Source: Acrasis kona (lineage: Eukaryota; Heterolobosea; Eutetramitea; Acrasida; Acrasidae). Taken from it: a stretch of 64,000 nt of DNA. Below, one piece after another: positions 1 to 64,000 of the stretch. The DNA lies in the NCBI GenBank assembly GCA_026419775.2, contig JAOPGA020001632.1:1-64000 (forward strand), read 5' to 3'. The first letter of the stretch is position 1; the number at the start of each line of letters is the position of its first letter. The notes under the pieces were generated by a model. The model was given only the letters and a program-made list of their open reading frames with translations. It was not told where the DNA came from and did not search any database. Made by a program: the position numbers and the translations under genes.

Positions 1-2
1 CA

Positions 3-707
3 ACTAGCTTCGTTGAGCTATACGGCGAACTGAAGGCTAATACAATCAAGTTCCATTCTGTACTGCATATGTTTGAGGAAGCAATGAAATACGGACCGCC
101 ATGTATTTACCACACAAAGCCATTTGAACATTTTCATGTACAACATAAGAGATTAGCCGGTCAGTCTACAAGAACTGGGGAGGTATACGCTACTAAAATG
201 CATGGAATTTTAGAGACGTTGCGATACTGTTACCCTGAAACATCCTACTCATCTAAGAAGGAGTGGGTGACGGTAGACGAGAATAATCGGTACGTTAAAT
301 CTGAGGCTATCAACATAATTCCAAATAAAGATAGAAGACAAGAGTGTGTAGATATTGCAGTTGGAAAAGGGTGGTGTAGTGAACAAGAGACTATGACCTT
401 GGTCAAAAAACTCGACAGAATTAAGAGGGATAGGACATCTTTCAAAACTGGTGATCATGTCATATATTCCAAAAAATTAAACTCGTTTGGAACTATAACG
501 GATATTGAGGTGTGGAGTATTGGGGGTAGGACATTCCCAGTTGCGCTGGTCGACAAGTTTTCCTCAAACAGCGTAGTTTCCGACAGTTTATGTCCAGTTG
601 TAGATACTTCAAAAATAGAAGGCAATGATTTTTATCATATTAACAATCTTGTGCCGATTATGATCGCAGAGGGGCGTAATGAAGAGCGTGCATGTATTTT
701 ATATTAA
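3..707 (+). CDS. C-terminal part of a probable transposon-encoded protein (cut by window edge)
   Basis: The frame is open to the left edge, so the start lies outside the window; an internal Met occurs at position 69. The N-terminal part reads like the conserved end of transposase-associated proteins of the CACTA/Plavaka type (DUF4218-like): a KFHSVLHMFEEA stretch, then YGPP, then FEHFHVQHKR followed by a basic segment. The last ~120 residues are an unrecognised tail that could be a small beta domain (GDHVIYSKKLNSFGTI). No catalytic residues are visible in the part present, so an active transposase cannot be claimed. The region after it up to 1154 has no gene but holds a pair of short repeats. 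Alternative: a host gene sharing this fold. The assignment rests on motif resemblance only. Confidence 0.45.
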   Translation, partial: TSFVELYGELKANTIKFHSVLHMFEEAMKYGPPCIYHTKPFEHFHVQHKRLAGQSTRTGEVYATKMHGILETLRYCYPETSYSSKKEWVTVDENNRYVKSEAINIIPNKDRRQECVDIAVGKGWCSEQETMTLVKKLDRIKRDRTSFKTGDHVIYSKKLNSFGTITDIEVWSIGGRTFPVALVDKFSSNSVVSDSLCPVVDTSKIEGNDFYHINNLVPIMIAEGRNEERACILY

Positions 708-744
708 AGCTACTTGTACAATTATTGTTTGAATTTTAGTGTCT

Positions 745-830
745 AGCACCAAAAATATTGGTGTATACAACCTTCTTCTTGCCAAAGAATTCAATGGTGC
801 ATAGCACCATATTTTTTGGTGCTTACAACC
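745..830. repeat. Pair of 28-bp direct repeats with internal palindromes
   Basis: Positions 745-772 and 803-830 are two near-identical 28-bp units spaced 58 bp apart. Both run AGCACCA...TTGGTG..TACAACC. Each unit contains a small inverted repeat (CACCA or CACCAA facing TGGTG or TTGGTG around an A/T-rich centre). They lie in the gene-free stretch 708-1154, right after the transposon-like ORF, so they could be transposon end sequence or protein-binding sites. Nothing else is seen in 708-1154. Confidence 0.6.
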
Positions 831-1154
831 ACACCAAAATTTCTGCCTAATAGAATTGAGCAACTTCAAAAAACAAAACTGAATTGATGAGGTGGTAAAA
901 GAAGAGCCCAACACAAGAAAGCGGACGAGCTCCCGGATGTTGCAAGCAAAACCTACAGTTGATGAAGAACCGCACCCACCAAAGCGACCAAAGCAAACAG
1001 TGTGAAAGAATTATCAGCAAAATTCAAGACATTTATAACTATTGAGGTGAAGGATTAAGTTTTTTTTAATAAAAATGTTTCTAAACATTGATTGTCTGTT
1101 TTATAAAGAACAAGTCTTATAAAAAGTTGGGAACTGTCAATTTCAACTCAATTT

Positions 1155-2564
1155 TCAATTTTCAACTCCATGTATTTTATGCTGGAAAATACTATAAATA
1201 TTGTTTGCTTTTAAATTAGATTCATCTGCTAATCTTTTATACTGTATTGATTCAAATCCATCTGTATATGATGATAATATATTTAAATCATCTGCTAAAA
1301 GTTTATGGCTTGTTGCTACACTGTAACTAAGGCCAAGTATCCATGTCTCATATTCAATTTTATTAATTGAACAAAATATCATTTTAGAGTATAAATGTGC
1401 ACATTCTGTTCTATTAAGTTCTTGATTTAACTTAAATGTATGAAAATAATAGTCATAAGCAAGTTGATGTATTTTGTATACACACCAATGTTTATTGTTA
1501 AATTTGTCTTCACAAAATTGTAACAAATTAGTAAATTCTTGCTCGGATGGCATTTTTTCAACAACATTATATTTTATCAATAAATCTTTTTCATTTTGCA
1601 TAATTATTTTCATATCTATAAAAGTTTTACATTTAAAACACTTTGTGATATTATTATCAATAGGTAGGCAACATTTACAATTCTGACAAATAAAGTTACG
1701 AGTATCATCTTGTGGCTTTATGCACCTAACACAATTACAGACAAAGTTATAAGATGATAAATACTTTCTTCTAATTTGAGTTGGTAACAATAATACGGAT
1801 TCTGGTATGTAGCTGGGGTTTACTTCTTCACTGACCTTTAAAGTATGAGTTGCCCACATTGTAAGTTTTTTACAAGAGGAGTTTATTTGATAAAAACAAT
1901 TAGGAGAACAAGAGTGATTACACATACAAGCTAAGTCATACAATACTCCACTATCTCCAAGTTGATAAGCATTAGTATGAGAAATTAAAGCGACATCAAT
2001 AAACATATCTTGATTAACCTTATTATCTAAAGGCAGAACTTGCTTGATATTATCGACAAAAGATATTAAACTAATACGAAACCAATTATATGCAGAAGGT
2101 GAAGTATCATCGTCGGCTGGTTTATGTAAGTTCAAGACTCTGTTTTTTATTGTAGTAGGTTCTTTGAGAAATTGCAGGGATGCATCGATGGATTTTGGAT
2201 CGACAATTATATTTAAAAATTCTTTTGTCTGTGGAATGGCGGCTATTTGTTGATTAATGCTGCCACACAGATCACTTAAATTAATGTTTTCTGATAATTT
2301 ATCACTGTTGTCCTTGCTGTTAAAGAACATGATGGGATACTCTGTAAAAAGTATTTCGCCCCTGTGAAATGTTTTTTTTGCAACAACTACTCTACCCCGA
2401 CCTTCTGAATTGATTACTTGTACAGTGGGCGGAGCTTTGTAGCACATCGGTTTATGGCGAGCCCAGTCCTTCGCCTGGCACTCCTTCGAGCAGTACATAA
2501 TGTCCTTGCAACGGATACATTGATATTTCCCATCGTTCTGGCAATCACCGAAACCACACTTCAT
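1155..2564 (-). CDS. SET and MYND domain protein (SMYD-like lysine methyltransferase)
   Basis: A single-exon gene of 469 residues, starting at the ATG at 2564 (an upstream in-frame TTG is not needed). The N-terminus is a MYND zinc finger with the expected Cys/His spacing (CGFGDC, CIRC, YCSKEC, H and C within about 40 residues). The SET domain follows: GRGRVVVAKKTFHRGE near the start, then NHSCSPNC, the cofactor/substrate motif of the SMYD family, then a SYIP segment. A post-SET Cys cluster (CNCVRC, CQNCKCC) would bind a further zinc. Members of the family methylate lysines on histones or cytosolic proteins; the substrate here is unknown. The start codon is only 40 bp from the divergent helicase gene, so the two probably share a promoter. 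Confidence 0.88.
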   Translation of the reverse strand: MKCGFGDCQNDGKYQCIRCKDIMYCSKECQAKDWARHKPMCYKAPPTVQVINSEGRGRVVVAKKTFHRGEILFTEYPIMFFNSKDNSDKLSENINLSDLCGSINQQIAAIPQTKEFLNIIVDPKSIDASLQFLKEPTTIKNRVLNLHKPADDDTSPSAYNWFRISLISFVDNIKQVLPLDNKVNQDMFIDVALISHTNAYQLGDSGVLYDLACMCNHSCSPNCFYQINSSCKKLTMWATHTLKVSEEVNPSYIPESVLLLPTQIRRKYLSSYNFVCNCVRCIKPQDDTRNFICQNCKCCLPIDNNITKCFKCKTFIDMKIIMQNEKDLLIKYNVVEKMPSEQEFTNLLQFCEDKFNNKHWCVYKIHQLAYDYYFHTFKLNQELNRTECAHLYSKMIFCSINKIEYETWILGLSYSVATSHKLLADDLNILSSYTDGFESIQYKRLADESNLKANNIYSIFQHKIHGVEN

Positions 2565-2604
2565 ATTCAAATATTTTGTTGAATGTTGTAAAAGACTTCA
2601 CACA
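2565..2604. promoter_or_regulatory. 40-bp bidirectional promoter space
   Basis: This is all the DNA between the divergent ATGs of the SMYD-like gene (2564, minus) and the DEAD-box helicase gene (2605, plus). It is A/T-rich with no clear TATA element. Either both 5' UTRs are a few bases long or they overlap each other. Confidence 0.55.
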
Positions 2605-4821
2605 ATGAGTGCATCAATGTTCACCTCGACCAGGGATATGGCACTGAGATTCCTGCAACAGCAAAATAGAGAAACTGAATCCGAAGAGAATGAATTAGAA
2701 GTTATTGGTGGTGATGTTGATTCATCCGACGCTTCATCAGAATCAGATGCGGAACAAGAGGAAGAACAACCGGAAAACAAAAAACGTAGATTGGAACAAG
2801 ACTCATCAGACAATGTGCAAGAGGATAAGCACACATCCATGACACAAAAAGTGGAAACAGCTGTAAAAGATGCTTCGAATGAAGTGCCTGAACCTTCAAG
2901 ACCTTCTAAACCAAGAAAATTAATCAAATCGTCTCGCGACATTGCTCTACAATTTCTAAACGAACAGGAGGACATTATAGAATCCAAAAAAACAATAAAG
3001 CCACAAGACGTCAAGAAAGGAAATGTATGGATGATGGGAAGTGCTAGAGTTTCACTTGAGAACGCCAACCTCAATCCAAAGGTAGTCGCTGCCCTCAAGA
3101 GCATGAATGTCACAGAACTCTTCGCTGTACAGCGTGCCGTCGTGCCAGTAGTTATAGCGCTTTCGAGCTCTGGATCGCCTGGTGACATTTGTGTAGGTTC
3201 GCCCACCGGTAGTGGAAAGACTCTATCATACGTGATACCCATCCAACAAATATTATCAACCAGCCGTTCTACCAAACTGCGTGCAATTGTAATCGTACCC
3301 ACGCGTCAACTAGCGTCACAAGTTCATCATGTATTTTCAAAGTTCGAACCATTCACAAATAAGAAGTGCGCTCTGCTTAACGGTACCCTACATTTTAATC
3401 AAGAACAAGAGCAGCTGTTATCGACGCTTACAAACGGAGAATTAGAATGGAAGGTCGACGTCGTGGTTGGCACTGCGCAACGCCTGCTACAACATGTCAA
3501 AGAAACACCTGGCTTTTCGTTGGAACACTTACGCTTTATCGTAATGGACGAGGTCGACGTGCTTTTATCAGAAGATTCCGTACAAGGCGTGAGAGGATTG
3601 CTCGACGCTTACCATAACCACCCGGTGGTGGCTCGCAAACATTATCGCGCACAGATCGCTCCTGACGTTCCCCTTCCAGTGCCTCATCTGTACGCCAGAA
3701 AGATTCTATGTTCGGCAACATTAACAGCACACGCAGGAAAGAGCGAAGAGGCAAGATTGTTCAGACCACAATATTTCACACACACAGGAGAGACTAGTGA
3801 CGTGGGATCGACATCTCTTCAGTTCAACACCACAAAGTATGCAGTGCCCACCACATTACGTCAACACATGGTAACGTACGATCCTAATTATAAACCACTG
3901 TACTTGATAACGCTACTCATCCATCCAAAGATTAAATTCTTCGAGAAGGACAGGAGGATATTATGCTTCGTGGACAAGAACTCAACAGCAAAACGTTTGT
4001 CGGAATTAATCAACATGGCCCATCAAATGAACGTGATCCAAACGAACGCACCCTACGATCCAAAGAATAAAATTTGCGCAACATTCGAAACCAACTTTAA
4101 AAACAATCAACGCGAAGCCATGCTGAAACAATTCGAAAAGGGTTACTTTAAAATATTAATGTGCTCCGACGTAATGGGAAGAGGAATCGACATTGACGTG
4201 GACACGGTCATCAACTATGACGCACCCACACATTTAAAGACGTACATTCATAGAGTGGGAAGGACGGCAAGAGCAGGAAAGAAGGGATTCAGTTTCACGT
4301 TACTAGAAAATGAGGAGGTGGAGCACTTTAAGAAAAAGTTGGAATCCAGAGTACAAATGAGCCAGGACATTACGGAATATGCAATTAGCATTCAAAAGTT
4401 GGAGAGCATCAAGGATGCCTACAAGAACATTTTGTTAAGGATGAAGAAGGGATTCAAGAGGGGAACGAACAAGCTGGTGCTACAGGATGAACAAGAACCA
4501 CTGGCACAAGCACAACAAGAGCAAGAAACACAACACAAGCAATCAAATGATCATTACGACAATCATCATCATCATTATCAACAAGAACAACAAGGCTACG
4601 ATGACGGATACAATTACCAATCAAATCGTGATTACAATGACGACTATCAAGAATCATACCACAATGATGGCGGTCATTACGATCATCATCGCAACAAGTA
4701 CGACAATCAATCCTATAATAATGATTACAACAATGACAATGGTGGTTACGTTCCCTATCAAGGGGGATTCCAACAATATTTACAAGAAAAGAAACAACAA
4801 TCAAAATACAATAAATATTAA
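2605..4821 (+). CDS. DDX51: DEAD-box RNA helicase, DDX51/Dbp6 family
   Basis: 738 residues, intronless. Dbp6/DDX51 helicases act in the nucleolus in assembly of the 60S ribosomal subunit. Visible motifs: the Q-like element FAVQRAVVP, motif I PTGSGKT (residues ~200-206), PTRQLA (Ia), motif III SATLT, and motif VI HRVGRTARAG (~549-558). Family-specific matches include PGFSLEHLRFIVMDE and PTTLRQHMV. Motif II reads DEVD (nt 3547-3558) instead of DEAD; Val is a small change that should still permit ATP hydrolysis. The acidic N-terminal ~140 residues hold the motif SRD-hydrophobic-AL-x-FL twice (near residues 10-17 and 111-118). From ~632 on, the tail is rich in Q, N, H, Y and D and looks disordered. 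It converges with MED14, the stop codons being 2 bp apart. Confidence 0.9.
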   Translation: MSASMFTSTRDMALRFLQQQNRETESEENELEVIGGDVDSSDASSESDAEQEEEQPENKKRRLEQDSSDNVQEDKHTSMTQKVETAVKDASNEVPEPSRPSKPRKLIKSSRDIALQFLNEQEDIIESKKTIKPQDVKKGNVWMMGSARVSLENANLNPKVVAALKSMNVTELFAVQRAVVPVVIALSSSGSPGDICVGSPTGSGKTLSYVIPIQQILSTSRSTKLRAIVIVPTRQLASQVHHVFSKFEPFTNKKCALLNGTLHFNQEQEQLLSTLTNGELEWKVDVVVGTAQRLLQHVKETPGFSLEHLRFIVMDEVDVLLSEDSVQGVRGLLDAYHNHPVVARKHYRAQIAPDVPLPVPHLYARKILCSATLTAHAGKSEEARLFRPQYFTHTGETSDVGSTSLQFNTTKYAVPTTLRQHMVTYDPNYKPLYLITLLIHPKIKFFEKDRRILCFVDKNSTAKRLSELINMAHQMNVIQTNAPYDPKNKICATFETNFKNNQREAMLKQFEKGYFKILMCSDVMGRGIDIDVDTVINYDAPTHLKTYIHRVGRTARAGKKGFSFTLLENEEVEHFKKKLESRVQMSQDITEYAISIQKLESIKDAYKNILLRMKKGFKRGTNKLVLQDEQEPLAQAQQEQETQHKQSNDHYDNHHHHYQQEQQGYDDGYNYQSNRDYNDDYQESYHNDGGHYDHHRNKYDNQSYNNDYNNDNGGYVPYQGGFQQYLQEKKQQSKYNKY

Positions 4822-4828
4822 TTTTATT
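4810..4828. promoter_or_regulatory. Overlapping convergent gene ends with poly(A) signals on both strands
   Basis: AATAAA lies at 4810-4815 on the plus strand, inside the last codons of the helicase gene. On the minus strand AATAAA (plus-strand TTTATT, 4823-4828) overlaps the MED14 stop codon. The stops are separated by 2 bp, so both mRNAs must end inside the other gene's coding sequence. Confidence 0.6.
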
Positions 4829-7800
4829 GCAAATGATACAATTCATCAATGCTCATCTCGCACAATAACTTTAACAACTTTCTCACGCAATTGTCGTCGT
4901 ATGGCTCTGGTTCGTCGTCGATATCAAAATTATCCTGTACCATTCCACCGTTATTGGCCTTGTTCACGATGCGATCCCCAATGGTCGCCGCATCCATGCC
5001 TGGTTTCAACAGCGCATCGTTCGCCCTGATGGTCACGCTCAACTGCTCCATCGCATCTCTGATTTGGGGTATGGCGATGGGAATGTCCACGTATTCATTG
5101 GTGTGCACGTCGGTGATGCGAATCATCAAAAAGTGAGTCACCGTCTTCTTGCAAAAAGAATAGACGCGCTGACCGCCCTGAAGCGTGTGTTGAATGGGCA
5201 CCATCAACATTTGTTGAATCTTTTCGGGTATCCTCAACGCCTGCAGCACCTGACTGCTTGTATCGCGCGCATCGATGGGCGCAATCAACATGAGATTGAC
5301 GCGCCTCCTTCCGCTGTTCACGCTCAACAAGGCATCCATCACGCATCGACAAATGGAATGACTCAATCCCAAGAATTGAATCACGCTAATAAAGCACCTC
5401 TCGTGTTGAACGTGCATATGAGTGCAATACTCCAGACAAGTCCTGAACATGTCCTTGATGAACTTCTTGTGTTGATCGTTGAATTGATCGTTGCCATTAG
5501 CAGCAGGAGCGACGTTCAAGCTCAATTCGTTATTCTCCATCTTGAGCGTGTACACCACCGTGTCGGTCACGTGAATGTTGAAGCTGAAGCTATACTTTTC
5601 CGTATTCGATTTCTTTACGTTCTTCAACGAGGAACTGACGCGTTCCGATGCAGCTTCGTACATGTACAGAGAAGTAACGAACAGATCGAATTCATGAATC
5701 GCCTTGGATAATTTGTCGTGATCGTTGACCGGCACATTGACGTGATGCGAATCGTCGAGCGATTTGATCAGCAATTCGCCCTGATTGAAATTCACCATGA
5801 ATTCGAATTTCGAATTGTTGGGCACCATGTAGTGAATTCGTAAATGTAAAAGATCGCGCGGAACAAAACTCCACACTAATTGTCTCCTCTTGGTGAGGAT
5901 TTGTTTCAAAGTGATGAGCGGGGTGCTGATTCGATCCATCATGTAAATCAATTTCTGCAAACTGTTGTGATCTTGGTGCCGAACGAATTGATCGAACGAT
6001 GATTTGATGAATGGTTCCAAATCATGAGATGGGTGCATCTCCAGCACGTAATTACCGGAATCGAATTTGATCTTGATGGTGTGCATGTTGTATTTGAATG
6101 CACACGTGGAGTGATTGCTGACGAGCGTGACGAGATTCGAATTCTCCGATTTGAGTTTTGAATATTGAAGTGCTATGAAGGACATGCGATCGATGGATTG
6201 TAAATCGTCCAGCAACTATGATCGATTAGCGTTCGTGATGATGGCATGCGTTACCTTTGAAATGGATTGATTCACGTTACCAGATGGGTACTCGAACGTT
6301 AATTGATCATCTCGATCGGATGACGATTCGTCTTGAATTTCAAATGCAGTCAACGACCACTCGCACGTGATTTGATCGATCAGTAATTTGAAGTGATTGA
6401 TCTTTAATGAGGAGAATGATAATTGTGGAGTTGGACTCAATATGATCTCTCCTTGCTATCGAATGCGTTAGCATGCGTGCGAATGCGATGCTTACCGTGC
6501 TGTGAATCACTTTTACGTAATTTCTTAATTCCTTCAATATGAGATGTTCGCACACGCGACTCCTACCATAGTCGATAATCCTTTTCAAATGATTGAGCGA
6601 CGATAAAAATGTATCCTTTTTGTGATTTAGTTTTTGTTTTTTGATCAATGGTTGATCATCATCATCATCATGATGGTGATCTTGTTGCATGGATTCATTT
6701 TCAAAAAGTAACAAGCTTGGTACCTTGTGTTCCACCAATGGTTCCTTTTCGTATAATAATCGTACGCTAGGTTTCTCTCCGCTCACTTTGACGCTGATTA
6801 ATGCTTCGCTGTAATCGGGGAATAAAATGTCGATGCTATCGTCGGTTGCGAAATAATCCAAACACATCATCACTGCTGCTCTTTCGTAAGCATAAATGAC
6901 CGATTTGATAAAGGCCTAAAAAAATGTTAGTTGACTCGTAGTGAGTGGAATGCTTACCTTGTCCAAACACTCTTGGAAGGTCGAGTTGAAATTTTTCAAG
7001 TTGGTGTTCAAAGTGCTGCACGTTTTTGAGAGGTCCACTTCGCTTTCGAAACAAAACTTTCCAGTCTGCCAGTCGATGGTGATGGTCAGGTCGTAGTGTG
7101 CATATAGATTGATCAACAGCGATCCATCTCTTAAAGTGGAGGGAACGAGTTTGTGGAGTGTGGTCAGGCGATCTTGAGCGTGCATCTCCATGGCATGGAA
7201 TATAATGTTGCTGAGGTTTAGTTTTGAATAATTGATCTTGATGGGTTTGGAATTGTTGAGTAATGAAGGCAGGTGGTCGACGGTTACTTCCTTACGATCG
7301 TCAACGAATAGTCGAAGTTCGTACGACGGAGCCATCTTGAATCCTTTCAATGTGGAACCATCCGTCAAGTGTGGTGCATGATTCCAAAACTTGATGGAAA
7401 GGTTGAGTTCGCCTGGCACTAGTTCGTTGAAAGGATCGCACTGTATAACCTTCTTCCATTTTCCATTCTGAAGCATCCTAGCCTGTCTTCCAAGAATGTC
7501 CATTGCTGTCCGAAGGCATACTTTATGTATACTAGAACACAAATCATGCAAGTGATCTATTCCATCAGTAGCGTCCAAATAATATAATCTTTGAAAGTGT
7601 TAGCGACTGAGTTGATGCATTCTTACCTGGCCTGTAGTACTTGCGTTAGTCGCAGCATGACTTGTGGAACGAGCGGGTTGACGCTCACATTTTCTTCGTT
7701 CACTAATATTCTTAACCATAAAATTCTCCAGTAATATACATGCTACAAACGGTCATTATCAAGCGTGCGAAAACTAACCTGATCATTCTCACACAATGTT

Positions 7801-8450
7801 AAAGTAACCACGAACTTGTTTTCTCTTGAAAGTGTGATTTGTCCATTATTAAGTGCAAGTACGCTCAAAGCTGGCGGCAACGTGGTTTGTAATATATGCA
7901 TACGGATGAGATCAGTTAGCCTTGAATTGCACTCATCCACGTACTGCCTCGTTATTGATTTATGTTGGTTTGCTGTCGCGTCTAGAGAGTCCTACCCTTA
8001 AGTGCGTAATATAAACGTTAACATACTGCTATTGACCTTGGGAGGCGGTTGTAATTTCCTGTGGTCAGAACATCAATAGCGGTGGGGAGATCAAAGGAAG
8101 CCTCTCTAAAATAAAAATTTAAAGAAGGTTCAAGTTTGTGCGAACCTAATTGAACGCATTTGAGCGTCGACATTAAACAAGCCGTTCGTTGTGTTTAGCA
8201 TGCTTTGTCCTTTTGCATCTACATTGATAATGATATCGTTGAATGAATCAAAGCTCTTTTTATGACGTTGTGTCCACCGAACAAGTGTTAATAATCGCAG
8301 GAATTTCTCTCTTGTTTTTTGGAAGTGCGAATGTAACACCTGTTTTTGTTGTTCTGGGTTGGATATTGTGCCCTCCGATATATGTCGTAGCTCTTGGTCC
8401 ACGGAATGTACGAGATATTGTGTTATTGCATACAGCCCACAAGTGTCCAT
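4824..8450 (-). CDS. MED14: Mediator complex subunit 14 (RGR1-like)
   Basis: Backbone subunit of the Mediator co-activator that links regulators to RNA polymerase II in the nucleus. I place eight exons on the minus strand: 8146-8450, 8027-8105, 7779-7991, 7627-7742, 6958-7588, 6496-6915, 6255-6455 and 4824-6215. They give 1,118 residues with all phases matching and introns of 35-42 bp. The N-terminal helix block (EKFLRLLTLVRWTQRH) and the junction-spanning motif DLPTAIDVLTTGNYNRLP are the hallmarks of MED14; LQTTLPPALSVLALNNGQ and YWRILWLRILV also match the family. The C-terminal half is weakly conserved, with an acidic/His insert (nt ~6650-6680). The ATG at 8450 is the first Met after an in-frame stop. 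Several antisense ORFs across the last exon are shadows. Confidence 0.93.
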
Positions 8451-8946
8451 GTTTTTGTAAAAGCCAGTCCTGGCGAGTGTTTAGCAACAAGTAAAAAAAG
8501 TAACATGGGTGGGGTAATTATAGAAAATAGTGGGCATATGTATTAGCATACATGAGTAAGCGTGAAACAAAGAGATAGGAATTCAACCTTATCAAGATAA
8601 GCGTATGATGGAAAAATAACAAAACAACAAAAAACAAAGAATTTATACCAACTTGTTCAATGATCCTGACACAACAAGGGAACAAAGATAAAAGTTAGAA
8701 AGACCTTCCAAAATAATGGTCTAATAAATCTCTTTTAAGCTCGGTCACAACCATAGTATTTTTCAATAAACATGTCGTAGCCAAAGACTTATTTGATTGG
8801 TCACAACTATAATAGTTATGAACACATAAAGTAGTTTTCATCAAACAAATCTATTTAAACTGTAGTGGGTGAATTTTTTTGTGTTCACAATAATTTGACA
8901 TTTGTAGCAAGTAAGTTTTTATCTACTGATTATGTTTTACTTTTAG
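8451..8946. other. Gene-free stretch upstream of MED14 and the kinase-RING gene
   Basis: No convincing coding frame. It should contain the MED14 promoter and the start region of the kinase-RING gene. A possible intron (GTAAGT at 8911 to TTTTAG at 8946) ends exactly where the kinase-RING frame opens. A loose direct repeat, GGTCACAAC followed by an A/T run, occurs near 8743 and 8799. Confidence 0.4.
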
Positions 8947-10830
8947 TGTGATGAATGTTTTCAAAAAGAACGAGAGCAACAACAACGTGAACAAGATAAA
9001 AAAGATTTTGAAAACCAACTCACCTTTTCTGATTTGATGCGCTTGACTCTTGTGAGATTGAACGAGGCCAGAGCCATTCAGACCAACATTGCCCAAGTCG
9101 AAAAGAGTTTGGATAAGTTTCAAAAAGCCAAAGCACAACTCAAAGAGCACATTCAAGGTTGTGATGTCGGTCAGCAACCCGATCAACAAATCATCGACCA
9201 GAAGAATGTTGCTGAGGAAGATCACCAAGTGGTCGTGAACGAACTATCCAATGCCCTTGACAGCCGTCCCATCATCGACCACCAACAATTGAAACAAATC
9301 ACCGCCAGTCTATTTGAGTTCAAGAGAGATTATCCAGAGAGCCGCCTCGTTCAGGCACGTCAACATCTGGTTGATGAGTATCAAGAGCAACTGAAGAGGG
9401 AAAAGGAAAGCATCAAGCGTTATGAACAAGCCAAGCAAAAAGTCATTTTTTCAAGACGTGAATTGAGAGCGGCCGAAATTGAATTATCTTCGATCAATCT
9501 CGAAATTGAAAAACAAGAATTTGAGGGCAGTAGTCCATCCGAATCCATCAAGAAGTAAGCCATCCAGAAGAATGAAATCAACAAGATTACTCGATTAGTC
9601 AAAGTCGAAGAGGAAGAACTTTTTGCAGCGGGCCAACAAGAACATTTGCCCGAGGAGCTGAAACACAATGCAAGATCCGTGGCCAATGTTCGCAATCAGC
9701 TACGCATTCAAAGGCAGGAGTCAAACATGATTGGGGATTACAAGATTATTGAAGAGTTGCAGCATGGGGCTCAAGCAAAGGTTTATTTGTGTGAAAACGC
9801 CAACCGAGATCGCGTCGTTGTCAAGGCCTATACCGTTGTTGTTGCGAGCGACATTCAAGTGGGGATGAAGGAAGTAAGTATGACCGCATTGACGCTAACC
9901 CTTTTGTAGTGCATCACCGTCCAATCCATCCAGCATCAAAATGTGATTACCATCTTGGATTACTTTACGGAACACACCTCCACCTTTCAAAGATTCTGTC
10001 TTGTCGCCCCCCATTATCAAGGAGGCGACATGGACGCACTACTATCAAGAGCGAGACTGCAAAATCAAAACATCCCCGCACCCGTATGTACTTTTGATTC
10101 GACATTTATCATTGTTTGTAGGTCGTTTTGCGCATCGCTCATCAATTAGCATCTGGCTTGGAAGTGATCCATGCCAAAGGGATTATCCATCGTGACATTA
10201 AACCCAAAAANATTTACCTCACTCCTGAGGGAGAATCTCTAGTGATTGGGGACTTTGGCCTCGCAAAAAGCAGCAACAACAAGATGAGCATTGCTGGAGA
10301 AGAAGATTACATGAGCTTCGAAATGAAATCCCAAAANCCATATTCTGGCCAAACCGACATGTGGTCCTTCGGATGTGTCTTGTATGAATTGATGAGCCTC
10401 AAACACAAGAACATGTCCAACGATTATCTCGAAGCCATTGCCGACGAAAGGCTGTCCGAGTTCAGAAGTGAATTGAAACAAGATATGAACGTGAGTATTA
10501 CATCATGATTTTGCCTGACCCGTTTAGATGAGTGGCATGTATCCTCAACCCTTGATTGAATTGGTCATCAAGTTGTTGCAGAGAAGAGATGTGGATAGAC
10601 CGACTGCATCCCAAATCATGCAGATGAGAGATTTGTTTGGAGGCGTTGAAGTTGTTCGAGCAGATGAACAACGAGATTGTGTGATTTGCATGGATGCAGC
10701 AAAGAGTCATGCTTGCTCTCCATGTGGTCATAAAGTTGTATGTGAAGAATGTGCGGAGAGAGTGTATGAGAGAGGTGTGTGTCCCATCTGCAGAGCAGAG
10801 GTAATCCATTGTATTCGCATTTTCGAATAA
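8947..10830 (+). CDS. Coiled-coil/protein kinase/RING protein with an in-frame stop (pseudogene or sequence error)
   Basis: Exons in one consistent frame: 8947-9873, 9910-10083, 10122-10490 and 10528-10830, with introns of 36-38 bp. The first ~250 codons are charged coiled coil. A kinase domain follows: IGDYKIIEEL and the Gly loop, the VVVKAY lysine, HRDIKPK, GDFGLAK (the Mg-binding DFG) and DMWSFGCVLYEL. The C-terminus is a C3HC4 RING similar to those of IAP-type ubiquitin ligases (CVICMDA, CGHKVVC, CPICRAEV). Problems: a TAA stop at 9556-9558 interrupts the frame, while coding resumes immediately in the same frame; the 5' end lacks an ATG before 9037; and two ambiguous bases (10211, inside the catalytic-loop Asn codon, and 10337) show weak sequence support. 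It could be a decaying gene or a live gene with a base-call error. Expected role: a kinase with E3 ligase activity, substrate unknown. Confidence 0.7.
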
Positions 10831-11022
10831 ATATAGTCACGGACTATTATAACACATTATCAAAGAATTGGTTATTGATCTCCGTATTTTTTCTACAATC
10901 TCTTCAGCCCACGAAAATTGTTGTATCTGCTCGTTCGCTACTTGACAGTAATTAACCCTAGCAAGAATGATAATTTGTTTCGAATATTTTGATGGAATGT
11001 GTTTTCTTGCTGCACAGTCAAA

Positions 11023-11069
11023 GAAAATTCCTTTCTATGCATCTGTAAAATCCAAAAAGAAGAAATGTA
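11023..11069 (+). repeat. 47-bp copy of the Rho-fusion gene's 3' coding end
   Basis: These 47 bases are identical to 48384-48430, which encode the C-terminal polybasic tail of the dioxygenase/F-box/Rho gene. Here they are detached from any GTPase frame and sit 39 bp before the 54-aa gene. The rest of 10831-11108 has no supported gene. Confidence 0.85.
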
Positions 11070-11108
11070 GAATCGACAATAAATGTCTATAAATAAAAGC
11101 AATTAAAA

Positions 11109-11273
11109 ATGGACCAACAAGAAGTGGAGAGGATGAGAGAGGACAAGCAGAAGATCATAGAGGAGACCAAAGCGCACATGAACGACAGAACACCACAAGA
11201 TTTACTAAAAGGAGAAGGCGAGGGACGGAAGAACAATGATACCGAGGATACACCCCAAATAGAGGCTGAGTGA
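11109..11273 (+). CDS. 54-residue hydrophilic protein (copy A of a local duplicate)
   Basis: A short ORF of 54 residues, beginning MDQQEVERMREDKQ. It is very charged, predicted helical in the first 25 residues, then EGEG and acidic at the end. Alone it would be hard to accept, but a paralogue lies at 48481-48636 on the minus strand. Across the shared 48 codons I count six base changes, four of them silent and two changing residues (V to A, R to W), and the ~30 bp before the ATG are also conserved. That pattern favours a real protein. The copies diverge near the C-terminus (IEAE here, L in the other). Function unknown. Confidence 0.7.
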   Translation: MDQQEVERMREDKQKIIEETKAHMNDRTPQDLLKGEGEGRKNNDTEDTPQIEAE

Positions 11274-11302
11274 TGATGTGAAATTTTATTAACGAGTAGA
11301 AA

Positions 11303-12139
11303 TTACAATAATTCTTGGGAGTTATTAGAAGCGTCTTTACTGAAATAAAAAGTTAAAATATCCCGCGAGTGTCCAACAATCTGAAACATACCAGCAATGA
11401 GGTATAGAGAGGCTGCAATTATCCACAAGATAATAGCTCCAGTTTGTAATGATGTGTTGAGTAATGACCTGTAGTAAAGCAGCCATACAATGGATCCCAA
11501 CAATAGTATCAAGGACGCCACAGTGTACATAAAGATGGCAATAATATCCAAGTAACGGCTGAGCAAACTTTGAGAAGTGGTTTTGTATCTCATGTGTGTG
11601 TGGTAGATGCGATAAATGCGGAGTAAAAAAAAAGCCACAACCAAAAAAGAACCAGTGGTCACGAGAAGAATTCCTGTTATGCTAACATCTATATTTCTAG
11701 AAAACCACATACCTGTGCCGACCTGCATCATAATACCACCAACGAAAGATGTAATAAAACTGAGTGAAAAGTATAAAACGATACTCAAGCAACTTTCGGT
11801 TATAAAGTTACCTTCAGTAGAACTCGCACAAGAAAACAATGCCACACCAATAAAGCAGCTAAATGCAAGTAGCATGAAAGCTCGGGCGGCATCAAAGTCT
11901 GCTAAACTCATAGCAGCACCAACCAATAGAAGTGTTCCATAAATTAACATGAAAACTCCAACCATCATTCCCATTATTGGCGGTCGTTTCTTATCTTCGT
12001 TAGTGTTGAGATCAAGATCCGATTCTTCTTGGGCAGTTGCGGTACATGACTTCTCATCCCCTAACTCGTTTTCGTCTGTGAAAAGAACAGAAGGACTATC
12101 CTCTTTACTTGAAGTGGCCTGTGTATCGTGTACGTCCAT
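11303..12139 (-). CDS. Multi-pass membrane protein of unknown function
   Basis: 278 residues, single exon, ATG at 12139. The first ~50 residues are acidic and hydrophilic (probably cytosolic). About six or seven hydrophobic segments follow, beginning GMMVGVFMLIYGTLLLVGAA, then AFMLLAFSCFIGVALFSC, SIVLYFSLSFITSFVGG, ITGILLVTTGSFLVVAFF, IIAIFMYTVASLILLLGS and AIILWIIAASLYLIAG. A basic loop (RIYRIYHTHMRYK) separates the fourth and fifth. There is no signal peptide and no family motif I recognise. An 80-bp piece of its coding region (11838-11917) is copied at 48705-48784. Its 3' end is 29 bp from the end of the convergent 54-aa gene. Confidence 0.75.
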   Translation of the reverse strand: MDVHDTQATSSKEDSPSVLFTDENELGDEKSCTATAQEESDLDLNTNEDKKRPPIMGMMVGVFMLIYGTLLLVGAAMSLADFDAARAFMLLAFSCFIGVALFSCASSTEGNFITESCLSIVLYFSLSFITSFVGGIMMQVGTGMWFSRNIDVSITGILLVTTGSFLVVAFFLLRIYRIYHTHMRYKTTSQSLLSRYLDIIAIFMYTVASLILLLGSIVWLLYYRSLLNTSLQTGAIILWIIAASLYLIAGMFQIVGHSRDILTFYFSKDASNNSQELL

Positions 12140-12203
12140 GATGACAATTTCGGATTAAAAATAATCTGTCCGCACATCCTATTTCGTCGTTGTAACATAA
12201 TAA

Positions 12204-13139
12204 ATGATTCGTTGTTTGGGTTACGGGTCTTTTTCAGTTGTCGCGCTTAATTCTTTGACGCATTCGTCGTCACATGCGATGAAGTCTATTTCGGTTGTGT
12301 CTTTTTCGCTTTCGCATTCGTCGTCGGAAATGAAGCCTCCTAAAAATAAAGATTATTATATTGTAGCAATATATTCACTTAGTATATGTATTCGATATCG
12401 TTCAGTGGTTTCCAGTCGCAGATGGACCCTTTAATCCATACATCCCAAAGTCGTCCAAGAACAAAATTTCTACGCCTCTTCCAACATCCGATGTATGTCA
12501 GCAAATTCGTTTGCGACTGTTGGTTCTGAGCGATTTAAATTTTTTCGTGCATCAACAATTGCTCTACTGATTTGGTTGGCATCTGACGTTGATAAAACTG
12601 CACTAGTACTTTTACTTGCACATGATCTTTGAATGTAAAAAGTGTAGACGGATGGGAAACACAATTGATACAAAGTCTCTTGTATCATTGCAGATAGCAA
12701 AGTTTGCAAGGTCACCAAACATTCCTGAATTGCTGCTCACTCAAAGTATGTATCCCTGTCTGAATTGGTAATATTTTTGTTTGTTGAAGAGAGCATCAAA
12801 CTCATACCTTTCCATAGGGAACTTCTTTAAAGCACCTTTCTTGGTGTGTCTCTTTACAGATGAATGTAAAAGATTTGAGAAGTTGTTTAAAATAAAAGTT
12901 CTTTTTGTAGCAGAAATTGTTGGTGTTGGTTTTACTTCAGTTACATAATTGTGACCTTCTGGTTGGTATGCAAGGAACTCATATTCTGTTGTGTGGTGCA
13001 CCATCTTTGCTGGGAATTTGTGTTATGTGTACCATCTTCGTCTATCAACACGACCTTCGACTCTATGCTCTGTCCTTCCAATCATATAGGCACAGATAAC
13101 ATGGTTGTGACCGACCCTTTTTTTGTTGATCTTGGTCAT
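12204..13139 (-). pseudogene. Unresolved, possibly broken minus-strand gene
   Basis: Protein-like frames succeed one another on the minus strand but do not join cleanly. A frame opening near 13139 (MTKINKKRVGHNH) runs to a TAA and continues past it from 13004 (MVHHTTEYEFLAYQ) to 12741; a 42-bp GTGTTG..CCCAG intron could remove the TAA. A second frame covers 12718-12470 (ECLVTLQTLL to HRMLEEA). A third reads WDVWIKGSICDW near 12430 and continues after a TTTTTAG acceptor into an acidic end (FISDDECESEKD, stop at about 12230). No GT-AG pair links the first two frames. I recognise no family. It could be a pseudogene, or a gene with unusual introns or sequence errors. The plus-strand ORF at 12204-12434 resembles a kinase Gly loop but is probably the shadow of the acidic exon. 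Confidence 0.35.
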
Positions 13140-13208
13140 TACAATGCGGAACTTGTACACCCTACCATAAATAACATTTATTAACATCATCCATCAAGTT
13201 GAAACAAA

Positions 13209-13925
13209 ATGGGACAGAATACACCAGAGGAAGATTTGACAGCAAATAATTCGTCCTCGATACTGGACGAGTTAACCTCTGAAAACTTTGGAAGTACTTT
13301 AAATATTAAACGACTAAGTGGGGAGTTCGACCAAGTAATAGCCGATACTGCCATGACAGAGTATGACGACACATTGCCTGTGAGGAGTGAAGATGCAGGT
13401 CCAATATCAAATGATGAGAGAGAAGAAGATAAGGAAAAAAAGAAAAGAATAATAGAAGGAAGGCAGAAGTTTCCGGAACTTTTTACAGAATTGATTGACG
13501 ACCAAGAAGATGAAAAGAATTTATGCAGTATTTGTCTTGAATTGTATACTACAGATAACCCTGCAATCGATTGCGATTGCTCCCATCAATTTCATTTGCA
13601 ATGCGTCGAGGAGTGGCTACAGAGGTAAGCATAATTGTTTAAGTAATACCAGACTAATTTGTCTAGAAGTCCCAACTGTCCTGTCTGCTGGCAGAAATTA
13701 AAACATCCATTCATGGAGGACTTTATACCTGTAAGAAGCCATTCCTCCTCATTTAGTGTACAGCCTACTTATCATCAATCAATGTCGTCGCATCCTATAC
13801 AGCAAAGACAGGTATATCCTATTGGTATGAACCAAACAGTAAGACGACGCACAGTGAGTGGTACAGTGCCTCCTACGTCGCCCACATCACGACAAGGTCT
13901 ACTTGGTAGGATATTTAATAAGTAA
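13209..13925 (+). CDS. RING-H2 finger protein (probable E3 ubiquitin ligase)
   Basis: Exons 13209-13624 and 13667-13925 with a 42-bp intron inside the RING; 224 residues. The RING-H2 pattern is complete across the splice: CSICLEL, then C-x-C-x-H-x-x-H with QFHLQCVEEWLQR, then NCPVCWQ. The N-terminal ~100 residues are acidic/polar with a lysine-rich patch, and the C-terminal ~70 residues are Ser/Pro/Gln-rich. There are no membrane segments. RING-H2 proteins recruit E2 enzymes; the substrate cannot be told. Confidence 0.88.
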
Positions 13926-14031
13926 GCAGTGATTTAACATTTAAACTAAAAAATTATTAAGAATATTTGTAAGGAGTCCGTCTAATTTAAATAATTCATT
14001 AATATGAAAGTATATATAAATTTATGTAACA

Positions 14032-14810
14032 TTATAACTTTGAATCAATATCATAAGTGTACTTCTTGTTTTCAACCACAAAAGTGTATTGCTTGGATAA
14101 GTCTTTAATTCCGCATGTGATAACATCTCCTTGCTTGACTGGTCCCACTCCTGCGGGTGTTCCCATCAAAATAATGTCCGAATCTTCAAGTTTCATGATC
14201 CTTAGAGAATGTAACATCAAACTTGATCACAGTGCTTACCTTGATATGTATGCTATCGCTCTTGGGATGGAGTGGATCATGTTTTTCGTGCTATCTCTCT
14301 GCCTCTCCTGCCCATTCACATTCAAAAATAGCTCAAGGTTGTTCACATCCTTGACATCTTCTTTGAGGAATAATTCATCTCCGATGGGACAGAACGTGTC
14401 ATACCCTTTGGCAGCACTCCATGGTTGGCCCTTCTTTTTAGCCTCTGCTTGCACAGTTCTCTCTGTCATCTATCATATTTAGACAATAATTACATGCAGT
14501 TTACATCTAGAGTAAGGCAGTATCCAAGTACATGGTCCATTGCATTTTTCTCGGGTATGTTTCTTCCACCTTTTGATATCACGACTCCTAATTCAAGTTC
14601 GTGATGTACTTCTGTACTTCCCTCTGGTAATTCGATAGCTGCAAAAGGTTTCGAGTTTTTGTGGGGTAAAATTGAAGTTGATGGCTTGATAAAGAATATT
14701 GGGTCTTCGAGTACAGTGCCTTTCATCTCTTTGGCGTGTAATTCATAGTTTCTCAACAGACACAATAGCTTCTTCGTCCTGGGTAGAACCTGATCGATCT
14801 TTCTCAACAT
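14032..14810 (-). CDS. FAHD1: Fumarylacetoacetate hydrolase-domain protein, FAHD1-like acylpyruvase
   Basis: Exons (minus strand) 14505-14810, 14240-14469 and 14032-14200, with introns of 35 and 39 bp; 234 residues, close to the usual length of the family. FAHD1 enzymes cleave acylpyruvates and decarboxylate oxaloacetate, normally in mitochondria. Matching segments: RNYELHAKEM, PIFFIKPST, HHELELGVV (metal-binding Glu residues), AMDHVLGYCLTLD, KGQPWSAAKGYDTFCPIG, and across the last splice RIMKLEDSDIILMGTPAGVG. The start at 14810 is the first Met that includes the whole conserved core. A clear mitochondrial presequence is not obvious. The start codon is only 20 bp from the divergent KANSL2-like gene. 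Confidence 0.93.
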
Positions 14811-14830
14811 TTTTGTAATATTTAGACAAC
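14811..14830. promoter_or_regulatory. 20-bp gap between divergent start codons
   Basis: Only 20 A/T-rich bases separate the ATGs of FAHD1 (minus) and the KANSL2-like gene (plus). Transcription of each must begin within this gap or inside the other gene's coding sequence. Confidence 0.55.
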
Positions 14831-16230
14831 ATGGAGGTTGATGAGGATGATGCATTGAAAGAAGAACGTTCAAACGAAAGTTTCCCTGATGTGGTCGATT
14901 CTGAGGGAAATTACGATCGAGCATCAGTAACACTATTTCCGAAGAAGGAGCATTATGGAACGGACGGAAAAAGGTTTTGTGCGCATGGTGGTAATGTTTG
15001 CACACAAAGGCCTATGAGGAATTTTGATTTTTGTGTTAAGCACATTCTACAGGACCCTAAGGCACCTTTTAAACAATGCGACTACATCGCTAAGCAAACA
15101 AACAAGCAGTGTGCTAATCCAGTAAAAATAGTAGATCCAAAGGATGACAACAGATATTGCAACGCCCATAAACAAATGCTAGGAATCATTCCAAAAGGAA
15201 CAGGCCAGTACTCTAAAAAGAAAAAGGGAGCTTCTACCGATAAGAACAAGGCATCTGATACACCTCCTGGAAAGAGGAAGAAGGAAGGAGAAGAGGAAGA
15301 GGAGGTAGAGGAGGAAGTTAACAGTGACACAGAGACAGATGACGGCGTTCCAACAGATTCTGTACGTCTTGATTAATTCCTTGCAATGTTTTACTAATGC
15401 TACAGACAAAACCAAAAGCAAAAAAGAAGCGAAAGACAAGAAAAACATCAAGTGCGGTCACAGTACCAATAGGCAACGGACAATATAGTGCGACCATATC
15501 AACAGGAGATAGTGACACGGAGAGCGACGTGGCCACAGATGAAGAAGGCTTCTATGACGAAGAAGAATTAATCTTTGAACTAGACGGAAAGCCGAGATTT
15601 ACACAGGAAGAATTTTTGCTTGCCAGGAGGGCGCGTATAGAAAGGATGATTAAAATTTACCAGTCGCAGCAAAATAGAATGAAACAGTCACTTCAGGTCA
15701 AGTACCAACAATTCATCAAACAGAGGCAGCAAGCTACAAACGGACTACTTTCAGCCAAGATGGGCCAAGGATCAACTGTTAAGCTTCGCATGAAGGTAGC
15801 CGACCACGAACAAGAAGATGAACAAATGACATTACGCAAACTTTTAGAAGCAGTCGTGACATTCCCTGCAGAAAATAGACAAGTATACCAAGTTGACAAG
15901 GAAGAAAAGTATGACGAATTAACAAAAGAACCTTTATGTAGTCACCCTGAATGTCACTCACACCGAATGATGTGTAGTGAATTTTGCTTTACGCACATTT
16001 TGTATGATAGAAATCAAAGACTTTATATGGCTGGTCCTAACGGTCCTACTGATCCTGTTTTGTGTTATAGAATGTTAAATGGTAATGCTGTTGCACTTTT
16101 AAATTCACACAGTGAGAGAAAGGTTGTTGTTCTTGAAAGTAGCGATAAGGTAAATACCACGGATGCTGAGGCTGACAAAAGAATCGATTATGACAAGTTA
16201 ACAAAGTCTCTGTCAAAAATAAAGGAATAA
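14831..16230 (+). CDS. KANSL2/INO80D-type C3Hc3H zinc-finger nuclear protein
   Basis: Exons 14831-15361 and 15406-16230; 451 residues. Two copies of the potential DNA-binding C3Hc3H module typical of KANSL2 and INO80D are seen. The first has CAHGGNVC, FCVKH, QCDYIAK, QCANPV and YCNAH (about residues 49-116). The second, near the C-terminus, has LCSHPECHSHRMMCSEFCFTH. Between them lie a basic/acidic linker (KKKKG, then EEEEEVEEEV) and RRARIERMIKIYQSQQNRMK, a likely coiled coil. In animals KANSL2 belongs to the NSL histone acetyltransferase complex and INO80D to a chromatin remodeller. I cannot choose between the two from sequence alone. Confidence 0.85.
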
Positions 16231-16308
16231 AATTTTGTAAATCCGCATTTTGTAATAAAACCTAATTCAACCACTCTATTTTGAATTACCTTTAGAGTAG
16301 ATTGGACA

Positions 16309-17392
16309 ATGTCGCACTCTATTGAAGTGGAGGACGAGCCATCTAGCGAAAACCAACCATTCATCAAACCAAAAAATGAGTTCTTTAGAGCCACACAGTC
16401 GCCAATGGATTTTCTACACAACAATCGTTTAGGAAGTTTGTTGATGTTCGCACTAAAGTGGGGCATGACGGTATTTGGATATATTATGATCAGCATTGCA
16501 ATGGTCCTATTTACGTTGCTCATTATATTCTATTTCTTCGCCATTACACCTCTTGTATCCTATAACAATTACATTTATGCCACTTTGGTTTTGGTTGGGA
16601 TATTCCTTGCCTTCAATTTGATGTTTAATTACATACAATGCATACGGACTCCACCAGGTGCTCCTACACAAGAATGGGTAAATTTTAATTCTATCATGAT
16701 TCATAACACCATCAGTTAGATGAGGTCGAGGGCAAGATTGATGAGTTGAGGAGGGCTGGCTCATCCATACCAGGGAAGCAATTCTCCAAATATTGCAATC
16801 GTTGCGAACAAGCAAAACCAGCGCGTGCTCATCATTGCCACATTTGTGACAAGTGCGTCTTGCGCATGGATCATCACTGTCCATGGGTCAATAATTGCAT
16901 CGGTTACAACAACCATAGGTACTTCATTCTGTTCTTGTTCTACTTATGGACCTCCGCCATTCATGTTTGCATTGTACTATCTCTCGTGTCACTAGATAAA
17001 GTCTGGGTAAGTCATTCTAATGTTTATTTTTAACTATTGTTTAGTATAACGAAGAAATTTGGTACCAGTGGGGTACCTGGTTGGCATTTGTTAACATTCT
17101 TTCAGGTTCCATGGCAGTTACCATGACAGGTTTCTTCGGCTGGCATGTTTATTTATTGCTTACGAACCAGACCACAATAGAATTCCAGTTTAATAAATTC
17201 AAAGTAGTTACTGCAAAGAGGAGCGGAAAATCAAGTCTTAACGAGTATGATGTTGGAATGAGAAGTAACGTTGAACAGTTATTTGGAACGATAGATAGAT
17301 GGATCTTCATGTTTTTACCTTCCATAACGCCTCCTCCATTGAGTGGATGTGAGTACCCAACATTAAGCAACTATAGCAGAATTGAAGTATAA
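16309..17392 (+). CDS. DHHC-type protein S-acyltransferase
   Basis: Exons 16309-16677, 16716-17006 and 17045-17392; 335 residues. The Cys-rich domain is complete: [31 protein letters not shown], with the catalytic DHHC. Two hydrophobic helices precede it (one around [20 protein letters not shown] and the next) and two follow ([19 protein letters not shown], then the [18 protein letters not shown] segment), the four-helix layout of the family. TTIEF is the TTxE motif. The DPG motif after helix 2 is replaced by TPPGAP. It palmitoylates cysteines of membrane-associated proteins, probably at Golgi or ER. It is closest in feel to the ZDHHC6/16 group, but that is a guess. Confidence 0.93.
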
Positions 17393-17416
17393 AAATGTTT
17401 ATAAAGTGTTTTTTTA

Positions 17417-18360
17417 TTATGTTCTTATTCTTAAAAACTCTAATGATCCGTCAAAGTCTAAAGTGTTTGATATCTTGAGCTCTTGTGCTTCGTATTCTGC
17501 TTCTTGAAGGAATACTCGGTTGGCATGTCTTGCTGTTACTTCCGATAACTCTTCTGCTTTAGATCCTTGTATCTCCAATGAGAACTTTTGAAAGCAAGTG
17601 TTTGATTTTGGTTTTAGGTCTCTTAAAGTTGTTGTCAGAGTGCAAATGTGACGATTTTCAGTATCTTTTTCTATTGTCAAGAAGAAGTGATCGTATGGAG
17701 ATGAGCGAACAACATCAGCGGTGCTGCCGTCTTTTTGGGCGGAAAAGTATCTCTCAAAAGGTAATCCATCTTCGCATAGTTTTGGATGAGTGAAAATGGC
17801 GCTATATGAACAGGTGTCAGGTTCTGAGAGTTCTGCTAGCTCTGCTGTGGCTCCGCACATGAATTTTACAGATGTTTTTCTAACAATTTGTTTTCCATTA
17901 ATAGAGCAGGCAGTTCCATTGTTAAGGTACATGGTGTCTTTGTTTCGTTCTACAAATGACCCTAAAATATATACATCGTCTCCGTGTCTTTGAGTTAGCT
18001 TTCCACCAACACATAACTGGTTTCTTGTTATTAATCAAAAAAGCATGTGATTCTTACTGAATATGACCAGTATCCAATCTCTTTGTTGAAGCAGTTGCCC
18101 TTTAAGCTGTCAATACCACTATAATCGCTTCTCTTCTTCGGATCGATTTTTTTGACTGGCTCATCAGGTGACTTTTTTTCAACACAATCAGTAGTAGTGA
18201 ATTTGAAGTCGCACATTACTGCTCCAAGTTTAACTGTGGCTTTCATATTTTGTTGACCAGCCTTCACAGTAAAAGCTTTACTTTCTGTGAAAGAATTTCT
18301 TATGAGTCCATGAGAGAAACTATACAAACACGTCAGTAGGAGAAAAAACAGAAACCTCAT
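17417..18360 (-). CDS. Secreted or ER-lumenal protein with an MRH domain
   Basis: Exons (minus strand) 18058-18360 and 17417-18016; 300 residues. The ATG at 18360 gives a clear signal peptide (RFLFFLLLTCLYSFSHG). An MRH (mannose-6-phosphate-receptor homology) fold is suggested by the Cys arrangement and by CVGGKL, GDDVYILGSF, MYLNNGTACS, VKFMCGA, TCSYSAIFTHPKLC. MRH domains of OS-9, glucosidase II beta and GlcNAc-phosphotransferase gamma bind mannose on glycoproteins, so a glycoprotein quality-control or sorting role is possible. There is no KDEL-type retention signal (the end is FLRIRT). The gene begins 32 bp downstream of the cyclophilin stop codon. Confidence 0.72.
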
Positions 18361-18392
18361 CAACAAACACTATTTTTACAATATTTAAAACT

Positions 18393-18917
18393 TTATAAAG
18401 GGGTAGATGTCATCTGGAGTATTGTTATTGGTTCCAGTGGCCTGCTGTTCTTATCCACAGGGACTAGCCCGAGCCTCTTCACAACATTCATTCCTGATTT
18501 CACTCTCCCAAAAATTGTGTATTTTCCATCTAACCAAGGACAAGGAGCGAGAGTAACAAAAAATTGACTTCCATTGGTGCCAGGGCCATTGTTAGCCATA
18601 GATAAAATACCAGCACCAGTGTGTCTGAGCTTTGGCGTTATTTCGTCTTCAAATTTACCTCCGAAAACACTCTCTCCACCCCTACCAGTTCCTGTTGGAT
18701 CACCACCCTGTACCATAAAGTCTTTAATAACACGGTGGAATAGAGCGTTATTATAATATCCTGTTGAAGCTAGCTGCCCGAAGTTGTAGCATGATTTCGG
18801 TGCGTCGTTGTAGTACAGTTCTAATTCAAACTCTCCAATTGATGTTTGTATCTTCACCTCTTTATATTGAATTGGTGCCTGAAAGGTGTTCGTGGGTTTT
18901 GGTAGGACAAGTGCCAT
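18393..18917 (-). CDS. PPIL1: Cyclophilin peptidyl-prolyl isomerase, PPIL1-like
   Basis: 174 residues, single exon. PPIL1-type cyclophilins join the spliceosome through the Prp19/SKIP proteins. The catalytic pattern is intact: the FHRVIKDFMVQGGD block with the active-site Arg, then GTGRGG, FEDE, LSMANNGPGTNGSQFFVT and WLDGKYTIFG (Trp present). The short N-terminus and the absence of extra domains match the PPIL1 size class. The start codon is 45 bp from the divergent RCC1 gene. Confidence 0.93.
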   Translation of the reverse strand: MALVLPKPTNTFQAPIQYKEVKIQTSIGEFELELYYNDAPKSCYNFGQLASTGYYNNALFHRVIKDFMVQGGDPTGTGRGGESVFGGKFEDEITPKLRHTGAGILSMANNGPGTNGSQFFVTLAPCPWLDGKYTIFGRVKSGMNVVKRLGLVPVDKNSRPLEPITILQMTSTPL

Positions 18918-18962
18918 ATTTTAGTTGAAGTTGAGAATTACAATTTATTGTACTAGAACAAG

Positions 18963-20198
18963 ATGAACCCTTCATATTATCGCTTGTTTCGTGCGCCAGC
19001 ATTCAAACAAACCAAACGACAAATCTCTAAACTAAACACTTTATCATGGGGTAATTTTGGTTCGATTCACGCTTATCTTGCTCCTAAGCACGTGACACTG
19101 CCTGGCGTGAAGAAGATCTCGTGTGGATATGATCATATGATGTATATAGACCAAAAAAATAACATTGGAATGTTTGGAAAGAACGCTTGTGGGCAGTTGG
19201 CAATAGATCCAGAAGAGGAGAGCATCATCAAAGAGCCAATACAGTTATTGAGCGAGCAGTTTGCCACCGAAGAGGAATACAAATTGATCAAACAAGACAT
19301 CCCTCAAGATCTCATCGATCCAGATCACATTAAATTTTCAGAAGTGTTTTGTGGTAGACAATTTACTTTCCTCTTATCTTTAGACCGTAAGAAATTGTTT
19401 GCTGTTGGTAACAACGACAGTGGGCAACTTGGCCTTGGTGTCAGACACAAAATCTTTCATAAAGTAATCCAAGTAAAGCTACCTACAGAGGGTGAAATAG
19501 AAAATGTCTATTGTGCTTATCATCATAACTTTGTAACAATGTGTAATGGAGATGTATATGTGTTTGGCATGAACAACTATGGTTGCCTTGGCACAGGAGA
19601 AGATTTTAACGAAATAAAGCCGCGTCATCTACCAGATCTCTCTGGGATTGTGAAACAAATTTCTGCATCAGCTACACATTCTGCATTTTTATTGAAGGAT
19701 GGGAATTTGCTAACCACAGGTCGTGGAATTGACGGACAACTGGGTCTTGAGCCTGACGTCAAGGTTGTGTATAGTCCTAAACAAGTAAAATGTCCTGATG
19801 ATTCTGGTTTTGATCACATTAGTTGTGGTGTCGCCCATACTCTTGCCATTAGTAAATTAGGTAATGTGTATTCTTGGGGTAAAGGACTCACTCTCGACAC
19901 TCGTCAGGGAGAAGATGAAAGACCCGACGAAACTGATGCAGAGCTTCTTTTAAACATTCCAAATTACAAATCATCCGATAAAACAATTTTGAGGAGTGGT
20001 GCCTACTTTAGCGTCTTGTATCACCCATCACTTGGTGTCATGGCACATGGTGTTGGTCAGGATGGACAGTTGGGTAATGGTGAGAGAAACGGTCTTTTTG
20101 GGTTTCAGAGTGTGGCCAATCAGCCTTCAAATTTAGAAATTGAGCAAATAGAGTGTGGGTTCAATTATGTCTTTGCCACCTCTCCAAACTGGAGTTAG
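18963..20198 (+). CDS. RCC1-repeat beta-propeller protein
   Basis: 411 residues, single exon. Repeats of the RCC1 type are spaced ~50 residues apart: FGKNACGQLAID, GNNDSGQLGLG, GMNNYGCLGTG, GRGIDGQLGLE, YSWGKGL and GVGQDGQLGNG. The length is near that of a full seven-bladed propeller. The N-terminus (YYRLFRAPAFKQTKRQ) is basic and amphipathic and could be a mitochondrial presequence, as in RCC1L-type proteins. Whether it is a Ran exchange factor cannot be judged; the characteristic RCC1 nuclear signals are not visible. Confidence 0.88.
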   Translation: MNPSYYRLFRAPAFKQTKRQISKLNTLSWGNFGSIHAYLAPKHVTLPGVKKISCGYDHMMYIDQKNNIGMFGKNACGQLAIDPEEESIIKEPIQLLSEQFATEEEYKLIKQDIPQDLIDPDHIKFSEVFCGRQFTFLLSLDRKKLFAVGNNDSGQLGLGVRHKIFHKVIQVKLPTEGEIENVYCAYHHNFVTMCNGDVYVFGMNNYGCLGTGEDFNEIKPRHLPDLSGIVKQISASATHSAFLLKDGNLLTTGRGIDGQLGLEPDVKVVYSPKQVKCPDDSGFDHISCGVAHTLAISKLGNVYSWGKGLTLDTRQGEDERPDETDAELLLNIPNYKSSDKTILRSGAYFSVLYHPSLGVMAHGVGQDGQLGNGERNGLFGFQSVANQPSNLEIEQIECGFNYVFATSPNWS

Positions 20199-20319
20199 AT
20201 AATAAAAACGAATCGTTGAATCTCCATTTGGCGCCTCAGATTAATATTACAGTTGACAGACACCACACTAACGGAACTGCTCTGCTTCATGTTCCTTGTG
20301 ACATATTTATAATATCCAT

Positions 20320-23291
20320 ATGGTTGTGCAACAAAGACCTAAACAAGGGTTCGGACTAGGAGAAGTTAAGAAGAATAAAAGGAAGCCAAAAAAAATCGAA
20401 GTTCCACAAAAACAATTCGCAAACAATGTAGTGGTACAAAAAACAGAGTCTCCACAAGCGGAGAATGATACAGATGAATATAAAAATGATTTGGCCTCAG
20501 GAGAGTCCAACATTCTAGTTGCTGTTCGGTTGAGGCCGCTGTTGAAAAAAGAAGTCGAATCAGACTGCAAAGACATTATTAGAGTCATGGACAAGAAGGT
20601 TGTGATTGTTTTGGATCCAGGCGTCGAGGCAGATGATGTTCTACGGCAAAACAGGTCGCGCGAAAAACGTTATGCATTTGACTATGTGTTTGATAATGTA
20701 ACCACTCAACAGGAAGTCTACAACAGCACTGTTAGGTAATTACATTAATTTTTATTTGTTTAAAAATGTTTAGTTTTTNATTGCCTTCTGTTTTGAATGG
20801 ATTTAATGCAACTGTTTTTGCATACGGAGCGACTGGAAGTGGAAAAACTTTTACAATGTTAGGGACCGAACAACAACCAGGAATCATGTTCTTGACACTT
20901 AACGACTTATTTGAAAAAGTCGCAGCTCATAATGCAGATAACAAAGTGTGCACAGTCACATTGTCTTACATTGAAGTCTACAATGAAGCCATCCGCGACC
21001 TACTCAACCCAACATCAGAGTACCTAGAGTTAAGAGAAGACCTGAAGGGAATAAAAATCGTAGGCGTGACCGAAATTCAAGCCACAGGAGCCAATCAAGT
21101 CATGAACTTGTTGAGGAAGGGAAACAAAAATAGATCCCAGGAACCAACAACAATGAACGAAGAGTCAAGTCGAAGTCATGCAGTGCTACAGGTGGTAATT
21201 GAACAAAAAGATAAAACTCCAAATACAAAGGAAATGATAAAAATAGGAAAGCTAAGTTTGATTGACTTGGCTGGTTCAGAGAGAGCGTCGGTCAGCAATG
21301 TATGTTTTGTAATGTTGTAGTTTTTTAATCTATTATAGAATAGAGGTCAAAGGTTACTGGAAGGTGCAAACATTAACAGATCTTTATTGGCATTAGGAAA
21401 CTGCATCAATGCACTAGGAGAGAAGGGAAATAAAGGCGCCTACGTTCCTTATCGCGATTCAAAGTTAACTAGGTTACTAAAGGATTCACTTGGAGGTAAT
21501 TGTAGGACGGTAATGATTGCCAACGTTGGACCAGCTCATTTCTGCGTGGAGGATACCACAAATACTTTGAAATATGCTGTACGTTAATTGTTCATCATGC
21601 ACTAATATGTTATAGAATAGAGCAAAGAACATCAAGACCACATTTACCAGAAACGTGTTGAACGTAGACCATCACATTGAAAAGTATACAAAAATCATTT
21701 CTGCACTACGATCAGAGGTTGTTGAGCTCACGGAGAAATTAGACGTAGTGACCCGTCAAGAAAGATCCAACGCAAAACTAGATTCAGACAATCAATCCTC
21801 CAACCAAGACTTTGAGAGGTTACGAAAGGTAATCATTCATCACTCATCATGTGTCATTAACATTGACAGGAAGTCATTAGCAACTTTGACGAAAGGATCC
21901 AACTAAGAAGACAACTTTTAGAATTGGAGCAGTTAGAGAGCCAAAACAGAATTGACTGCAACAAAATACAAGTAGAGATCTCAAGGTTCACAACCACCGC
22001 GACCGTTAATGTAGAAGGAGGCGAACCATCCACTCCAAGAACAGTCAAGCAAGCAAGAAGAGAGATGACCACGATCGTTCAAAACATGAAAAAGAATGTA
22101 AAGTTAAAGGCCTCACTAGAGAGTCAATTAGCAGAGTACGAAGAATCAGGACATTACCTAAGGAGCGAATTACAAGAATTAGCTTATTCAAAAGAAAAAA
22201 AATTTATTCTTGAATTGTTGTATCGAATCCATGTTATTGAACTTGAAAACATGGAACTCAGTGCAAGTGTTCAGTCTCAAAGTAGTACTTCCGACGAAAA
22301 AGATCTCCAAATCCAAAAACTAAGGCTTCAGCTTCAAGTAAGGGATAAGATCATACATGACCAGAGGTCCTTATTGACAAAGAATGGAATAACTTTTGAG
22401 CCCAATAATCCACACAACTTGTTACAATTTGATTCTTCAATAAATTTTAAAAATATTGATGTCTCTGCGAAAAGTCCATCCAAGTCAACTCTGACGGCCA
22501 ATGCGACCAAGATCATGTGGCAGTTGAAGAATGTAAATACATCTCACTCGTCACCTCATACGCCACATCCTCCCCCACTCAATCCATACACCCAACCCAT
22601 CACGTCCCCTCCAAGAAGTAAAAACAATCCTCCAGTGGTGGCAGGTGGCAGTGCTGATAAAGTTTTGCAAATGAGCAGTCAACTCCAAATGCTAAAGAAT
22701 AAGAGAAACAATGCTGAAGTCACAGGTTCCATCATACAACCCAAGAAGACCGTCTTGTCAAACTCTGCTGATGCTGTCGACATTCAACGAAGATCTGCTT
22801 TGGAAGAGTTGTCTCAGAATGGACTACCTGCCGTTGTCAACAAAGTAAATCCTGTTGCTTTAGAAGTAAGAGCTCCCCCACAACAAAGATTTCCTGCATT
22901 ATCACTCCTGAAGGGACGTGGTGTCAAACAAGACGCTCAACCATCTACTCAAGCATCCAAAAGCGACGAAGAAGGAGAGAACTCTGTTCCACCGCCCAAG
23001 AAGATCAACAACAGTCAGCACTACGTTCCTCGTGTCTCCCAACAAGATGTTGTCTCCAAACCAACTGCACAGTTCCCCGTGGCAAGAAAATTAAACTTTG
23101 TACCAGAGAACAGTCCTTATTATGATGCCTTCAAGAAGAATCTGCTCTCAAAAAATGTACAAAATGTGAACAAGAAAAAGTTGCCTCCCAAGATCAACCA
23201 ACAGGTCCAACGTTCTTACCTAAAACCTCATACGGATGATATTTTGATACACGGCAACAAACAAAAAACAAAGTCATTACAAAGTTTATAA
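20320..23291 (+). CDS. Kinesin-8 family motor protein
   Basis: Exons 20320-20735, 20774-21299, 21339-21578, 21616-21828 and 21870-23291; 938 residues. The motor domain (about residues 60-430) has [11 protein letters not shown], the P-loop [23 protein letters not shown] (switch I), LIDLAGSER (switch II) and [16 protein letters not shown]. The neck region NRAKNIKT followed by [16 protein letters not shown] is typical of kinesin-8 (KIF18/KIF19/Kip3), which walk to microtubule plus ends and shorten microtubules in spindles or cilia. A coiled coil follows, then a basic, Pro/Ser-rich tail. An ambiguous base at 20779 lies in a codon TNA; two of its four readings would be stops, so T (Leu) or C (Ser) is expected. 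Confidence 0.93.
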
Positions 23292-23296
23292 ATGTT

Positions 23297-24205
23297 TTAT
23301 TTTGTGGTGTTGATGCTTGACCTGTGGTGATGTCTTAATAGCTCCTCAACGACGAATGTTTCTTTCGTGTTGATGGTAATGATGAGATTGTAGAATGCTT
23401 GGTTGTCGTCTTCGGTTAACAGTTTATGATCGTTGATGATTGTACTTTAAATGTGTGAATCATAATTGCAATAAAAGAAAGTACCTGTAAACATGTGCAA
23501 TCTTGTTTTCGTCTATTGGTTCATCATGATTTGTAATTGATTTTTGATTTTGATTCCGACTATAATATTTGTTCCTTAGCGCATCGACGGCATCTTGATC
23601 TTTGTTGGGAGTAGTAGCTTGACTTTTTTGTGATTTGTTGAATAATAAAAGTACATCTTGAGGAATTTTAATGAAAAAATTTGATGTAATTTGTACCTGC
23701 GTAATAATACATGTAGATGGTATGCAAGAATAATTGTCTTTCTTGCTTCGTTTTTAGTTGACCTACCAACTTTTGAAACTCCAGTGAATGTTCAACAAAG
23801 TATTGCATGTTTTGTTCGAAGAAGTGTATGGTGTTTTGAACGTAAGCGTACTTGACAGATTGTTAAAAATAAACACAAGTGTGGTCTTACTGCATTGCCT
23901 GGTTTGACTTGATCTCTTAAATTTTTTAAATGTTGACGCTTGTGTTCTAATAGAGCTTCCGAGTCTTTTGAGATTTCTTTGGTTTGTTCCTTTTTTTGTT
24001 TCATATCAATCAACATTGAGATTAAAGAAGCAGAGTCAAATTTTTGTTGTTCATTATCCATCAACAATTTCTTCTGTTCCTCTTTAGTCTTGTCCCTTTG
24101 TTTTTTCACCTGTTCCTGATAATCGCGCAAAAACGTATCTACAAAAGCAGTTTCATTTTTCCGCACCGACGACTTTTCTGTTGACTTGAAACTGGTCTTC
24201 TTCAT
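23297..24205 (-). CDS. Coiled-coil protein, unrecognised
   Basis: Exons (minus strand) 23891-24205, 23697-23850, 23485-23656 and 23297-23444, with three introns of 40 bp; 262 residues. The phases fit throughout. The first half is a Lys/Glu/Gln-rich coiled coil (VKKQRDKTKEEQKKLL, LLEHKRQHLKNLRDQV). The second half has a helical segment FFEQNMQYFVEHSLEFQKL and HTIYMYYYADVLLLF. There are no signal or membrane segments. I do not recognise the family. It ends 5 bp from the convergent kinesin stop codon and starts 56 bp downstream of the next minus-strand gene's stop. Confidence 0.72.
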
Positions 24206-24261
24206 GACACAAAAAGATCTTTACAAAAACAATCAATGGATTACATGTAAGCAAAAGTTTA

Positions 24262-25164
24262 TTATTCATTGTCGCTTTCATGTGATGTATCAGCACTATT
24301 TGTATAAAACTCAGATTTTGTAAGTGGAAGGTTGTGATATTCTCTTGACATGACATCCATCCTGTAACCTTCTTGGTCCTGTAAGATCTTTGCTGTTGCT
24401 AAGGTTCCCTTGCTCGGACTATATGCTTCAGGCGAAACGGCAGGCGGCATGGTATGCTTAATTAACTCTCTTTCTTGTTTGCTATCACCAGTGGTCAATC
24501 CATCCGTTCGCTCATTATGAGGTATAAACATGCTGTATCCAAGACTCTTTTTAAAGTGTTGTAGCTCTTCAGGTGAGTGTTTGCTTAATTGTGTCCACGT
24601 CGTTGTTCCTGAAAGTTTATCATTTCTCTCAAAAGCTCTTTTTTGTTCTGCTTGTGTACCTTTAATTTCGCTGTATGATTTCAAACGGCCTTCTATGATG
24701 GGCTTAGGTGTCTCTTGTATCTCGTCATCTAAATTTCGTTGTGCGGTGTATATCCTATGTTGATCTCTTTCCTTGATGCCCCAGAGCATTTGTATTCTTT
24801 GAGAAATTTCGTTAGACGCTTCAAGTTGCATTACATCCCTTTCATAGTGACGGATCTCCCGTTTTGTTTTGGGCTTCGCCTTTGGTTTATCTTGAGCAAC
24901 AGGCGACGTAACAGGTGTGATGGGTATAATGGGTGTGAAATTCTTGGTAGCTCTCAAAGAATAACACTTTTTCATGCTCTCTTCCGTTAAAATTACATTT
25001 TCTTTTACTAGTTTTTTAAAGTTGTTGGCGATACTTTGATGTCTCTTTAACGCTTTATTACTCTGGTGGCGAATTTGAACAGTATTAGACAGAGCATTAT
25101 TTATTGTGTGGTTGTAAATATAGTTAACATTGCTTGGGAGGGCATTTATGATGGATCTTTTCAT
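24262..25164 (-). CDS. Basic protein of unknown function, possibly mitochondrial
   Basis: 300 residues, single exon from the ATG at 25164. The first ~60 residues are basic, Ser/Asn-rich and almost free of acid (ALPSNVNYIYNHTINN, VQIRHQSNKALKRHQS), which would fit a mitochondrial presequence. The rest is hydrophilic, with a conserved-looking block GTTTWTQLSKHSPEELQ and a C-terminal segment YRMDVMSREYHNLPLTKS. No family is recognised; the composition would suit a lineage-specific ribosomal or structural protein, but that is speculation. The 25165-25391 gap towards SmE holds nothing I can name. Confidence 0.6.
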   Translation of the reverse strand: MKRSIINALPSNVNYIYNHTINNALSNTVQIRHQSNKALKRHQSIANNFKKLVKENVILTEESMKKCYSLRATKNFTPIIPITPVTSPVAQDKPKAKPKTKREIRHYERDVMQLEASNEISQRIQMLWGIKERDQHRIYTAQRNLDDEIQETPKPIIEGRLKSYSEIKGTQAEQKRAFERNDKLSGTTTWTQLSKHSPEELQHFKKSLGYSMFIPHNERTDGLTTGDSKQERELIKHTMPPAVSPEAYSPSKGTLATAKILQDQEGYRMDVMSREYHNLPLTKSEFYTNSADTSHESDNE

Positions 25165-25391
25165 TTTATGGCTACTTGAATATTTTCACAATGTGTGTTT
25201 CGTTTTAAACAAATCAAGTTGACTGTTGCTCTCTCGTTTAAAATATCATGCGGTCCTTCAATTAGGGAAAATAAAAAAGGAATTTCCTTGCGAGCGCGGA
25301 AACATAATGCCAGCAGCTGCTTAATCCAACACAATGGAATAGGTAGTTTGCAACAGTAGTAGTACAACAAACGAAGTAAAGTAAATTCATT

Positions 25392-25779
25392 TTATTTAGA
25401 TACTTCCCGGACAAGTGCAATGTTATCACCTTTTAGCATGATCCTGCCGATTGATTTGCTTACATTCTTCTTAACATATACTTCAACTGCATCATCAAGT
25501 ACGACGTTCATATATTCATCAAACCCCTACAAACATTTTTAACTAGGTAATAATTAATATTCTTACAATTAGTTTTCCTTCAATACGCATTTTTGTATCT
25601 TCATATAACCATAACTGTATCCTCGCACCCTAAAAAAAGTAATAATTTAATAAAAACCCAAGTGGAACACTCACCACTTTGAGGAACTCAAACACCTGTT
25701 TCTGTATCGAATGTTAATATGGTTGCGTTTAAATTATTCTTACAATAGGTGTGGTCATGATCTTCTGTACCCTCATCAT
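25392..25779 (-). CDS. SNRPE: Small nuclear ribonucleoprotein SmE
   Basis: Four small exons on the minus strand: 25744-25779 (36 nt), 25675-25701 (27 nt), 25567-25629 (63 nt) and 25392-25526 (135 nt), with introns of 40-45 bp and all phases zero. They encode 86 residues, against about 92 in animals. The Sm1 motif is clear ([32 protein letters not shown]) and so is Sm2 ([13 protein letters not shown]), matching SmE closely. SmE is part of the heptameric ring on spliceosomal U1, U2, U4 and U5 RNAs. The gene is easy to miss because no exon reaches 50 codons. The ATG at 25779 is followed directly by a second Met. Confidence 0.92.
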
Positions 25780-25983
25780 CTTCGGTTCTGCCTATGTTCA
25801 ATTTATATAATGAAGCCAACTTGAATTAATTGTAATGCAATTAGATAGAAGACGTTCTTGTCAGTATGTTTCCATGCAGCGTGAATCATTCTCGCTATGC
25901 TGAGTTCTAAGAGAGATCGAACATTCATTGAAGTCGTTCAATTACAAAGTGAAGAAGTAATTTTGTAATGAAATAAACCTAGG

Positions 25984-28673
25984 ATGTCGTTTCTATTCAA
26001 GAGTAAGCTATCACTTTATGACGTCTCACAATTCGCAGAAAAGCCCGGGGGCGAAGAGAATGAGGTATCTCAGATGGTAAAAGATATTTACATCAATGAA
26101 TGCTCGAAAATCAACGTACAACCTCACGACATGGTCACGTTAAAATTAAAGAAGGGTATACAAAGGTCTTTCAGAAATGAAAGTATGCAAGGATCTAGTA
26201 TCATCACAAAAATATCAAACAGAGGGAATGGAAAAGAGCGAAGAGTATCTTTTAGAAAACTAGGAATAGCTGACGAACAAGTTCAATGCATATGCGCTTG
26301 TCTTCAGCACCCAAACATACCCCCTCAGTCCCAATTTAACAGCATCATATTTTCTAAAAATAAGATATCAGATGTTGGCGCCAAATTCATTTCTGGCTTG
26401 ATCCAATCTTGCAAGTCCCTATCATTGGTAGATTTATCCAACAACAACATAACGTAAGATTAAACTTTGTTGTTTATTAAATCCTTTATAGTTCTGAGGG
26501 TGCCGTGTACATTAAATTAGCATGCATCAAGAGAGCAGTACCTCTACAGGTCAACCTCCTTGGTAATCAAATGAACAAGGAATTTGCAATGACTTTTATC
26601 AAAAGTTGTCTAAGCATACAAATGAACTGTAACAACTCTCCGTCAAGCAACAACCTTACAATCAACCAAAAAAACTTCGATTTTCTAGAACATGACGAAA
26701 CCACTACATCATCCGTCATTTCCCCAACAAACATGTCATCACCAACAAATACATCACCATCACCTCCACATTCCCGTCATTTCTCAATCTCTGACGCGGC
26801 GACACAGAGTACATTCGAAAAACAACAAATTACATTCACAACGACGTCTGCACAAGCGGACTTGAAAAATACATTTGGTGACGACGATAATGATTTCGAA
26901 GTCGACTTTAATAAAATGTCACCAGAACAACCAAACACAATCACTCAACCAACAAATCGCTCTCCAAACAAATCACCACCAATTGAAAAACATGATGATG
27001 ATCATTGTTTCGACTTTAATGATGACGATCGTTTCGGAACCGCACTTGATTTTGGAAAAGTAGACATAACAAAAGAAAAAACGCAATCGGCTCCAATTCA
27101 CAATCAAGACAATGATTTGAATTTTGATTTTGAAGATGTTTTAAATGATTCATTTCGACAGCAAGATGTCATATCGGATGATGACCATGCAATGGACGTG
27201 ACCATTGTGAATGGTCCGCCCATCTATGAACATGATTTTAGTGAAAAGTGTGTTGGGTCAACCATACTACAATCTTTACAAAATAACGACAATCTTTTCC
27301 AACAAATTACTTCATTGTGTTTATCTCATAATCAATTATCTAGCATCGATTATTTACCTGAGAGTGTTCAATATCTTGACTTGTCCTTTAATAAAATAAA
27401 AATATTGAGCGGGTGTTTTTCTTTTTTGAAGAAATTAAAATTTTGTAATCTCCGTTACAATCTGATAGATGATGTTTATGACTCTAGATTATCAGAGTGT
27501 TTAGAATTAGAACAATTAGATGTATCACATAACCAACTCGGCGATTGTTTTTATATATCGACATGTCAATCCTTAAAGGTTTTGGATCTATCCTTCAATA
27601 ACATTAAAGCAAAAACAAGCATCAGAGGACTTTCTTTGATGATTAGGTTGGAGTCACTAGGAATCGTGGGCAATCCATTAACAAGAAGAACATCCGAACA
27701 TCTTAGAATGTTTTTATTGACACTTTCTCCCAACTTGAAATATGTTGATGGAAAGGTGTTGACTAAGCACAATAGAAATAAAGGTTATGTTGTTGCTAAG
27801 GCTGCCATGACTCCCACAAAAGTCGAAGCAATTACGAAACATGTCAACACACCATCTAGTCCACCATCATCTACTGTTTCATCACCAAGAGTACAAAACA
27901 AAATATCTAGTCCTAGAACTCCAACATATGGAAGGACATCAAAAGCTCTTTTTGTAAAGAGTCCGGAACCACCTCAGAGTGCCAATAACATCCCTACACC
28001 AATAAAAACAAAATCTTCTTCGCCTACAAAATATACTATGAGTCCAGGTCTAATTAAACTAGCATACAGTAAACCAAATACGCCAAGTCCAAATATAGAA
28101 CCATCAAAAAAAGTCACCAAGAGCACATCAATAAAGGCGTTAGAACGACTAAGCATCCCTAAGCAAGTCATCAACAACGACCATCTAGTGAAGCCTATTA
28201 AAAGTACATTTACAAACAAGACGGCAACAACCAACATTACCAACAACATTCAAGAGGAAAAGAACGATAATGCAACGGAAGAAAGTGACACCGACACTAG
28301 TATTTCATCTGTGAATTTGGACACTCTTGTGCTGCCTTCCATGACAGCCGAAGAGAGGGAGAAATTGAATGCCAAACTTGATAACATTAGATCGGACTTC
28401 AAGGCCACAAGAGCTGCTTACATTACATTATCTGGTTTCAAACTAGATTCCATCAATGCCGATGAGATTATTGAATTCAAGCATCTCATAGAGACATGTG
28501 ATTTGTTTGTAGAGTGTGAAATTTCTAACGAGTTTCGTGACTTACTTGGTCCACTCTTATCCAACATTGACTCACTAGTGGTCAAGACCAATAAACTGAA
28601 ACAAAAACTTAAGAGCATGTTCAAACTGTTTGAAGATCAATGTATACAAGTTTTATTAAAAGATGATGCATAA
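25984..28673 (+). CDS. Leucine-rich-repeat protein with long disordered linker
   Basis: Exons 25984-26453 and 26492-28673; 883 residues. Two LRR blocks occur: an RNI-like one at the N-terminus (FNSIIFSKNKISDVGAKF, LSLVDLSNNNIT) and an SDS22-like one in the middle (SLCLSHNQLSSIDYLP, VQYLDLSFNKIKIL, LEQLDVSHNQLGD, LKVLDLSFNNIK, LESLGIVGNPL), closed by an LRRcap-like YVDGK. Between the blocks is an acidic Asp/Asn-rich linker. The C-terminal ~300 residues are Ser/Thr/Pro-rich, ending in a predicted coiled coil. SDS22-type LRRs are common in centrosomal and ciliary scaffold proteins; the exact role is unknown. Confidence 0.82.
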
Positions 28674-28798
28674 CTTATACTGTTTGTTGTTCTTCTCCTA
28701 GACTGGAATCTTTGTCGACAGGTTGATGATGTTTTTGAGAATTTTCACTCCCCAATTTTTCTCCGCCAGTTACAAAACACAAGACGTCATCAATCATC

Positions 28799-30216
28799 AT
28801 GTCCTCAGATATACGCAATATCTTGGGCCTTAATATACATGACCTCAGCACGAGTCCAAGAGTTTGGTTAGTGGTGCCATGTTTGATACCAGTGGTGATG
28901 GGAAATAGTGGCGGTGTTGGCCTAACATCAATCGGCCTTGGAGGCTTACTGATGAGTAAGTTTTGTTATGTACTTTTACTAACTATTTAGGTCGTGGTGT
29001 TGAAGATTTGTATTTTTGCAATAGTTCAAGGGATCCATATCATAAATTACTTTACTCGTTCGGAACCATAACCATTGCAGCGGGTGTAATCAATTATGGA
29101 CTTGGCATAACAAATCAAGAAAATCCTGGAAATCATATAGTGAAGAAAATCAAGCAGGTGTGGCGGTCGTCATTTGGGGCGTTGGGTATAATTGCGGGTT
29201 CATTTTTCATTTTAGATGGAGTCCTCAGCACCAAACCAAACCTTCTACCAAGTAACACGATAACAAACATTATAACAAATAGACATTTGTATTTTGACCC
29301 AGAAATCATTAGAGATGAATCATTAAAAACTTTTGCTAACGTTTGTATTACAATGTTCCAACAATTAAAAATCGTTGGTGGATCGGCTTTAATCATTGCT
29401 TCCATTCAGGACACATCAAGAGAGTTAGGAATTAGATCCACAAGTTATTGTTATGATAATACACTTTACTATTTAAAAAGGTTTTTAGGATATGTGTTTC
29501 CGGATGATAGTTATTTTGGTGCGGTTGTGTGTCTCTTTGGTGCCGGGACTGCTTTTGATGGTTGGCGTCGGTTGATACAAGCTAATCATGGTGTTTATGA
29601 TATTATTAAAAATGTAGAGATTGCTGCTGGTGGTACTGCAATTTACTATGGTCAAAAGATTATTACCAAAGCATTAAATAAAGATTTCTCTGGTTACAAG
29701 GATTTGCCTTTGGCTAGTTCTTATCTTGGTGTTTCCACTACTCTTTTCAAGTATACATTGATTGATGTAATGCAAAATAATCCATCTTTTGTGAAGCCTG
29801 TCAGCATGAAAAATCTTGTAAGTTCCCTTTTGGTAATGAGTCTTGGTTATAACGGAGTACTGAGCTTGTTAAAGGCGGCTATGGGTCCGTTCGGACAGAC
29901 GGGAGATGATGTTTGTAGAAAGTTTACAAAACACACGGCAAATGGAGTTTGGGCTGGTATTAGTGCTCTGAGCAGCATTGTGAGTGCTCAACATACTTTT
30001 GATTATTTCACCAAGCAACCGGTTACAATTGAGAACGGAATCAAGTCCTCTCTCACTTGTGCAGCTGGTTTGTTCTGTTATTACTCTGCGTTCGACTTCT
30101 TATTAGGCAACAGACCATCACCTGATACTTTTGTCAAAAAGTTATCGAGGGCGTTAGTATCAAGTGCTGCAATTTCTGGACTAGTCTACTTTTATAAGAA
30201 AGTAAACATCAAATAA
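28799..30216 (+). CDS. Hydrophobic membrane protein, unrecognised
   Basis: Exons 28799-28955 and 28991-30216 with a 35-bp intron; 460 residues. Several Gly/Ala-rich hydrophobic segments alternate with short loops: PRVWLVVPCLIPVVMG, SFGTITIAAGVINYGLG, FGALGIIAGSFFILDG, KIVGGSALIIASI, SYFGAVVCLFGAGTAF, VEIAAGGTAIYYG, VSSLLVMSLGYNGVLSLL and CAAGLFCYYSAFDFLLG. The regular spacing suggests internal repeats of a two-helix unit. There is no signal peptide and no known family motif. It ends 12 bp from the convergent esterase gene. Confidence 0.72.
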
Positions 30217-30228
30217 AAGCATATAACT

Positions 30229-31242
30229 TTAATTACTTTTTATTGACCGTGAGATACAATTGATCATCAAGTACGCATCATGTCTATTGTGCATCAGACA
30301 CAAGACTGGGTCTGAGTGGCCAAATCCTTCAAGGCAAATATATTCTGTGCATGGGTGCAGCACCTCTTCCTTGATGCACTTGAGAAACTCAAGTGTTTGC
30401 TTCTCTGAAACCACTGTTGTGTCAGTCTCTACATCGATTAACATGATGGGTGGAAGTCCACGAATAACGTTAGACATTTTATTTTTAATACACTCCCTAA
30501 TTACATAGAGAGGCGAAAACCTTTCAAAGTTCTTGCGAGTCCTGAGCATAGCCGGTGCCATACCAGAGAACATTTCAACACCCCTATCAACTTCCTTCTC
30601 GTAATGTTGGACAATGTCGTAAACACCTGTAACGGCGGTAATGGATTTGATATCCTGCATACTCCAGGAATATTCAAGAATATTGGATTTAGGACGTCCT
30701 ATATTATCAAGACAGGCAACGTGGTTGAGAAGTGACATGAATATGATATGAGCACCGGCGGAGTGACCAAAAAGATGAATTCGTTCAGAATTAATGTTAT
30801 ATTTTGAAGAGTTTGTTTTACACCACCCTATAGCACTGGATACATCATGGATCATGTGTGTTATATCACCATGAGGATGTTTTCTGTATCCCACTATGGC
30901 AACTGCGGTGTTTAATGATTTGGCCAAGGACACACCAAGGTGGTGATATATAACAGGGTTTCCAGAGTTCCATCCGCCCCCATGCACAAACATTATCAAC
31001 TCGGGCTTTTCTTTCAAGTTCTGAGGAACATATAGATTCAGATAATTATTGTGTCCTTTTTGTTTGTCATCGTAATTTATATTTTTGATGAAATTAACGC
31101 CGGGAGTATATCCGTTTTGAAGATGATAGTGAAACATCAAAGCTACGAACCATGGGATCTGTTTGATGATGAATATAATGTGTCCTAAAATCTCCTTAAA
31201 CTGCTTCCATCTGTATGCGACACCATCATCTGCTCCCTTCAT
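30229..31242 (-). CDS. Alpha/beta hydrolase, isoprenylcysteine methylesterase-like
   Basis: 337 residues, single exon. Esterase features: the oxyanion-hole HGGGW (FVHGGGWNSGNP), the nucleophile elbow GHSAG, an acidic residue within LIDVETDTTV, and the catalytic His in GFGHSD. The SPLYVI segment before the acid and the N-terminal hydrophobic stretch (IIFIIKQIPWFVALMF) resemble ICME/prenylcysteine methylesterases, which remove the methyl ester from prenylated C-termini at membranes. A general carboxylesterase or kynurenine formamidase-like role cannot be excluded. Confidence 0.85.
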   Translation of the reverse strand: MKGADDGVAYRWKQFKEILGHIIFIIKQIPWFVALMFHYHLQNGYTPGVNFIKNINYDDKQKGHNNYLNLYVPQNLKEKPELIMFVHGGGWNSGNPVIYHHLGVSLAKSLNTAVAIVGYRKHPHGDITHMIHDVSSAIGWCKTNSSKYNINSERIHLFGHSAGAHIIFMSLLNHVACLDNIGRPKSNILEYSWSMQDIKSITAVTGVYDIVQHYEKEVDRGVEMFSGMAPAMLRTRKNFERFSPLYVIRECIKNKMSNVIRGLPPIMLIDVETDTTVVSEKQTLEFLKCIKEEVLHPCTEYICLEGFGHSDPVLCLMHNRHDAYLMINCISRSIKSN

Positions 31243-32328
31243 AATTGTTGGCCATAACTCAACCTATCTCAATCAACCAAATATGACACTGGATCTACGG
31301 TTCAAGCGATATTAATTAGACAATAAAAAAGCAACGTCACAATTTACATTTCCCCATCAACCGCCAAGGTATTGGGTACTATTTATTGGTCAAATGACAA
31401 AAACAATAAGCTGTCAAGCCTCTCGACATATAGAGTCTTCAGATATTAAAAAGAAACTCTAACTGTGGTGTCGACTGGAGGCGAACAGGGCGGTGTTGTC
31501 TTCTCTGTCTTTGCGAGGTTCTTGAATAGGTCACAGCTTGACTTGAAGTTTCTGCAGTTGTGGAGGCTTCTCAATAAATTATTTTATTCGTACATTTCAA
31601 TCTGTTGCCTGTGTAGTCCAAACTATAAAGTTACTTTTCGTTTATAAGTCAGCCATACAAAACGTGCTGCATGACAATTAAACACGTGTACCAGAGTAAA
31701 CCAAGGTTCGTAAGTATTGTTGTGAAAATTAATAGGCACATCATAAACATTGTTGGCCAAAGTGCCGCTTGAATTACTCACATCGTTGAAATCAAGTATT
31801 GTCTCCAACTGAGATAAATCGTAATAAAAGACCGTTTCAACACTATTATATGCAACCGCCTAATGGCATCACTGATTGATCATGGAGCATTACTTTTGTA
31901 AAAGGATGCCGTTGTTACATGCATGGACAACAACGAATCTTATGATCCTGTAAAACTAACATTCAGCGGTGTGTAAGGAGTCTTATCTCATAAATAGTCC
32001 GCAACATCCCTTATGCAACTTCGGAGTTCTTAAAAGTAGCCCTTCACGAACTCAACCCTAGAATTACTCCTTAAACGTTCAAGTTTAAAATTACAGAAGG
32101 GCGGCTTATAATTTCCGTTTTCGGTCTTCAAGTTCGATTAAAAAGTTTTCCAACAAACACACCAACCCCATACCCCTCAACCCAATATCATTTTCTGTCG
32201 GCATACCCAGACTAGCAAAACAACAGGGAGAAAAAACTAATATACACAAAAAAAGTCGAAAAAATACAAAAAACGAAACAACTATAACGCGTACATTATA
32301 ACGTTTTAAAACACACCTACATTAAAAT
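31243..32328. other. Gene-poor stretch with a possible gene remnant
   Basis: About 1.1 kb without a supported complete gene. On the minus strand, 31623-31859 is open for 79 codons after a CATTAG acceptor-like site and reads protein-like (YYDLSQLETILDF, VPINFHNNTYEPWF), but upstream frames are broken by stops and no start is visible. This may be the last exon of a decayed or unrecognised gene. The A-rich 32220-32328 probably contains the promoter of the PB1 gene. Confidence 0.4.
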
Positions 32329-33036
32329 ATGCTTACCATATGCAACAAAAATACGAAAAAGTCTAATTCTTCAGAGACGGTAGTGTGCAAAGTATACTTC
32401 CCTCAGGATGTCTCCAGTCTAAGGAGCTTGACGTCAAGCTGGCCCGGAGAATCTTCTGATTCGCAAGAAATACGTCGCTTCAACCTCTCCAAGAATGATG
32501 AGTTTGTACATTTTTATAACCTGGTAATCTCCAGCGTGACAGAGAGTTCGGACATTAAAATGTCTTACCTGGACAAGGAGTCACGTTGGTCTAGTGTAGA
32601 TAGTAGTGAGGAATGGAGGGCAGCCGTATCACAGGCACGCAAGGTGGTCAACAAGCAGTACAGGCAACTCCGCTTCAAAGTCACCACGTTGGATGGATCG
32701 GCGGTCACCCTAAAACCGTTGAGCAGCACAAGGACGACGAGGAGCAAGCAATCCTTCATTTCCACTTCATGTTGTATAGTACCCACCACCACCACCGATA
32801 CCTACGAATGCTTTGCCTCCAACATGATGAGCGTGTCGCAGGATTTTGGAGAGTTTCAAAAACAAATGAAAGCCATGCGAAAGAAGTCGTCGGCAGCATC
32901 TCAGCAGCAGCAGGAAAAGAAGAAGAGAAAATGTTCTTCGTCGTCGTCTTCGTCCTCTCACATGATTCATCATGCCGACATGTTCAGCAACTGGACCAAT
33001 GCATGCTGCCCAACAAAGACCATCGAGGTATTATAG
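32329..33036 (+). CDS. PB1-domain protein
   Basis: 235 residues, single exon. The region from about residue 18 to 105 has a PB1-like layout: a first strand with Lys (VVCKVYF), RRFNLS, a helix DEFVHFYNLVISSV, then IKMSYLDKESRWSSVDSSEEW, which matches the acidic OPCA-type loop region. PB1 domains pair scaffold and kinase proteins (p62, Par6, aPKC). The rest is basic and Ser-rich, with Gln and Ser runs (SQQQQEKKKRK, SSSSSSSS) in repetitive DNA that also produces long shadow frames. The C-terminus carries a few Cys residues without a pattern. Confidence 0.72.
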   Translation: MLTICNKNTKKSNSSETVVCKVYFPQDVSSLRSLTSSWPGESSDSQEIRRFNLSKNDEFVHFYNLVISSVTESSDIKMSYLDKESRWSSVDSSEEWRAAVSQARKVVNKQYRQLRFKVTTLDGSAVTLKPLSSTRTTRSKQSFISTSCCIVPTTTTDTYECFASNMMSVSQDFGEFQKQMKAMRKKSSAASQQQQEKKKRKCSSSSSSSSHMIHHADMFSNWTNACCPTKTIEVL

Positions 33037-33084
33037 GAAAAGGTTTCACAAGAATGGGGATTATTAAAATACTTTTTATTGTCT

Positions 33085-35861
33085 TTATATTTGGTCTTCG
33101 TCTTGTTCGCTTGCTAATGTGAATTTTGGGAACACCAAGTTGGGATAGACCACAGGTATCACGGTGACCGTGCCTGAGTTGATCAACAAATTTCTCTTGT
33201 TTATTAAATGGTTCAAGAGACTGGTCCTCCACTTTTCGCTTTCTTGTTTGATGCCTTCGTACTGCAACAATGCTCTCGGAACAAATTTGTACAGGTGGGC
33301 GGGACAGGCAGCGTCCTTTTCCTTTAGGTTTAACTTGACTTCTAGCGAGTTTACTTTGGCTGCAATTTCGCTTTCCATCTTTTCTTGTTCAATTTCTTTT
33401 CCATGCTGAGCAATGTACTTCAAGTTCTCTAACCTGACCTGGACCTTACTGTCTAGAACAGTGTCGACGGCCTTCTCCATCCTGAGGCGCTCCATTTCCG
33501 TTTCAAAACTAGAGGGGTGCGAATGGGCATGTTCGTGGTGATTGGCCTCGTTGGACGTTGTGCTTGATTCGTCGAGGGATTTACGTCTTTGGTGACTGGT
33601 GCCTTCGATGGGATCGTCATCTTGTTCATGGTCCACCTCGTGTTGGTCGTCGGGTACGTTGTGATGGTCGTTGAGTTGATGTAATGTAGGTCTGGCACTG
33701 TCCAAACTTCTCCTGGGAACGCCAGTGCTTGACGCGGAGTGATGGTCCCTCATGGGAATGCTTCTCTGGAACCTTGCATCCCTGGTGCTGTGGTTGCTTG
33801 AAAAGCCGGTCTTGGCTTGACTGGCAGTGAGTGGCGGAGGTGGAGGTGCAAAATTATTATTGTAATTGGGACGAACAGGACTTGACCCTTTTTGATGTTT
33901 GGTTTGTTTGACTTGGTTCTCTAGAGCCTCCAAATCTAACCTGCTTATTCTTAAGATTTTGTAGGTAAGGATTCTATAGAAACACGCTCTCACATCATCG
34001 CTCCAATGTAAAAACAACTCAAAAAAGTTTTTCTTTAATAATAGTTCGTAAGTGAACTTTAATCTTTCCCTTCCGGTGAACATGTCTAACAGATTATAGA
34101 TAAAGATGAGCGTCCTGGTGACAATTTGGAAATGATCGGTGGAGATCAACAATTCAATGGCTCTCTCAAAAAGTGCATGGTCAAAGTTATTAGGTAGGAT
34201 TCCCATAAAAATGTCAATAGGATACAATGGAGCTGATTCGTGAATACGTTGACGATGATGAAGCACAAGTTGGACGGCATGACGTTGTTGTGACTTGAGA
34301 CGAATGATGCGTAGTTCGTTGAACCACTCATGGGCCCAATCCAAAGTGAAGAAGACTTGATCCAAATCGTGTGCTCTGGTGTTGCTGAAGAACATGTTCA
34401 TTAGTACCGCGACGAATCTGGGGTTGACCAAAATAGTAAAGCTGCTTTCCATCCATTGTCTAAAATCCTTATTTTCCATGATTAATTTTTCGTTGCTGTT
34501 GGTGGATCCTGTTGCGTGTACTTCGTGTTTCATGTGATAACGTAAGTGTTGTAATCCTTCTTGTATGTAGTGAAGTAAAAGTATGTTGTTGTATCCAGGG
34601 ATCAACCTCCAATAACGTAACGTATGTTCTCCTACCATGAGCCTTCTTACTTCGGTTACAAAGACTGTGAAGAATGTAGTGAAGAAGTTGTGTGCGTGTT
34701 CAAGTCTATAAAAGTTTTGTGTGAAAAAAATGGGTACTTACGTTGGGAGCCACTCATGACAGTTCTTGAGGGTTTCGCTTACATCTTGGCGCTCTTGTTT
34801 TGTTACAATAAATGATGTTGATGCTGATCCCTCACTATCAGTCACCAAGGATGACAAACAGTTATTGTATCGCAACATTCTAGTCATCAACTGATTGTCT
34901 AGTTTGTGCTGTTCGGTCTCTGATAGGCTCATGCTGATCCTAACTTTTTCATATTCCCTGTTGGCGGACTTCAAGTTCATCATTTGCTCTAACTGATCCA
35001 ACCTGGCACTACTCTCGTTTGGTAAGCTTCTTATGGTGTTCATGTTTTCGTCGGTAAGCTTTTGTGTTTCCTCAGAAATGTATTCCTTCATGGTTTTACC
35101 AAAAAACTTTTGACACATGTTTTTCAAAAATGGTTGAAGTTCATCAGCCTCTACAAGCCTAAAACAATTGAGCGCTAACACCGCGGCACAAAATGTAAAC
35201 AGCTCCTCATATATGGTTTCATGCTTGCGCGTACGGAGTATGGTGTCAACGACATATTTTTGTGTTCTTATGATCATGTAATGGTGTTGTCTTAAAATCT
35301 CCTGCTCCAACATTGAATTAGAGGGGGCTCCAATTGCCTGTAGGAGAGAACCCATAAATTTACCTCTTTTTCTGACTTGGGTAGTATATACTGTTTTAAA
35401 GTAGATCGGGTCAAATTCTTTTCTAATTGTTTTAAGAATGTAATTCAGGACACTTTCACCAACCTTTTTATAAAGTACAGTATTATATCAAACGCAAGAG
35501 ATTTTTCACTATATGTTAACACATCCATGATGTTAAGCAGAAAGTCCCATAAATTCAGGAAACATTTTGTTGCTTGTAACCTTTTTTTCCTGACCGGTTC
35601 TGGCTCGTCCACAAATAATGTAGTAGACGAAGAAGTAATGATTGGAACTTCTTGTTGGGCGGGGTGATATTCAAATTCACTTTCGGTTTTTAAAATTTCT
35701 ACAATGTCTTCTAATACTGTTTTATAGTTTCGAAGTTGGTTCGTGACTTGATTTTTAGATCGGACAGCACTTTGGGTTAGCAGAATGAACGGATAATAAA
35801 GTTACTTTTGAAATAGCTTTTCTATATTCTTATCCCACTTCAAGGGCTTGGTTAAAGACAT
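33085..35861 (-). CDS. UPF0592/DUF1765-like protein
   Basis: Exons (minus strand) 35806-35861, 35464-35769, 34742-35422 and 33085-34705, with introns of 36-41 bp; 887 residues, beginning MSLTKPLKWDKNIEKL. The central region (LLLKKNFFELFLHWSDDVR, FYRILTYKILRI) resembles the conserved end of DUF1765 in the UPF0592 family known from fungi and amoebae, function unknown. The C-terminal third holds a Pro/Ser/His-rich linker, a charged coiled coil, and a globular piece (HLYKFVPRALLQYEGIK). There is no signal peptide and there are no membrane helices. The family name is from memory of motif shape, so treat it as probable. Confidence 0.75.
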
Positions 35862-35935
35862 GTGTTGTCCTTATGAGTATGAACAGAGGGTTGGAAGAAG
35901 TCGTGTTTATTTACAATGAAGTGATTGTAACAGAA

Positions 35936-37072
35936 TTATTTATTTTTCTTGTCCATAAATTCGTTCTTGTACCATTCGGTTGTCCTTCTTCTGGCTTGTT
36001 CCATATTGTATAACGGCTTGTACCCAATTCTCTTCTTTGCCTTATTGCAGCTAAAGCGACGCTCGGTGGTGAAGTAAGCAAGTTTATCGGAGCTAATGGG
36101 AGTTGGTACTTGTAGATTCAAGTTACCAAATGACAAAGTATTTAACACAAAGCAAAAGAACCAAACAATTAAACCAACTACATAAATGATGGAAGCAGGA
36201 ACTCTGATGTAAGGTCTTTCATAACCAATGTCAGTCAACATGTCACCCAGGAAACCCCAAAAGCTAACAGCATCGTCATTTGTAATGAAGAATGCTTCGC
36301 CATTAACATTTTCAATGTTGTCAACAGCTAACATGCAAGCATGACTAATGTTCTTTGCATAGGTAAAGTCCATTTTGTTTAGTCCAGTACCGACAAAGAA
36401 TTTGGGTCTGTGCTGTGCCACCTGTGGTAGAAGAAGAGGATCCCATTCGCCGAATATAGATGCTGGTCTGATGGAAACTGTCATGAATTGTGCCTTCTTG
36501 TTTTCTCTCAAAACAATCTATACGTAAATTCAATTTGTGCTTTTTGTGTATGCTTACCTTCTCCTGCTCAATTTTTGTATCAGTATAAGGGTTGTAACCT
36601 TTGAGTGCGTAAGGAGCTGTTTCATCAACATTGTTAACGTCTTTTCCTTCATAGACAACGCTTGCACTTGAGATTAGAACAAAGACTTTTACGCTTTCAA
36701 CCTCTCTACAGGCTTCTAATAATGTTTTTGTTCCATCAATGTTGACAAGCTTCAAAATATCAGCTGGAGCAAACGCGCTTGGAGATGCAGTGTGATAAAC
36801 CACGCTAACTTGGAACTCCTGAAGTGCATTTTTTATTTGCTAACAACCATGAAATCATCCACACCAACAACGTTTCTTACCTCCTTGTTATTTATAGAAC
36901 CTTTGTAGAAGGATTTAACATTGTCTTTTAGAACTTTTACTTCATCATAGGCAGCGGATTTGTTAATGTCGAACACCGCAACCTTCTTTCCTTTTGCAAT
37001 TAAATCTTCGACAATGTGTCTACCCAAGAATCCATTACCCCCGATCACGAGACATCTCTCTTGATGGGCCAT
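35936..37072 (-). CDS. 3-beta-hydroxysteroid dehydrogenase/NSDHL-like sterol dehydrogenase
   Basis: Exons (minus strand) 36881-37072, 36558-36839 and 35936-36517; 351 residues. Short-chain dehydrogenase fold: NAD-binding [11 protein letters not shown] at the start, [21 protein letters not shown], the SSASVVY strand, and the catalytic Y-x-x-x-K in [16 protein letters not shown] and [16 protein letters not shown] are typical of the 3-beta-HSD/NSDHL family, and a hydrophobic segment ([17 protein letters not shown]) near residue 260 would anchor it to the ER. NSDHL removes the C4 carboxyl group during sterol synthesis. The exact substrate is inferred. Confidence 0.9.
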
Positions 37073-37310
37073 AATTGATCAAATTTGAACATTATAAGAG
37101 GTCAACCACCCGTTTATATTCGTCAATCATAAATCACACTATGCTTATCAACTTCATGTTACTTCTCCGAGAATGAGTGACGTTTGTTAATGAGTAAAAA
37201 ACAAAAGCAACAAAGCCATTCGATGATAGCAACTAATCACAAAGGTTTTTAAAGAAAGAACTTTTATACAAGTGTGAAGAGGATAACACACTGATTATTA
37301 CATGAGACTA

Positions 37311-38123
37311 TTAAATTGAGTCAAAGTCGAACAGACTGGGCTCGCTCATAGCTAGAGGATCATTGGAGTTCATCCTAAACTCTTGAAGGTTGAACACAGG
37401 ACTCAGATCCATTGCAGGTCTCTGACCATGTCCACTCGGTGTCAAAGTCTGGTCGACTTGCAGCGGTTGATTAAGAGGCTGGTGAAATTGAAGATCTTCC
37501 GTCATGTTATCGTCTGATAAAAAGCTTTGAATGGCGGTTGACTCTGTATCCTGTCCGAAAAGTGAGAACTGGTACTCGTTCTGTGGAGATAACACCTTAT
37601 CGTATACAGTGTTGCTATAGATCATGTTGTCCTGCCCGTTTGGTAGCGAACTTGAGATTAAATGATTATTCATGACGTTTCGGGATAAATAGGGATTGGT
37701 AGCATCACTAACCGTACGTGCCCGTACCGAACGATTATATAAACTCTCTCCCCCTTGATTGATGTCTTTATGGGAGTTCTCTTGAATACTTTGTTCGCTT
37801 CTAAATTCTTCGAAGTTTCTTTTGGTTGGAGTAGAGGGTCGAGGAGAGGTTGAGAATACTGATTGAGCTCTTGGTGACATGTTTCTTGGTGACATGTCAT
37901 TCACCGCCCAATGGAGGTTCGAAAACATAGGAGACCTGTTGAAGGAAGAGGAAGTCGATTCCTCATTTTTACGTGTAATTATGGACGGAGGCCTAGAGCT
38001 TCGTGATCCTTTAATAACATTCATATCATTGTTTGCTGAACTAGAGAGTCTTGTTGCTCCGCTGTTAGATCTAGAACTCCTTCCCCTCTTTTGTATTTTT
38101 ACGCCCTCTATTGTTGTATTCAT
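37311..38123 (-). CDS. Ser/Asn-rich disordered protein, unrecognised
   Basis: 270 residues, single exon, ATG at 38123. A basic Ser-rich N-terminus (KIQKRGRSSRSNSG) is followed by SP-rich sites (RSPMF, MSPRNMSPRAQSV, TSPRPSTPTKR), which look like proline-directed kinase sites. The Gln-rich second half ends in acidic/hydrophobic motifs (LSPVFNLQEF, EPSLFDFDSI) reminiscent of transactivation segments. No folded domain is visible. A regulatory or transcription-related protein is possible but unproven. Confidence 0.6.
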   Translation of the reverse strand: MNTTIEGVKIQKRGRSSRSNSGATRLSSSANNDMNVIKGSRSSRPPSIITRKNEESTSSSFNRSPMFSNLHWAVNDMSPRNMSPRAQSVFSTSPRPSTPTKRNFEEFRSEQSIQENSHKDINQGGESLYNRSVRARTVSDATNPYLSRNVMNNHLISSSLPNGQDNMIYSNTVYDKVLSPQNEYQFSLFGQDTESTAIQSFLSDDNMTEDLQFHQPLNQPLQVDQTLTPSGHGQRPAMDLSPVFNLQEFRMNSNDPLAMSEPSLFDFDSI

Positions 38124-38614
38124 AATATGTTCGTGCTCTTAGGACCGATGAACTGTGTTATTTCGCAACATCAGTCATTGAAAACAGCCCAATCAAATTA
38201 GAAATATGGAAAATTATTTAAACCCAATATGAGTGACATTTGAAAGGTAGTCATTCTCATTGGTTGAGGGGTGTGGGAAGAAGAAAATAGATTTCAAGTG
38301 CCCCTGAAACCATTAATTTCTAACTATTAAACATTTGTTCATATAATTTCGCTTCAATTATTAGTGTAATGTGAAATAATTTCTTGATCACTACTTATTG
38401 ATGATACGCACATTTCATAATAAGATCAACTTAACTTTGAAGTTCAAAAGTAGTTCCACGTAGTGGTTCACCATTCTGACGTCTAATAAGTGCTCAGGGA
38501 ACTGGAAGTTGTACTGCCGGTTGTTCGGGCGGAACTTATCCTGAACAATTTGCACCACGTTGCTTTTTATTGGCTGGTTTCATTTTCAAATCACCCAACC
38601 AAAAAAAAACAAAA
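38124..38614. other. Intergenic region between the Ser-rich gene and SKP1
   Basis: 491 bp with no coding frame worth naming. Both flanking genes start here, so it should hold two divergent promoters. The SKP1 ATG follows an A-run (38601-38614). Confidence 0.4.
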
Positions 38615-39112
38615 ATGTCAGACGAAGCCAAGAAGACAGTTAAGCTAACCAGCAGAGACAAGCAGGTTTTTGAGGTAGAGCGCGAGATTATCCAAATGTC
38701 AGGATTGGTTAGAGATATGTTGGAGGAAGGCGACGAAGATGATGTACCAACTATTCCAGTCCCAAATGTTGACTCAAAGCCATTGGAAAGAGTAATTGAG
38801 TACTGTAAACATCACCACAAGAATCCAGCTGAAGAAATAGAAAAACCATTGAAGGGGAAAATTGAGGACGTGATTAGTGAGTGGGATAAAAAATTCTTAG
38901 AGATCGAACAAAGCTTACTAATTGAGCTTATCATGGCTGCCAATTACTTAAATATCAAAGATCTATTAGACTTAACATGCGCTAAAGTTGCGTCCATGAT
39001 GAAGGGAAAGAGCCCTGAACAAATCAGAGAAATGTTCGGTATTGAAAATGATTTCACCCCAGAAGAAGAGGCAAAAATAAGAGACGAGAACAGGTGGTGC
39101 GAGGAGGCCTAA
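38615..39112 (+). CDS. SKP1: SKP1, core subunit of SCF ubiquitin ligases
   Basis: 165 residues, single exon. The ATG at 38615 (preceded by a run of A) is chosen over an in-frame upstream TTG. It matches the family end to end: KLTSRDKQVFEVEREI with the POZ fold, then VIEYCKHHH, ELIMAANYLNIKDLLDLTC, and the C-terminal F-box binding end (EQIREMFGIENDFTPEEE, RDENRWCEE). SKP1 links F-box proteins to cullin-1. An F-box protein with an attached Rho GTPase is encoded about 8 kb away. Confidence 0.96.
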   Translation: MSDEAKKTVKLTSRDKQVFEVEREIIQMSGLVRDMLEEGDEDDVPTIPVPNVDSKPLERVIEYCKHHHKNPAEEIEKPLKGKIEDVISEWDKKFLEIEQSLLIELIMAANYLNIKDLLDLTCAKVASMMKGKSPEQIREMFGIENDFTPEEEAKIRDENRWCEEA

Positions 39113-39327
39113 ACGTTAAAAATTTGTTAATAAAGCAAAAATTCACTGTACATGTTTTATTTGTTCATGGCAAGTGGTAGTTATGGATCACCAGATGTCT
39201 TCTGACAGCTTCTGCGATCTCACCTTTTCGAAAAATGATGCAAAACTTTAAAATCAATTCTAAATAGACATTAGAGATAAACATGGCCACATTGTATCAA
39301 CTGCAGTTAAAAATCTCTTCGTTTAAT

Positions 39328-39409
39328 GCCTCTATGGCCCAATGGAACTACATTACAAGGCGTCGGCCTACGGAGCCGGAGATCCTGGGTTCGATCCCCA
39401 GTGGAGGTA
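39328..39409 (+). tRNA. tRNA-Arg(ACG) with enlarged D-loop
   Basis: Acceptor arms GCCTCTA (39328-39334) and TGGAGGT (39402-39408) pair over seven bases with wobbles, and A39409 is the discriminator. The anticodon stem TCGGC/GCCGG holds the loop CTACGGA, anticodon ACG (Arg). The T arm is CTGGG-TTCGATC-CCCAG, containing a good B box. The A box region TGGCCCAATGG is intact. The D-stem GCC/GGC encloses a loop of about 17 nt, roughly 9-10 nt more than usual, making the gene 82 bp instead of ~73. There is no encoded CCA and no anticodon-loop intron. Confidence 0.9.
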
Positions 39410-39410
39410 C

Positions 39411-39415
39411 TTTTT
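39411..39415 (+). terminator. RNA polymerase III T-run terminator
   Basis: Five T residues start two bases after the tRNA discriminator base, the standard pol III stop, supporting transcription of the tRNA gene. Confidence 0.8.
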
Positions 39416-39453
39416 AACGACATAGCTTTAAAGTTTGGCAGTGTACTGTTTTA

Positions 39454-40683
39454 TTATGTGTGTTTTGTGCGATTATAATTGTATGATCTCCCAGCCACAT
39501 CAGACCAAGCATCAGTCTTCGGCTTGTCAGTTATCTTTTTTGCAGTAAACATGACGGACTTGTATAATAATGCCATCATGCTCTTCTTATTTGTTGTATA
39601 TGTACAGTTTTGCACTCCTTCCTTGACAAGTTCGAATCCCATTTCAATTATAACCTTCTTGACATCATCATAACTCAACTCAATGGAAAAGGAATTATAG
39701 GACTCAGCGTAGTGATACAGCAAAGGACCAAGATTAATCCATATCCCACCCTTCTTGAGAGCTCTATGTATACATTCAATATATTCGAATACATTTCGAG
39801 CGGTGTCTAAGAAGAAACAGGTCACAATGCAATCCCATTGATCAGGTTGGTCATTATACAACTCTAAAAAGTCACCGGCAACCATGGAGAAGTCTGAATG
39901 TTTGGGCAGGCTAGATGGATTTACATCAGGAATCGTAACACATCGGACAGGATCGCTTTTTTGAAAATTGTTTGACCTTTGATGAATAAATGGAAAGATT
40001 TTGAAATGATTCGTTTTTTTCACAAAGTTTAAAATGTAGTTGGCCGAAAGCAGCATGTAGTAAGAAAACTCATTTCCTTGACTCTTAAATCCTCTCCTTG
40101 CGATCTCCCATGACAGCCTTCCTAAACCGGATCCTGGGGTGAGGACGCTAATCTCGCTCCTTTTATCTTGCGCGTAAATGTTCTCAAGCTCTGCAATGAT
40201 GGGTCCGTAACATTTTTCGCGCTCGTAACTACCTTCCTCGCTCCAGTCGCGGACAAATTGCTTCAATGTGGAATGAACTTTCTCAATGTCTTCAGGACCT
40301 GTACGTTCGTCATGCTGATGTGATGCAACGTTCATTTTACGAGGATTCATATGCAGAATATCTACTCCGTCATCGAGATCAAATTTGAACTCTTCACAAA
40401 GGTGTGGGCCTAAAATTTGTGCAAAAAAATTATAATTAAAAATAGCGCCGTGCTTAACAGCTCGAAACCTGTCCTTATAATCTTTAAGAAAGTTCAAATA
40501 TTGTGGATTAATTGACTCGTAGTGTTTGAGCTGGCTGTTTATCTCTGAGAACGTAACTTGTTCGTATTTCGAAAACGCGTTTAATACTGTGGCGAAATGC
40601 TTTTCCTCCTGTAGTCGATCATCTTCACTTATTTCTAAATATTCATCAGAGAGATCAGCCGCTCCTGGGATGAATTGGCTCAT
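39454..40683 (-). CDS. CARNMT1: Carnosine N-methyltransferase-like (N2227 family)
   Basis: 409 residues, single exon. N2227-family enzymes methylate the imidazole ring of carnosine and of His residues using S-adenosylmethionine. Matching blocks: DYKDRFRAVKHGAIFNYN, the SAM-binding VLTPGSGLGRLSWEIARRG, QGNEFSYYMLLSANYILN, the P-D-x-N motif (IPDVNPSS), MVAGDFLELY, CFFLDTARNVFEYIECIHR and GGIWINLGPLLYHY. The length is in the normal range. The start is 63 bp from the divergent acyl-CoA synthetase ATG. Confidence 0.93.
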   Translation of the reverse strand: MSQFIPGAADLSDEYLEISEDDRLQEEKHFATVLNAFSKYEQVTFSEINSQLKHYESINPQYLNFLKDYKDRFRAVKHGAIFNYNFFAQILGPHLCEEFKFDLDDGVDILHMNPRKMNVASHQHDERTGPEDIEKVHSTLKQFVRDWSEEGSYEREKCYGPIIAELENIYAQDKRSEISVLTPGSGLGRLSWEIARRGFKSQGNEFSYYMLLSANYILNFVKKTNHFKIFPFIHQRSNNFQKSDPVRCVTIPDVNPSSLPKHSDFSMVAGDFLELYNDQPDQWDCIVTCFFLDTARNVFEYIECIHRALKKGGIWINLGPLLYHYAESYNSFSIELSYDDVKKVIIEMGFELVKEGVQNCTYTTNKKSMMALLYKSVMFTAKKITDKPKTDAWSDVAGRSYNYNRTKHT

Positions 40684-40746
40684 TTATCTTCTTGAAATCT
40701 TCGGGCCCGAATCTGCGGTCGAATTTACAACGAACTTGTCGGAGGA

Positions 40747-42756
40747 ATGGAGCAAGTTGTTGCACAGGCTCAAATCAATGATGAGAGAAGGACATTGAAA
40801 TCGTCTATTCAAAGTTTGGAAACAAATGATTTTGTGCGTAGAAACGCTATGTACCCAGAGGCACTACTGCTCAGAAGTCGTGAAAATGTACCTACGGCAT
40901 ATCACTCGTTCAAAAGATCAGTAGAGACCAACCCAAACAAATATTGCATGGGAAGAAGGACAAAAGACCCTGCCACTGGAGTTGCTGGTCCTTATGAATT
41001 CATCACTTACGCACAAGCCTATGAAACCATCAAGAACTTTGCATCAGGCTTAAGAAGCATTGGTGTCGAACCAGAACAACATTTGGGCATCTTCTGCAAA
41101 AATAGAATGGAATGGCAATTAACAAGTGAGGCGTGCCACACTCAGAGCATTGTTACAATTGCACTTTATGACACACTCGGTGGAGATGCCGTCTCCTACA
41201 TCATGAATCATGGTGAGATTGTTTGTTTGTGCATGAGCAGAGAAGAAATCAATCACACTTCCGTCGTCCTCTCCTCTTGCGAATTTGTTCGCCATGTGAT
41301 TTGCTACGACGTTTTGTCTCCACAAGAGTTTTCCATACTTAACGAGGCCAAACCAGGAGTGCGCATTCTTACTTTTGATGAGGTAGTCAAGATCGGATCC
41401 CAATCTCCTTATATACCAGTAGAGCCAACTGCTGACTCAACAGCCACAATCATGTACACTAGTGGCACAACGGGCCAACCAAAAGGTGTTATATTGACAC
41501 ACGGAAATTTAATATCATTCGCCAACTCTACAAAACTTATTCTGCCAGAAAGCTCACCCGAAGGAGAGGTCATGTTATCATTCCTGCCACTCGGCCACAT
41601 TTTTGAAAGGTGTGTGGAGGTGAGCATGTTTGAACAGGGTGGATGTGTCGGCTACTACCAAGGAGATGTAACCAAACTGGCTGATGATCTAAAGGAATTA
41701 CGTCCAACTATTTTGGTGTCGGTGCCTCGTGTTCTAGACCGCCTGTATGATTCCATCAAGACAGCGTACAATAACCTAAACTTTATGAAGAAGTATCTTT
41801 TTGACCAAGCATTCGCCGCCAAGGAATACGCAATAAGAAATAATGGATCAACGCCAATATGGGACCGCATCATCTTTAGCAACATCAAGGCTAACGTTGG
41901 AGGACGCGTCAAGTACATTATTAGCGGCGGTGCACCCTTGAGATCAGTGGTCCAAGAATACTTGAGAATCGCACTTGATTGCAGTGTCGTTCAAGGTTAT
42001 GGATTGACTGAGACCTGCTCAGGCGGTTCACTTCAGATTCCTGGACAATTAAGCACCAGCAACATTGGGCCACCCATTCCATCAAACGAGATCAAACTAG
42101 TAAGTGTTCCAGAGATGAATTACTTAAACACAAACAATCCACCCACTGGTGAGATTTGCATTAGAGGACTCAACGTATCGAAAGGATACTACAAAGACCC
42201 AGAAAAAACTGCAGAGGTGTTTGACAAGGACGGATGGTTCCACACTGGAGATGTAGGAATGTGGAATGCTGATGGCACACTTACCATTATCGACAGAGTG
42301 AAGAACATGTTCAAGCTCAGTCAAGGAGAGTACGTAGCAGCGGAGAACTTGGAAATGATTTTAGGACAGTCACCTTTTTTAACAAGACTGTGGATTTACG
42401 GAGATTCTACACACAATTCTCTTGTAGCGGTTGGAGTAGTCAACATGGATTATACAAAACAATGGGCACGCGAGCATCACATTAAAGATACATTACAAGA
42501 CGTTCGTACAAAGGAAGCAGTGTTAAGAAGCCTTGCCTCATTGGCCAAGAAAAAGAAACTACAGGGATTTGAATACGTGAAGAACATTTATTTGGTAGAC
42601 GTTGATTTTGATTCACCAAAGATCAATGGAACCACACCTACTCTCAAGTTAAAGAGGAATGTACTACAAGCACACTTTAAGCAGCAGATCGAAGACATGT
42701 ATCAAGAACTGCAGATGAAGAATACTAAACCTGAATCAATAAAATCAAAGTTGTGA
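40747..42756 (+). CDS. Long-chain acyl-CoA synthetase
   Basis: 669 residues, single exon, normal length for the ACSL family. It activates fatty acids to acyl-CoA with ATP. The AMP-binding signature is present (IMYTSGTTGQPKGVILTHGN), as are PLGHIFERCVE, the VQGYGLTETCSG motif, GWFHTGDVGMW, and the fatty-acid signature around IIDRVKNMFKLSQGEYVA. There is no long N-terminal membrane anchor and no obvious peroxisomal C-terminal tripeptide (it ends SKL; PTS1-type SKL is in fact present as the final three residues, so peroxisomal import is plausible). Codon use leans to C at third positions, suggesting good expression. Confidence 0.95.
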   Translation: MEQVVAQAQINDERRTLKSSIQSLETNDFVRRNAMYPEALLLRSRENVPTAYHSFKRSVETNPNKYCMGRRTKDPATGVAGPYEFITYAQAYETIKNFASGLRSIGVEPEQHLGIFCKNRMEWQLTSEACHTQSIVTIALYDTLGGDAVSYIMNHGEIVCLCMSREEINHTSVVLSSCEFVRHVICYDVLSPQEFSILNEAKPGVRILTFDEVVKIGSQSPYIPVEPTADSTATIMYTSGTTGQPKGVILTHGNLISFANSTKLILPESSPEGEVMLSFLPLGHIFERCVEVSMFEQGGCVGYYQGDVTKLADDLKELRPTILVSVPRVLDRLYDSIKTAYNNLNFMKKYLFDQAFAAKEYAIRNNGSTPIWDRIIFSNIKANVGGRVKYIISGGAPLRSVVQEYLRIALDCSVVQGYGLTETCSGGSLQIPGQLSTSNIGPPIPSNEIKLVSVPEMNYLNTNNPPTGEICIRGLNVSKGYYKDPEKTAEVFDKDGWFHTGDVGMWNADGTLTIIDRVKNMFKLSQGEYVAAENLEMILGQSPFLTRLWIYGDSTHNSLVAVGVVNMDYTKQWAREHHIKDTLQDVRTKEAVLRSLASLAKKKKLQGFEYVKNIYLVDVDFDSPKINGTTPTLKLKRNVLQAHFKQQIEDMYQELQMKNTKPESIKSKL

Positions 42757-43109
42757 ATGCAATGCTTTTTTACTTGACTGGTCTTGATTGTTTGTTTCAA
42801 GCACACCCCGGACAATTGACTTAGTGAGATTGAAATTATCCGTAACAGAATTTTTGAAAAGATAACGCAAAACAGTTTACGATTCCATGAGGACAAATGT
42901 GAACGCTGAGCATTTATTGTTGGTGCATATATCGACACAAAAAAAAATCAATGAAGTTGACAACACCGCTCGCCAATCATTTATTCCCATTACAACATAC
43001 CGACAAATCAATATGTAGAAAGGATAATAATAAACTATAAATTTCGCCGGAAAAAGTAGAGGTTATTTTTAGTTTTTGATCCAGTTATTTCTCGATGATC
43101 AAAAATGTC

Positions 43110-43117
43110 TATAAAAG
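43110..43117 (+). promoter_or_regulatory. TATA-like box of the repeat-protein gene
   Basis: TATAAAAG lies 67 bp before the ATG of the repeat protein, followed by an A-rich, G-poor leader (43141-43183). It is the clearest TATA element I see in the window. The remaining gene-free stretch 42757-43109 shows nothing else I can name. Confidence 0.55.
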
Positions 43118-43183
43118 CATAGCGTCCAAACAGTCCCTAAACAAAAATAAATTAAAACACAAACACAACAACCAACATTAACA

Positions 43184-44554
43184 ATGCCAGCACGTCAAAC
43201 AAGCACAGAGTCATCCATCGACGAAAGACCAGCCACCCGCTCCCAAGGACCAGCCGATGACACCACAGACAAGAAGCGTACCGCCGTTCAAGCAGGTGTC
43301 AACAAGAACGACCCAATCCCTGAGAAGAGATCCAAGTCAGAGGGCAGTGAGACCAGCACCACAGAGCGTGCCAAGGACGGCCGCAGACAAGGTCACCAAC
43401 CCCATGAGTCCATCGACGAAATCTTGAAAGACGAGGACTATGAATTGGTCAGCGAACGCACAAACAAATACGGAAACTCCACCCTCATCTTCCTTGACAA
43501 GAACTCTGGATACCACGCCACCTACCCCAACGTCTCTCACGAGCACTACAAGCCAGGATCCAGAGACGTCGTCAAGGATGACTCCAGAAAGTCATACTCA
43601 AGAAGAGACGACGATGACGTCAAGCACGGTCACGTTCAAGGCGCTGTCTTACACCCAGAGACCGACAAGAGATTGAAGGAGAACCAAGACGGTAAACCAT
43701 ACCAAGCTGAGGCCGGAAAACAATCACACAAGGACACACCCTCAAAGACTGAAGCCAAGGACGACAGCAAGGATGCCAAGTACGAGGCCAACAGAAAGGA
43801 TGACAGCGTACAACACGGTCACACTCAAGGTGCAGTTCTCCACCCAGAGACTGACATGCGCCTAAAGGAGAACAGAGACAAGAAGGAACGCAGCTATGAC
43901 ACTAAGCACCCCGAAGCCAACAAACAATCAACCAAGAACGGAACCGGCTACGAGAACAAGGATCACTCCTACGAAACAATTTCTCAAGACGATCGTTATG
44001 AATTGGTCGAAGAACACGAAAACAAGAATGGTGCCTCAACCTTAGTGTACAGAAACAAGGACACCGACTACCACATTGTCTTCCCCAACGTCAAGAAGTC
44101 AGATGACGACAAGTCAACCACTAAGGACTCCAAGGACGACAAGTATGAAGCCAACAGAAAGGATGACAACGTCCAACACGGACACACTCAAGGTGCAGTT
44201 CTCCACCCAGAGAGCGACAAACGCCTAAAGGAAAACAGAGATGACGGCGAGTCCAACGACGATAAGCAAGCCAAGTATGAAGCCAACAGAAAGGACGACA
44301 GCGTCAAGCACGGACACACCCAAGGTGCCGTTCTTCACCCAGAGACTGACATGCGTCTAAAGGAGAACAGAGACAAGGCAGAGGAAGGTAAAGATTCTAA
44401 GACCACCACTAAGGACTCCAAGGATGATGGCGTCAAGCACGGACACACCCAAGGTGCCGTTCTTCACCCAGAGACAGACAAGCGTCTAAAGGAGAATCAA
44501 GATGGAAAGCCATACCAAGCAGAGGCTGGCAAGCAATCACACAAGAATGAATAG
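43184..44554 (+). CDS. Highly hydrophilic repeat protein (possible stress/hydrophilin type)
   Basis: 456 residues, single exon, almost no hydrophobic core: rich in Lys, Asp, Glu, Asn, Gly and His. Five copies of a 24-residue unit (VKHGHTQGAVLHPETDKRL then KENQD or KENRD) occupy the second two thirds. Two copies of a different 32-residue unit start YELVSER.. and YELVEEH.. and end YPNV or FPNV (43439-43534, 43997-44092). There is no signal peptide and no membrane segment. Codons end in C or G far more than in neighbouring genes, and a TATA box is present, both suggesting strong expression. The composition resembles LEA/hydrophilin proteins of desiccating or encysting cells; that is inference only. 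Confidence 0.82.
   Translation: MPARQTSTESSIDERPATRSQGPADDTTDKKRTAVQAGVNKNDPIPEKRSKSEGSETSTTERAKDGRRQGHQPHESIDEILKDEDYELVSERTNKYGNSTLIFLDKNSGYHATYPNVSHEHYKPGSRDVVKDDSRKSYSRRDDDDVKHGHVQGAVLHPETDKRLKENQDGKPYQAEAGKQSHKDTPSKTEAKDDSKDAKYEANRKDDSVQHGHTQGAVLHPETDMRLKENRDKKERSYDTKHPEANKQSTKNGTGYENKDHSYETISQDDRYELVEEHENKNGASTLVYRNKDTDYHIVFPNVKKSDDDKSTTKDSKDDKYEANRKDDNVQHGHTQGAVLHPESDKRLKENRDDGESNDDKQAKYEANRKDDSVKHGHTQGAVLHPETDMRLKENRDKAEEGKDSKTTTKDSKDDGVKHGHTQGAVLHPETDKRLKENQDGKPYQAEAGKQSHKNE
43619..44503 (+). repeat. Five in-frame 72-bp coding repeats
   Basis: Units start at 43619, 43808, 44171, 44303 and 44432, each 24 codons long and separated by variable linkers. Units 1 and 5 are also followed by the same extension (GKPYQAEAGKQSHK). 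The linkers differ in length, so this is an old dispersed repeat rather than a fresh tandem array. Confidence 0.9.
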
Positions 44555-44646
44555 ACGTATTGCAAACATGCTGATGTACTAATAAATTAATTTAAAAATA
44601 ACAAGTTTGTTACAACTTCTGTCCCGCTTCATTATTCACTTTGGAG

Positions 44647-46568
44647 ATGGCAAGCAAAAGAGTGTTTTATACTGACGAACAATATCATGCAAGACCTCCC
44701 AACGCTAATGATCACGTTTCAATACTACAACAACAATTATTCGACACGCAAAAGAAACATCAGCAAGATGACATGGAGCTAATGTCCCTTCAGCGCGAAA
44801 TCCGCGAAAAGAACAAGGAATATAGAACGATACAGCTTAAATATGACCAACTAAAAAATGCATTTCAACAAGTAAAGGAAAATCAAGCAACAATACTGTC
44901 GCATCTAGAGGATTTAAAGAATGAAATAGAGGAGGTAAGTATAATGACGTTGAACGTAACCAACCTGCACACAGGAAAGGTCCAAGAATGTAGAATTAAG
45001 CGACCAGCTACAGTTGGCCCAGGTCGAGAATGCTAAAATACACGATGTAAGGCAATGATTTGTACTCTTATCATTCTTTAGGCGAAAATCAAAAATGAAG
45101 AGCAGCAAAAGGAAATTGTTCTGTTGAAGGAGGTCAAAAAGAGTCTCGAGAAGGCTTTGATGGACGACAAAAAGTCATCCGATTCAAGAACAGTCAAGAA
45201 GTACGAGCAACAAATTGAGATCCTGAACGAAGAGATCAGAAAATGGAACGAAACAAGTAAGAAGCAATATTCTGAAAATAAACAGGTCTCCACAAAATTA
45301 CAAGTGGCCAACAGTAATCATTTCGACCGATGAAATCACTAACCTTTTCAGCTAGGATTGAAGCTCTCATCAAGGAAAATAACGACACCAAAAGTCAGTC
45401 ACTTTTACATGAGGAGAGGGTTAGAAAGTTGGAAAAACAGATTGAAATGTCCAACCTCATGATGGAGTCGGTCAAGAAGAAGAAGGAGCTGAAGCACACC
45501 ACGGATCAATTCACACAGACCGACCGCGTGATTGAAAAAGTGAAAGAACAGCAAGCGCCGCCACCTCGTCAAGAAGTAGAGCGTAAAATCGTACCAAAGC
45601 CATCAACGGCCGCTACCGTGGAGAAGAAATTAGAGCCAAAAAGCAAGTTTGCATTAAAGTCTGATGTACATTTTTTACAAGATAAAAATATATGTGAAGT
45701 AACAATAGATACGCTGGTACTGAAGAGTGACTTTGTGTCTCAAAATAATTTAGCGCCTTTATTCTTTAGTGTTGATTTCTTCGAACATGACACTCAAGCA
45801 ACCATCATTGTGGAACCCAACCTGAATCATAATAATTTCTCTTCGGCTCCCAGTATAAGGTTTGGAAACGCTTTAAGGTTTGAAGTGGTTATGAATGAAA
45901 TGTTCTTGTATTATTTGCAGAACGGAGAGTTGTTGTTAGAGTTGAACGTCACCAGGGGACAGGATTTTGATGTGGTTGGGAGATCGTCGATACCTCTCAC
46001 GGATCTTGTAACACAAGAACAACCAATAAAAGCGTTTGCTGTTGTGGTCAGTTCAAAGAATGAAAATGTTGTGATTGGCACTGTAAATTATCTTATATCC
46101 ATGGATGTTCCTATTCTAAAATGTGTAAAACAAGACAAATCGGCTTTGAATAAATTTTTGAAGTTGCTGTCTGCAAATCATAAAAAGAATGATGATGTCG
46201 AAGTTCATCAAACTGTTATTAGACTTTTGTTTTGTAATCAAGTCCCAACTAAGAAGAGTGGATCAACCGTCAGTGTACACTATAAATTTTACACATTTAG
46301 TACATATAAAACTAAGTTTGTACATCTAGGAGAGCATGGCGATGCTAAGATTAATGATGAACAAGTATTCCCTGTCGATAATGACTTTGAGTTTAAACAA
46401 TACTTGAGGAAATCAAATCTTGATGTGTTATTGGTTGATCAGTCCAGTAATATCCTTGGGGAGGCATGTATTCCGCTAAGAGATTTACTAAGTACTAATG
46501 CTGTAATTGGTGTGTACAAACTATCAAGTGGAGGGGAAATTAAGATTGAAATTGAAAAATCAAAATAA
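44647..46568 (+). CDS. Coiled-coil/C2 protein, RPGRIP1-like
   Basis: Exons 44647-44934, 44975-45046, 45082-45313 and 45352-46568, with introns of 35-40 bp; 602 residues. The ATG at 44647 is used because the frame's earlier TTG is unlikely. The first ~250 residues are continuous coiled coil (LMSLQREIREKNKEY and so on). A C2 domain of the RPGRIP1/RPGRIP1L type follows (LAPLFFSVDFFEHDTQAT, FVVMNEM-like strand, LLLELNVTRGQDFDVVG), and a second C2-like region lies at the C-terminus (TVSVHYKFYTFST to the end). RPGRIP1L is a scaffold of the ciliary transition zone, so a basal-body/flagellar role is likely in a cell that can form flagella. Confidence 0.83.
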
Positions 46569-46610
46569 AATTAATTAGTGTTTAAGTGATTTTAGTTTCA
46601 TATCTTAACC

Positions 46611-46628
46611 TTGGAGTGATCACTCCAA
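46611..46628. repeat. 18-bp perfect palindrome
   Basis: TTGGAGTGATCACTCCAA is a perfect inverted repeat with no spacer. It lies 43 bp after the RPGRIP1-like stop codon and 213 bp before the ATG of the dioxygenase/F-box/Rho gene. It could be a dimeric transcription-factor site or part of a 3' hairpin. Nothing else notable is seen in 46569-46841. Confidence 0.7.
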
Positions 46629-46841
46629 CATGCGACCATATGGGCCGCAAAAGTAAAGTACAGGCAAGTTAAAGGTTGAGGGATAATGTGGGTTGCAACA
46701 GCATAGTTAATAAAATTTAAAAATTCATTTCAGATCTCTTTGAAAATATTACAGTTACCGTAAAAACCTTGATAATTTGACAACTGTAACTGAAAAAAAA
46801 TATTTTGTAAGTGAAGTTCTAGACAGTTCAAACAACACAAC

Positions 46842-48441
46842 ATGTTTTACGTTCTAGAAGATGAAGACGTACAAGATGTCTTATCCAAATGCCTGTGCTT
46901 TAAAGAACAAATAAAAAAATTCTTCTCTCTTGACATCACTGATAAACAAAGGACCAGTAGCACAGAGAATGATAGCGGGTATACTAATAACGACATCAAG
47001 CAACAATTTCAAATTCGAATCAATAAAACCGAGTTTTATGATGACGACCTTAGCCAATTAGGACTTGCCGCATTCTCATCTTGCTTTTCATACTGCAGAC
47101 AATTTCTAATCGACTGGATTCAAAATCATCAAAATAAAGCAAACGTCACCATCACAACCTACCTAATGGACGCGCTGAATAAATTGACAGACCCCACCTT
47201 TTCGGTACTCATAGCAACAGAGTACTATAGCCACAGTGACGCTACAGATTACTGCCCAGCTCATTTAGACAGTGGATTAATCACATTATGTGTGTCCCCG
47301 GAAGAGGGCCTCCAATTGTATAGTGAAGAGAACCAAGCGTGGTTGAACGTTAATGGTCCTAATAAATTAATTTTACTTTTTGGTGAATCTCTCCAACAAA
47401 TAACAGATGGTGTTGCTCGTGCTAATCTTCACAAAGTTTCTAAAACATCAGTCAACAGGTTCTCTCTTGTTTTCAAATTTAGAATGGACCCAGCCATTCT
47501 CAGTCCTCGCAATCTCTCCGATTATCAAGCCATCCTAGAAGGAGAGCAAAGAAGTGTATATAATCATGTCGACGAATCAAAGATGCCGGTTGACGTGCTA
47601 GAGATGGTTTTCTTGTTCCTTCCTTACAATAGTATTTGTACTTGCGAGTTGGTCTCGAAGCACTGGAAAAAAGTGGCTTGTTCGAATTATATATGGAGGG
47701 AGCAATATAAAATGTATTATGGAAAAAATGATGTGATAGTTATATCATGGAAAGATCTTTTTATTAATAAAGTTTGCACGAAACCAAAAGATGAACTCCT
47801 CCACTCACTGTCTAAATGTGTGTTTGGTTCAACAGAGGTCAATCTCAAACTTGTGGTTGTTGGTGACGGTGCAGTTGGAAAGACCTGCCTAATTATTGTG
47901 TACGCCTCCAAAAAATTTCCGACGACTTACATGCCGACTGTATTTGATGCGTTCACAACTAGAACCAAAATTGATGATGCTTCTGTGTATTTCGCATTGT
48001 GGGATACTGCAGGTATGTTGAATTCAAATTGTTCAAAAATTTACAACAAATGTAGGTCAAGATGATTACGATCAATTAAGACCCTTCTTATACCCTGAGA
48101 CTAATGTATTTTTGATTTTGTTTTCTGTGGATAATAGGGCCTCCTTTAAAAATGTGAAGACAAAGTGGATGCCCGAACTCAAGAATTATAGCGCAACCCC
48201 CATGATTCTTGTCGGAACTAAAATAGATAAAAGAGAAACCGAGGATTGTGTAATGTTTAAGGAGGGTTTGGAAATGGCGAAGGACATTGGAGCGTTTGGA
48301 TATTTTGAAATATCAAGCTTGAACTTGGCAGGTGTAGAACGTCTGTTTGACTGTGCTGCAAGAGTAGGATTGCACCACTCCATGAAAATTCCTTTCTATG
48401 CATCTGTAAAATCCAAAAAGAAGAAATGTACAGTACAATAA
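46842..48441 (+). CDS. 2OG-Fe(II) dioxygenase-like / F-box / Rho GTPase fusion protein
   Basis: Exons 46842-48012 and 48056-48441; 518 residues. Residues ~1-230 resemble isopenicillin-N-synthase-type 2-oxoglutarate dioxygenases: iron ligands H141 and D143 (PAHLDSG), distal H197 (ANLHKVS), and R206 in NRFSLVF as the 2OG-binding Arg. An F-box follows at ~248-290 (MPVDVLEMVFLFLPYNSIC, then the Trp in HWKKVACSNYIWREQY). Residues ~335-518 form a Rho-family GTPase: P-loop GDGAVGKT (341-348), MPTVFDAF effector loop, WDTAGQDDYDQLRP with Gln392, VGTKID. The Rho insert helix looks shortened, and G5 reads ISSLN where SAL is usual. The end is polybasic plus CTVQ, a CAAX prenylation box. The intron lies inside the GTPase, so all three parts are one transcript. 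Function: perhaps a membrane-tethered SCF adaptor under GTPase control (inference). Confidence 0.92.
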
Positions 48442-48480
48442 AAATGATTTGGATTATGTTGTATTTATGGTACACTATTA

Positions 48481-48636
48481 TTACAGTTGGGGTGTATCCT
48501 CGGTATCATTGTTCTTCCATCCCTCGCCTTCTCCTTTTAGTAAATCTTGTGGTGTTCTGTCGTTCATGTGCGCTTTAGTTTCCTCTATGATCTTCTGCTT
48601 ATCCTCTCTCATCCTCTCCGCTTCTTGTTGATCCAT
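48481..48636 (-). CDS. 51-residue hydrophilic protein (copy B of a local duplicate)
   Basis: A short ORF of 51 residues starting MDQQEAERMREDKQ, on the strand opposite to its paralogue at 11109-11273. Shared features: a helical charged N-terminus, HMNDRTPQDLLKGEGEG, and NNDTEDTPQ. The upstream sequence (TAATAAAAGCAATTAAAA before the ATG) is also shared. It differs by two residues in the first 48 and by its shorter end. It converges with the Rho-fusion gene, 39 bp between stops. Function unknown. Confidence 0.7.
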   Translation of the reverse strand: MDQQEAERMREDKQKIIEETKAHMNDRTPQDLLKGEGEGWKNNDTEDTPQL

Positions 48637-48704
48637 TTTTAATTGCTTTTATTAATAGACATTTATTAAATAATTATTACAATGATGAAGAAAAACACAA
48701 AGAA

Positions 48705-48784
48705 AATGCCACACCAATAAAGCAGCTAAATGCAAGTAGCATGAAAGCTCGGGCGGCATAAAAGGCTGCAAAACTCATAGCAGC
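48705..48784 (+). pseudogene. 80-bp fragment of the 11.3-12.1 kb membrane-protein gene
   Basis: This matches 11838-11917 over 80 bp without gaps and with about three mismatches, in the same orientation. No coding frame is kept around it. The remaining gene-free sequence of 48637-49109 contains the promoter of the 51-aa gene and of the secreted-protein gene, but nothing else recognisable. Confidence 0.85.
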
Positions 48785-49109
48785 GCCTTCTGATTCTTGT
48801 TTTCCTCGATCATATTTCTAATGTTTAGCTGTGTGGGTGCCTTCGATTCCTTTGGAGTTGACACCATGCTTTGATGATGTTCATTGCGTAATAGAATTCT
48901 GGTCTCACTTTACCATTGTAAAATCTCTACTTTTGTTACAAAGCTGCAATGGGAAGCTACTGTAGATGGTATAAATAAAAATTGTTTCTAAGTAAGGTAA
49001 GTACTCTATTCTTGAAGTAAAATATCTTACATGGACGAAGGAGTAGCTATAAATGACGGCGTAGAAAAAGTCATTCAGCATAAAAAAAATCAAACACAAC
49101 ACAACACAA

Positions 49110-50210
49110 ATGAAGTACACAATAATCTTATTAGCAATTTGCGTATACGCACTTGCTCAATCACCACATGTCTATTCAGATGGTACAACTATATTCCGTT
49201 TGAATGGTGGCACAATCTCTCAATATCATCTTTCAAACGCTCAATCAAAGGGAGTATCAACAACTATCCAACCTTCTGTACCATACACACAATACAGCAA
49301 ATTCGCAGTCGACAAAAACAACAATATGTATGTAGCGGGAAGTAACAATAATTTGTATAAAATTAACCTCCTAACTGGCGTTTCTTCGCTAGTGGGTGCG
49401 TTCACTGGATACGCTAGCAGCATTGTCAATGACTCCAATTACATTTATATGATTGCAGGAGCTAAACTCTACAGATATAGCCTCAACACAGTAACAGTTA
49501 CGATTGAGGCCAACTTTGGTGACTATTACAAACTATTAATTGAACCAAATGGCGAATACATCTATGGTGTTAAATACTCTGGAGCATTAGATGTATTTGA
49601 CAGGAACAGTATTGGTACTAATCGTTTTACTAAAGTTGCATCTGGTTCAAACTTTGTAACTTCGGTTCTATCTACTGACAACGGACTTCTCACTTTAGAC
49701 CAAGAAACATCAAAGAATCTTTTACTATTCAAGGTCAACAATGGAGCAGTTGCACAGTCGGAATCTACACCATCTTTTAATCAGCAAGGCTCCACAACGT
49801 CAGAGTTTATGGTAGATCCCTCAAACAAGAACAACTTGAATGGCCTCCAATGCCCTAATGGATATGGCTCCACAAGTGGTTCATTTTGCCCACAACAAGT
49901 TGTTTTAACTCCCAACGGTCTAGTTGCGTTGAACAATAGCTCATCAGGAACAAACAGAGGTGGAAGTTATGGCGCTTACGGCTTCGCTATCTCCAACATG
50001 TATGTGTATTATGTAGACTATTATGGAAAAGTGGCATCTGCCCGTGTACCAAGTTCGGTGGTCACACTAGGATCCGCCAAGGCAAGTACATCAACAATCA
50101 AAGCCACAACAAGAGCTCCAACTACAAAAGTACCCACCACAAGATCACCTACAATAACACCAACAACAAAGGCCCCAAGATCACTTCACTCCATGGTTCA
50201 TGTTTTGTGA
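49110..50210 (+). CDS. Secreted protein with Thr-rich mucin-like tail
   Basis: 366 residues, single exon. A signal peptide is plain (KYTIILLAICVYALAQS). The body (about 20-310) has repeated beta-like units with aromatic/Gly turns (YSKFAVDKNNNMYVAGSNNN, IVNDSNYIYMIAGAKLYRYS, LLIEPNGEYIYGVKYSG), which suggests a beta-propeller of the NHL/SMP-30 sort. The last ~50 residues are Thr/Pro/Lys-rich (TTRAPTTKVPTTRSPT), a likely O-glycosylated stalk. Four or so Cys would be unusual for this fold; only a CPNGYG..FC pair is evident. Probably an extracellular or coat protein; no family is recognised. Confidence 0.78.
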   Translation: MKYTIILLAICVYALAQSPHVYSDGTTIFRLNGGTISQYHLSNAQSKGVSTTIQPSVPYTQYSKFAVDKNNNMYVAGSNNNLYKINLLTGVSSLVGAFTGYASSIVNDSNYIYMIAGAKLYRYSLNTVTVTIEANFGDYYKLLIEPNGEYIYGVKYSGALDVFDRNSIGTNRFTKVASGSNFVTSVLSTDNGLLTLDQETSKNLLLFKVNNGAVAQSESTPSFNQQGSTTSEFMVDPSNKNNLNGLQCPNGYGSTSGSFCPQQVVLTPNGLVALNNSSSGTNRGGSYGAYGFAISNMYVYYVDYYGKVASARVPSSVVTLGSAKASTSTIKATTRAPTTKVPTTRSPTITPTTKAPRSLHSMVHVL

Positions 50211-50333
50211 AGCATTCTGTAAAACAGTTCAAAATAAGTGGTAACCTTGTAAAATAAATAATAAATTTTTTCTAATACTTTTTTATTTATAATCTACCAA
50301 ATAAGACACCAGCAGTCTTGAATTTATGAACTC

Positions 50334-53300
50334 CTACGAATTTATAATTTTATTCAAAATGCGGATAGGAGTGAAGGGCATATAATTCATCAACTCTCGT
50401 GCACTTTTTACTTTGCCCAAAAGTTCAACGTCAGGGACATTGTAATAGTTTAGGAACAACATCAAGTCCTTGTCAATCTTTCTATGATTTAGATATTCTT
50501 TTCGTTTCCACTTTGTGTCTATTTCCCTCTCTATTTTCAATATCAACGGCTCGATTACAGTACAACTAAAGAGTCGGTCATGTTTATTTCTATCAAGATA
50601 TTTATAATAAGTGCTGATCAGTCTGACATTTAGAATATCACATAGTCTCATGGTTTCAGATGTGGAAACTGGAAGTAAATTGACCACATCTTTATCTAAA
50701 TCAACACCTAGAGCCCTCTTCTTTACTTTTATTAATCGACAGTTCAAATTGTTTACAGAGATGTTATAATACATTGGATCAATAACATTTATGGATTCAA
50801 ATATCTCTGGTAGTAAGCAAGGAGCAGTTCTAACCAACACTTCACAATCAGTCACAATCTCCACCTTGACTTTTAGTATTTCGTTGGTGGTCACGTCCCT
50901 GGTTTCTAACAATCTGGGTTCAGATGCCAATGCATAAAGATGTCGCACTGCTTGTAAGTGGTACTTGTTGTCATTACTATTCATTGGGAAGCGAGGATAC
51001 AAGGACATTACAAGATAAGCAATGCTGTCGTTAGTGGTCTTTAGACTACAACGACCGCTACCTAAGAACGTTAAGCCAATAGACATACTCAAGGACATGT
51101 GGAAACCATAACCAAGATCTTCTTGCTCTGATCCATGCATAAACTTTTGGCGTGCCTTGTTGATGGTTTCAACCAAGTCAGCGTCACCAGAACCACTCAA
51201 GATACAACTTTGAGACAAGATACAAATCAACAATGCTTGGTCACACAAGGACCTCGGTAAAGGATTGTTTTTTATTGTTTTATATTGTTCAAATAAATTA
51301 GAAAAGTGTCTAACCAGTTTTGTTGCTCTTTCACTCTGACTTCCTGCGTACCTGAAACCCAAAGACAAACAACAACCACAAATAATATTAATATAAATAG
51401 ATTGCAGGTGATCCAAGATATCTTCATTGTCGCTAATTTCGCTTCGGTTCAGATCAGGACAAACAGCAGACATGACTAGATCTGGAACCTGGTCAACCAC
51501 CCAATCAATTGTTGGACAGATATTATCCCACATGATTAAATTATAACCCAACACCCTCAACAACGCCATCAAAGGCCTAGTATAGGAAAGAAGATATTTC
51601 GTGTTAGAGATGGAAAACTTGCTAGCAACCATATTATTCATTGTTTTTAAATAAGTCAACATCAAAGCAACACATGCACCAGGTCCAGTCACATCAACAT
51701 TAACAAGTTTTTCGGACTCTTGTATTTTTGGATTATCTTTATTAGAAGGATGCGAAAATTCACCCTCAAGTCTTCCACCGCCCAACATGTACCTTAAAAG
51801 CTTCACATTAAGTTCCGGCAGACCAGGCGGCGCCCCATGCTTCGTACCTCTGGACAAATTAGTCAAGCCTATACCCATTCCCGCACACAAAGAATAACAT
51901 TCCCTCATGGAAGCGTCGCCCATGGATATTTTTGTCATTTCACACATTAACACTTCGGTAATAAAACTACTAGCACTGGACTGGAACAACAAACCCAAAC
52001 CAACAAAAGCAGCACAAGAAAAAGTAATAGGAATGTCTAAATTATTATCAAGAACTAATGAAGGAACATGTAAAGTTAAAGATCTTGTAATGTAAGAATC
52101 TTCTGTTGATCTTCTTGTACAGCTCAAACCAATCATGATGGCCACACTTGTTTGCTCATGTTTTTGTTGTAAATAACTAAAAACTTCCGTCTGCGATAAA
52201 ATCAACCAACCTTGAATTCCGATGGCCAATAACAATCCAGCATGTTCTCCGCAGGGTTTCTTGGACCTGTTATACAATATCCAGTCGCTCGTGAGGAGGT
52301 TCTTGTTCAACGCCATACCAGCCGCAACTCCATTGTGAAATTCACACCAGGGTTGTTCCGTGAAATCATGTCCGACACCTTGTGAGAGCTGCACTTGGAC
52401 CCATGAATTGTGTGGATTGAAAACATTACTCAGATCAATGTGAATGAAACCACGACCTCTTTTTAGACGGGTGGAGAGAGCGACCGGCTTGATTAGCAAT
52501 CTATCGGTGGGTTGCATGTATTCGGTGGCCATTGTTAACATTCCTCTTCCGATGGGCAGGGATAGTAACTTTAACTTTAATTTGTGTAGAATGGATTGTT
52601 GTTCTGGATTGGCTTCAGAGTCGGTTGGATCGAAACTTCCTACTTGATCCTCGCTCATGTTGAGTGTTTGTCTCTTGATGGTAATGGGCTCTGACGTGTC
52701 CAATTGTTGACGTGCTAATGTTAACCGATCGTCGTCGAACAGTAAATTGATTAATGTTTTTGTTTTTGTGGATTGTTTCAAAGTGTCGTCTTGTTGTGGA
52801 AGTTCCGAATCAATGTGATATAAATTGGTCTTGACACCTAGTGAGTGGGATTCCTTTTCCAAGAGATCTTGACGCGAAAGTAACTTCATCACTTGTATCT
52901 TTTGATCGGCTTCCACATGATCCAACTATTCATGGTTAGCATTTAAAAGTATGTGTGACGAACTGGTGGAATGTTTCTGCACTTGGCAATGGTTTCTCTT
53001 AATGGAATGGTAACTCCGAATGGAGTGTGGCTGAGATCATTGACCGAATGTATTCCTTCCTGGATCATTGCAACAATGACCAATTGTTCTGGACTTGGTC
53101 TTCTATTTTCAAAATCACTTGCTTTCAACGAATAAACATCATTTTTCTAATCAATGATTAATTAACGGTTAAAAATGAACACACAAACCTTTCCGCTTAG
53201 GAGCCAGTAGAATCTGCAGATTATTCTAGAGTCATTACACCTTCCCATAATGATTGGGAATTGTTCAATGTGTTCAAAGATCATGACCTCATGTAACCAC

Positions 53301-55350
53301 CTATAGATGGATGGGACGATTTTTCCAGTCAAGTATAATTCGCGGTGTGATAGTATAAAACCAGAAGCTTCAATGTTAAGGTCCACTTCGTTCTAAATAA
53401 ATGTTAATGTCATGTTGAAGAAATGAATGTACGTTAAGCAAAGTAAAGTCGAGATGGATGGGTCCAAACTCCCGATCGTAGTGTTCAATGTATTTGGTCC
53501 AACCAAGTACTTGTGACATTCCATATAAAGTTGATTGAAGTTTTGAGGTTTGACTGCACTTGAGTACATTAAGCTTGAAAGTTTCGTATAAGACTTGAAG
53601 TGATAGCAAGATGACGTGAAGGTACTTCCTAAAAATGCGATGATCTGTTCGTAGGATAATGTCGGAACGGAACGGTTTTGTTGTATTTAGTCTCTACATT
53701 GTTATTGTAAACAAAAAAGTTTAGCACTCACATCCCAAGCAGACTTTAATTGTACTGGCGCCGCTTTAAAGCCGCTCAACCTCTTGAAAACATCTTCAAG
53801 AACTAACCACTCATCAATGGGTTTTCCTTGACATGATTCAATAAAGTCATAAACTAAAGTTGAGAACAATTGTGTTGGTATGGTTTTGTGTAGGACCTGG
53901 AACACATCATTCACTAGTGGGCTTGATGATTTAATACTTAAACTGACTCTGAGATTAATTTGTTAATGTTGTGTCATGAAAGTTTTTTCTTACCTATAAG
54001 TCCTATCAGACGTTACGTTAATGTATTCTCCTCCTCCAAAACTCAAACTACTTACAACACCAAAGCTAAACCGACACAGTTCGTGTTTGGCATGTAAATA
54101 GATGCAAACATGGTTAGAAAGTGTCACTAGAGCTGTATGTGGTTCGGATGTTGATCCAAGGATTCCACTTTCAAGTTTCGTCTAAACGTTGATTTGTTTT
54201 GAAACTGAGGTTACTTACAGTGGACATTGATGTTACTCCCTTATGTGACCCCCAATAAATCATTTCGTATTGGTTATCCTCAGAAATGTTAAAGTCATAT
54301 ATAAACGCTTCATTATCCTTGAGGAAAACTAGCGACAAGGGATCTGAATCAACCAACACCACCGCTTGTGCTTTTTTATTCTGTGCAACAAGTTACATCA
54401 ATGTTAAAACCAAAATTCTTACTCTAAGAGCTTCCTTATTCCCTTTCGTACGAACTCTATTTAGGTACACATCACTTTCAATCTTTTCAAGATCAATGTT
54501 GTCGGAGTGATGAACTGGTTTAATAGGTGATGTAAACGATTCAATAATGGAAGATTCATTCAGACATAATGATGTGTCGATAAAGGAAGTCTACATCAAG
54601 TGTGAACATAATCAAAAACCAAAAAATGTCGAACCTCTACAAAAGACCTATACTCCTCAAAAATTTCTTTTCTTTGCACACTAACGTGATAGATCATGTG
54701 CTTTTTGCGAGAAGCGCTATATGCAACTACAAATTTATTTACATGAACGATAGTTACTTCTGGATCCTCTAAGAACTCAACATCGTCCTCATCAAAAAAG
54801 CTTTTTGGTTATAAATAATTACATTAGTAGATCTACCTATCGTCTAAGGAAATGTTGGGTGAATTATCATGTGATATAACCACGGCAACAGGCTTGCACC
54901 ATTCAAGAGGATGAAGTAAGCTGAGTAGTGCAGGTCCACTCTCTTCCTCCGGGCGTTTATCCCTCTCCAATAAAATGTAGTCGTCAATTTGCCACAAGCG
55001 TTTTATTCGAAAAGGTATCGGGATAGTCATACTGTCGCCATTTGATGCATAAAACTGCAATGTAGTGTCTAAATTAAAAAAGATCAGAATGTATTATGAA
55101 GAGAAAATATACCTAAAAGAACACATAAACAATCTCCCATATTTTGTGCTTCTTTAAATCTACAAAGGCAAGCATCCTTTACTTTGGTTTCAAATGTTAC
55201 GCTCTTGTGCAACACGGTTCCTCTACTCCACAACACTGCATTTTCTGTGACCGATATTTGATTCTCCTTATACTCGCTTATACCAATAAGTTTCGGATTT
55301 AAAGACAAGTGATTAAATGGTACAAAGGGTTGTGCATTGAGATGTGGCAT
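50334..55350 (-). CDS. APC1: Anaphase-promoting complex subunit 1
   Basis: Eleven exons on the minus strand: 55113-55350, 54837-55068, 54635-54800, 54423-54590, 54219-54380, 53994-54181, 53732-53948, 53433-53693, 53189-53392, 52964-53146 and 50334-52925; 1,536 residues. All phases join and introns are 36-45 bp. APC1 is the scaffold of the APC/C ubiquitin ligase that drives exit from mitosis. The large last exon carries the proteasome/cyclosome (PC) repeats: HAGLLLAIGIQGWL, AGMGIGLTNLSRGTK, PGACVALMLTYLKT, GCCLSLGFRYAGS and SLSMSIGLTFLGSG. The N-terminal exons encode a WD40-like propeller that is less conserved. VILSLQVLYETFKL and LGWTKYIEHYDRE-type segments match APC1 mid-regions. Confidence 0.93.
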
Positions 55351-55470
55351 GGCTATAATTCCCGCCAGTTGATAGTAAACTTGTGCGACAAATTTAGAAC
55401 GACAGGTTAAAGATACAGTTGTAACGAATAAAATTAAAAAGATGACAAGATCATTAAATTGTACTTTTTA

Positions 55471-57069
55471 TTACTGTATCTCTTTTAAATCAATCCTTAG
55501 GCTTGGTCTGGTCTTTTTTACATTGGGAACCTCCGCCATCCAATCCAAATCAGGAATAGGGGGTAGTGGCTCATTAGCGAGCTTCTCAGTAAATGGTGTA
55601 AATATATCACTAAAAGTAGTTGGAAGTTTCGTCTCAATTGGAGTGAGAGCAGGATGTTGTTTAGGCTTATGCAAGGGTATAGGTATAACAGGTGACGTAA
55701 TATCACTTCTAAAGCTATCAAGACTAGTGGTAGAGGGAGAAGAAGTAGGAGATGAACTAGTAGAAGAAAAACCAAAATTATAAACACTTGGTTGTGGAGC
55801 AGAACGAGCCATAGGAGTCATTAAACTCATATTTACGCTTTCCATAATCACACCAGGGGACAACACTTCTTTACCACTTACTTTTCTCGCATTTCTCAAC
55901 AACAACTTCCTAAATCCTTGTCCCTCTTTCTTCAACAACACATTGGACTCACTAGCCTTTATGGCCTTACTATCCACACGTTCAACAGTTGGAGACATGT
56001 ACGCAGCACCAACAATCCTCTTCATATTCAACTCTGCAGGAGAATTCATCATCGTTGGTGTCTCATTTGCAGGGGAATTACCGACATCAGGTATTTGCAA
56101 GGTGACCTGATGATTTTTATTAACACTCCTTCTTCTGGTCAGCGAAGGAATGCCAGGAACAGTTAAGCTACTATCGGAGCGAATCACCATTGATTTTATA
56201 TTTTTATTAGAAGACGTTAATGCCTTTATGCTCAACGGAGGACCAGGTGTCGATGGATTAGGTGACTTTGGAGTGCTCATCACATCATCTAATCGATCAA
56301 CATCATCTCTATACTCCTCCTGATCCGTTTCAAACAGAATAAAACACTCTTCTGTTCTCTTTTCAATCCATTCGCTACCTACTGCAATAGCAGGAGCAAC
56401 AGGTGACGTATGATGATGACCTCCATCATAATACCCATCTTCATCTTTATATTTATTAGCCATCATGCTCAAATAACGATACTGTTGGCCCAAATCTTCG
56501 TTGTGCTCCACCCAGAGCTCAACCAAAGCACAAAAACCAACTCTGGCGAACCTTCTCTTCATGCTTTCTACTATACAAGCATCTACTTGAGGCAACACTA
56601 CCTCAGGTACCATAATATCCATTTTCTCAAAGTTCATACCGAACAAATCCTTGTTCTTTACAAAGAATTGTTGGCATTGAGAAAAATGGTTTACAACTTT
56701 TTCACACTTTATTTTTGTTTCTCTGCTATGTTGTGCAGATTCCAAATAACCGTCAATGCTCAGTACATGTTCGGTATACCAATCTTCGAATAACATGTGT
56801 AGGACGATACCACTCCTTAGAAAGCTTCTTGCTAATCTAAATTGACAAAGTGCAACGTCACCTCTGTAGATGTTATTCCAGGTTGTAAAACTAACACTAA
56901 AGTAGTTTTGAAGATCCAGAAGCTCTTCAGTATTTGATTTTATTATTTTAGCATAAGAGTCCATCATGTTACGATAGGCTCCATTGATTTTATTAATGGT
57001 GGAGTCCATCTGAGAGGTCATACTATGATGACTCTTTCTTCTTAATTGTGGTTTGGTTCTCTCTAGCAT
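55471..57069 (-). CDS. Helical protein with Ser/Pro-rich tail, unrecognised
   Basis: I start it at the ATG at 57069 (532 residues), 37 bp after the glucan-synthase stop; the frame also has an ATG at 57150 that would overlap the synthase by 44 bp. Residues ~1-230 look all-helical with conserved-looking aromatic/Trp positions (TWNNIYRGDVALCQFRLARS, HMLFEDWYTEHVLSIDGYL, FARVGFCALVELWVEH), perhaps a BAR-like or other helical bundle. The remainder is a disordered Ser/Thr/Pro-rich region with many SP/TP sites (MSTPKSPNPSTPGPP, TPMARSAPQP). No family is recognised. Confidence 0.68.
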   Translation of the reverse strand: MLERTKPQLRRKSHHSMTSQMDSTINKINGAYRNMMDSYAKIIKSNTEELLDLQNYFSVSFTTWNNIYRGDVALCQFRLARSFLRSGIVLHMLFEDWYTEHVLSIDGYLESAQHSRETKIKCEKVVNHFSQCQQFFVKNKDLFGMNFEKMDIMVPEVVLPQVDACIVESMKRRFARVGFCALVELWVEHNEDLGQQYRYLSMMANKYKDEDGYYDGGHHHTSPVAPAIAVGSEWIEKRTEECFILFETDQEEYRDDVDRLDDVMSTPKSPNPSTPGPPLSIKALTSSNKNIKSMVIRSDSSLTVPGIPSLTRRRSVNKNHQVTLQIPDVGNSPANETPTMMNSPAELNMKRIVGAAYMSPTVERVDSKAIKASESNVLLKKEGQGFRKLLLRNARKVSGKEVLSPGVIMESVNMSLMTPMARSAPQPSVYNFGFSSTSSSPTSSPSTTSLDSFRSDITSPVIPIPLHKPKQHPALTPIETKLPTTFSDIFTPFTEKLANEPLPPIPDLDWMAEVPNVKKTRPSLRIDLKEIQ

Positions 57070-57106
57070 TGCACGAAGAGTAGGATAGTATTCATTAATG
57101 GTGGAC

Positions 57107-60100
57107 TCAATTTTTAAAGATATCTTGTCTGATGCGATAAGCACATGCATGCATAGCCTCTGGTAATTCTAGTCTAGAAAAGAATTTACAAATTTCTTCT
57201 ACTTGTTGAGCCTCTTGAAAGGTCCATTGAATGACGTCAGCCATTTTGACAACCTCTTTTAATTTAACTAGGTCCACGCCACGCGGTAGTTTCTTTTTCA
57301 GAGTTTTCAATTCCATGATCATGGAGTCCATATTGGGCCACACGTGGCTACTACCATTGGATTGCTCTGATTGCAATTTGGCTGCATTTATATATTCTCT
57401 GAATTTTTGGTAGTGATGACGCAATAGACCATATACTTGTGAGTAATTGATATTTGTAGGTATCAAATCACGAGCGGTTTCTTGCGAACCGTCATTCACT
57501 GTATTTTGACCATTACCAATTTTTACTGTAATGATGGGGAGGATTTCTTGAGGTACACTCATGTTTCTAAAGTAATCATCTCTAGAACGTCTTTGACAAC
57601 GAGCCAAGTCCTCTTTGGAAGGTGTTGGAGGTGGAATAGGAATAGATTGTTGCTGCGACGATGTTTCATCGCCTGGTGAAGAATGATTTATTTTATTAAA
57701 TAGTATTGCTCTTACTTCTCTATCTATATCCAGAATCTCTCTTTGTAGTTTCGCCTCTTCATCACTAAGTTTACCTGTCACTGTTTGCTTGAGCTCAGCA
57801 ATGGTGGTGTGCAACAAATCTCTGCTGTGCATGGCTCTATGCGCATCATAGGGTTTGAATGCATAGAAGGGAATCAAAATACCAACAATGTTCATAATCA
57901 AGTTTAGATAGTGAATACCAGTTAACACAATAGCAATAAACAAGTAATTATATAACCATGAGTAAGTCACTGTGTAAATGTAGTGAATGAAGCGTAAAAT
58001 GGAAATTACAATAAAGCGAATGGTTTCAAATAATTCTTGACACCCTTGATTACGTCTACGCTTTCTTCTTACAGGTTGTTCTTCATCATCGTCTGGACTC
58101 AACGACAAATCCCACACCTTTGAGCCCCTGTGACCAAAATTACTACCACCTTGGTTATTGTCTAATGTACTTTCGTACTTTTCTCTGTCCTTTTCTCTCA
58201 TTAAACGTAACATGCCAAATTTATGAACAAATGCCCAATTCTCCGCACTTAATAACTTCCATGTCTTATTACCAACTTGACTAGAAAAGCTACCTCTGTT
58301 GAATATGAATGGACTCCACATCCAAACTGCAATCAAAATAAAGTTGACTAGAAAGGCTTGCCAGCTGCGACGCAACGCCAAAACTATAATTAACATAATG
58401 AGCAAGTGGAGACAAGTTCGGAAGTGAGTTCTATAGTATCGATTAAAGATGGTTTGAATGTCTTTGTGCTTTAGACCTGGCGTTCTGCCAGAAGCCAAGT
58501 ACATGGGTATATTTGTAAAACTAGCGTGGAAGTAGTAGGCTGTGTTTAACAAGTGGAAAGCACTGAATATAGTTTGTAACAAGAACTTCATATATACCAC
58601 ATAAATGATCACGCCAGCCATCCCAGAATCGATAAAGGATTGGAAGAACCCAGGAACACTAAGCGCTACTCCTAGTTGTAACCAAAAGTAGGAATCTGCT
58701 TGACCGTACACTCCATCAAAGCTATTACTGGACACTCCATAGTAGCTCATGACGATACTAAGAATGGAAATGACGATTCGAATCACACTCAATGTATAAC
58801 AACTAAAAACAACAAGAATAGCAGAAAAATAATGACCTATAGTGGTCTGAAATATACTTAATTGTTTAAATGGATTATAAAGTAATGGAGTCATCAATTG
58901 TTGTACTTGTCTAGAATTACCAACATGCCTTGCACCTCCTGCAATTTTGCTCATGAATGCACTGGTGGTATCAATGCACACATCTCTGGCCTTACCAATT
59001 TCATAGTAATCAGCATATACTATGGAACCTCCCTGCAACAAGACGTCCATACCAAAAAAGACGTCTTCGCTTATATAATCTAAATTGCTCATGCCCGATT
59101 CGAACATGACGCATGTAGATCTGATAAAGTCGGGATGACCGTAATGCATTCGAACACCCAACATGGTCCAACTCTTTTGCATGATGGAACCAAATACTTT
59201 TTCGGTATAACCTGCACCGAACGCAGCGGCACTCCAATCAGTAGTGGTCACATATTCTTTGAAACCAACTACTTTGATATTGGGATCCTTACCAAATTCT
59301 TCAACAATACAAGGAAGAAAGGATGCTTGACTAGCGTTCATGTCTTGGTTACAATCGACAGCTTCGTTGACGCTGGCATCAAAAAATTGTAACAAGAAAC
59401 TTTGGTGAGATGGTTTTCCTTGGCCGCAGATTAAATCGCCATAGCTCTCTACGATTAATGCATCTCTGCCTACTTGTCTACCCATGCATTTTGTTCGTAG
59501 AACACCTTGACACACTTTGACACCATCGATATCAACTGTTCGTTGATAAGCGAATTGGACATTTTTGGAAGAGAAGGATTCAAACAAGTAATCTGCGTCT
59601 TTTCTGTATTGATCATATTGGGGATCCATTTTAGAATAAACTTGAGTCCCCATCGTAAACCTAAATTTACGTTGTAACAGGAATTCAATTTCTTTTATTG
59701 CTTCTTCATCTTTAATATCAAGATCATAAATGTCATGTGAATTTTGTAAAATACACAACGTGCGAAGGGTGTTGTAAATCTTACTTGCACCTTTCACACA
59801 CCTGCAAACATATTGAAATTTATTACTTGCCCAGAATCTGAGCTCTATGCGTAAGTCCGAGTCCTCCGTTTTTGACAATAACGAATGGTCGATGTCTCTT
59901 TGCTTACCCTTGACAGCGTCCTCTACTCTCATCAACTTTTCTTTATCGGCCTCAGGTCGGCCTGGTTTTTCAATAAAGTTATTCCATTCTACTGGATATT
60001 TCGTGATGACGTGCTCAAGATAACTCATATTGGTATTTTCTATAAGAACAATGTTGGCGAATGATTCAATAAGAGTTTCGTTGTATACGGGCACGGTAAT

Positions 60101-62113
60101 TCTGAAAGACCTCATATCACGGATGGTTATAAATTTCGGTACGCTTGGGTTCCATAAATAACTAATAAACCTCGTTAGTTGGTATCGTACTAACCGACTG
60201 TTTGTGTGGTATTGTGAGATGCGCTTGACACCCTTTGAGAACCAAGAATCGCTCACGTGTCCATTCTGGTCGAGTCCGTCAGGAATATAAAATTGTAATA
60301 GTTGCATCTCGCGGTGGGTAACAAGAAAGTCATCATAAAAATCTTTGATGATGGAATTGAAAAATAACGCGAACTTGATCTTGACGGAGCTAATATTTTC
60401 GGGAGTGAACTGTTGACCCAACATTTTTTCAGCAAAGAACCGCAGTGTCCTAGAATCTCTTAATCTTCTTCTATAATGATATTGAGTGTGCATTCCAAAC
60501 ACAAATAAAGTTAAACAATGCCATACACCTCTCGTATCAAAATAAAAATAGGTCTGGGTAAATTTTAATGGAGAGTATTTACTCGTAAATAACTCAACTC
60601 TACAAAAATCTACATATTCGGAGCAAGCTGCCATTGTACAGATAACGGTACTAAATGCTATTGGTGTGATGGTCAGCGATATCAACAAGACAGGTGCCCA
60701 CGCAAGAATCAAACCAGCAAATGCAATGATAAAATCTGCACTCGTGTAACTGTTTTGATAATAAATAACTTGGTCCGTAGCTGATTGAAGGTTAGGAAAC
60801 AACAAATACTTCAACGCTATAAATTGCAAAATGTAAACCAATATCCAGACTACAGAGTTTACAATATTAGAAAATTGATTTTGTAGAACTTTTTTCCAAG
60901 GTATACCTGAATCTCTTCTCGGAAGAGAGAATAAGTGTGGATGACCAAACGGAGTTGTTATTATCAAACCCAAAATATAAATAATTACAAAAAATATACA
61001 TAAACTGCCGGGTACGGCACATAGTGATATAAACAACCAGTTTGTCAAATTCTCTGGCTCCCAAAATCCATCCTTACTCAAGAAAAGAGAGATGCTGAGA
61101 GCTATGAGTTGAAATATACAAGCTACTGAGTAGTTACTCAGAAAAGCCAAGTATCCAAATATGATACCGAATTGATCTTTGTATGTCTTCCAGTAACTTA
61201 TGAATTGAAGACGAAGCTCCTTGTCTCCTCTTTCTGGTTCATCTTTGAAAGGTGTAATCTGATTCTCCCCAGTTCTGACTTGTTCTTTAACTCTTTTAAA
61301 TAACTCATGAAGGTATATGTCGCCATTTACTGTTCTTCCCCTCTTTTCTCTGAATGCAGCTTCGAACCTAAATTCGAACACATAACCTTCTAATGTCATA
61401 TCCATGAATGTGCGTACAAATTGGGGCGTAACACAATTTTGATTTAGATCGTCTTTCGTGAATAAGTGATTGAGTTGTACGTTATTTCTATATCCCACTC
61501 TTCTCATTAAATCGTAAATGAACCGGCATTCTTCATCGAGGAGGTGCGCATATTGTACTCTGCTTTCTTTGTAGTAGTCGTTATTTAATTGAACTTCAAT
61601 CTTATCGTCTTCGAGTTTTTGTCTCTGTCTCTGATTGTTTTCGAAAATAATCTCTCGCGAACAATAGAAAAATAGTCCAAGGACATTATTCTGCGTTCGA
61701 ACACACTCTGGGAGATGCCGAAACAGGCTAATCCTGAGAATCATGTCAAACAACATCGCTCTCGCTACGTATCTTGTATCGTAAACGCGAGCGGGATCCA
61801 AGGGCTTCCGCTTCGCAATTTTGCACCACTTTTCATACGAAGGGTAGAATTCTGTTTCATAAAAATCCATAATCACGTCTTCTATTTGTACTCTGTCATC
61901 GTCCGGTTGGCGGAATATACTGTGACTCCTCTTCATCGATGTCCAATGATCGTGAATTTGCTCTACAACTGCATCCTGCGTTAATTCGCGATGACCTTCC
62001 TGAAAGCAGCTAATATAAATCCAATCCACATTAGGCACATAAAGTTTCTGCTCATTGTATAACGTAGAGTTAAGATATTCGCATATCTCAACATAACGGT
62101 CATTGTCAATCAT
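57107..62113 (-). CDS. 1,3-beta-glucan (callose) synthase, GT48 family
   Basis: 1,668 residues, single exon, ATG at 62113. Integral membrane enzyme that polymerises UDP-glucose into 1,3-beta-glucan for walls of cysts, spores or fruiting bodies. The N-terminal FKS1-type domain is seen (FRHLPECVRTQNNVLGLFF). It is followed by a first membrane cluster (SVACIFQLIALSISLFL onward), the large cytosolic catalytic part (ELRFWASNKFQYVCRCVKGA, the DCNQDMNASQASFLPCIVEE block, VRMHYGHPDFIRST, LDYISEDVFFGMDVLLQGG, YYEIGKARDVC, KIAGGARHVGNSRQVQQL), and a second cluster of about eight helices. A basic/Glu-rich C-terminal domain ends in a coiled coil. The length is slightly under that of fungal and plant enzymes. 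Confidence 0.95.
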   Translation of the reverse strand: MIDNDRYVEICEYLNSTLYNEQKLYVPNVDWIYISCFQEGHRELTQDAVVEQIHDHWTSMKRSHSIFRQPDDDRVQIEDVIMDFYETEFYPSYEKWCKIAKRKPLDPARVYDTRYVARAMLFDMILRISLFRHLPECVRTQNNVLGLFFYCSREIIFENNQRQRQKLEDDKIEVQLNNDYYKESRVQYAHLLDEECRFIYDLMRRVGYRNNVQLNHLFTKDDLNQNCVTPQFVRTFMDMTLEGYVFEFRFEAAFREKRGRTVNGDIYLHELFKRVKEQVRTGENQITPFKDEPERGDKELRLQFISYWKTYKDQFGIIFGYLAFLSNYSVACIFQLIALSISLFLSKDGFWEPENLTNWLFISLCAVPGSLCIFFVIIYILGLIITTPFGHPHLFSLPRRDSGIPWKKVLQNQFSNIVNSVVWILVYILQFIALKYLLFPNLQSATDQVIYYQNSYTSADFIIAFAGLILAWAPVLLISLTITPIAFSTVICTMAACSEYVDFCRVELFTSKYSPLKFTQTYFYFDTRGVWHCLTLFVFGMHTQYHYRRRLRDSRTLRFFAEKMLGQQFTPENISSVKIKFALFFNSIIKDFYDDFLVTHREMQLLQFYIPDGLDQNGHVSDSWFSKGVKRISQYHTNSRLVRYQLTRFISYLWNPSVPKFITIRDMRSFRITVPVYNETLIESFANIVLIENTNMSYLEHVITKYPVEWNNFIEKPGRPEADKEKLMRVEDAVKGKQRDIDHSLLSKTEDSDLRIELRFWASNKFQYVCRCVKGASKIYNTLRTLCILQNSHDIYDLDIKDEEAIKEIEFLLQRKFRFTMGTQVYSKMDPQYDQYRKDADYLFESFSSKNVQFAYQRTVDIDGVKVCQGVLRTKCMGRQVGRDALIVESYGDLICGQGKPSHQSFLLQFFDASVNEAVDCNQDMNASQASFLPCIVEEFGKDPNIKVVGFKEYVTTTDWSAAAFGAGYTEKVFGSIMQKSWTMLGVRMHYGHPDFIRSTCVMFESGMSNLDYISEDVFFGMDVLLQGGSIVYADYYEIGKARDVCIDTTSAFMSKIAGGARHVGNSRQVQQLMTPLLYNPFKQLSIFQTTIGHYFSAILVVFSCYTLSVIRIVISILSIVMSYYGVSSNSFDGVYGQADSYFWLQLGVALSVPGFFQSFIDSGMAGVIIYVVYMKFLLQTIFSAFHLLNTAYYFHASFTNIPMYLASGRTPGLKHKDIQTIFNRYYRTHFRTCLHLLIMLIIVLALRRSWQAFLVNFILIAVWMWSPFIFNRGSFSSQVGNKTWKLLSAENWAFVHKFGMLRLMREKDREKYESTLDNNQGGSNFGHRGSKVWDLSLSPDDDEEQPVRRKRRRNQGCQELFETIRFIVISILRFIHYIYTVTYSWLYNYLFIAIVLTGIHYLNLIMNIVGILIPFYAFKPYDAHRAMHSRDLLHTTIAELKQTVTGKLSDEEAKLQREILDIDREVRAILFNKINHSSPGDETSSQQQSIPIPPPTPSKEDLARCQRRSRDDYFRNMSVPQEILPIITVKIGNGQNTVNDGSQETARDLIPTNINYSQVYGLLRHHYQKFREYINAAKLQSEQSNGSSHVWPNMDSMIMELKTLKKKLPRGVDLVKLKEVVKMADVIQWTFQEAQQVEEICKFFSRLELPEAMHACAYRIRQDIFKN

Positions 62114-62280
62114 AATATCTTCTTAAATCAGAGGTTTGTTCTGGAACGTTGGATGCAGTAGTGTTACAAAATTTTTCCGACTTCTAATATAGTCAATAAA
62201 TTCGGGTAAAACATCAATACTAGTTTAATAACCGTGAGGAGGGCACGTATGAATTTATTATAATACATATAAAAAGTACT

Positions 62281-64000
62281 TCAATTAGAAGTGGTAGATA
62301 CAAATTGAACATCTAGTTGTGGTGGAGGTAATAACCCTTCTTTGTTCTTGTTTTTAGCATTGCTGATTGTTTTGTTATGTCTTTCAAATATGCAGCTAGG
62401 AAGAACCAGGAACAACTCTTGCGGCTTGGCGATTCCTTGAAGATCAAACTTGCCCATTGATTTAATAAATGGGTATTCCAATTCCTCATCTCCTATATAC
62501 TCATCAAGGAAATCATACATGTCTTTGGTAATAAATGTCACTCCTCCGGGGCAACTATCGCTGCACCTCGCTGCCAGGTTTACTGGGTTTCCGAAGTAAT
62601 CTGTTCTTTTTGTAGTGGGGTCTATCTTGGCATTTGGTACTCCAATGTGCAACCCAATTCTTATTCGCAACCCTCTAAATATGAGCTCATCCGTGGCAAT
62701 GTCTCTGATTTCTTTTGACGTATTTACATTTAGAATTGACTCTGGCCATTCTTGATACATTAAGCTTATGTGAATCTCATTAGCGCACATAAGAGCGGAA
62801 ACTGGATCTTTGAAGCTAACAAAAAATGAATCACCTTCAGTCTTGACCTCATATCCCGAATACTTTGCGATGGCATGTCTAACGACTTCGTTGTGAAGAG
62901 ATATTGCTATCTCCATATCCTCTCCGCACTCGTTCCATGTGGAAGTGCTATTTTGTACATCAGAGAAAAATAAGGTAACGAACCCACTGGGACCTTCTTC
63001 CACATGCAATACTTGTTTCTTCAGCTTATGGTTCTGATAAAGAAAGTATCCGATTACAATAGATAATATAGTAGCACCGACTATGCCCATAACTGTTCCA
63101 ACTGAAATAGCTACATCTCTCACAAGCTTTGTAGTATCAACAACAAGAGATGATACCAAAACATCCCCACAATAAAGCAACGAGAGGTGCTGATTTTTTA
63201 CATATTCCTGTAGATCATCAGTTAATGGTGCGAACTGCTTTGATGCTAGCATTGAGCCTCCACTAGATAATACGTAACTAATGAAGTAATAAAACTCCAG
63301 TGCCTTATCACAGGAACTCATATTATTGCTTCTGTAATTAACATAAGAAAAAGTACAGATCGGGTATCCTGATGGGTGGATGGTATCGGTTATATTTGAA
63401 CTATTGCTGAACTCTGTGTAGTCGAAACCAAGCATAGCACTAGCTACACTACTCGAACTAGGAGTAATTTTTTTCCCAGCCTTATTTATAATGTTTGCAT
63501 AAGAGACATCTGAAGATATGCTGCCATAACCGATTGAATAAGGTGTTGATACTACTCTAGAGCGCATCATTATGTTCGTTGAAGCTGGTATGGTTGTATT
63601 TAGCGAAGGCCAATTAACGTTATATGTAGCTCCATATAATGTGGACCAGTCCGGGTCAAACGCACTAAAAGCCTTTGTTAGGGCATAATTCGTTCCACTT
63701 CCATCTGTTCTCACCACTCTTGTTATTCTTCTATTTGGTAGAGTCAATGTTGGGTTCTGAGAAACTATTTCTGGATCGTTCCAACTTGTTATTTCTGCTC
63801 TAAATATTTTAACTAGCGTTGTTCTGTTTAGAGTCAGGGTCCCCGTCAATATATCATCTATTCTGTACAATATCGCGATAGGGCTTGCAAAGATAGGAAA
63901 CAACTTCACATCGGGCACATTTTCTGTAGTTGGAAAGTAAGGTATTTCAGATACAGAAGCATCTTGAGTAAAACGAGCGAATTGATAATTCCCTTGTTGA
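62281..64000 (-). CDS. Receptor-type class III cyclase with PstS-like extracellular domain (cut by window edge)
   Basis: The frame is open through position 64000 on the minus strand, so the N-terminus and signal peptide lie beyond the window. The visible N-terminal ~270 residues match the phosphate-binding protein (PstS) fold: FPIFASPIAILYRI, TTLVKIFRAEITSWNDPEI, ITRVVRTDGSGTNYAL (the SGT anion-binding loop). A single membrane helix follows (VMGIVGATILSIVIGYFLY). The cytosolic class III cyclase domain has TLFFSDVQNSTSTW with the first metal Asp, YSGYEVKTEGDSFFVSF, RIRIGLHIGVPN and the NPVNLAAR segment. Its layout and wording are like trypanosomatid receptor adenylate cyclases, so cAMP production is likely. 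An external small-anion ligand is plausible but not shown. Confidence 0.92.
   Translation of the reverse strand, partial: QQGNYQFARFTQDASVSEIPYFPTTENVPDVKLFPIFASPIAILYRIDDILTGTLTLNRTTLVKIFRAEITSWNDPEIVSQNPTLTLPNRRITRVVRTDGSGTNYALTKAFSAFDPDWSTLYGATYNVNWPSLNTTIPASTNIMMRSRVVSTPYSIGYGSISSDVSYANIINKAGKKITPSSSSVASAMLGFDYTEFSNSSNITDTIHPSGYPICTFSYVNYRSNNMSSCDKALEFYYFISYVLSSGGSMLASKQFAPLTDDLQEYVKNQHLSLLYCGDVLVSSLVVDTTKLVRDVAISVGTVMGIVGATILSIVIGYFLYQNHKLKKQVLHVEEGPSGFVTLFFSDVQNSTSTWNECGEDMEIAISLHNEVVRHAIAKYSGYEVKTEGDSFFVSFKDPVSALMCANEIHISLMYQEWPESILNVNTSKEIRDIATDELIFRGLRIRIGLHIGVPNAKIDPTTKRTDYFGNPVNLAARCSDSCPGGVTFITKDMYDFLDEYIGDEELEYPFIKSMGKFDLQGIAKPQELFLVLPSCIFERHNKTISNAKNKNKEGLLPPPQLDVQFVSTTSN

Follow-up and report, generated by a model that had tools for sequence, protein, structure and literature searches.

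A protein of Acrasis kona with oxygenase, F-box and Rac-like GTPase domains in one reading frame

A gene in a 64,000-nucleotide stretch of Acrasis kona DNA (the window), which lies within contig C849 of the 37.35-Mb assembly, was described in an earlier note as encoding a dioxygenase-like domain, an F-box and a Rho-family GTPase in a single protein. The locus raises the question of whether these three parts belong to one product and, if so, what such a protein might do.

One gene, two copies and environmental relatives

Translation of the plus-strand gene at 46842-48441, with one 43-bp intron, gave a product of 518 residues. It corresponded to the NCBI entry "Ras-related protein [Acrasis kona]", with 100% identity over the parts searched (residues 1-320 and 236-518). 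The frame proposed in the earlier note, with its intron inside the GTPase, was borne out by this translation and the identical NCBI protein, and the residues that it had singled out (H141, D143, H197, R206, Q392 and the CTVQ end) were all present in the product. According to the available part of the genome paper, A. kona introns are 9-95 bp in size, a range that includes the 43-bp intron, and the gene models are transcriptome-supported and hand-curated (PMC11589745). In the domain searches that the earlier note had recommended, 2OG-FeII_Oxy, F-box and Ras all exceeded their Pfam cut-offs. The presence of an oxygenase, an F-box and a Rac-like GTPase in one frame was confirmed at the level of sequence (Table 1), and the identical NCBI protein also bears out the heterolobosean origin that the earlier note implied.

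Table 1. Features of the fusion gene and of the SKP1 gene in the window
Feature	Position	Strand	Remarks
Exon 1, fusion gene	46842..48012	+	residues 1-390 and base 1 of codon 391
Intron, 43 bp, GTATGT...TGTAG	48013..48055	+	inside GTPase switch II region; missing in C230 copy
Exon 2, fusion gene	48056..48441	+	ends at stop codon
2OG-Fe(II) oxygenase domain, residues 1-222	46842..47507	+	short N-terminal helical part and eight-stranded double-stranded beta-helix
H141-x-D143, predicted Fe(II) ligands	47262..47270	+	kept in 6/6 trio proteins
H197 (predicted third Fe ligand) and R206-x-S208 (IPNS-like cosubstrate carboxylate site)	47430..47465	+	6/6 trio proteins
F-box, residues 247-289	47580..47708	+	PF12937 5.4e-10, PF00646 1.7e-8; also in genome scan
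Rac/Rho-type GTPase domain, residues 336-493	47847..48363, intron within	+	Pfam PF00071 5e-44
P-loop GDGAVGKT, residues 341-348	47862..47885	+	kept in 6/6 trio proteins
CAAX box CTVQ after KSKKKK basic stretch	48427..48438	+	Cys at -4 in 5/6 trio proteins; missing in C230
SKP1 gene, predicted partner, possibly incidental neighbour	38615..39112	+	Pfam Skp1 9.5e-29, Skp1_POZ 2.8e-21

A second copy was found on contig C230 (C230:57858-59378; L002:1501-3021), where an uninterrupted frame of 507 codons, without the intron, encoded all three Pfam domains. This paralogue was 86% identical to the window protein over residues 1-391, and its intronless frame indicates that the fusion is not a splicing artefact. 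P0002 (422 aa, NCBI "Rac-domain protein") was a shorter record of a C230-type copy, and a partial piece on contig C952, cut by the contig start, resembled the C230 GTPase.

The missing intron had suggested a retrocopy. This origin is disfavoured because similarity between the window and C230, which was fragmentary and spanned about 45840 to 48394, reached into the upstream gene; C230 therefore looks like a DNA duplication. It was unlikely to be an allelic copy at a dS of about 0.2. The stretch around the intron was patchily diverged between the copies, and one DNA alignment revealed no clean shift of the kind that a compensated frameshift behind the diverged C230 switch region would leave.

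The upstream gene (window 45330-46568), the 3' part of which lies inside the duplication common to the window and C230, matched the first C2 domain of RPGR-interacting protein 1 (PF11618, 3.1e-22) and the C2CD3 C2 domain (PF25339, 2e-10). On the minus strand at 50334-52889, an 851-codon frame had weak, sub-threshold matches to APC1 and to proteasome/cyclosome repeats; it perhaps encodes an APC1-like subunit.

The same architecture was found outside A. kona. With residues 236-518 as the query, 144 matches were obtained, of which the best 120 were considered; by precomputed labels, eight of these 120 carried an F-box and four of the eight an oxygenase as well. The four were the two A. kona proteins, P0003 (ENA, 391 aa, starting within the oxygenase) and P0005 (JGI, 571 aa). 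The oxygenase-F-box part, used as a profile query, returned five matches, two of which, P0121 (546 aa) and P0122 (558 aa), had not come up before. All three domains lay above their Pfam cut-offs, in identical order, in each of these four environmental proteins, although the oxygenase domain was missing from the precomputed Pfam labels of P0122. Overall identity to the window protein was 31-48%; that of the oxygenase domain was 22-28% for P0005, P0121 and P0122, and reached 52% in P0003, across 89 residues. The trio architecture thus apparently recurs beyond A. kona. No Naegleria-named proteins were among the matches listed from the GTPase or oxygenase-F-box searches, which is weak evidence because the choice of candidates was word-based and length limits were applied.

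These results bear on the suggestion that what looks like one protein comes from a pair of adjacent genes or from a wrongly predicted read-through. The frame was continuous through the junction, and W303-K304, downstream of the F-box, was invariant in all six trio proteins (the window protein, its C230 copy and the four environmental proteins). The curated annotation, in the part of the genome paper available, has the same 518 residues (PMC11589745). An artefact of this kind is highly improbable, and it was set aside on the intronless copy and the order shared by P0003, P0005, P0121 and P0122.

The oxygenase and the F-box

The 2OG-FeII_Oxy match (PF03171) covered residues 125-213 with an E-value of 3.6e-9 and 37.3 bits, compared to a curated cut-off of 23. 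The five other trio proteins also exceeded this cut-off, two of them narrowly (P0121, 28.1 bits; P0122, 24.6 bits). The spacing from the Asp to the distal His was 54 in the window protein, C230 and P0003, and 62 in P0005, P0121 and P0122.

Bacterial 2OG oxygenases were collected by a DNA-pattern scan of contigs, which gave at least 119 loci. Eighty of these (L034-L113) were examined; 76 were within the length limits, thinning at 60% identity reduced these to 22, and 20 were aligned, with L047 and L073 left out. In a contig scan that used the stand-alone 2OG protein of A. kona as the query, relatives were not found. The distal His and the R-x-S pair, residues outside the DNA pattern used to select the bacterial rows, were present in all 26 rows of the alignment (six trio-type and 20 bacterial). 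The HxD motif was also present in all 20 bacterial rows, but these are no test of it, because they were chosen by a DNA pattern encoding H-T-D.

AlphaFold2 was run with two inputs. With 22 mixed rows (input A), most of the oxygenase had a pLDDT below 50, and the F-box reached 69-81 in the ten-residue blocks of 251-290 and 54 in block 241-250. With the six trio-type rows and the 20 bacterial oxygenases (input B), the oxygenase was resolved and the F-box fell below 50. Residues 1-221 were modelled as a 2OG-oxygenase beta-helix. The oxygenase proposed in the earlier note was accordingly present, but the modelled domain was larger than the HxD..H core; the F-box, placed there at about residues 248-290, was likewise present, with boundaries that differed slightly (Table 1).

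By sequence and fold, the nearest solved relatives of the oxygenase were ACC oxidase, TraH, ethylene-forming enzyme, TropC, 3on7 and 3oox. When a profile of four oxygenase-F-box parts was compared to PDB sequences, it matched ACC oxidase, other 2OG oxygenases and 3on7, and also the F-boxes of FBXW11, beta-TrCP (FBXW1A) and KDM2A. The R-x-S pair is also found in IPNS and ACC oxidase, enzymes that do not use 2-oxoglutarate, so that use of this compound is only putative here; 2-oxoglutarate is nevertheless probably the cosubstrate.

Two alternatives concern the oxygenase. It may be catalytically dead and instead sense iron, O2 or a metabolite, or provide a platform for protein binding. Consistent with this possibility, the N terminus was shorter than in the bacterial domains in the alignment, and the A. 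kona rows carried Glu at the position of the Asn in the N-x-Y-P cosubstrate motif of plant enzymes; the latter is weak evidence because the other full-length trios and many bacterial rows have His there. The Fe ligands and the R-x-S pair, however, were kept in all six trio proteins despite only 22-28% domain identity between the A. kona rows and P0005, P0121 and P0122, and loss of activity is considered quite improbable. Alternatively, the oxygenase may be a small-molecule enzyme that is targeted to the membrane by the GTPase tail, with its product rather than protein hydroxylation as the output. Judged by their titles, the solved relatives were either uncharacterised or enzymes acting on small molecules, which favours this explanation. 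A plain metabolic enzyme would have no need of the F-box, which was kept in all six trio proteins and was constrained between the A. kona copies (dN/dS of 0.10 for the F-box with its linker), and we regard this alternative as unlikely.

The F-box-like profile (PF12937) matched with 39.3 bits, compared to a cut-off of 24.3. No WD40, LRR or kelch domain was among the Pfam matches of the 518-residue protein. The earlier note had pointed to SKP1, encoded at 38615-39112, as a possible partner, and the identity of that gene was upheld by Pfam Skp1 and Skp1_POZ matches. The gene lies 7.7 kb upstream of the fusion gene, a proximity that is treated as incidental. Near its C terminus the window SKP1 has an FTPEEE segment, which resembles the hydroxylated segment of Dictyostelium Skp1; on this likeness, SKP1 itself is a possible candidate substrate of the fusion oxygenase.

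The GTPase and its history

The best PDB sequence match of the GTPase was Rac1 (2.4e-51), the AlphaFold2 model was of the Rac/Rho type and Foldseek matched it to RhoA/Rac. By sequence the nucleotide site was intact, with the G motifs GDGAVGKT, PTVF, WDTAGQ and TKID, and the domain extended to the CAAX tail; the P-loop, Gln392 and CTVQ end noted earlier were all in place. Aligned with Rac1, the domain lacked 11 residues at the position of the Rho insert helix, and the term Rac-like GTPase domain is therefore used in preference to typical Rho protein. Among the six trio proteins, WDxAG was present in all, and PTVF, the Gln61 equivalent and the G4 motif [NT]KxD in five each; at the G4 position P0121 has AQTD.

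Selection differed along the two A. kona copies. Nei-Gojobori estimates for the oxygenase (residues 1-232) gave a dS of 0.199, a dN of 0.042 and a ratio of 0.21, and the linker and F-box (233-325) were constrained as given above. For the GTPase (326-518) the ratio was 1.04, and segment 348-412 was only 41% identical. The oxygenase and F-box are constrained between the copies, and the C230 GTPase has drifted: its catalytic Gln (Gln61) is replaced by Ser and PTVF by MTPF, and there is no longer a CAAX tail. Since C230 retains the oxygenase and F-box with a drifted GTPase, the three parts need not cooperate in every copy, and the pair, with one intact and one drifted GTPase, represents a natural separation of functions.

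In a GTPase tree (126 proteins with a domain match, 122 kept, P0002 left out), the six trio proteins and P0006, an environmental F-box-Rho protein without an oxygenase match, formed one clade with bootstrap/SH-aLRT support of 99/86. The best tree nested P0006 inside the trio (91/84, unstarred); for both groupings the bootstrap was unsettled (0.957). A strict trio clade without P0006 was not rejected by the AU test (p = 0.267). We propose that an older F-box-Rho fusion either gained the oxygenase or lost it. P0076, which adjoins the trio clade in the tree, had neither an oxygenase nor an F-box match that exceeded the cut-off.

Among the sequences searched, fusions of an F-box to a GTPase recur, and it is the oxygenase that is rare. 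PF03171 was found at ten places in the A. kona genome, and F-box and Ras neighbours were listed at the two trio genes only, these neighbour counts being lower bounds. An F-box (59 bits) and a Ras domain (124.7 bits; Rac-like by eye) shared one 478-codon frame on A. kona contig C85 (L019), and on C504 (L023) both were above cut-off (30.4 and 37.2 bits), the GTPase match being to its first exon only. The F-box was sub-threshold in an F-box-GTPase frame on C561 (L021). Kelch-F-box-Rho proteins were found in Balamuthia mandrillaris (P0107) and in an environmental sequence (P0012); in Pelomyxa P0106 the GTPase comes first.

By eye, an F-box-like stretch was also seen on C422 (L020) and C586 (L026), in frames for which the Pfam list has none, and several of the GTPases on C85, C504, C561, C422 and C586 appeared Ras-like rather than Rho-like. 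On C488 (L030) and C555 (L031), kelch repeats were followed in one frame by the start of a Ras-superfamily GTPase.

Proposed function and comparison with known systems

The explanation that we favour, and to which we give about an even chance as a whole, is that the product is a prenylated, membrane-targeted, Rac-like SCF subunit with its own oxygenase. The F-box would bind SKP1 and hence CUL1, and the CAAX tail would be prenylated and hold the SCF complex at the membrane. GTP loading would select partners, as with other Rho proteins, and effectors or neighbours of active Rho might then become ubiquitylation targets. The oxygenase, with Fe(II), O2 and probably 2-oxoglutarate, would hydroxylate a substrate held by the complex, or the SCF itself, and so tie ubiquitylation to the oxygen or metabolic state. 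The phrase "GTP-controlled membrane anchor" in the earlier note appears inexact for these parts: a CAAX lipid would anchor the protein under any bound nucleotide, and GTP would control the choice of partner.

A bolder version would make the protein a one-molecule, oxygen- or metabolite-gated ligase receptor, a protist signalling class of its own in which the GTP-bound Rho part captures a target, the oxygenase hydroxylates it and the F-box hands it to SCF. The logic of hydroxylase, reader and ligase would be like that of PHD/VHL, with a Rho switch added and all in one polypeptide. This version is rather unlikely.

KDM2A, a chromatin demethylase with an F-box and a JmjC domain, likewise has an oxygenase and an F-box in one polypeptide, but its oxygenase is of a different class and there is no GTPase. 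P0006, P0012, P0107 and A. kona C85 resemble the trio in that an F-box precedes a Rho-type GTPase (Rac-like by eye in C85) in one frame; they have no oxygenase match, and before the F-box is a kelch propeller (P0012 and P0107) or no other listed Pfam domain.

The main rival to the SCF-subunit explanation is that the F-box is a degradation handle, through which SKP1/CUL1 ubiquitylates the protein itself and limits membrane oxygenase and active Rho, with no other substrates. Auto-ubiquitination has been described for RhoBTB (available part of PMC4931677), F-box control of its own level has likewise been proposed for FBXO13 (available part of PMC11570480), and the lack of WD40, LRR or kelch matches in the protein is consistent with such a role. 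Nothing speaks directly against self-limitation, but alone it leaves the attached oxygenase unexplained, and the F-box-Rho proteins P0012 and P0107 carry kelch repeats, a usual substrate-binding module. We consider this rival doubtful, though a serious competitor.

Both halves of the architecture have precedents, which are cited here from the accessible parts of the papers. In RhoBTB, a Rho-type GTPase is fused to BTB domains that bind CUL3, so that there, too, a GTPase and a cullin-ligase adaptor are combined in one protein (PMC4931677). In contrast to RhoBTB, in which the BTB domains follow the GTPase, the adaptor here is an F-box (SKP1/CUL1) that precedes it; the Rac-like GTPase has Gln61 and a CAAX tail, and the protein carries an oxygenase in addition. 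Dictyostelium JcdI/JcdH (Fbxo13) and Toxoplasma FBXO13 combine a non-heme Fe(II) oxygenase with an F-box, but their oxygenase is of the JmjC/JmjD6 type and follows the F-box, and they have no GTPase; here an IPNS/PF03171-type oxygenase precedes the F-box and a GTPase follows. Neither BTB nor JmjC gave a Pfam match in the 518-residue protein at E-values up to 5, HMMER filters dropping most matches above about 0.1. JcdI has been reported to bind Skp1 and to be active in an O2-dependent way; the truncated protein was purified from E. coli as a Skp1 complex and converted 2-oxoglutarate in an O2-dependent manner, and the O2 effect was independent of its F-box (PMC9485057). A role as a regulated enzyme, in place of that of a canonical substrate receptor, has been proposed for FBXO13 (PMC11570480). 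The PhyA pathway also couples O2 to SCF via an oxygenase (PMC9485057), but PhyA is a separate prolyl hydroxylase that acts on Skp1, with no F-box or GTPase fusion.

The earlier note had known of no such trio. No mention of a 2OG-F-box-Rho protein was found in the titles and abstract openings of accessible literature, a scope outside which most subscription journals and supplements fall, and the terms F-box and dioxygenase had no occurrences in the available main text of the A. kona genome paper (PMC11589745). The parts do have company, in the F-box-GTPase proteins of A. kona, Balamuthia, Pelomyxa and environmental sequences; oxygenase-F-box proteins were already known from JcdI/Fbxo13 (PMC9485057). 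The references of the small-GTPase supplement of the N. fowleri genome paper, in the part available, include F-box and BTB reviews, so that this supplement may already record F-box GTPases of Naegleria (PMC8296547). As far as the literature was searched, the trio is an apparent novel combination of known kinds: Rho-adaptor and oxygenase-F-box fusions are each known, and this family combines both. Three regulatory currencies (O2/2-oxoglutarate, GTP and ubiquitin) would thereby be joined in one recurring protein, which may offer a compact system in which to ask, in a social amoeba only distantly related to Dictyostelium, whether O2 sensing, SCF and Rho signalling are linked.

By precomputed Pfam labels, ubiquitin (PF00240) and Ras also occurred together in single chains, namely P0030, P0086 and P0108.
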